IMG/VR virus record: IMGVR_UViG_3300019776_000179
Location: 1 to 25,939 of that record
DNA from: a virus
Direction: 5' to 3' (one strand)
Length of the DNA: 25,939 bases
Positions within the stretch are counted from its first letter, which is position 1. The number at the start of each line of letters is the position of its first letter. Of the stretch, positions 1 through 25,939 are shown piece after piece. The notes below the pieces were generated by a model. The model did no database searches, had not been told where the DNA came from, and worked only from the letters and a program-made list of their open reading frames with translations. The translations under genes were made by a program, and so were the position numbers.

Positions 1-147
1 ACTGATCCGCGTTTGGCCTTAAACTTTACAAACGCAGAAGCAAACGCCAACTGGGTTTACACAACAACTGGCGGGTTTCAGATTGTTACGTCTGACACAT
101 CCATCAACGCTTCTGGTGGCACTTACATCTATTTAGCAATCGCATAA
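1..147 (+). CDS. Tail fibre-type structural protein, C-terminal fragment
   Basis: Only the last 48 codons are in the window; the start lies before base 1. The visible reading frame ends in ...GGTYIYLAIA then TAA. A 'xNASGGTYIYLAIA'-style ending recurs in phage tail and fibre proteins of the DUF7483 type, where it forms the last beta strands of a receptor-facing domain; that family link is from memory. It lies nine bases upstream of the tail assembly chaperone gene, which fits a fibre or distal-tail role. The exact protein cannot be named from this piece. Confidence 0.6.
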   Translation, partial: TDPRLALNFTNAEANANWVYTTTGGFQIVTSDTSINASGGTYIYLAIA

Positions 148-156
148 GGAGGCGAA

Positions 157-600
157 ATGCCTGACTATCGTATTCGCGCCTCTGGCGAGGTTGTGAGTGA
201 TCTCGCACGCGCATTTCCCAATAGCTCAATCCCGCAGCCTCCCTCGGCAGATGATCTTGACGCTCTCGGCGTTGATCCGGTGTTAGAAGGGCCGCAGCCA
301 ACGCTGACGCGCTTTCAGTCAGCCGTCCGCTCTGGCCCTGATCTGATTGAAGGCCAATGGTTCTGGACCTACACGGCGGTTGATTGGTCTGAGGAAGCGA
401 TCACAGCGGCCACCGAAGCGCAATGGAAGGCTGTGCGCGATGACCGCAACAAGCGCCTCTTTGAGTGCGATTGGACGCAGTTGCCGGACGCGCCTTTGAC
501 CGACGAGCAGAAAACAGCATGGCAAGCCTACCGCCAAGCTCTGCGCGATGTGACGCAACAGACAGATCCGTTCAACATTACATGGCCGGTTAAACCCTGA
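157..600 (+). CDS. Phage tail assembly chaperone (Phage_tail_APC type)
   Basis: This 147-aa protein has a near-ideal ribosome binding site (AAGGAGG, six bases before ATG). Its C-terminal third reads RDDRNKRLFECDWTQLPDAP followed by an LTDEQKTAWQAYRQ-like helix and ends DPFNITWPVKP. The pattern (R.ERN..L..CDWTQLPDAPL...Q..W..YRQALRD, then a W-P end) is the hallmark of the Phage_tail_APC family, small proteins next to tail-fibre genes thought to help fibres fold or assemble. The N-terminal half (residues 1-80) is a more variable domain. The stop overlaps the next start (TGATG), so the two genes are probably translationally coupled. The family call is firm; the exact partner is inferred from position. 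Confidence 0.8.
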   Translation: MPDYRIRASGEVVSDLARAFPNSSIPQPPSADDLDALGVDPVLEGPQPTLTRFQSAVRSGPDLIEGQWFWTYTAVDWSEEAITAATEAQWKAVRDDRNKRLFECDWTQLPDAPLTDEQKTAWQAYRQALRDVTQQTDPFNITWPVKP

Positions 601-1109
601 TGCCAACTTATTCCTATTACGTCGATCCCGGTTATTGGCTTGATGGCTATACGGAAGACGTAACGGTCAACTTTGTCTTTTCGGCAGCAAAAACGACTGT
701 CACAAGCCAAACACTGGCGGCAGCGGGCTACGTCAAGTTTGGCGCAGGATTAGCGTCTGCTTCATCAAGCGCTAAAGCGGCAGCCAATTACGTCCGCATA
801 GAAGGCGCGCTTGTCTCGGCTGTTTCATCCGTCAAAGCGGGCGCCAATATTGTCAAAGTAGGATCAGGCAAAGTCCAATCAACCACGGTTGTTTTGGCTG
901 CTTGCTCGCTCCAACGCACATACCCCGGCGTTAACTTAAACTCCAAAAGCCAAATGGCAGCAACGGCAAACGTTAACGCAAAAGGCGCGGCGCTTTCTGA
1001 GAACTTCTCGTCCGTTAAGGCTGGTTCTCGCATCTTCTGGGAAAATACATCACCGGCTTCTGGAACGTGGACATTGATTGTCCCGCAGGCCGAAGGCACG
1101 GGTAAATAG
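600..1109 (+). CDS. Phage structural protein with three 20-residue repeats
   Basis: This 169-aa protein has no recognised enzyme motif. Residues 41-100 are three consecutive 20-residue units: AAGYVKFGAGLASASSSAKA, AANYVRIEGALVSAVSSVKA and GANIVKVGSGKVQSTTVVLA. Each begins with an A-N/G-x-V-[KR] strand and ends in a Ser/Ala-rich stretch. Such regular short-strand repeats suggest a beta-solenoid or fibrous spike segment. The last 25 residues (FWENTSPASGTWTLIVPQAE) look like a globular cap. The gene lies between the tail chaperone and the S74 fibre, so a tail spike or fibre accessory is the best guess. The start overlaps the preceding stop (TGATG). Confidence 0.6.
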   Translation: MPTYSYYVDPGYWLDGYTEDVTVNFVFSAAKTTVTSQTLAAAGYVKFGAGLASASSSAKAAANYVRIEGALVSAVSSVKAGANIVKVGSGKVQSTTVVLAACSLQRTYPGVNLNSKSQMAATANVNAKGAALSENFSSVKAGSRIFWENTSPASGTWTLIVPQAEGTGK

Positions 1110-1116
1110 GTGAACC

Positions 1117-2277
1117 ATGGCTGATACTGTTACCTCAAACTACAACCTCGTTAAGCCTGAGGTTGGAGCGAGTGCAAATACATGGGGCACTAAGCTCAAT
1201 GGTGATCTTGATACCATTGATAGCCAATTGAAGACGAATGCGGACTTAGCCGCCGCAGCGCAGACAACTGCCAATGCAGCCTTGCCAAAAGCTGGCGGCA
1301 CGATGACGGGCTACATCACCCTGAATGGTGATCCTACGAGCGCCCTGCATGCGGCCACTAAACAATACACCGACACGTTCCTGTCTAAAGCGGGCGGAAC
1401 GATGACGGGTTACATTACGCTTCATGCCTCGCCCTCGTCAGCCAATCATGCGGCAACAAAGGGCTATGTCGATGCGGCGATCACGGCCAACACAGCGGGC
1501 GTTGCCAGCATCTACACAATCAATGGCGGCATTGAGACTGGTGCTGTTACTCTTAACGCAGGCAAAATCGGTGCGGCGGAGGCATCACACACGCATCCTT
1601 TGACGGCCCTTCAGCAGGGCAGCGCGCAGTTCGGTAACGTCATTGCATGGAACGGTAGTAATTGGGCACCGTCCGCTCTTCCAGCCAGCACTGTGACATA
1701 TTCGCAAGTATCGGCGGCTGTCAGCGGGCAGTCACTCTCTGTTGGCTCCTTGACAGCTTCGGGTCAGGTCAGTGGGCAGAGCGTGTACTTGTCAACGAAC
1801 CTGATCTATTTCCTGAACTCTACTAGCAACTATTTTAGCGGCACATCGACATCGTGCGGCTACCGCGCAAGCGGCGTTGAACTGTTTAGCTGCGACTCCA
1901 CAAACTTTGGCATCAAAAACAATCTTGTTTATCCCGGCAGCCTCATCAACACATCGGATGCGCGGTCAAAGAAGAATGTTGCGCCATACGCTAAATCTAT
2001 CTCAGCGATATTATCGCTCAGCCCTGTCACATACCAGTACAATGGACAGTTCAACACGACAGATGATGGGATTACGCGCGTTGGCTTGATCGCGCAGGAC
2101 GTGGCGCAGACGCCGTTATCTAGCATGGTGCAGGAATTGTCTTATACCGATAAGACAACTGGGCAACAGGTTAGCTATCTCGGCCTCAGCGCAAGCGAAC
2201 TTATCTTCACCCTTGTAAACGCCGTTAAGGAACTCAACGCTCGCATTGAAACTCTTGAAGCGCGCTTGGGTGCTTAA
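1117..2277 (+). CDS. Tail fibre with C-terminal S74 intramolecular chaperone
   Basis: The protein has 386 aa. Residues 58-86 and 91-118 are two copies of a phage-fibre repeat, [12 protein letters not shown]...(A)LHAATK.Y.D / [12 protein letters not shown]...[11 protein letters not shown]. Residues 130-275 are Ser/Thr/Gly-rich shaft. From residue 280 there is a peptidase S74 domain, SDARSKKNV, matching the S-D-x-R-x-K autocleavage signature with Ser280 and Lys285 as the expected dyad; GLIAQDV and a final helix ([20 protein letters not shown]) complete it. In known S74 fibres the chaperone trimerises the shaft and then cuts itself off just before the serine, here leaving a ~279-aa fibre and a ~107-aa released piece. 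Receptor identity cannot be read from sequence. Confidence 0.85.
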
Positions 2278-2279
2278 AC

Positions 2280-4019
2280 ATGGCGAAACTCAACGTCGCC
2301 ATCCCGCCCGGTGTGGTTCGCGGGGCCACCCCGCTTGATGCGCCCGGTCGCTGGTGGGACACCTCCCTCGTTCGCTGGCGCTCGGGGCAGTTAGAGCCAG
2401 TTGGCGGCTGGGTGAAGCTCAACGCGACGGCCATGAGCGATGCAGCGCGGGCCATCTACACATGGCGCACCAATGCCGATAGCGCCCTTATTGCGGTTGG
2501 CACTGAGACAAAGCTCTATGTGGACGCGGGCGATGGTCTGGTTGATCGCAGCCCTGCCAATTTGCAGTCGTTCTTGTCGCCGGGTGGATCATCCGCGGGC
2601 GGCTATTCTGCCGGAACATACGGATCTGAGAGCTATGGTACGGCGCGATCTGTGCCTTACACAGGCCCGGTTCTGACCCGTCCGTCTGCTTGGACCTTTG
2701 CCAACTTTGGCGAGGATCTAGTTGCTGTCTCGTCCGCCGATGGTCGTGTGCTGCGTTGGACTCCAACGGCCCCAATCGGCAATGCGGCAGAGGTTGGCTC
2801 ATTTTCGCTGAGCGCAATCCAGCGCACCACAAATGTAGTGACAGCCACTACATCAAAGGCGCATGGCTATGTTGTCGGGCGCTCGGTGACAATTACGGGC
2901 GTCTCAACAAGCTCGTTCAATGGCACCTTTACAATTGCCTCTGTGCCATCGACCACAACCTTCACCTTCGCCCAAACGGCGGGCGATGCTGGCCCTGTGT
3001 CCAATAGCGGTACAGTGCGCCTCACCAACGTCCCGCAGGGCAACCGCGCGGTCTTTGTTACGCCTGAGCGCCATGTCGTGCTGCTCGGCGCCAATGGTGT
3101 GGCGCGCCGCGTAGCGTGGTCAAGCCGCGAAGATGCGACGGACTGGAATTATAGCTCAACAACGAACACGGCAGGCTTTCTTGAATTGGATGCCGCCTCG
3201 TTCCTCATCACGGGCAAGGTTGTCCAACAAGGATCACTGATATGGTCGGATCGCGACCTGTATCTGATGACCTTCGTTGGAAGCCCCTTTGTCTATTCGA
3301 TCAATCGCGTCGGTGAAACCTCGCTTTACAACCCCAACATGGTCACGACCATTGCGGGACGCGCCATGTGGCTCGGCAAGGGTGGCTTTTACTTCTACGA
3401 CGGCAACCTTCGTCTCTTGGACTGCTCGGTCGTTGAATATGTGCTGGGCGACATTGACCCGACCTATGGACCCTATCGCGCCTTTGCGGCAGCGAATGGC
3501 ACATTCCCTGAAGCGTGGTTCTTCTACCCGTCTGAGGGCAATACCGAATGCAATCGCTACGTCGTCTATAACTACTTTGAGAATTGGTGGGCGATTGGCG
3601 AACTAAGCCGGACTGCCATGGCTCCGTCTGGCGCACGCTCTTATCCGCTTGCAGGCGACAAGGACGGCTTTCTATACGACCACGAGCGCGGTTGGTTGGA
3701 TGGAAACAACACCCGCATTGGTAACGTATATGCGGAGAGCGCCGTTCTCGACATTCAGAACGGTGGACGCAACCTAGTCATCACGCAGGCCATTCCGGCA
3801 ACCGGACGCGGCTATGACAGCATGAAGCTAGAGTTTTACGCCCGTCAAACGGCGGAAGGCTCAGAGCGCGTGTTTGGCCCATACGCAGCACGTCCCGATG
3901 GCTACATGGACGTTCGTGTCAATGGCCGCGATGTGCGTGTGCGGATTGAGAATGCCAAAGACGGCGACTGGGCACTTGGCAAGATGCGCCTTGAGACAAC
4001 AACGGGAGCGGATCGGTGA
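2280..4019 (+). CDS. Large virion structural protein, probable tail hub/stabilisation type
   Basis: This 579-aa protein opens with KLNVAIPPGVVRGATPLDAPGRWWDT followed by LVRWRSGQLEPVGGW. A start of this kind (GVVR.GTPY.A.GRW.D..LVRWR.G...P.GGW) is common in a large structural protein of podovirus-type phages, often annotated as a packaged-DNA stabilisation or tail hub protein. The many aromatic turns (GRVLRWTP, DRDLYLMTF, GKGGFYFYDGNLRLLDC) suggest a beta-propeller. Residues ~185-245 hold a Thr/Ser-rich inserted beta domain (TTNVVTATTSKAHGY...). There is no signal peptide or transmembrane segment. It starts three bases after the fibre gene and its stop overlaps a GTG start. The structural role is secure; P22 gp10 equivalence is a guess. 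Confidence 0.65.
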   Translation: MAKLNVAIPPGVVRGATPLDAPGRWWDTSLVRWRSGQLEPVGGWVKLNATAMSDAARAIYTWRTNADSALIAVGTETKLYVDAGDGLVDRSPANLQSFLSPGGSSAGGYSAGTYGSESYGTARSVPYTGPVLTRPSAWTFANFGEDLVAVSSADGRVLRWTPTAPIGNAAEVGSFSLSAIQRTTNVVTATTSKAHGYVVGRSVTITGVSTSSFNGTFTIASVPSTTTFTFAQTAGDAGPVSNSGTVRLTNVPQGNRAVFVTPERHVVLLGANGVARRVAWSSREDATDWNYSSTTNTAGFLELDAASFLITGKVVQQGSLIWSDRDLYLMTFVGSPFVYSINRVGETSLYNPNMVTTIAGRAMWLGKGGFYFYDGNLRLLDCSVVEYVLGDIDPTYGPYRAFAAANGTFPEAWFFYPSEGNTECNRYVVYNYFENWWAIGELSRTAMAPSGARSYPLAGDKDGFLYDHERGWLDGNNTRIGNVYAESAVLDIQNGGRNLVITQAIPATGRGYDSMKLEFYARQTAEGSERVFGPYAARPDGYMDVRVNGRDVRVRIENAKDGDWALGKMRLETTTGADR

Positions 4020-4228
4020 TCACTAATCCCGTCCCGCCGAACGAATATAATCAGGCGTGGTTCTCGCTCTTTTTGTCGCAACTGCGCCAGACCTTGAACT
4101 ACTGCATCAAATCCAATGAGCAGACAGGCCGCGTCATCCTGCGGTCTCCTGATGGTCAATCTTGGGCCGTGACGGTTGATAATTCCGGCACGCTCACAAC
4201 AACGGTGATGGATGGGACTGAGCGTTAA
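4016..4228 (+). CDS. Small phage structural-region protein
   Basis: A 70-aa protein starting at GTG within the stop of the preceding gene (GTGA overlap). It has an N-terminal helical half (NEYNQAWFSLFLSQLRQTLNYC) and a beta-rich C-terminal half (GRVILRSPDGQSWAVTVDNS, then GTLTTTVM). It has no signal peptide, membrane segment or catalytic motif. Tight coupling on both sides (the next gene begins inside it) shows it belongs to the virion operon. A minor tail or connector subunit is plausible but unproven. Confidence 0.65.
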   Translation: MITNPVPPNEYNQAWFSLFLSQLRQTLNYCIKSNEQTGRVILRSPDGQSWAVTVDNSGTLTTTVMDGTER

Positions 4229-4568
4229 GCAGAAGCTCCGCAAGGCTTTGGCTGTTGCGGGCCACACTTATGAGCTTGAGGACATTCTTCAGGAAATTAA
4301 AGAGCGGACGATGCATTCGTTCGTGGAAGGCGAAAGTTGGGTTGTTACGCAAGTTGTTGATTTCCCCCGCAAGCGCTATCTCGAAATCGTGTTCGCCGTC
4401 GGTAATCTTGATGAGTTGAAGCGGATCTATCCGAAGTTGGAAGCCTTTGCCCGCGAGATACAAGCCGATGGGCTCCGCGCCTTTGGCCGTCCCGGTTGGA
4501 TGCGCCAGTTTGAAATCGACAAGCACGGGTGGGTTGAAACAACCCGCGTTTACGTCCGCGAGTTCTGA
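4212..4568 (+). CDS. Conserved phage protein, possibly internal virion or GNAT-fold type
   Basis: This 118-aa soluble protein overlaps the previous gene by 17 bases and ends one base before the endolysin start. It reads as an alpha/beta domain: EDILQEIKERTMHSFV, a beta hairpin with VVTQVVDFPRKRYLEIVFAV, then GNLDELKRIYPKLEAFAREI, RAFGRPGWMRQFE and HGWVETTRVYVREF. The order (amphipathic helix, D-[FY]-PR.R.L...., GDLDEL, then RPGW.R and W......Y.R.F) matches a small family I associate with podovirus virion regions, reminiscent of a reduced acetyltransferase (GNAT-like) fold. No acetyl-CoA loop is evident, so enzymatic activity is doubtful. The product is best left as conserved phage protein. 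Confidence 0.65.
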   Translation: MGLSVKQKLRKALAVAGHTYELEDILQEIKERTMHSFVEGESWVVTQVVDFPRKRYLEIVFAVGNLDELKRIYPKLEAFAREIQADGLRAFGRPGWMRQFEIDKHGWVETTRVYVREF

Positions 4569-4569
4569 C

Positions 4570-5292
4570 ATGAAAACCTCTGACCATGGCCGCGCCTTCA
4601 TCACACGATGGGAGGGCTGCCATCTGAAGGCGTATTTGTGTCCGGCTGGTGTGTGTACAATCGGCGTTGGTCATACGGCAGCCATGGGAGATCCAAAGCC
4701 TGTCTTGGGCATGAAGATCACACAGGACGAAGCGAACGCTATTCTGGCGCGGGATCTATCGCAGATTGAGCGCGATATTATCGCTTCAGTCAAAGTTAAG
4801 CTGGCCCAGAAGCAGTTTGATACGCTTGTCTCGTTTGTCTTTAACGTCGGGATCGGTGCGTTTCGCAAATCAACCCTGCTCAAGAAATTGAATGCAGGTG
4901 ATTATGCGGCTGTTCCTGAAGAGCTGATGAAGTGGACGCGGGCAGGCGGCAAGGTCATGCAGGGTCTTGTCAATCGCCGCAAAGCAGAAGCCGATTTATG
5001 GCGCGGCGCTCCGACGGATCAAAAGCCAGAAACGCTGATGCCGCAGGAGGTTGATCCTCCGCGCAAGATGCGTCAGTCAAAGGAAGGCAATGCAGCGCTC
5101 ATTGCAGGCGGTGCAGCGACCATTTCGGCAGCTAATGATGTTGCTAATCAGATTAAGCAGACGGGCGACAACGTTACTAGCCTGATTGATCTACTCAAGA
5201 ATCCGACTTTCCTCGCCTTCATTCTCATTGCTGTGGCCGCTGGTGCGATTTGGTACTGGCGTAAACAGCGCATGGATCGGGACGGTTACTGA
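4570..5292 (+). CDS. GH24 endolysin (phage lysozyme) with C-terminal membrane anchor
   Basis: ATG 4570 is preferred over an in-frame ATG 123 bases upstream because it follows directly on the previous stop and the protein then opens like a GH24 lysozyme (240 aa). The catalytic layout Glu15-x8-Cys24-x5-Thr30 is visible in RWEGCHLKAYLCPAGVCT, the Cys-variant of the E-D/C-T triad, followed by IGVGHT. LVSFVFNVGIGAF and LVNRRKAEADLW are the usual later lysozyme motifs, ending near residue 150. The enzyme would cleave peptidoglycan at lysis. Unusually, residues ~165-240 add a linker and a single transmembrane helix (FLAFILIAVAAGAIWYW) with a positive tail. There is no N-terminal SAR segment. The stop overlaps the next ATG (TGATG). 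Confidence 0.88.
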   Translation: MKTSDHGRAFITRWEGCHLKAYLCPAGVCTIGVGHTAAMGDPKPVLGMKITQDEANAILARDLSQIERDIIASVKVKLAQKQFDTLVSFVFNVGIGAFRKSTLLKKLNAGDYAAVPEELMKWTRAGGKVMQGLVNRRKAEADLWRGAPTDQKPETLMPQEVDPPRKMRQSKEGNAALIAGGAATISAANDVANQIKQTGDNVTSLIDLLKNPTFLAFILIAVAAGAIWYWRKQRMDRDGY

Positions 5293-5537
5293 TGCCATTC
5301 CTTCCGCTACTGTTCTCACCCATTGGCCGTTGGATTGCCATTGGTGTGTTCCTGATGGCTTTGGCCGTCGGCATGTATTTGAAAGTCAGAAGCGATGCTG
5401 TGGCTCAATATCAAGCGCGGCAGCAAGTTCAAGAAATGAAGAGGCTACAAAATGCGCTGGATGCTGATGAGCGCGCTCGTCGCTTACTCGCTGATCCTAA
5501 CGGGCTGCGCTCAAACGACGGCTTCCGCAGAGACTGA
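5292..5537 (+). CDS. Inner-membrane spanin-like protein (Rz-type)
   Basis: An 81-aa protein with one N-terminal transmembrane helix (residues ~13-30, WIAIGVFLMALAVGMYL) followed by a charged, probably coiled-coil region (YQARQQVQEMKRLQNALDAD). This is the topology of an i-spanin, which joins an outer-membrane lipoprotein to fuse the two membranes in the last step of lysis. It starts inside the endolysin stop, and a lipoprotein gene begins inside it in another frame, the classic Rz/Rz1 arrangement. Assignment rests on topology and context, because spanins share little sequence. It is shorter than lambda Rz. Confidence 0.65.
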   Translation: MPFLPLLFSPIGRWIAIGVFLMALAVGMYLKVRSDAVAQYQARQQVQEMKRLQNALDADERARRLLADPNGLRSNDGFRRD

Positions 5538-5643
5538 GTGCAACCTATGGCGTCCGATTCGATGGTCTTCTCAGGATACTGCGGAGACGATTGTGCAAGT
5601 GAAAGTGAACAACGCGCGGCGCGCAGCATGGTGCGAGGATTGA
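5452..5643 (+). CDS. Outer-membrane spanin-like lipoprotein (Rz1-type), overlapping
   Basis: A 63-aa protein whose first 18 residues are a lipoprotein signal ending in the lipobox L-T-G-C, with Cys19 as the lipidation site. The mature part contains ETECNLWRPIRWSSQDT and TIVQVKVNNARRAAWCED; 'C..WRPI..S..DT..TI.Q.K..NA....C' is a pattern I know from alphaproteobacterial prophage lysis regions. It begins in the +1 frame inside the i-spanin-like gene, overlapping it by 86 bases, as Rz1 does with Rz. I infer it is the outer-membrane half of the spanin complex. The two mature cysteines besides Cys19 could form a disulfide. Confidence 0.65.
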   Translation: MRWMLMSALVAYSLILTGCAQTTASAETECNLWRPIRWSSQDTAETIVQVKVNNARRAAWCED

Positions 5644-5648
5644 AGAGA

Positions 5649-5855
5649 ATGGACGACACACGCGAGCGCATCGTCGCATTGGAAGTCAAGGTTGACCATT
5701 TGTCGGAACAGCTTCGGCAGGCCTCAACCAAGCTCGATGACATTCATAAAGATTGGCAAGCAGCCAAAGGGGCGAAGTGGGTCGTTGCGGGCATCGCAGG
5801 CTTAGCGGGCGCTTGCTCAACGTTCCTCATCAAATTCTGGCCCTTTGTGAAGTAA
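5649..5855 (+). CDS. Holin-like protein (XhlA-type topology)
   Basis: ATG 5649 follows a GAAGAG-type ribosome site and gives a 68-aa protein; an upstream in-frame ATG would run under the spanin genes and looks wrong. Residues 5-40 are a heptad-rich coiled coil (IVALEVKVDHLSEQLRQAST, then KLDDIHKDW), and residues ~43-66 a transmembrane segment (WVVAGIAGLAGACSTFLI, ending FWPFVK). A short coiled coil plus one C-terminal membrane helix is the plan of XhlA/hemolysin-type accessory holins. Sitting last in the endolysin-spanin cluster, it is the best holin candidate here. Function is inferred from topology and position. Confidence 0.6.
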   Translation: MDDTRERIVALEVKVDHLSEQLRQASTKLDDIHKDWQAAKGAKWVVAGIAGLAGACSTFLIKFWPFVK

Positions 5856-5865
5856 GGATACAAAA

Positions 5866-7302
5866 ATGGGCGGCGGTTCCAAAACACAAACATCCGAAGT
5901 TAAACTCCCCGCTTGGGTCGAAGCGGCTTCGCAGGAAAACTACAATTTTGCGAAAGACGTAGCCAATCAGCCCTATCAACCCTACAAGGGTCAGACGGTT
6001 GCTGATTTCTCGCCTGACCAACAGGGCGCGTTTGATTATGCTCGTAACAATATTGGGGCGTATCAAGGCGTCTATGACACAGGCATCGGCATGGCGGCCA
6101 ATGCAGGCAACGCCTCAACGCCAATGGTCAATGGTCAGTATGGCGCTTCAACCGTCTATGCGCCCAATGTGCAGAACAATTGGAACGGCTACGCAGGCCA
6201 GCCAATTGACGCCAATCAGGCAAGCGTGACGGCTCCGACGTTTAAGGACGCTGACATTTCGTCCTATATGAATCCGTATCTTGGTCAGGTTGAAAGCTAC
6301 GCGCTTCAGAACTTGCAGGCAGGCACGCAGCAAGGCCTAAACAAGATTGGCGATCAGGCGGCAGCGGCGGGTGCGTTTGGTGGCTCGCGTCAAGGCGTGC
6401 AGGAAGGCGCGCTGATGGGCGATGCGGCCAAGCGGGCTGGCGAACTCTCGGCCAATGTGCGCGCTCAGGGCTATGACCGCGCCTTGCAACAGATTACGGC
6501 GGATCAGAACCGTCAGATGCAGGGATCTCTCGCTAATCAGGCAACCAACATGCAGGGCCAGATTGCAAACCGCGATACGGGCATGCAGTTGGCAGGATTG
6601 GATCAGCGCTCACAATTGGCGAACCAGTCGGCGCTCATGCAAGCCGCCTTGGCAAACCAAGCAGTTGGCATGGATTTGAACCGCATGGACTTGCAAGCGC
6701 AGATGGCGAACCAGCAGGCCACAGCGGGTGACTATGCGCGTCAGTTGCAGGCGGCGTTGGGCATGGGCCAGTTGGGCAATGAAGCAAACGCAGCAATAGG
6801 CACCGACATTGCACGCCTGCTTTCAATTGGCGGCATGAACCAAGAGCAGGAACAAAAGTATCTTGATGATGCCTATAGCCGCTTTGCTGAGGCACGTGAC
6901 TATCCAAAAGAGCAGCTTAACATTCGCTTGGCTGCGCTTGGTATGTCTCCTTATGGACGCACGCAAACGACAACGCAGAGCGGTGGCGGGGCTGACATTG
7001 GCGGCATTTTGGGCGGTGCAGGAACGGCTGCGGCTGGTATGGCTAAATTGCTGCCCATTCTTGCTGGCTTCTCAGATAAGTCCATGAAAACCGACATTGC
7101 AAAAGTCGGTAAGGATAAAAAGACTGGGCTTGATGTTTACTCATATCGCTACAAGGGCGACCCCAAGACATACCCCAAGGTGGTCGGTTTGATGGCTGAC
7201 GACATTGAACAGAAGATGCCTGATCAAGTGGCTGAGATTGGCGGCAAGAAGGCGGTCAAGTTTGATCCAACTGTGCCGAAAAACCGCATTAAAAAGGCTT
7301 GA
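5866..7302 (+). CDS. Virion protein with Gln/Ala-rich helical core and S74-like C-terminus
   Basis: A 478-aa protein. The start (GGGSKTQTSEVKLPAWVEAA) and AGAFGGSRQGVQEGALMGDA recur in phage proteins near the ejection genes. Residues ~195-300 are a Gln/Asn/Ala-rich helix with repeated A/L-NQA-x-MQ units (LANQATNMQGQ, LANQSALMQAA, LANQAVGMDL, MANQQAT). A Gly/Ala hydrophobic stretch lies at ~378-398. The last 76 residues resemble a compact S74 chaperone domain: SDKSMKTDI with Ser403 and Lys408 at the dyad spacing, then YRYKGDPKTYPKVVGLMADD. The lead Arg of SDxRxK is replaced by Ser, so self-cleavage is uncertain. A virion or ejection role is inferred. Confidence 0.7.
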   Translation: MGGGSKTQTSEVKLPAWVEAASQENYNFAKDVANQPYQPYKGQTVADFSPDQQGAFDYARNNIGAYQGVYDTGIGMAANAGNASTPMVNGQYGASTVYAPNVQNNWNGYAGQPIDANQASVTAPTFKDADISSYMNPYLGQVESYALQNLQAGTQQGLNKIGDQAAAAGAFGGSRQGVQEGALMGDAAKRAGELSANVRAQGYDRALQQITADQNRQMQGSLANQATNMQGQIANRDTGMQLAGLDQRSQLANQSALMQAALANQAVGMDLNRMDLQAQMANQQATAGDYARQLQAALGMGQLGNEANAAIGTDIARLLSIGGMNQEQEQKYLDDAYSRFAEARDYPKEQLNIRLAALGMSPYGRTQTTTQSGGGADIGGILGGAGTAAAGMAKLLPILAGFSDKSMKTDIAKVGKDKKTGLDVYSYRYKGDPKTYPKVVGLMADDIEQKMPDQVAEIGGKKAVKFDPTVPKNRIKKA

Positions 7303-7304
7303 TC

Positions 7305-8045
7305 ATGAACCCCATGGATTATCTGCGCGAGGTCGAACAAAAGTACGGCCTACCGCAAGGCTATCTGAGCCGCGTTCGGCAAATTGAAAGCCGCAATGGG
7401 CAGGATACCTACAACCCGAAAAGCGGCGCTGCGGGTGATTTCCAGTTTATTCCAAGCACAGCCAAAGCCTACAATCTCACTGATCCTTACGACTTCCAGC
7501 AATCAGCCGATGCAGCGGGTCGCTTTGCGCGTGACAACGCTTCGGTTCTGCGGAGCAAGATTGGCCGTGATCCGTCCGCAGGCGAACTCTATCTAGCCCA
7601 TCAGCAAGGCGCAGGCGGCGCAACGAAGCTTCTGACAAACCCTGATGCACCCGCTGGTCAATTGCTTGGGACAAAGGCTGTGGCTTGGAATGGCGGCGAT
7701 CCAAACGCGCCAGCCAGTCAGTTTGCATCCAAGTGGCTTGCCAAATTCTCTGATGGAAGCACGCCGAGTACTCCATCCGCTCAAGCCAATTCAACGGTCA
7801 CGCCTGATACAACAAATGTCCCCGGTTATATGAAAGATCCGATGGACAATGATGCGGCGCTAAAAAAGATCGCGCAGGATGATATTCGCGGCTTGCTTGA
7901 TTTGTACGATCCGCCGGAAGCCAAGCCAAAAACGCCGGATGAGACGATGCAAGCACCAACGCTAACGCCATCATCTCCCTCTGTTGGCAGTGCAACGATG
8001 TTTTCCGAAATGCTCAAACCGCGCCGTCTGCGCGGGCTTTTGTGA
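7305..8045 (+). CDS. Virion-associated lytic transglycosylase (SLT-type)
   Basis: ATG 7305 has AAAAAGG seven bases upstream and beats a TTG six bases earlier; it gives 246 aa. Residues 11-115 form a lysozyme-like SLT domain: YLSRVRQIESRNGQDTYNPK with Glu28 as the predicted acid, then GAAGDFQFIPSTAKAY and GELYLAHQQGAGGATKLL. Such domains cut peptidoglycan locally so the phage can pass DNA through the wall; T7 carries one at the start of gp16. Residues 150-246 are a Pro/Thr/Asp-rich, probably flexible tail. Position among ejection-type proteins, away from the lysis cassette, supports a virion (entry) role rather than host lysis. Confidence 0.8.
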   Translation: MNPMDYLREVEQKYGLPQGYLSRVRQIESRNGQDTYNPKSGAAGDFQFIPSTAKAYNLTDPYDFQQSADAAGRFARDNASVLRSKIGRDPSAGELYLAHQQGAGGATKLLTNPDAPAGQLLGTKAVAWNGGDPNAPASQFASKWLAKFSDGSTPSTPSAQANSTVTPDTTNVPGYMKDPMDNDAALKKIAQDDIRGLLDLYDPPEAKPKTPDETMQAPTLTPSSPSVGSATMFSEMLKPRRLRGLL

Positions 8046-8056
8046 GGTTTTAGACA

Positions 8057-8686
8057 ATGGATTGGACAAAGCCTTGGTGGAAAGTTTTGGCTGAAAATGG
8101 CGGCTTAAACATTCCGAGCGGTCGAAACCCTGCTTTTGCCAATAGCCAAGTAGGATTGAACCCATTGGCTTCTCGTTATGCTGGTCCGCCGATGGATGAG
8201 GCGGCAACAGAACGAGCTATTTTGGGGCAAGCGCCGCGCGCCGAGATACCGCAAACGCCGTCAGAATTATATGCGCTTCAGCCGCAGGCCGCACCAAACT
8301 GGCCCGTTCCCGTTCCTCCAGAGTTGATCCGCACGGGAGGCGCTGGGGGTGGTTTCCGCGACAGTAACATTGAAGACGCTACCGGAATGACAGGTGGCGG
8401 CGGACTTTTAACGGGCGGGGCTGGCGGCGGCATGCGCGACAGCAACATTCAGGACGCCACGGGAACAACAGGCGGAAATTCTGGCGCAAATGTTGCCGCT
8501 AAGGGTTTTGATTGGGATGGCCTTTCAAGCGGCCTCGGCCAGCTTGGCAAGGGTATGAAAAGTACAAAGAACAACGATGAAATCCGCGCGCCAGCAATGG
8601 GCGATGATAGCGGTCAACGTATGGCGGCAGCCTCGCAGCTTTGGCAGGCCGTCATGAACAAACGCAAACCGAAGGGGCTGATCTGA
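8057..8686 (+). CDS. Gly-rich phage protein with internal duplication
   Basis: A 209-aa protein of low complexity. Residues 93-114 and 119-140 are a near-exact tandem repeat, TGGAGGGFRDSNIEDATG and TGGAGGGMRDSNIQDATG, each followed by a Gly-rich spacer. Flanks are rich in Pro, Ala and Gly; the C-terminus is basic (MNKRKPKGLI). No fold, membrane segment or catalytic motif is recognised. It is coupled to the next gene through a TGATG overlap and lies among ejection-type genes, so a minor virion or assembly protein is likely. Confidence 0.6.
   Translation: MDWTKPWWKVLAENGGLNIPSGRNPAFANSQVGLNPLASRYAGPPMDEAATERAILGQAPRAEIPQTPSELYALQPQAAPNWPVPVPPELIRTGGAGGGFRDSNIEDATGMTGGGGLLTGGAGGGMRDSNIQDATGTTGGNSGANVAAKGFDWDGLSSGLGQLGKGMKSTKNNDEIRAPAMGDDSGQRMAAASQLWQAVMNKRKPKGLI
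8333..8476 (+). repeat. Tandem ~78-bp duplication within a phage gene
   Basis: Bases 8333-8398 and 8411-8476 encode two copies of a 22-residue Gly-rich unit (core RDSNI[EQ]DATG). The copies are 78 bases apart and have diverged mostly at third codon positions, so the duplication is old and the protein sequence has been kept. Confidence 0.7.
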
Positions 8687-9783
8687 TGGGTCTGCTTGAT
8701 ATGATTTATGGTAATCAGCCGCAGGCTCAGCAAGCTGGTCAAGCTGCGGTTGATCCGAATGCCATCAACCCGATTTGGGGTGTGCCTGAAGCGCTCATTC
8801 AGGAAATGAAGAAAGAGCAGCAAAAGGCCGAAATGAGCCAAGCATGGTCTAACCTGTTTGGTGGTGCGGCCAATATCGCGCGCGGCGCGCAGGGCGGACC
8901 GCCAATCTATGATGCCGCATCGGCTGCGGGTGATCCTAATGCTGCCATGGATGGCCTTGCTAAGCGCGTGATGATGTTCTCGCAATTGCGCCAGAATTAC
9001 GAGACACAGGCGCAGCGTCAGGCGCTTAATAAAATGCTGCCGGAACTGTCAAAAAAGCTCGGCATTGATCCCGCCGTTCTTAATGCGTTGCCTGATGCCA
9101 CCAAGCAGGAATTGGCTCTTAAAGCCATCCAAGGAAACCCGGCAGAACAGGTCACGTTGGAATTGCCAGAAGGCAAGATTACGGCGCTTAAACAGCGTGA
9201 TCCCAATAGTCCAACAGGTTTCCGTTATACCAATATTGATGGCCAGCCGCTGAATATGGCGCAAATTCAGCAACAGATTGGTGACGCCTCTGCGAATAAG
9301 AAGGCGCGTGAGGCGGAAGGCACGGCACGCGGTGAAAAACGTGCAGGCCTTGAAACAACTCTGAATGGCTTGGATAACATGAATGGGCTTGTCCAATCGG
9401 TTTTGGATGACCCCAATCTGCCGAAGGCTGTGGGTGCGATTTGGAATCGTGGCTGGTCAATGGTTCCCGGTACTGACGAGTATGGTACGGCTCAGCGCAT
9501 TGAACAGCTTAAGAGCAATGCGTTCCTGTCAAGTATTCAGCAAATGCGTGGCATGGGCTCTCTGTCCAATGCTGAAGGCATGAAGGTAGAAGCCGCGCTA
9601 GGCCGCCTTAACGCCGCGCAAAGCGAGAAAGATTTTAGGCAGTCTTTGGTTGATGTTCAGAAATCAATCGGTCGCCTGCGCGATGTTGCCATGAAAGAGG
9701 CTGGGGTTATGCCAGCTACGCCATCTGGCGGAAGTGAATGGACGGACCTCGGCAACGGCCTCAAAATCCGTAAGGTGCAGTAA
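8686..9783 (+). CDS. Putative internal virion protein (365 aa)
   Basis: ATG 8686 overlaps the preceding stop (TGATG); an in-frame ATG 45 bases upstream lies inside the previous gene and is less likely. The 365-aa product is almost wholly helical and rich in Gln, Ala and Lys (QPQAQQAGQAAVDPN, EMKKEQQKAEMSQAWSNLF). It has a short Gly/Ala segment at 60-85 and a charged middle (KKAREAEGTARGEKRAGLE). There is no signal peptide or enzyme motif. By order (transglycosylase, this gene, two larger ones) it matches the set of internal or ejection proteins that podoviruses send into the cell with their DNA. Function is inferred from place and composition. Confidence 0.6.
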   Translation: MGLLDMIYGNQPQAQQAGQAAVDPNAINPIWGVPEALIQEMKKEQQKAEMSQAWSNLFGGAANIARGAQGGPPIYDAASAAGDPNAAMDGLAKRVMMFSQLRQNYETQAQRQALNKMLPELSKKLGIDPAVLNALPDATKQELALKAIQGNPAEQVTLELPEGKITALKQRDPNSPTGFRYTNIDGQPLNMAQIQQQIGDASANKKAREAEGTARGEKRAGLETTLNGLDNMNGLVQSVLDDPNLPKAVGAIWNRGWSMVPGTDEYGTAQRIEQLKSNAFLSSIQQMRGMGSLSNAEGMKVEAALGRLNAAQSEKDFRQSLVDVQKSIGRLRDVAMKEAGVMPATPSGGSEWTDLGNGLKIRKVQ

Positions 9784-11484
9784 ATGGCGCGCTTTCAAAT
9801 CCAAGGCCCTGATGGCCTCTATGAGCTTGAAGCCCCGAATGAGCAGGCCGCGATGGCCGTCATTCAGCAAAGTTTTGGAGCGCCGCAGCAATCATCCATT
9901 AAAGCGGTTGCTGGTCCTGAGCCAGACAACACGCCATTGCAAGACAAGGACTGGAATGCGCTTGCCAAGCGGATCAATGACGCCGAAGCGCAGTCAGTCG
10001 GCCCATTGCGTCCGCAGGATCGTGAGGTCGTGCGCCAAATGGAAGCGCGCCGTCAGGGCGATCTTTACGGCAACGCACAAGGCAAGGACAAGAATTTAGA
10101 AGTCGGCCTCAAAAGTGCTGCTAATACGTTTGGTCTGAGCACGCCGCAAGCCTTTGAAGCTAAATTCATGCAGGATGCTTTGCCTTATGCAGAAGCGCAT
10201 GAGTTCATCAAAGCGCAGGATGCAGCAAAGGCGCGTAATAACCCAACAGGGGCGATGGCTGGAACCGTTGCAGGAGCCTTGGCTCAAGGTCTTATTTTGC
10301 CTGTTGGCGGTGCGGCGTCCGCCGCCGCGCGGATCGGTCAGGCTGGCGTGATGGGCGCTGGTTTGGCAGGCGCTGAATCGGCTATCCGTAACCGTGCTGA
10401 CATGGGCGAAGTTGTGTCAGACATGGGTAAGGGTGCCGCGTTTGGCGCTGCGGGTGGTGTCGCAGGTGAGGCTATTGCCAATGCAATTGGCGGGGCAACG
10501 CGCTTTGCTAAGAATAGCTCGGTGTTACGCAGCGCACCAACCCGTGACGAGTTAAAAGCGGCAGAAAAAGCAGCTTATGCGGCGGCTGATTTGCCTAACA
10601 CAACGGTTACGCAGCCAGCTATGCAGCGCCTTGCAACAGAAGTGCGGTCTAATTTGGCGGCGGCTAATGCCGATCCATTGATTGCACCAACGGCGGCGCG
10701 TGTTGCTGATCGTGTCACGGAGCAGGCAACGTCGCCACAAGCGTTGCAACAGGTCGAAAATCTCCGCAAATTGTCAGGCCGAATCGGAAATAAGCTGGTT
10801 GCGCCAGAAGATTTGCGTGGCGGTCAAAACATCGTCAACTCAATTGATGATTTCTACAGCCGCCTTACACCGGCTGATGTGATTGGTCGTGACCCGCAAG
10901 CCAGTGTTGCTAAGTTGCTAGAAGCACGTGCTGCCTCAGCAGCAGGAAAGCGTAGCGATACGATCACAACAGCAGTTGAGAAGGCTGAACGTCAAGCCTC
11001 TAAAGGAGGGTCTGGCGCAAATCTTGACAATGCTATTCGCCAGCGGATTGCAAGCCTTTTGGATAATCCCAATAAAACGCGCGGCTTTTCTGAGGCTGAA
11101 AAACAGCAGATGCAGCGCATTGTTGAGGGCGGAAGCCTGCAAAATCTATTGCGTCTTCTTGGCAAGTTTGATGCGACAGGTGTTGTCTCAACGGGCGTTG
11201 GTGGCGGCGCACTTTATGGTGCAGGCAAAGCGGCTGGCTTGGAAGACAAGGAAGCGTTGGCGTTGGCTGGAACAGGCATTCTTGGAGCCAAAGGGGCTCG
11301 CTATGGTGCGGAAGCATTAGGCCGACGTAATGTTGATGTGCTGGATGCTATGATCCGCGCGCGCGGTGCAGGCCAAACAGTCGCCAATCCAAATCAGTTG
11401 CCAAATATCGCAGAACAGCTTCGCAAGCTCATTGCTGCCACCAGTGCAGCGTCGTACCCAGCTTATGCAAGTGGTAAGCCGTAA
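9784..11484 (+). CDS. Putative internal virion / DNA-ejection protein (566 aa)
   Basis: A 566-aa protein starting directly after the previous stop. The first 30 residues (ARFQIQGPDGLYELEAPNEQ then AAMAVIQQSFG) form a small domain frequent at the front of phage ejection-region proteins. Residues ~155-235 are a long Ala/Gly-rich, weakly hydrophobic zone (GTVAGALAQGLILPVGGAAS and on), and a second lies at ~468-500. Between them are helical charged stretches. Such glycine-alanine segments suit a protein that inserts in or crosses a membrane when DNA is injected. No enzyme motif is visible. The 3' end overlaps a leftward small gene by 56 bases, convergent. Confidence 0.6.
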   Translation: MARFQIQGPDGLYELEAPNEQAAMAVIQQSFGAPQQSSIKAVAGPEPDNTPLQDKDWNALAKRINDAEAQSVGPLRPQDREVVRQMEARRQGDLYGNAQGKDKNLEVGLKSAANTFGLSTPQAFEAKFMQDALPYAEAHEFIKAQDAAKARNNPTGAMAGTVAGALAQGLILPVGGAASAAARIGQAGVMGAGLAGAESAIRNRADMGEVVSDMGKGAAFGAAGGVAGEAIANAIGGATRFAKNSSVLRSAPTRDELKAAEKAAYAAADLPNTTVTQPAMQRLATEVRSNLAAANADPLIAPTAARVADRVTEQATSPQALQQVENLRKLSGRIGNKLVAPEDLRGGQNIVNSIDDFYSRLTPADVIGRDPQASVAKLLEARAASAAGKRSDTITTAVEKAERQASKGGSGANLDNAIRQRIASLLDNPNKTRGFSEAEKQQMQRIVEGGSLQNLLRLLGKFDATGVVSTGVGGGALYGAGKAAGLEDKEALALAGTGILGAKGARYGAEALGRRNVDVLDAMIRARGAGQTVANPNQLPNIAEQLRKLIAATSAASYPAYASGKP

Positions 11485-11560
11485 GGCCGATCATCAAGCC
11501 TAATTGGCCGAGAACATAGGCCCAAATCTTCGGCCACCATTTGCGCCACCATTCGCGCAT
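11429..11560 (-). CDS. Leftward single-span membrane microprotein (43 aa)
   Basis: A 43-aa frame from ATG at 11560 down to 11429: M-REWWRKWWPK, a hydrophobic helix (WAYVLGQLGLMIGLTAYHL) and a short tail ending WWQQ. Its ATG overlaps the stop of the upstream leftward gene (TAATG), with GAGAAG ahead, a coupling unlikely by chance. The Trp/Arg/Lys-rich front and one membrane span suit an antiholin, holin partner or superinfection-exclusion protein, but none can be chosen. It overlaps the convergent 566-aa gene by 56 bases. Support is start coupling and composition only. Confidence 0.5.
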   Translation of the reverse strand: MREWWRKWWPKIWAYVLGQLGLMIGLTAYHLHKLGTTLHWWQQ

Positions 11561-11757
11561 TAACTTCTCACCATGTAGCCCATTGCGAACGCCCATACCA
11601 TCGCAAAGGCTGTGAAGAAAATCTGCACTTCGGCAGATACCCCGGCCCAAATCGCCGCAGAAGTCGCGATTGCAAAGGCTGGAACCATGAATAGCAACGT
11701 GACCATGGCCGCGACAATAAGAACGCGCGGCGTCACTTGCATTTGATTAGAGTGCAA
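11560..11757 (-). CDS. Leftward two-span membrane microprotein (65 aa)
   Basis: The leftward frame has a strong ribosome site (GGGAGGTGG) eight bases before a TTG at 11757; starting there gives 65 aa, while ATG 11742 would give 60 aa without a good site. Two transmembrane helices are clear: VLIVAAMVTLLFMVPAFAIA and a second ending AFAMVWAFAMGYMV, with a short WAGVSAEVQ turn between. Its stop overlaps the start of the 43-aa leftward gene. The TTG lies two bases from the rightward TTG of the phosphoesterase gene, so the two genes start back to back. A holin-like or exclusion function is possible; none is shown. Confidence 0.55.
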   Translation of the reverse strand: MHSNQMQVTPRVLIVAAMVTLLFMVPAFAIATSAAIWAGVSAEVQIFFTAFAMVWAFAMGYMVRS

Positions 11758-11759
11758 AT

Positions 11760-12818
11760 TTGCCACCTCCCTTACCACGCGATGAAATCCGCGCGGCCCG
11801 TAAGGCTGCCGTTGAAAACGCCCTGATGCGAGGCTTTGAGCGCGGAGCGGCCTTTGCTGAAGCCTCTCGGCAATTGGACTGTGCAAGGTCAACGCTGATT
11901 GCATGGTCGCAGATTGAGGAACGTGAAGAAAGCAGGGGGCAGCACAACTATAGCGTTGATTGGTCGCTCTTTGCGCCCGCGGATATTGTGCTTGACCTAC
12001 CTCCGGCGGAACGCCCGAGAATACGAGTTAAGGCACATTCTGAGTCACAAGCCGATGGACCGATTTATCGGGTATGCGCTATTGGCGATTTGCATGACAG
12101 CCCGCACCTTAGCGACAAATCCCGGTTTACATGGATTGCCCGCCATATCGGTGAGACGCGGCCTGATCGGGTTGTGCAGATTGGTGACTGGGCCAGCTTT
12201 GACAGCGTAAGCCGTCACGATGCACCCGGTTCAATCAAGCAGAAAATGCGCCCATCAATCGCGGCGGATTTTGAGAGCTTGGAAGAAAGCCTGAGCCTGA
12301 TCTGGAAGGAATTAGGCAACGTTGCCATTCCGCGCGATGTGACGCTTGGCAACCATGAGGAACGGTTGCTGAGGGCCGAAGGTGCAACGGCAGAAATGGT
12401 TGGCCTCCTATGGCCGCGTCTTTACGAGACCTTTGCCCGCTATGGTTGGACCGCGCACGACCCGTACAAGTACCTGTACATCGGATCGGTTGGTTTTACG
12501 CATGTGCCCCTCAACACCATGGGGCGGCCTTACGGCGGCAAGACTAGCGAAAACCAGATCATCAACGATACAACGGTGAGCCTCGTCTATGGGCATACAC
12601 ACCGTGCCAATGTGGTGAGCCGCCCGAAGATTGGCCCCGTCCCAAAATTGACGGTCCTGAACCTCGGCAGCGCCATGCCGCACGGCCATGTTGAGCCCTA
12701 CGCGCAGACTTCACTGACTGGATGGTCATACGGACTGTTCGACCTTGCTATTCAAGCGGGTCAGATCGTCGATCATCAATTTATCTCAATGCCGGAATTG
12801 GAAAGGAAATACGCATGA
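11760..12818 (+). CDS. HTH plus calcineurin-like metallophosphoesterase
   Basis: A 352-aa protein read from TTG 11760; the ribosome site is weak and ATG 11826 is an alternative. Residues ~10-50 look like a helix-turn-helix (RGAAFAEASRQLDCARSTLI). Residues ~100-330 are a calcineurin-like phosphoesterase with all metal motifs: Asp110 and His112 in IGDLHDS, Asp143 in QIGDWAS, Asn198-His199 in LGNHEE, His248, and GHTH at 278-281. It should bind two metals and hydrolyse a phosphomono- or diester, perhaps on nucleic acid. HTH plus phosphoesterase proteins recur in alphaproteobacterial phages. The stop overlaps the next start (ATGA). The substrate is unknown. Confidence 0.8.
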   Translation: MPPPLPRDEIRAARKAAVENALMRGFERGAAFAEASRQLDCARSTLIAWSQIEEREESRGQHNYSVDWSLFAPADIVLDLPPAERPRIRVKAHSESQADGPIYRVCAIGDLHDSPHLSDKSRFTWIARHIGETRPDRVVQIGDWASFDSVSRHDAPGSIKQKMRPSIAADFESLEESLSLIWKELGNVAIPRDVTLGNHEERLLRAEGATAEMVGLLWPRLYETFARYGWTAHDPYKYLYIGSVGFTHVPLNTMGRPYGGKTSENQIINDTTVSLVYGHTHRANVVSRPKIGPVPKLTVLNLGSAMPHGHVEPYAQTSLTGWSYGLFDLAIQAGQIVDHQFISMPELERKYA

Positions 12819-13051
12819 GCCTTGGTGGATATGTGCGCGCTGAATTGTTGCCATTGCACGATGGCAATGTGGAGAAAGCGTTTGCGGATCTGTGCGAGCG
12901 GTTTGCCAATTTGTCGGTCCTACTTGAGCGATCCGACCGTCTCCGGTCCTATGCCTATGCGCGTGAGATGCCGCCAAAAGCAGGCGTGATTGATGATGTG
13001 CCAGAGCCCATCACGGATGACTGGATCAAGACCGGTCAAGGAGCAGACTAA
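12815..13051 (+). CDS. Small phage protein (78 aa)
   Basis: ATG 12815 overlaps the phosphoesterase stop (ATGA) and is preferred to an in-frame ATG 93 bases upstream. The 78-aa product is acidic and mostly helical (DGNVEKAFADLCERFANLSV, then LLERSDRLRSYAYAREM). It has no membrane segment or known motif. Its stop overlaps the start of the 772-aa gene (TAATG). Coupling on both sides suggests it acts with the phosphoesterase or the large virion protein, but nothing in the sequence says which. Confidence 0.6.
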   Translation: MSLGGYVRAELLPLHDGNVEKAFADLCERFANLSVLLERSDRLRSYAYAREMPPKAGVIDDVPEPITDDWIKTGQGAD

Positions 13052-15369
13052 TGGCTGGGCTTCTCGACTTTGATATTGACCCATTGACTGGAATGCCGAT
13101 CAAGCGTGCGCCTGACCTTAAGCAAGAGCCAATCTCGCTTGATCCAAGCATTGAAGGTTATCGTCCAAGTTGGCGAGAAAGCCTTGCCGGATGGATGATG
13201 GGCGACGAAAGACCGTCGGTCGCACGTTATAATTTCGTGACGGGGCTCCTTGGAACTTCGGGAACGCCAGGATCTGAACGCCTCAATGTGGCAGACTTTA
13301 CGCCCGCAGGCATGGCGTTTGCGGGCAATGAATTTGCCAGAGCGAAAGATACCGGCGATGCATTAGGCGCCGTGCAAGCAGCCGCTGGGATGATCCCTGG
13401 TGCTAAGCCAGCGGCAGGGGCCGCAAAAAGCGCAGCAAGCCAAGTGATCCGCCGATCGACTGAGTTGCCAGCGATCCGTGAGATGCCTGTGAATGATGCG
13501 ATTGCTGTAGCGCGTAAAGAACCGCATCTGATTAAATCGGGGGATCAATCGGAAGGATTTTACATCGGCAGCCCGCGCGAAATTCAAAGCAAGCGCGGCC
13601 TCACCAATAAACGAAACGAGTTTGATGCCTATGTGGCAGCGGACGCGCGCGGCGGCGATTGGTACGATCGCTATCGCAATTCGGTTGCAGAGGTCACTGG
13701 GAACGATCCCAAGCAGAACTTGTGGATGTCAAACCTTCAAGGCCAAATGTCGGCTGGTGTTGACCCCGGTTCGGAGTTGGCGTTTTCAATCAAAGAGAAC
13801 AACAGTGCCTTGGCTGGTATGCCTGTTAAAGCAGCGCGTCCAGCCCAGCATGAGGCCTTTCTCAAAGCGCTTGCAGAAAATAATCCGTATGCCATGCAAT
13901 TAGGCGATAAGACGGGCGAATATGCTCGCTTGGTCAACCCTGATCAGGGCCGCCCCGCTGGCGCCACGGGCGTGAATGATTTCCGTCATGCGCGCAACTG
14001 GGGCTATACGGAAGCCTCTGGCGAAGCACAACGTGATGCGCTCACGCAGGCACAGCACAAATTCCTTGATTATGAAACCGCGCTCGCGGTCGATCGGGCC
14101 AATAAAGCGCAATTGGCAGGCCGTTCAAATTGGACTGGCGAGCAGTTACAGGCGGCGCCGTGGGTGCGTCAGAAAGCGTATGCGATCCTTGATCAGCGCC
14201 CAAATATGGTTCAGGCGCGCATGAAAGAAGCGCAAGCCATGCTTGAAAATGGCTATGGCACAAACTCTGGCAAGCAGCCAACGGTTGAGCAGTTAGCGCG
14301 TGAATTGGCGTATGAAGATGCTTTCCCGATTGCCAACCGCACGATCGGCGATTTCTTCGATAAGCACACCGCCTTTGCAACTTATGAAGCACAGCCCGGT
14401 CCTAGTACGCGTCATTTGAGTGGCTCAATGAATGCGTCCGAAGCTGATCGTGCAGCCTTCGCCAATGATCCACGATCGACATGGGCAAATGCACCGGGTA
14501 ATCGCGATGCGATCTATAGCGGTCTGACAGTAGGCGATACGGGCGCCGGCATGCGCGTGCGTCCGACGCAGAAAATGCAGGGGCTGTATCAGCCGCCCGG
14601 TGGATTATTGGAAACAAATCCCGGCGAGGTGGCGCGTCCCTTGGTGGCGTTCGATGCATTGGAGGGCGGGACGAAAGCCCTCCCAGCCTTTGATCGGGCT
14701 ATGCTCAATGCTGGCGAAGCTACCCGCGCTTACATTGACGCGCAGGATGCTGGTGCCGCGCATAAGGTTTGGCAGGGCGGACGAGCAAAAGATTCTAATA
14801 GTCTGTTTATTCCACAAAATGGCCCAGCCACAAAAGAACAGCTTTTGGCCGTCCAGAATGCCGCGAAAAAATACGGCCTTGGCGATGTGGTCGATACTGG
14901 GCAGGGCCTCACGGTCACGCAGTTTTATCCCGGCGCCCCAGACATGAAAAACCCAAAGGGCTTGTTAACGGATATTACAGCGGCTTCACCGACAACAGGC
15001 AAAGCTGAACGGGTCAAAGTGGACAGCATCTATCAAGACTTTGTTGATAGCTGGAAGCAGCCAGAAGGATCGGGCAATGCCACGCGGCAACTTCTAAAAG
15101 AGTTGAACGTCACACCGCAGATCCGCGAGGCATTCGACAAAAACCCGTATATCGCTCAAAACGCTTTGGCTCGCCTTGAGCGCGATGAAGCATGGTCAAA
15201 GCAATGGGGCGCTACTCGTCAAGATATTCAAAATGCCCGCCGCATTATTGGCGAAGGGCCGGGATGGGTCAGTCGTCTTGATGAGGCATTGAAGAAGGGG
15301 ATGGTCCTGCCGGCGGTTGCTGGAGCCGTGCTTCTAGGCGCTTCAGCATCTCAGGATCGTGGAGAATAG
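13051..15369 (+). CDS. Very large putative virion/ejection protein (772 aa)
   Basis: The largest gene here (772 aa). The N-terminal ~130 residues carry a Gly/Ala zone (AVQAAAGMIPGAKPAAGAAK). The central part (residues ~150-560) is a soluble alpha/beta region with no motif I recognise (NDFRHARNWGYTEAS, KFLDYETALAVDRANK, RSNWTGEQLQAAPWVRQKAY). The C-terminus ends in a hydrophobic helix (MVLPAVAGAVLLGASAS). Size, order and the Ala/Gly-rich ends suit the biggest ejection protein, comparable in place to T7 gp16. The aromatic-rich middle could be an enzymatic or polymorphic effector domain. It starts in the preceding stop and its last 101 bases overlap a leftward gene. Confidence 0.6.
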   Translation: MAGLLDFDIDPLTGMPIKRAPDLKQEPISLDPSIEGYRPSWRESLAGWMMGDERPSVARYNFVTGLLGTSGTPGSERLNVADFTPAGMAFAGNEFARAKDTGDALGAVQAAAGMIPGAKPAAGAAKSAASQVIRRSTELPAIREMPVNDAIAVARKEPHLIKSGDQSEGFYIGSPREIQSKRGLTNKRNEFDAYVAADARGGDWYDRYRNSVAEVTGNDPKQNLWMSNLQGQMSAGVDPGSELAFSIKENNSALAGMPVKAARPAQHEAFLKALAENNPYAMQLGDKTGEYARLVNPDQGRPAGATGVNDFRHARNWGYTEASGEAQRDALTQAQHKFLDYETALAVDRANKAQLAGRSNWTGEQLQAAPWVRQKAYAILDQRPNMVQARMKEAQAMLENGYGTNSGKQPTVEQLARELAYEDAFPIANRTIGDFFDKHTAFATYEAQPGPSTRHLSGSMNASEADRAAFANDPRSTWANAPGNRDAIYSGLTVGDTGAGMRVRPTQKMQGLYQPPGGLLETNPGEVARPLVAFDALEGGTKALPAFDRAMLNAGEATRAYIDAQDAGAAHKVWQGGRAKDSNSLFIPQNGPATKEQLLAVQNAAKKYGLGDVVDTGQGLTVTQFYPGAPDMKNPKGLLTDITAASPTTGKAERVKVDSIYQDFVDSWKQPEGSGNATRQLLKELNVTPQIREAFDKNPYIAQNALARLERDEAWSKQWGATRQDIQNARRIIGEGPGWVSRLDEALKKGMVLPAVAGAVLLGASASQDRGE

Positions 15370-15475
15370 CAACCGGTCCACCCCCTATGCGGCGGTAGAA
15401 CTCCAGCTCTTCTTCCTCGGTGTAGGGCGGCTCATGCATTTCGGCGCCGTTAGGCAGTTTGAATGCGAGGACCAT
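15269..15475 (-). CDS. Small leftward hypothetical protein (68 aa)
   Basis: ATG 15475 has GGGAG eight bases upstream; a GTG six bases earlier is a weaker choice. The 68-aa product (MVLAFKLPNGAEMHEPPYTE, then EEELEFYRRIGGGPVAIL) is acidic, then proline-rich at the end (QQPPAGPSPSSMP). It has no membrane span or known motif. Its last ~100 bases lie opposite the 3' end of the 772-aa gene. It follows the 82-aa leftward gene by 36 bases and is probably co-transcribed with it. The good ribosome site and protein-like composition support a real gene. Confidence 0.6.
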   Translation of the reverse strand: MVLAFKLPNGAEMHEPPYTEEEELEFYRRIGGGPVAILHDPEMLKRLEARLQQPPAGPSPSSMPHQDD

Positions 15476-15511
15476 GATCACATCTCCCTTTCGCCTTACA
15501 ATACCACAAGC

Positions 15512-15760
15512 CTATTTTTGCCCTGACTCGTTTCGGGCCTTTTGTGTATTTCCGAGCAAGTCTGGCAGCTTGGCAATGACGGTCGCAATGCGCCGTGCCT
15601 CGTCGGGGCTAAGATGGTCGCGCTGCAACGTGCCCAGCCCGTCATAGTTGGATGGGAAATAGGTATAGGCCAAGGCCATGCCGTTGGCGTCACGGATGAT
15701 GTACGCGCCATCTGACTGGGTGACGGTCCACGGGCGGGGAAAGCGGCGGGGCTCGGCCAT
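15512..15760 (-). CDS. Small conserved leftward protein (82 aa, PWTV...ARRIA..IAKLP type)
   Basis: An 82-aa protein with a compact pattern: FPRPWTVTQSDGAYIIRDAN, then ALAYTYF and LSPDEARRIATVIAKLPDLL. This 'PW.V......YIV.DANG..LAY.YF........LT.DEARRIA..IAKLP.LL' layout is, from memory, very common as a small hypothetical in rhizobial genomes and their phages. It probably folds as a beta sheet followed by one helix. Function is unknown. A second leftward frame (15496-15711) overlaps it but has no such pattern. The ribosome site before the ATG is weak. It lies next to attP and may be a cargo gene. Confidence 0.7.
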   Translation of the reverse strand: MAEPRRFPRPWTVTQSDGAYIIRDANGMALAYTYFPSNYDGLGTLQRDHLSPDEARRIATVIAKLPDLLGNTQKARNESGQK

Positions 15761-15895
15761 GGCTTTTGTCGGTTTTGTCAGTGTCTCAGTGGGGCGTATT
15801 CAATCAAAATTTAGCGCGGATTCTCCCCATGCGAGAACAGAGCGCGGACAAAACTGTCTAACGCGTTTGTCTAACGCTCGTTTTGTTCTCTTTGG

Positions 15896-15921
15896 AAAAA
15901 GCGATTTTCATGAGGAAAATC
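15896..15921 (-). terminator. Rho-independent terminator carried with the tRNA 3' end
   Basis: Read leftward, GATTTTC-CTCAT-GAAAATC forms a perfect 7-bp stem with a 5-base loop, then GC and TTTTT. It begins three bases after the tRNA CCA, exactly where a tRNA gene's own terminator would lie. It is AT-rich, so of modest strength. Confidence 0.6.
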
Positions 15922-15924
15922 AGG

Positions 15925-15968
15925 TGGCTGGGGGACCTGGATTCGAACCAAGATTAACGGAGTCAGAG
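15925..15968 (-). other. Attachment core: 3' half of tRNA-Gln(CUG)
   Basis: Read leftward, the 44 bases are the 3' part of a tRNA: loop CTCTGAC with anticodon CTG, stem TCCGT, T arm CTTGG-TTCGAAT-CCAGG, acceptor strand TCCCCCA, discriminator G and encoded CCA. An A72 (pairing with U1) plus G73 is a tRNA-Gln hallmark. Identity stops at the anticodon loop: the bases upstream (CTAAACACCTAA) cannot form the 5' anticodon stem, so no complete tRNA is present. Integrases often use tRNA 3' halves as the crossover core so that the host tRNA is rebuilt on integration. Confidence 0.75.
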
Positions 15969-16059
15969 TTAGGTGTTTAGTTCAATTAAATCAAACACTT
16001 AAACTGTCTAATCAGAGCTAGGCTGGCTACCACAAATCAATGACTTACAGCCATTTTGT

Positions 16060-17115
16060 CTAATTTTTTTCGGCCTCTTTTCGGCTCTCGGCGACCATTT
16101 TAACAACCTCGCCAAGATTGCGTTGACGACCCGCTTCGCGCACATAAATGCGCGTTGTCTTGGTGTCCCGATGGCCTAAGCCGTCCGCAATTTTCTTCTC
16201 ATCAATCCCTAAATCGGCAGCCTCTTGGGCAAGCGTTGTCCGCAAACCGTGCAGCGTTAGGTTCTTCCTGATCTTGCCATCCTTCGCAAGCGCATCGCGG
16301 ATCGTGAAAACCTGATGGCGGAATCCGTTGCCTGTCCATGGCCGTTTTTTAAGGTTGGTGAATAGGCGCAATCCACTGTGTTCTGGCATAGCGTCCAGAC
16401 GGGCTTTTAACGCCTCTGGAACGGGGTACGTCATCTCAATGCCTGTCTTGCCCGTCTTCACATGAATGGTGCCGTCTCGGTACGCTGTACGCGGTAGCTT
16501 GAGTACGTCATCGCCTCGCATGCCAAGGTGGTAGGCTGTGGCGAAGGGGGCTGCGATATGGGCCGGAGCGACTTCCAAAAACGCCTCAACCTCTTTCTTC
16601 GTCCAAGGCACATTGGCTTCGGGCGCTTGCTTACTCTTGGCAATCTTCTCCATGCCGTAGGCTGGATTTTCGGCAATGCCCATACCGTAGCGAACCGCAT
16701 GGCCTAGAACCAGCGACAAGATGGTCCCGACATAATTGGCAAAGTGACGCTTTTTCTTCCGAAAGGCTTTGTCGCGCAGCTTATAGCAAAACGGCTTTGT
16801 GAAGCTTGACAGCGGCATGTCATCCAGCGCCTTAAGCCACAGAAGCACGTTCTCATAATCGGATTTGGTGCGCGTTGCGCGCTCGGTAAAGGCAGGAGAG
16901 CGCCGATAGCTTTTGACGGCTGCGCCCCAAGTATGGGGCACGGGCTCCTTGGCCTTCAGAGACTTCTCAGCCTCGGCAAAGGCCGCAAAGAACTCTGGCG
17001 ATCCATAAACATGAGGCGGCTCAAGGCGCGTTCCTGATCGGCGATGGTAGGTGTACCAGACGCCACTCTTAGGATTGCGATACCGCTTGATGCCTTTGAC
17101 CCGCACAACGCTCAT
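16060..17115 (-). CDS. int: Tyrosine-family site-specific integrase
   Basis: A 351-aa integrase starting at ATG 17115, which overlaps the stop of the excisionase-like gene (TAATG). The catalytic set is complete: Arg200 in HLGMRGDDVLKL, a Lys near 220-223 (HVKTGKTG), His289-x-x-Arg292 in LTLHGLR, His315 in LGHRDTKTT and Tyr324 in RIYVRE. Residues ~60-155 form the SAM-like core-binding domain and residues 1-55 a small arm-binding domain (KRYRNPKSGVWYTYHRRSG). It should join attP to a host tRNA-Gln gene. It ends within the last arm repeat, right beside the tRNA-like core, and is the last gene of the leftward early operon. Confidence 0.95.
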   Translation of the reverse strand: MSVVRVKGIKRYRNPKSGVWYTYHRRSGTRLEPPHVYGSPEFFAAFAEAEKSLKAKEPVPHTWGAAVKSYRRSPAFTERATRTKSDYENVLLWLKALDDMPLSSFTKPFCYKLRDKAFRKKKRHFANYVGTILSLVLGHAVRYGMGIAENPAYGMEKIAKSKQAPEANVPWTKKEVEAFLEVAPAHIAAPFATAYHLGMRGDDVLKLPRTAYRDGTIHVKTGKTGIEMTYPVPEALKARLDAMPEHSGLRLFTNLKKRPWTGNGFRHQVFTIRDALAKDGKIRKNLTLHGLRTTLAQEAADLGIDEKKIADGLGHRDTKTTRIYVREAGRQRNLGEVVKMVAESRKEAEKN

Positions 17116-17339
17116 TAGCCCACCTTGGCAAGCCAAGCCTCATCATCTGTATCATTGGATGCAATCGGCTGACCTTGCATGCTGTCAATCCATGCGTCGA
17201 TCCGCGCAACGTCCCAACGGTGCAACCGAACCCCGCCGAGATCAAGCGGAGCAATAGGGCAAACCCGCTCAAAAACGGGAACGGACATGCCACAATAGGC
17301 AGCAGCCTCTTGGCGTGAGAGAAGGCGTTTGTCAGGCAT
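17115..17339 (-). CDS. Excisionase-like HTH protein
   Basis: A 74-aa protein with a MerR/AlpA-type winged helix: RLLSRQEAAAYCGMSVPVFE (recognition helix), then VRLHRWDVARIDAWID, the 'R.dv..ID.WI' end typical of this family. Directly upstream of and coupled to int, it is the best candidate for the excisionase or directionality factor. Some relatives act instead as regulators. It overlaps the dCMP deaminase gene by eight bases. Confidence 0.75.
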   Translation of the reverse strand: MPDKRLLSRQEAAAYCGMSVPVFERVCPIAPLDLGGVRLHRWDVARIDAWIDSMQGQPIASNDTDDEAWLAKVG

Positions 17340-17754
17340 GCGCTTCCTCCACTTCTACACCCGCCTCGGCAAACATCGTTGCAGCGGCGGTAAACATCTC
17401 AGGCTTCATATTGGTTTGGCCCGCGCCATAGACGACCTTGGCGACACCGGCATTGATTAAGAGCTTGGCGCAATCGCAGCACGGCGCATGCGTCACATAG
17501 ACGGTTGATCCCGCAAGAACGGATCGAGCGGCATGGGCAACCATGCTGGCTTCTCCGTGGCAGGCAAACTTATATTTGTCGGGGCGTTCAAAGCGGGATG
17601 GAAGATCGCGCACACCGCGCGGAGGCCCGTTGTAGCCCATCTCCAAGACCTTGCGTGAGACAGGATCAACCGCGACCGCGCCAACCTTGGTGCTATCCTT
17701 TGACCATTGCGCGACATGGTGAGCCAAATCAAGAAATCGGTTAGTCCATTTCAC
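17332..17754 (-). CDS. Deoxycytidylate (dCMP) deaminase
   Basis: A 140-aa zinc-dependent deaminase that would turn dCMP into dUMP to feed dTTP synthesis. It shows FLDLAHHVAQWSKDSTKVGA, GYNGPPRG, then the zinc and catalytic motifs His66-x-Glu68 (CHGEASMVAHA) and Cys92-x2-Cys95 (APCCDCAKLLI). The usual HAE is HGE here; both key residues remain. Translation starts at GTG 17754 inside the previous stop (GTGA). A phage copy raises the thymidine nucleotide supply during replication, which fits the early operon. The family is firm; some relatives are described only as cytidine/deoxycytidylate deaminase-like. Confidence 0.9.
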   Translation of the reverse strand: MKWTNRFLDLAHHVAQWSKDSTKVGAVAVDPVSRKVLEMGYNGPPRGVRDLPSRFERPDKYKFACHGEASMVAHAARSVLAGSTVYVTHAPCCDCAKLLINAGVAKVVYGAGQTNMKPEMFTAAATMFAEAGVEVEEAHA

Positions 17755-17954
17755 TTCTTAATTTCCTCAAGCTGACCACGCGGCGGATCTAACAAAAATG
17801 ATAGGCCATCCATCGCCTTGATGAGATAGCGTTTTGCGTCCTTATCCTTCGTCACATCTACGGCAGCCGCCAATTCAACAAGGCTTGAAGCCCACTGGCT
17901 CAACTCATTGGGCGCATAGACAGCCACATCGGGTGAAAAATCTTCGTCATCCAT
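17751..17954 (-). CDS. Small acidic hypothetical protein (67 aa)
   Basis: ATG 17954 has AGAAGGGA a few bases upstream and gives 67 aa. A longer in-frame start back to 18248 would run antiparallel to nothing but inside the HNH gene, so I reject it. The product (MDDEDFSPDVAVYAPNELSQ, then WASSLVELAAAVDVTKDKDA) is acidic, helical and ends LDPPRGQLEEIKK. No motif is recognised. It overlaps the HNH stop by eight bases and its own stop overlaps the deaminase GTG, so it is part of the same translated chain. Confidence 0.6.
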   Translation of the reverse strand: MDDEDFSPDVAVYAPNELSQWASSLVELAAAVDVTKDKDAKRYLIKAMDGLSFLLDPPRGQLEEIKK

Positions 17955-18297
17955 CGTGACCGTCCCTTCTGACAACTCGACCGTCCATGGTGCGCTTCCA
18001 AGGCGAAGATCGCCCGCCCGGTAGCGGATTGCGTGACTTCTTAATTCCAAGATGACGGGCTTCACGGCGTTTTGCGCGCGCGATATTTCCCACATCCTCA
18101 GTTGTCTTGCTGCGATGGCATTTGCGATGGGCTGGTGCCCAATTTGGCTCATCGTCATCCCCTCCCATAGCAATCGGAATGATGTGTTCAACATCCCATG
18201 CTTCCCCGACCTGAATTTTGCCGCCGCAAATGTGACAGAGGCCAGCATGCGACTGGAACAATTCCAGCCGCCGCTTGGTCGAGATTGTTTTTCTCAC
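17947..18297 (-). CDS. HNH endonuclease
   Basis: The GTG at 18297 overlaps the stop of the preceding Cys-rich microgene (GTGA) and gives 116 aa beginning MRKTISTKRRLELFQSH, the normal start of small phage HNH proteins. The nuclease core is visible: zinc knuckle Cys21-x2-Cys24 (CHICGGKI), WDVEHIIPIAMGGDDDEPNW with His38 and Asn52, and AHRKCHRSKT with His57 and Cys60. The C-terminus is basic (RAKRREARHLGIKKSRNPL). Such enzymes nick or cut DNA; in phages some aid packaging, some are selfish or act in recombination. It sits in the early operon, away from terminase, so its role is open. Confidence 0.88.
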   Translation of the reverse strand: MRKTISTKRRLELFQSHAGLCHICGGKIQVGEAWDVEHIIPIAMGGDDDEPNWAPAHRKCHRSKTTEDVGNIARAKRREARHLGIKKSRNPLPGGRSSPWKRTMDGRVVRRDGHDG

Positions 18298-18416
18298 TGA
18301 ATGCAAACCTGACGGCATTCGCCATTGCTGCAAACGGCCCAGCACTTAGGACCAGCATAAGCTGTGACGACCGTGGCAATGATGACCGCAATGGCAGCCA
18401 GTACAACGTATTTCAT
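18294..18416 (-). CDS. Tiny exported Cys-rich peptide (40 aa)
   Basis: A 40-aa gene starting at ATG 18416, with GGAG eight bases upstream. Residues 1-21 are a signal-peptide-like helix (MKYVVLAAIAVIIATVVTAY then A). The predicted mature part, GPKCWAVCSNGECRQVCIQ, has four cysteines at 25, 29, 34 and 38 (spacing C-x3-C-x4-C-x3-C), enough for two disulfides. Its TGA overlaps the GTG of the HNH gene, and it starts four bases after the previous stop, so it is locked into the operon. It would act in the periplasm or stay membrane-tethered. I do not recognise a family. Confidence 0.6.
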   Translation of the reverse strand: MKYVVLAAIAVIIATVVTAYAGPKCWAVCSNGECRQVCIQ

Positions 18417-18419
18417 ATT

Positions 18420-18611
18420 TCAATCTCCATCTTCGGTAACTATTTCCCAAATGCGACGAAGCACTGGGTCTTTTTCTTCGGGGTCGTATGAGGTGTTTAA
18501 ATCGTAATAGAGAATTTCATGAGCTAGCTTTTTCAATTCTGCGTAGCGCTCGCAAAGCTCAGGATATAATTCTGCACGACGCTGTTTGACGTATTCATCC
18601 ATCGTATTCAT
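18420..18611 (-). CDS. Small acidic helical protein (63 aa), paralogue B
   Basis: ATG 18611 has GGGAG seven bases upstream and gives 63 aa; ATG 18602 is the alternative. The product is charged and helical (MDEYVKQRRAELYPELCERY), ending KDPVLRRIWEIVTEDGD. That end closely mirrors the neighbouring upstream gene (HDPTLKRIWQILDEDRE), so the two appear to be a tandem duplication. Function is unknown; small acidic early phage proteins often bind and inhibit a host protein, which is only a possibility here. Confidence 0.6.
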   Translation of the reverse strand: MNTMDEYVKQRRAELYPELCERYAELKKLAHEILYYDLNTSYDPEEKDPVLRRIWEIVTEDGD

Positions 18612-18813
18612 CGTATGGCTCCCGATCTTCATCTAAGATTTGCCAAATGCGTTTCAGCGTTGGATCGTGGTCTTCGTGCGGCAATGGCTCTCCCGCATAA
18701 TCGCAAACTAGCGCACGCATGAGGTCTTTCATTTCTTGAACTTGACTTAAAAGTTCATTGTATCCGCGTTGCATCCTATCCATGATTGCGTCGTGACTCA
18801 TTAAATCACTCAT
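18595..18813 (-). CDS. Small acidic helical protein (72 aa), paralogue A
   Basis: ATG 18813 overlaps the stop of the upstream gene (TAATG), with GAGG five bases upstream. The 72-aa product has a helical front (MDRMQRGYNELLSQVQEMKD) and the acidic end EDHDPTLKRIWQILDEDRE, shared with paralogue B. It has no known domain. It overlaps paralogue B by 17 bases. Confidence 0.6.
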   Translation of the reverse strand: MSDLMSHDAIMDRMQRGYNELLSQVQEMKDLMRALVCDYAGEPLPHEDHDPTLKRIWQILDEDREPYDEYDG

Positions 18814-19127
18814 TACAGCCTCATTTCCGCGCGTTTCGTAGCTTCTGCGCTTTGAAACTCAGCAAAACGCATCTCAACCCATTTCAGCTTGACCTTGAGC
18901 AGATTAGCTTTCTTGCGGGCCTCAACCATTTCGGTGAGATAGTTGTGCCAATCTGACGTTGATTTTACTGCTAGCTCTGCCTTGCTCACTGGCATATCGC
19001 CCATGGCTGCCATGTGCTGCGACAAGACAGCCGTTTTCGTTTCTTCAAGAAGGCTTGCAGCCGCATCGGCCTCAACCCACTCCTTAGCGGTCAGGCGATA
19101 CTGCTCGCTGATTGGCAGATTAGACAC
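18813..19127 (-). CDS. Conserved early phage protein (104 aa)
   Basis: Translation most likely starts at GTG 19127, which has GGAGG seven bases upstream and overlaps the previous stop by eight bases; an ATG far upstream lies inside the winged-helix gene. The 104-aa product is helical throughout: VSNLPISEQYRLTAKEWVEA, DAAASLLEETKTAVLSQ, AELAVKSTSDWHNYLTEMVE, then Lys/Glu-rich coiled-coil (ARKKANLLKVKLKWVEMRF). This layout is one I know from several alphaproteobacterial phages, placed near recombination genes. Function is unknown; a partner of the annealing protein is a fair guess. Confidence 0.65.
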   Translation of the reverse strand: MSNLPISEQYRLTAKEWVEADAAASLLEETKTAVLSQHMAAMGDMPVSKAELAVKSTSDWHNYLTEMVEARKKANLLKVKLKWVEMRFAEFQSAEATKRAEMRL

Positions 19128-19410
19128 GCGCAACCCTCCACACAGTTGCGCTACGTCCGCTGGCGTTCTTGCGACGGATGCCGCTGTCCTCAATCCATCC
19201 GCCGTTCATTAATTCGGTAAAGCGCGGGCGAATCGACAGAACGGTTTCACCCAAACGTTCGGCGCATTCATCCGTAGTGAGGCCATTGGGAGCGTTCTCA
19301 ATCGCACTGAAGACGCGATAGCGCAGCGTCCCAGCGGTCGGTATCATGGCAATGGCCGCATCCTTTGATGGGCCATCTACCTTGTAACCGGGGGTTGCGG
19401 GATAGCTCAT
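19120..19410 (-). CDS. Winged-helix DNA-binding protein
   Basis: ATG 19410 overlaps the stop of the annealing-protein gene (ATGA) and gives 96 aa. Residues ~28-92 form a winged helix: TLRYRVFSAIENAPNGLTTD, ECAERLGETVLSIRPRFTEL (helix-turn-helix), then GGWIEDSGIRRKNASGRSAT and VWRV as the wing. Phage proteins of this form are common beside recombination or replication genes. It may bind DNA or act as a replication accessory factor. The target is unknown. Confidence 0.65.
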   Translation of the reverse strand: MSYPATPGYKVDGPSKDAAIAMIPTAGTLRYRVFSAIENAPNGLTTDECAERLGETVLSIRPRFTELMNGGWIEDSGIRRKNASGRSATVWRVARV

Positions 19411-20063
19411 GCCGCGCCCCTGATTTGTTGCTGTTTTAATACCATTTGGCATTCGTGATATTCATCGGCCAGCAATGAGCGCCAGTTGTCGGGCCAGTTG
19501 GCAACTTCGCCCTTGACCATTGCGCCAACCTCTTGAAGCTCATCAAGAGTTCCTGCGCTCCGCATCATTTCAACAATCTCACCCCAGCGGGCAGGGGATT
19601 CCTTTTTGATGGCATTGGAAGCTTTTGGCTTGCCATTGCCTGAAAAGGTTTGATTGTTAGCGGGGATCAGGTCGCCCTTTTCCTGCCGCTTAAAATCATC
19701 GGCTTCTTCCTCAGAATAGAGTATGCCGTGAATGTTGAGCAGCTTCAGGATCACGCGATCCTTCGCCCGCTTCTCGGCCATCGCGAACGCATAAGCATTC
19801 TTGTTATTCTTCGGGCTAGCCTCACCGATCGACCATTGTTCAAAGTCACCCAGCTTGCCTGTAACAATCATTGTAGCGATGCCATTGGCGCCATCCGCTT
19901 CAACGATCTGCGGCAAACCAAAGACAATGTTGTTTTGGAATGCAATGCGCTCTAAGGCGCTGTGCTTCACCGCATAAGCGCGGCCACCTGGCACGGCCCA
20001 AATTTCGTCCGTGCCAACTTTGTGCTTCTGCATGAACTCAGCGATTGCGGATGGCAATGGCAT
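19407..20063 (-). CDS. Probable single-strand annealing recombination protein (ERF/Rad52-like)
   Basis: ATG 20063 has a near-ideal GGGAGGA site six bases upstream; upstream in-frame starts would overlap the neighbour more. The 218-aa protein has a beta-sheet domain (YAVKHSALERIAFQNNIVFG, GIATMIVTGKLGDFEQWSIG), then EASPKNNKNAYAFAMAEKRA and KDRVILKLLNIHG. The 'GE.SP.N.....Y..AMAEKRAKDRV.L.L' helix recalls the core of phage annealing proteins, followed by an acidic linker and a C-terminal helical domain (~150-218). Such proteins pair single strands in recombination and repair. The family link is by resemblance from memory, not a full motif match. Confidence 0.55.
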   Translation of the reverse strand: MPLPSAIAEFMQKHKVGTDEIWAVPGGRAYAVKHSALERIAFQNNIVFGLPQIVEADGANGIATMIVTGKLGDFEQWSIGEASPKNNKNAYAFAMAEKRAKDRVILKLLNIHGILYSEEEADDFKRQEKGDLIPANNQTFSGNGKPKASNAIKKESPARWGEIVEMMRSAGTLDELQEVGAMVKGEVANWPDNWRSLLADEYHECQMVLKQQQIRGAA

Positions 20064-20268
20064 GGTATTCCTCCCGAGCGCGAATGTGTTCGATGCGGCG
20101 TTGCAGCCGATCAACGAGGTCTTCAAGGTCCGAAATTTCGTTTGCCAATTCGTCTGTTGTGAACTGGTCAAGATCACGAACAGCGCTGTCTAGGTTGTGG
20201 ACGTAATAGCCAGCGTCGTAAGCATCGTCTGGAACGTCCCAATCAAGTAGTTCTTTGACGCGCGCCAT
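20038..20268 (-). CDS. Coiled-coil early protein (76 aa)
   Basis: ATG 20268 overlaps the stop of the 39-aa upstream gene (TGATG), with GAGG seven bases upstream. The 76-aa product is acidic at the front (LLDWDVPDDAYDAGYYVHNL) and then a long heptad helix (ANEISDLEDLVDRLQRRIEH, IRAREEYHAIAIRNR). It overlaps the annealing gene by 26 bases. No family is recognised. Confidence 0.6.
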   Translation of the reverse strand: MARVKELLDWDVPDDAYDAGYYVHNLDSAVRDLDQFTTDELANEISDLEDLVDRLQRRIEHIRAREEYHAIAIRNR

Positions 20269-20387
20269 CACTCCACCTCATACTGATTGAATTGTGCGGG
20301 ACGGCGGAGAGCGATTAGCGCCCAAATGAATCCGCCAAACATTGTTGCAAGGCTGCCGAGTGCAGCGCCAAACCAAAACTCAGCCAT
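20268..20387 (-). CDS. Single-span membrane microprotein (39 aa)
   Basis: A 39-aa gene from ATG 20387 to TGA 20268: MAEFWFGAALGSLATMFGGF then IWALIALRRPAQFNQYEVE. It has one hydrophobic helix (~4-27) followed by two arginines, so the C-terminus should face the cytoplasm. Both ends are TGATG overlaps with neighbours, which makes chance unlikely. Function is unknown; early membrane microproteins in phages sometimes block superinfection. Confidence 0.6.
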   Translation of the reverse strand: MAEFWFGAALGSLATMFGGFIWALIALRRPAQFNQYEVE

Positions 20388-20674
20388 CACGCAGCCCTCA
20401 TGCGAGCAGCGATGCCGCGATCTTCCATGGCGATCTGTTCAAAGATTTCGTCGCTATGCTCGTCGATCAGCGCCGAGTGGACGATGTTCCAAAGCTGGCT
20501 GCGGGCTTCTTTGGGAAGCTCAACGCCGTCCAGCCAAATGGTGCGGATGTGAAAGCTCTCGTCGTCAAAGGACGAGATAGCGGCGGATCCTGATACAAAG
20601 CCACCGCGCTCTAAGCCCTCACGGATGAGGGGTAGTTCCTCAAATTCGTACGTGATCTGCGTGCAAGCGGCCAT
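20387..20674 (-). CDS. First gene of the leftward early operon (95 aa)
   Basis: ATG 20674 has AAGGGGG seven bases upstream and yields 95 aa. The product has a beta-rich front (AACTQITYEFEELPLIREGL), DDESFHIRTIWLDGVELP, and helical rear (LWNIVHSALIDEHSDEIFEQ). It is acidic. I recognise no family. It is the first gene after the promoter at 20701-20729, so it should be expressed earliest and be controlled by the repressor. Confidence 0.6.
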   Translation of the reverse strand: MAACTQITYEFEELPLIREGLERGGFVSGSAAISSFDDESFHIRTIWLDGVELPKEARSQLWNIVHSALIDEHSDEIFEQIAMEDRGIAARMRAA

Positions 20675-20700
20675 GGCCGGTCCCCCTTGTTGATAGGGAG

Positions 20701-20729
20701 ACAATACGAAAACTTCGTAGAAATAGCAA
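20701..20729 (-). promoter_or_regulatory. Leftward early promoter
   Basis: Read leftward, TTGCTA (20729-20724), a 17-base spacer and TATTGT (20706-20701) form a good sigma70-type promoter 27 bases ahead of the first leftward gene. The spacer contains a perfect repressor-type operator. It should drive the operon down to int. Confidence 0.7.
20705..20719. promoter_or_regulatory. Operator, perfect TACGAA-N3-TTCGTA
   Basis: TACGAAAACTTCGTA is a perfect 6-bp inverted repeat with a 3-base centre. The same arms occur at 21498-21512 on the other side of the repressor gene. It lies between the -35 and -10 of the leftward promoter, so a bound repressor would block it. Confidence 0.75.
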
Positions 20730-20743
20730 CAGAAAAAACGAAA

Positions 20744-20757
20744 AATAAATATTTATT
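20744..20757 (-). terminator. Possible weak terminator after the repressor gene
   Basis: AATAAATATTTATT is a 14-base perfect palindrome five bases beyond the repressor stop, followed leftward by TTTTTCG and six T. The all-AT stem makes it weak as a terminator; it could simply be AT-rich promoter upstream DNA. Confidence 0.3.
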
Positions 20758-20762
20758 AAATA

Positions 20763-21449
20763 TCAATACCTTGGCGTGTAGTTGGCGATGACAAGGCCAA
20801 TTATTTCAACAGTGGTCCCATCATTTTCAACAAAATCATGGTTTCGTTTGACCCGAATTGGAGTTTGGAACCGACTATCCGTTGAGCGCGGCCATAGTTC
20901 AAATTCGTTTTCACTCATCTGTAACTCTTTGAGCGTGCGTTCAAACATCATTCCGCGCTTTCGCTCAACAACAACCAAATCGCCCGGTGTCGGAGCAGCC
21001 CTAGCAACCCAATATGGAACACAAATCACATAGTCGCCGTCAAAAATGCGTGCCTTGTCCATTGATGGGCCGGACACCTTAAAAGCAAACTGTTTGTCCA
21101 TAGGGAATCGCCCTGCAACCGCGTAGATAGGCGCGAGAGCATCTTGTTCCGTATCGTCAAACTCAAGCCATTTACCGGCTGCGGTTGAGCCATGCACAGG
21201 AATTTGGACCACTGACTCAAATTGGTGCTCAGATCCCGGTTTTGACGATTTACCATATAAAAGCCACGCTGGATCAACTTTGAAAGCCCGCGCATATCTT
21301 ATGGCAGCAGACCTACTTATGTTCGCGCGACCATTTTCATGCCCATAATAAGTTGATGGTATCCAGCCAAAAGCACGAACAGCATCAACCGCCGATCCGT
21401 ATCCAGCATCGGTGCGGGCCTTTTTAAGTCGATCAGCCATAGAATCCAT
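20763..21449 (-). CDS. CI/LexA-type phage repressor with S24 self-cleavage domain
   Basis: A 228-aa repressor. Residues 5-60 are an HTH_3 domain (MADRLKKARTDAGYGSAVDA, ISRSAAIRYARAFKVDPAWL). The C-terminal half is a peptidase S24 domain: predicted scissile Ala91-Gly92 (GSTAAGKW), nucleophile Ser129 in VSGPSM and general base Lys174 in RTLKEL. DNA damage, through RecA, should trigger self-cleavage and induction. ATG 21449 has no clear ribosome site, nor has ATG 21440, so translation may be leaderless as in lambda cI. It is transcribed away from the cro-like gene, with TACGAA-N3-TTCGTA operators on both sides, its likely binding sites. Confidence 0.9.
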   Translation of the reverse strand: MDSMADRLKKARTDAGYGSAVDAVRAFGWIPSTYYGHENGRANISRSAAIRYARAFKVDPAWLLYGKSSKPGSEHQFESVVQIPVHGSTAAGKWLEFDDTEQDALAPIYAVAGRFPMDKQFAFKVSGPSMDKARIFDGDYVICVPYWVARAAPTPGDLVVVERKRGMMFERTLKELQMSENEFELWPRSTDSRFQTPIRVKRNHDFVENDGTTVEIIGLVIANYTPRY

Positions 21450-21473
21450 AAAGTTAGTATTACCCTATTAAAG

Positions 21474-21488
21474 TACGAAAATAGCGTT
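21474..21488. promoter_or_regulatory. Degenerate second operator
   Basis: TACGAAAATAGCGTT keeps one full TACGAA arm and a poor second arm. It lies 24 bases from the perfect operator at 21498, about two helical turns, on the same DNA face, a usual spacing for cooperative repressor binding. Confidence 0.45.
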
Positions 21489-21516
21489 TGACAAAAATAC
21501 GAAGATTTCGTAGATC
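21488..21516 (+). promoter_or_regulatory. Rightward early promoter
   Basis: A perfect TTGACA (21488-21493), 17-base spacer and TAGATC (21511-21516) precede the cro-like ATG by a few bases. The -10 is poor, the -35 ideal. The perfect operator fills the spacer. The leader is very short. Confidence 0.6.
21498..21512. promoter_or_regulatory. Operator, perfect TACGAA-N3-TTCGTA
   Basis: TACGAAGATTTCGTA matches the leftward operator in both arms; only the 3-base centre differs. It sits between -35 and -10 of the rightward promoter and should be bound by the repressor and perhaps the Cro-like protein. Confidence 0.75.
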
Positions 21517-21522
21517 GTAATT

Positions 21523-21750
21523 ATGAACTCTATCGCAGACATTGTTGCCGCCCTTGGAGGGCCGTCAAACATAGCCAAGGTGCTTGAGGCGTCTCCGCGC
21601 TTGGTCACGGACTGGCGAAGGAACGGCAGCATTCCTGTTCGCTATTGGCCTGCGTTGCAGGCGGCAGCGGAAGATCATGGCGTATCGCTCTCTTATGAGC
21701 AGCTTGTCGCCATTCATTCACCCATCACCAATTCGGAGGTCGCGGCATGA
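21523..21750 (+). CDS. Cro-like HTH protein
   Basis: A 75-aa protein. MNSIADIVAALGGPSNIAKV, LEASPRLVTDWRRNGSIPVR, then YWPALQAAAEDHGVSLSYEQ form a compact YdaS/Cro-type helix-turn-helix. The 'ALGG...IA..L....V..WR..GSIP.RYW..L...A' pattern is standard for Cro-like proteins of alphaproteobacterial phages. First gene of the rightward operon and divergent to the repressor, it should favour lytic growth by competing at the operators. Its stop overlaps the next ATG (ATGA). Confidence 0.85.
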   Translation: MNSIADIVAALGGPSNIAKVLEASPRLVTDWRRNGSIPVRYWPALQAAAEDHGVSLSYEQLVAIHSPITNSEVAA

Positions 21751-22412
21751 CTGCGAACGTCCGTACGCTCTCGCCGCATGACGCGGTGAGCTTTGAGGTA
21801 GTGGAACGCCGCAAGGCCGCCCGCCCCCTCGTGTTCCTCCCTGTTCGTAACTTCGGTGGGGCTTCTGCCAGCTTCGGCTTGCAGTCGCTCCACCAATTTT
21901 TTGGTCAGGCTGGAAAGACTGATCCACATACTCGGCTCTCCCAAACAATTCTCTCTCGCAAGGGGACATTGGGAGAAGTTGATTTGTCATTGGGTCAAAA
22001 AACGGGGGATGCGTTTGCGAAAAAAGCAAACGTAACCAAACCAGCCGACTTTGTAGCGGAAGCTGCCGAGTGGGCTGCGCGTCTGACGAATGAGGCAGAA
22101 CGCAAGACTGGTAAAACGGACACGGCCCTTGAAACCGTCGCCCGTCAAACTGGCGTCAATCAATCGACACTGTGGAGACTGCGCTACCGTAAGCCGAAAG
22201 ACTTAGCGGTCAGCGTCTATATGAAACTGAAAATGGCCTTTGAGGCCGCCGAACAACGCCAGATTGAAAGATTGCAACATGAAGCTGAGATCGCTCGCTC
22301 ACTTGGCGAAGCGAATAGCAGTGTATTGCTGCGTGCCGCTGATTACTTGGTTGCTAGCCATCAAGAACAGACGACGCATAGCAAGATAAACAATGGGGGT
22401 GCCGGTGACTGA
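21747..22412 (+). CDS. HTH regulator of the early operon (possible CII-like role)
   Basis: A 221-aa protein starting in the cro-like stop (ATGA). A helix-turn-helix is clear at ~128-165: LETVARQTGVNQSTLWRLRY, RKPKDLAVSVYMKLKMAFEA. The 'LWRLRYR.PKD..VS.Y..L..A.E' run followed by a charged helix is one I know from phage genes just after cro. The first ~100 residues are odd: low-complexity (SRKGTLGEVDLSLGQKTGDA) with no fold I recognise, and may be leader sequence if translation starts later, though no good internal start is seen. A CII-like activator or late-gene regulator is inferred from position. Confidence 0.65.
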   Translation: MTANVRTLSPHDAVSFEVVERRKAARPLVFLPVRNFGGASASFGLQSLHQFFGQAGKTDPHTRLSQTILSRKGTLGEVDLSLGQKTGDAFAKKANVTKPADFVAEAAEWAARLTNEAERKTGKTDTALETVARQTGVNQSTLWRLRYRKPKDLAVSVYMKLKMAFEAAEQRQIERLQHEAEIARSLGEANSSVLLRAADYLVASHQEQTTHSKINNGGAGD

Positions 22413-22779
22413 GTGCATCGGCATCCATCTTCCGTTCCCCCCTAGCACGAACTCACTTTACAGGAACGTGCCGGGGCGGGGACGGGTTAAAACCGATAAA
22501 TACAAGGACTGGCTGATAAAGGCTGGTCTGATTGTCAACGCACAACTCAAAACAAATGAACGCATTGAGGGGCCGTATGGTTTGCGGATGCGAGCCTATC
22601 GTCCTGATAAACGTCGCCGCGATTTATCAAACCTCCTGAAAGCCACCGAAGACCTACTCGTCGCCTTGGGCATCGTTGAAGACGACAGCCTCTGCCAGTC
22701 GATCGAATGTGAATGGGCACAGGAGCAGATGTTCGACGGCATCAAGGTTTGGCTGATTTCGACCAAGGAACGCCCATGA
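22393..22779 (+). CDS. rusA: RusA-type Holliday junction resolvase
   Basis: A 128-aa protein from ATG 22393; GTG 22405, with GGGGG five bases upstream, is an equally good start giving 124 aa. The RusA layout is clear: HLPFPPSTNSLYRN, then RPDKRRRDLSNLLKATEDLL and VALGIVEDDSLCQSIECEW, with acidic residues Asp77, Asp87 and Asp97/98 in the places of the RusA catalytic Asp set. The enzyme cuts four-way DNA junctions, made here by recombination or replication. It overlaps its neighbours at both ends in the replication operon. Confidence 0.88.
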   Translation: MGVPVTECIGIHLPFPPSTNSLYRNVPGRGRVKTDKYKDWLIKAGLIVNAQLKTNERIEGPYGLRMRAYRPDKRRRDLSNLLKATEDLLVALGIVEDDSLCQSIECEWAQEQMFDGIKVWLISTKERP

Positions 22780-23258
22780 CAGCTTTGGCTTTTGTTGATC
22801 GCTACAAGGCTATTCGCAAACAATTTTATATGCCGCGCCCTGAATTGGTTTCGGAGCCAAAGCGCGTTCCTGTTGAGCGGAAAAAATACGTCTATTTGTT
22901 TCCGATCGGACCAGTCATGCCTGCCTATTGGATGACTAAGGACATAGGTAAGAGCATGGCTGCGGCCCAAGAAATCATTGAAAGCCAGAAGGTGCTTTCG
23001 GTCCCGCGTAACAAAGGCATGCAGATTATCCGTGAAGTCTGCATTAAATATAACATTACGCTTGAAGACCTCATTAGCGAGCGTCGTCATCATGCCATCG
23101 TGGTCCCGCGTCAAGAGGCGATGTACCGCCTTTGCACTGAAACTGACTGGAGCCTGCCGCGCATTGGTCGCGCGCTTGGCAATCGCGATCACACAACCGT
23201 CTTGCATGGGCGTAAAGCCTACAAGCGGCGGTTGGATGCTGGCGAGGTGACGCTGTGA
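22776..23258 (+). CDS. Replication protein with DnaA domain IV
   Basis: ATG 22776 overlaps the RusA stop (ATGA) and gives 160 aa; an upstream in-frame ATG lies inside rusA. Residues ~84-152 are a DnaA C-terminal DNA-binding domain: YNITLEDLISERRHHAIVVP, RQEAMYRLCTETDWSLPRIG, and the DnaA signature GRALGNRDHTTVLHGRKAYK. There is no AAA+ ATPase part; the N-terminal ~80 residues are unrelated. It probably binds DnaA boxes or the phage origin and could steer host initiation to phage DNA. Stand-alone domain IV proteins are regular in alphaproteobacterial phages. Confidence 0.85.
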   Translation: MTALAFVDRYKAIRKQFYMPRPELVSEPKRVPVERKKYVYLFPIGPVMPAYWMTKDIGKSMAAAQEIIESQKVLSVPRNKGMQIIREVCIKYNITLEDLISERRHHAIVVPRQEAMYRLCTETDWSLPRIGRALGNRDHTTVLHGRKAYKRRLDAGEVTL

Positions 23259-23476
23259 AAGTGCCGCTGATTGAGCAAATTGCGGACATAAACCTCCGCA
23301 TTGTTGAAATCACTGACAGCATCGCCCTTGGCCGTAAAGCGGGCAGGGTGCCAGACGCTATTCTGAATATCCGCGAGAGCCGCCTGCAAAAGTTAAAGGC
23401 TGCCGCGAAGACCCTTGAATGGGTTTACGACAACGAACAGACGATCCGCGATGCGGTGCAGGGGAGGGCGGCATGA
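23255..23476 (+). CDS. Small coiled-coil protein of the replication operon (73 aa)
   Basis: Starts at GTG 23255 inside the preceding stop (GTGA) with GAGG seven bases upstream. The 73-aa product is a long helix pair: VPLIEQIADINLRIVEITDS, SRLQKLKAAAKTLEWVYDNE. Comparable small proteins appear just upstream of phage replication genes; their role is unknown. Its stop overlaps the next ATG (ATGA). Confidence 0.65.
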   Translation: MKVPLIEQIADINLRIVEITDSIALGRKAGRVPDAILNIRESRLQKLKAAAKTLEWVYDNEQTIRDAVQGRAA

Positions 23477-24315
23477 GCCGTTGGTTCCGTTTCTACGATT
23501 GCGCTTTGGACGATCCAAAGGTGCAGCGACTGCCGGGTGATGTGTTCAAGGTATGGGTGAATTTGCTCTGCGTTGCATCGCGCAATGACGGGCAACTTCC
23601 TAGCGTAGAGGACTTAGCCTTCATGCTTCGTTCTGATTCCGAAACGATTACGCGCGTGATGAATGAATTGCGTCGTGCTGGCTTGATTGATGAGTCAGAG
23701 CAAGGACTTACGCCGCACAACTGGGCAGAGCGCCAGTATCAATCTGATAGCAGCGCAGAGCGCATGAGAAAGCATCGCGCACTGAAACGTAACAGTGACG
23801 TCACTGATGTGACAACGAGTGACGTTACAGGTGACGAAAAAGTGACGGTGCAGAACAGATACAGAGCAGATACAGATACAGAAACAGAAAAGATTATTAG
23901 CGCGCCAGCGCGCTCCAAAAAGGGAACTCGTTTGTCAGAGGACTGGCAACCGAACCCTGACCTGATCGCAACAGCCACATCGCTCGGCCTCTCGGCAGCC
24001 CAATTTGATCGAGAGATTGCCAAGTTCCGCGACTACTGGGCCAGTCGTGCCGGTAGCCAAGGCGTCAAGCTTGATTGGGACGCAACAGCCCGCAACTGGA
24101 TGCGAACGGCTGCCGAACGCGCCAATCCGCCACCACGCAATTCGCCAAGCCAAACGCAAACACCGGCAGTCGGTGTGTGGGTCAATCGCGGCACCCCGCA
24201 ATGGCAGGCATGGACCAAGGCACGCGGCAAAGAACCGTATGTGTCCGTCCGCAATGGCGACGAAGGTGCTTTTTTTCGCTCGGAATGGCCGCAGGCCGAA
24301 GGGGTGGCAGCCTGA
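23473..24315 (+). CDS. Replication initiator-like protein (lambda O / DnaD style)
   Basis: ATG 23473 overlaps the previous stop (ATGA); 280 aa. The N-terminus is a winged-helix region, SRWFRFYDCALDDPKVQRLP, GQLPSVEDLAFMLRSDSETI, NELRRAGLIDESEQGLTPHN, followed by QYQSDSSAERMRKHR. A Val/Thr/Asp linker (~105-145) comes next, then TRLSEDWQPNPDL, FRDYWASRAGSQGVKLDWDA and RNWMR, a C-terminal helical domain. The order (wing, linker, 'KFRDYW....G....LDW.ATWRNWLR') is typical of replication proteins in alphaproteobacterial phages. The linker coincides with the DNA repeats at 23795-23890, as iterons lie in lambda O. The role is inferred from family style and context. Confidence 0.75.
   Translation: MSRWFRFYDCALDDPKVQRLPGDVFKVWVNLLCVASRNDGQLPSVEDLAFMLRSDSETITRVMNELRRAGLIDESEQGLTPHNWAERQYQSDSSAERMRKHRALKRNSDVTDVTTSDVTGDEKVTVQNRYRADTDTETEKIISAPARSKKGTRLSEDWQPNPDLIATATSLGLSAAQFDREIAKFRDYWASRAGSQGVKLDWDATARNWMRTAAERANPPPRNSPSQTQTPAVGVWVNRGTPQWQAWTKARGKEPYVSVRNGDEGAFFRSEWPQAEGVAA
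23795..23890 (+). repeat. Iteron-like repeats; candidate replication origin
   Basis: GTGAC[G/A] occurs five times, starting at 23795, 23809, 23819, 23831 and 23842 (10-14 bases apart, near one helical turn). CAGATACAG follows at 23856 and 23867, then GATACAG at 23875, grading into an A-rich strand and AGATTATTAG. Iterons next to an AT-biased region inside a replication gene is the lambda ori plan. Low-complexity Asp/Thr coding could cause part of this. Confidence 0.45.
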
Positions 24316-24373
24316 TCCTGCCACGAACACTAGCCAATCGCATTTGCATATTTAGCAAAAAGGGAGACCTGAC

Positions 24374-24625
24374 ATGACGCAGTACGACAACACTAATCGC
24401 GGCAGCCTCTTTCGCAATTACCTTAAGGAAAACGAAAAGCACGCCGACTACACCGGCAGCCTCAACGTGAACGGCCGAGAATTTTGGATCAATGCGTGGC
24501 TGAAAGAGTCAAAGACCGGCACTAAATTTATGAGCCTGTCTGTACGGCCCAAGGAAGCCCGTCCAGCGGCCTCGGATGATGTGCCAGCTACCCGTGTAGC
24601 GTCAGGCGATGTGATCCCGTTCTGA
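24374..24625 (+). CDS. Small SSB-like early protein (83 aa)
   Basis: ATG 24374 has GGGAG seven bases upstream. The 83-aa product reads DNTNRGSLFRNYLKENEKHA, DYTGSLNVNGREFWINAW, TGTKFMSLSVRPKEA, then an acidic tail ending SGDVIPF. The 'NRG.LF.N......DY.GS.N..G.E.W...W.K....G.KF.SLS..PK' pattern is a short OB-like beta fold common in phages; an acidic tail is also usual in SSBs. It may coat single-stranded DNA or bind a replication partner. It is the only early rightward gene set off by a gap (58 bases, no clear promoter). Confidence 0.65.
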   Translation: MTQYDNTNRGSLFRNYLKENEKHADYTGSLNVNGREFWINAWLKESKTGTKFMSLSVRPKEARPAASDDVPATRVASGDVIPF

Positions 24626-24636
24626 GGCTCGCCAGC

Positions 24637-25578
24637 ATGTATCGCTTGCTTGACCTCTTTTCCGGAATTGGCGGCTTCTCGCTCGGGCTTGAACGCTCGG
24701 GCGGGTTCAAGACGGTTGCCTTTTGTGAGGTTGAGCCGTTCTGCCAGAAAATTCTCACCAAGCATTGGCCCGAGGTTCCGATTTATGGAGACGTGCGTGA
24801 ACTTAATGCTGACCGATTGGCAGCAGACGGAATTGGAATTGACGCCATCTGCGGAGGATTCCCCTGCCAGGACATTAGCACGGCAGGAAAAGGCGCAGGC
24901 ATTGAAGGCGAGCGCAGCGGCCTATGGTCAGAGTACGCCCGTCTTATTGGCGAACTACGACCCCGCTACGTCTTCGTGGAGAACGTCGCAGCGTTGCTTA
25001 GTCGAGGGCTGGACCGCGTTCTCGGAGACTTGGCCGCGCTCGGGTATGATGCGGAATGGCACTGCATACCAGCTTCCGCCGTTGGTGCGCCTCACCGACG
25101 CGACCGCATCTGGATCGTGGCCTACACCCCGCTCATGCAGTGCAATGGCAGCGACGATCACGCCAGAGAGTGCTTGGAAGGACAACCGTTTTCCAAATTT
25201 GGAAACGGTAGTGGGCAGAGCAATGTGGCCGACGCCAGACGCCTCAATGGGAACGGGCGGCCGAACATCAAAAAATCCGCCTTGGCAGAAACGGCCAAGT
25301 GGTGCCAAGCAGCAAGTGACGTTGAACAACGCCGTCAAATGGTGGCCGACACCAACAGCCCACAACGCCAAGGAAGGCGCATTTCCAGCCGAGTATTTGA
25401 GGAACACGCCAACATTAGCTGCCCAGGCTGGTGGGAGATTGAACCCGACGTGGGTCGAGTGGCTAATGGGGTTCCCGCTTGGTCACACCGCCTTAAAGCT
25501 CTCGGAAACGCCGTAGTACCGCAAATTCCAGAGATGCTTGGTCGCGCTGTCCTTGATGCAGAGAGGGCAGCGGCATGA
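24637..25578 (+). CDS. dcm: DNA (cytosine-5-)-methyltransferase
   Basis: A 313-aa C5 methyltransferase with its motifs in order: I (LDLFSGIGGFSLGLE, SAM binding), IV (GGFPCQDIS with Cys77 the nucleophile), VI (FVENV, Glu115), VIII (HRRDRIWIV), a variable target region ~165-255, and X (RLKALGNAVVPQI). It would methylate cytosine at a site set by the target region, which cannot be read out here. No partner restriction enzyme is in the window, so it is likely an orphan that shields phage DNA from host restriction. Remarkably, a second 288-codon frame is open along most of its length. The stop overlaps the next ATG (ATGA). Confidence 0.92.
   Translation: MYRLLDLFSGIGGFSLGLERSGGFKTVAFCEVEPFCQKILTKHWPEVPIYGDVRELNADRLAADGIGIDAICGGFPCQDISTAGKGAGIEGERSGLWSEYARLIGELRPRYVFVENVAALLSRGLDRVLGDLAALGYDAEWHCIPASAVGAPHRRDRIWIVAYTPLMQCNGSDDHARECLEGQPFSKFGNGSGQSNVADARRLNGNGRPNIKKSALAETAKWCQAASDVEQRRQMVADTNSPQRQGRRISSRVFEEHANISCPGWWEIEPDVGRVANGVPAWSHRLKALGNAVVPQIPEMLGRAVLDAERAAA
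24650..25516 (+). CDS. Overlapping-frame ORF inside dcm (288 aa)
   Basis: An open frame of 288 codons shifted +1 relative to dcm. It looks like protein, not noise: SSWRTSQRCLVEGWTAF, SETWPRSGMMRNGTAYQLPP, three W-P-T-P units (near residues 183, 219 and 257) and LNPTWVEWLMGFPLGHTALK near the end. I recall these stretches as recurring in annotated phage proteins. In dcm they fall on IWIVAYTP, VADARR and VADTNS, and the last on motif X. ATG 24650 or later ATGs (24785, 24806) could start it; no strong ribosome site is seen. It is either a true overprinted gene or an open frame forced by dcm codon use. Confidence 0.4.
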   Translation: MTSFPELAASRSGLNARAGSRRLPFVRLSRSARKFSPSIGPRFRFMETCVNLMLTDWQQTELELTPSAEDSPARTLARQEKAQALKASAAAYGQSTPVLLANYDPATSSWRTSQRCLVEGWTAFSETWPRSGMMRNGTAYQLPPLVRLTDATASGSWPTPRSCSAMAATITPESAWKDNRFPNLETVVGRAMWPTPDASMGTGGRTSKNPPWQKRPSGAKQQVTLNNAVKWWPTPTAHNAKEGAFPAEYLRNTPTLAAQAGGRLNPTWVEWLMGFPLGHTALKLSETP

Positions 25579-25760
25579 TTGAGTTCCTGATGGTCGCGTT
25601 GCTCTGCTCAATGGTGATCTTACTGATCGTGATTGCTGGTCTGGTTGCTGACAACAACCGGATCAGCCGCGAAATCCACGCCAAGAACATTGAGGTCGCA
25701 TGGCACAAGTCCATCGTTGAGGCCTTCATTGGCAAGGTGGAAAGGGAGAGGGGGAAATGA
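25575..25760 (+). CDS. Small single-span membrane protein (61 aa)
   Basis: ATG 25575 overlaps the dcm stop (ATGA). The 61-aa product opens with a strong transmembrane helix (IEFLMVALLCSMVILLIVIA, residues 2-23) and continues as a charged helix (DNNRISREIHAKNIEVAWHK). Its ending KVERERGK is basic. It resembles small phage membrane proteins of unknown role. The stop overlaps the next ATG. Confidence 0.65.
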   Translation: MIEFLMVALLCSMVILLIVIAGLVADNNRISREIHAKNIEVAWHKSIVEAFIGKVERERGK

Positions 25761-25939
25761 CTGACATTGTTGAACGGCTGCGCCACGAAGTAGAGGTATT
25801 CTACGGCAAGCCACCGTGCAGCCTTTTGAATGAAGCCGCTGACGAAATAGAGCGGCTGCGTGAGGCGCTGCGGCGCGTTCGCACGGCAATATTTGATGCC
25901 AAGCCCGAAGTGTTAACAGACACGCTTTGGATGCACGAC
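25757..25939 (+). CDS. Phage early protein, N-terminal fragment
   Basis: ATG 25757 overlaps the preceding stop (ATGA) and the frame stays open to the window edge (61 codons). It reads MTDIVERLRHEVEVFYGKPP, then LLNEAADEIERLREALRRVR. The 'DIVERLR.......L..EAADEIERLRE' start is widespread among small phage proteins of unknown function and forms a leucine-heptad helix. The end lies outside the window. Confidence 0.7.
   Translation, partial: MTDIVERLRHEVEVFYGKPPCSLLNEAADEIERLREALRRVRTAIFDAKPEVLTDTLWMHD

Follow-up and report, generated by a model that had tools for sequence, protein, structure and literature searches.

Analysis of a 25.9-kb virus-record fragment (25,939 nucleotides; "the window" below means this whole stretch of DNA) revealed a cytosine-5 DNA methyltransferase gene that contains, in its +1 frame, a second gene under selection of its own. 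We conclude that the two frames very probably encode a two-subunit C5 methyltransferase in which the specificity subunit is overprinted on the catalytic subunit, although the joint working of the two products is inferred and no biochemical data exist. The fragment was judged by its gene content to come from a temperate tailed phage, as it includes head and tail genes and an integrase gene (16060-17136); directly upstream of the methyltransferase gene lie genes for replication initiation and for an SSB-like protein. The structural region also holds an ORF of 772 codons (13051-15366) without a PHROG match. The features of the dual-coding gene are collected in Table 1, where alpha denotes the product of the methyltransferase frame and beta that of the +1 frame; the calculated pI of beta is 9.1, assuming the 243-aa product that starts at ATG 24785.

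Table 1. Features of the methyltransferase gene and of the gene overprinted on it (positions in the window).
Feature	Position	Strand	Remarks
Alpha, cytosine-5 DNA methyltransferase large subunit	24637..25578	+	313 aa, ATG ORF
Possible Shine-Dalgarno GAGG	24772..24775	+	9 nt before ATG 24785
Beta, putative overprinted small subunit, +1 frame	24785..25516	+	243 aa if ATG 24785 is used; start inferred
Conserved beta N-terminal region, TSSWRTSQRCLVEGWTAFSETWPRSGMMRNGTAYQLPPLVRL...	24968..25117	+	overprints alpha motifs VI-VIII
Cassette 1, WPTPRSCSAMAATITPESAWKDNRFPNLETVVGRAM	25118..25225	+	family of 31 among 239 betas; array positions 1, 2, 3
Alpha codons 169-278, predicted disordered linker opposite the cassettes	25141..25470	+	pLDDT about 35-50
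Cassette 2, WPTPDASMGTGGRTSKNPPWQKRPSGAKQQVTLNNAVKW	25226..25342	+	family of 3
Cassette 3, WPTPTAHNAKEGAFPAEYLRNTPTLAAQAGGR	25343..25438	+	family of 94; best match 97% identical, in L015
Beta motif IX, LNPTWVEWLMGFPLGHT	25439..25489	+	nearly invariant
Alpha motif X, GNAVVP	25504..25521	+	contains the beta stop TAG (25514-25516)

Alpha resembles the catalytic half of a C5 methyltransferase. It matched the Pfam profile of the cytosine-5 DNA methyltransferase catalytic domain, PF00145 (E 2.4e-44), and contains motifs I (FSGIGG), IV (GFPCQ), VI (ENV), VIII (RRDR) and X (GNAVVP), with a match that covers only positions 1-164 of the 324 in the profile. Comparison of an alpha profile with PDB matched residues 10-181 of M.HhaI confidently and aligned a second, non-significant stretch with M.HhaI motif X (294-319), skipping residues 182-293. 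The AF2 model of alpha was confident over residues 1-168 and about 284-313, with pLDDT below 50 over most of 169-278. Judging from these alignments and from the predicted model, alpha is missing the small domain that holds the target-recognition domain (TRD) and motif IX, and it fails the criterion for an ordinary single-chain C5 methyltransferase, namely a single chain that unites the TRD and motif IX with motifs I-VIII and X. Alpha shares its catalytic fold and motifs with M.HhaI and ordinary single-chain Dcm proteins, but the HhaI small domain (about 182-293) is absent from it. The preliminary description of this DNA had stated that Dcm keeps every catalytic motif, which holds for motifs I-VIII and X but not for motif IX, which is absent together with the recognition domain.

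The beta frame matched the phage protein family phrog_1008 over residues 62-282 (E 1.1e-33). This match, together with Paenibacillus phage Tadhana, in which both frames are annotated, confirmed the statement in the preliminary description that the same alternate-frame strings occur in annotated phage proteins. Beta matched no family in Pfam or NCBIfam, and a beta profile found no match among solved structures. AF2 modeling of beta alone was poor (pLDDT 59.9, 93 sequences) and a Foldseek search of the model returned no fold match, so that a small-domain fold is not shown. By its sequence, however, beta supplies both parts that alpha lacks, the recognition domain as three WPTP cassettes and then motif IX as LNPTWVEWLMGFP. 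The frame had been proposed to encode a partner or regulator of the methyltransferase; the first of these is supported, but the second is not, since the frame encodes the portion of the enzyme that holds the recognition cassettes and motif IX.

The +1 frame is open from TTG 24650 to 25516, 288 codons within the alpha ATG ORF, as had been claimed, and the motifs quoted from it were found in their places (SETWPRSGMM at 25022, WPTP at 25118, 25226 and 25343, and LNPTWVEWLMGFP at 25439), with the WPTP units offset by one base from VAYTP (25117), VADAR (25225) and VADTN (25342) of alpha. Synonymous shuffles of alpha gave a longest +1 run of 115 codons on average, compared to 292 codons in the real gene, a length matched in 2 of 5000 shuffles, and the +2 frame of the window was ordinary (53 versus 58 codons in shuffles). 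When homologous dcm genes were checked for stops, the +1 frame proved open in 80 of 80 viral loci picked through the alpha protein; among these matches listed, the +1 run averaged 251 codons versus 119 in synonymous shuffles, and the +2 frame was no longer than in shuffles. Locus counts here and below are counts among the matches listed and not frequencies. A chance open frame was ruled out by the synonymous shuffles, the open frames of all 80 homologues and the conservation of the beta frame.

This conservation was assessed in blocks along the alpha codons by comparison with synonymous shuffles that kept the alpha proteins fixed. Over alpha codons 1-40, beta-frame conservation was the same as in shuffles (z 0.8 and -0.5), and constraint appeared at codons 41-60 (z 8), ranged from z 14 to 72 over codons 61-160, with values of 36-72 over codons 101-160 (the beta N-terminal region), and continued at z 14-108 in nearly every block of codons 161-300; the frame was stop-free across codons 101-280. 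Over codons 301-313, conservation lay below that of shuffles, the constraint ending at the beta stop. The unselected ends of the beta frame serve as internal controls for shared ancestry, and the z-scores are not to be read as probabilities because the sequences are related. In the reverse test, with beta fixed, alpha conservation was strong over the motifs and weak over the cassettes.

The positions of substitutions within codons gave a signal that changes along the gene, from alpha to beta and then to alpha again. In related pairs, 64% of substitutions at alpha codons 1-40 and 55% of those past the beta stop fell at the alpha third position. Within the cassettes, 53% fell at the beta third position and 27% at that of alpha, as measured only in pairs chosen by nucleotide similarity, and over the motif IX stretch 42, 30 and 28% fell at alpha positions 1, 2 and 3, respectively. 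The restriction to such pairs was made because frame identities (71% versus 36%) were biased by the clustering of cassette families on beta similarity, and the test was repeated on nucleotide-selected pairs. The placement of substitutions at beta wobble positions in the cassettes indicates that the middle of the annotated Dcm mainly codes for the other protein. Both frames are thus constrained, and the +1 frame is a genuine overlapping gene, conserved beyond the needs of alpha. The preliminary description had inferred such a gene, and both the stop-free homologues and a beta-frame conservation far above what dcm alone imposes bear it out; that both frames are translated remains our inference.

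Where beta starts could be narrowed only in part. Of the frame as first listed, from TTG 24650, the first ~45 codons are unconstrained, and beta more likely begins at ATG 24785 or a nearby start, although the exact start is not settled. An ATG occupied the place equivalent to 24785 in 38 of 93 homologues, without enrichment over shuffles, and a single conserved beta start codon was not found in these 93 homologues, which differ from one another. Unlike other loci, one locus (L052:1090-1115) has an in-frame beta stop inside the conserved WPRSGMM block (read as WP-stop-SGT), which may reflect an error in sequencing, a beta that is broken or a start farther downstream.

Relatives of the enzyme carry the same parts in other arrangements. 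Single-chain actinophage enzymes (Ramsey gp69, prophiT49-1 gp22 and Jabberwocky gp4) contain, in one frame and in this order, motifs I-VIII, several LPTP units, an EWMMGWPxGWV-type motif IX and GNGVxPQQ (motif X), with a beta-profile match over their C-terminal half; relatives of the cassette-plus-motif-IX module were found in 570 actinophage records. In a split form, present in Streptomyces phages Samy and RemusLoopin and in locus L232, the first frame ends after motif VIII and the second holds the cassettes, motif IX and motif X; no close relatives of the Samy beta were found in viral contigs. Taken together, the in-frame fusions, the split forms and the nested forms mark beta as the part of the enzyme that comprises the recognition region and motif IX.

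The identical order of parts in the single-chain relatives could also be read as a sign of programmed frameshifting, whereby ribosomes would slip +1 after motif VIII and make a fused chain instead of, or besides, beta, and the absence of a fixed beta start codon points the same way. However, beta-frame constraint can be seen from alpha codons 41-100 onward and becomes very strong over codons 101-160, upstream of any such slip, and the fused product would be without motif X. Because beta-frame selection starts well before the end of motif VIII, we consider a frameshift fusion improbable and retain the reading of beta as a separate subunit.

The nested arrangement prevailed in 160 further loci that were chosen through beta (80 bacterial and 80 viral, among the matches listed): in 156 of them beta lay in the +1 frame within an alpha ORF, and of the remaining four, three were partly overlapping and one was of the split form. 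A full-length beta without alpha was found in none of these 160 loci, again among the matches listed, which argues against an independent beta, such as a regulator or an anti-restriction factor, that is merely co-located with alpha. The location of motif IX in beta and its absence from alpha, and the existence of fused relatives, argue against it as well, so that this explanation, which can draw on the lack of direct evidence for alpha-beta binding, retains very little credibility. In the two-subunit enzyme that we favor, this binding is an inference.

A survey of 120 genomes from a single bacterial family showed beta accompanying those Pfam matches that end close to motif VIII and lack a C-terminal piece in frame, the exceptions to this association being fragments or short remnants, and the ordinary full-length Dcms of these genomes showed no match to the beta C-terminal half. 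A detailed look at four genomes found 4 truncated loci with beta and 5 full-length loci with at most a weak N-terminal match. The idea that Dcm motifs and base composition force an open, conserved-looking +1 frame has in its favor these weak matches between ordinary Dcms and the beta profile in its N-terminal half, several of them with TGA, but apart from this weak similarity it was rejected by the synonymous shuffles that keep alpha, by the codon-position flips and by the in-frame fusions elsewhere, and we give it practically no credence.

Some loci had further peculiarities. Two short remnants of beta, neither accompanied by an alpha match (G026:C27:19532-19645 and G069:C22:409722-410027), probably represent decayed prophages. 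Two loci, L197 and L291, combine an intact beta with a stop in the alpha frame between motifs VIII and X, which would place the alpha motif X on a separate piece. In L164 (2740-3110) and L030 (about 2850-3182), an HNH-endonuclease-like ORF (CQECG...HHPDY...CPPCH) separates the codons of motif IX from those of motif X, with the alpha frame remaining open across the insert; it looks like a homing element at the subunit junction.

The three WPTP cassettes of the window beta are 32-39 residues each, and beta arrays comprise one to six units beginning WPTP, LPTP or FPTP, mostly of about 28-47 residues. The 628 units of 239 non-redundant betas fell into 73 families and 108 singletons, and 38 of the 49 families with at least three members occurred at more than one array position, next to many different neighbors. 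Cassette families were shared about as often (17-25%) across the range of catalytic-part identity from 30 to 80%, and in 144 pairs a cassette of at least 80% identity was shared by enzymes whose catalytic parts are less than 55% identical. Across the greater part of the catalytic region, the DNA of L149 and that of the window are about 81% identical, and the cassette stretch is unrelated. The longest cassette array seen belongs to a split enzyme of Arthrobacter phage Colucci (gp82-gp83; L333:711-2751), whose second gene has at least seven consecutive LPTP cassettes.

Cassettes thus swap between phages, and their shuffling does not follow the catalytic part, from which we infer multiple, exchangeable specificities. 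The assignment of a different DNA site to each cassette is likewise an inference, from cassette position and by analogy with the multispecific Bacillus phage enzymes. We lean slightly towards a combinatorial multispecific enzyme, in which the swapping of cassettes among distant phages would change the set of methylated sites, and in which the swapped DNA would have to stay readable in the alpha frame.

Comparison with known enzymes showed partial likeness to several of them. The small subunit of M.EcoHK31I is encoded within the large-subunit gene in another frame. M.EcoHK31I (YGGCCR) and M.AquI (CYCGRG) are both two-polypeptide C5 methyltransferases, and the large subunit of M.EcoHK31I has motifs I-VIII and X and its smaller polypeptide motif IX (PMC3404938), the same distribution as in the window pair. 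The predicted TRD of M.EcoHK31I was assigned to the large subunit (PMC3404938), whereas the codon-position signal places the recognition stretch of the window in beta, with one to six exchangeable cassettes in relatives; in addition, M.EcoHK31I belongs to an R-M system and the window pair is found in a phage. Since constraint on the cassettes acts in the beta frame, the window pair was not filed as an M.EcoHK31I-type member. A DNA search of E. coli genomes gave no match, so no M.EcoHK31I relative was at hand for comparison. M.AquI is similar in having motifs I-VIII on one subunit and a distal variable region with motif IX on the other (PMC3404938), a layout that Samy, RemusLoopin and L232 resemble. 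However, motif X of M.AquI is on its small subunit, whereas that of the window is in alpha, beta ending within the motif X codons; by the criterion of motif X on the small subunit, the window fails and Samy and RemusLoopin pass.

In the multispecific Bacillus enzymes, the module size is about 40 aa. The betas meet the criterion of the multispecific type, tandem exchangeable modules between motifs VIII and IX, and the enzymes of Bacillus phages SPR, phi3T, rho11 and H2 likewise have tandem recognition domains and several target sequences (PMC8936443). In contrast to the window modules, which bear the WPTP signature and lie on a separate overprinted chain, these enzymes are single chains in one frame. 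Beta is a member of phrog_1008, whose name, 'DNA methyltransferase', omits the alternate-frame location and the role as recognition subunit, and some phage annotators label beta of the phrog_1008 type 'DNA methyltransferase domain protein'. No description of a nested phage methyltransferase pair was found in the literature searched.

We propose that alpha (frame 0) would form the catalytic part, providing AdoMet binding and the catalytic Cys, with motifs I-VIII followed by a disordered stretch and motif X, and that beta (+1), translated by internal initiation, would form the specificity part, made up of the N-terminal region, then three cassettes of the WPTP type that serve recognition, and motif IX. 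The N-terminal region of beta would probably dock on alpha, and the associated subunits would make one enzyme that methylates the phage genome. Such methylation would most likely protect the genome against host restriction, a role that is inferred only.

These results indicate that many phage 'Dcm' genes annotated as complete appear to be the catalytic half only, and that beta, the recognition half, is usually missing from genome annotations. A Dcm cloned singly from the annotated frame would probably lack activity or specificity. In addition, the gene is dual-coding over a long stretch, with the selected frame switching along its length, and its fused and split relatives allow its origin to be reconstructed. 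If it is true that each cassette reads its own site, the cassette families would supply the parts with which to test site reading, and the cassette content of a phage would predict which restriction systems it evades.
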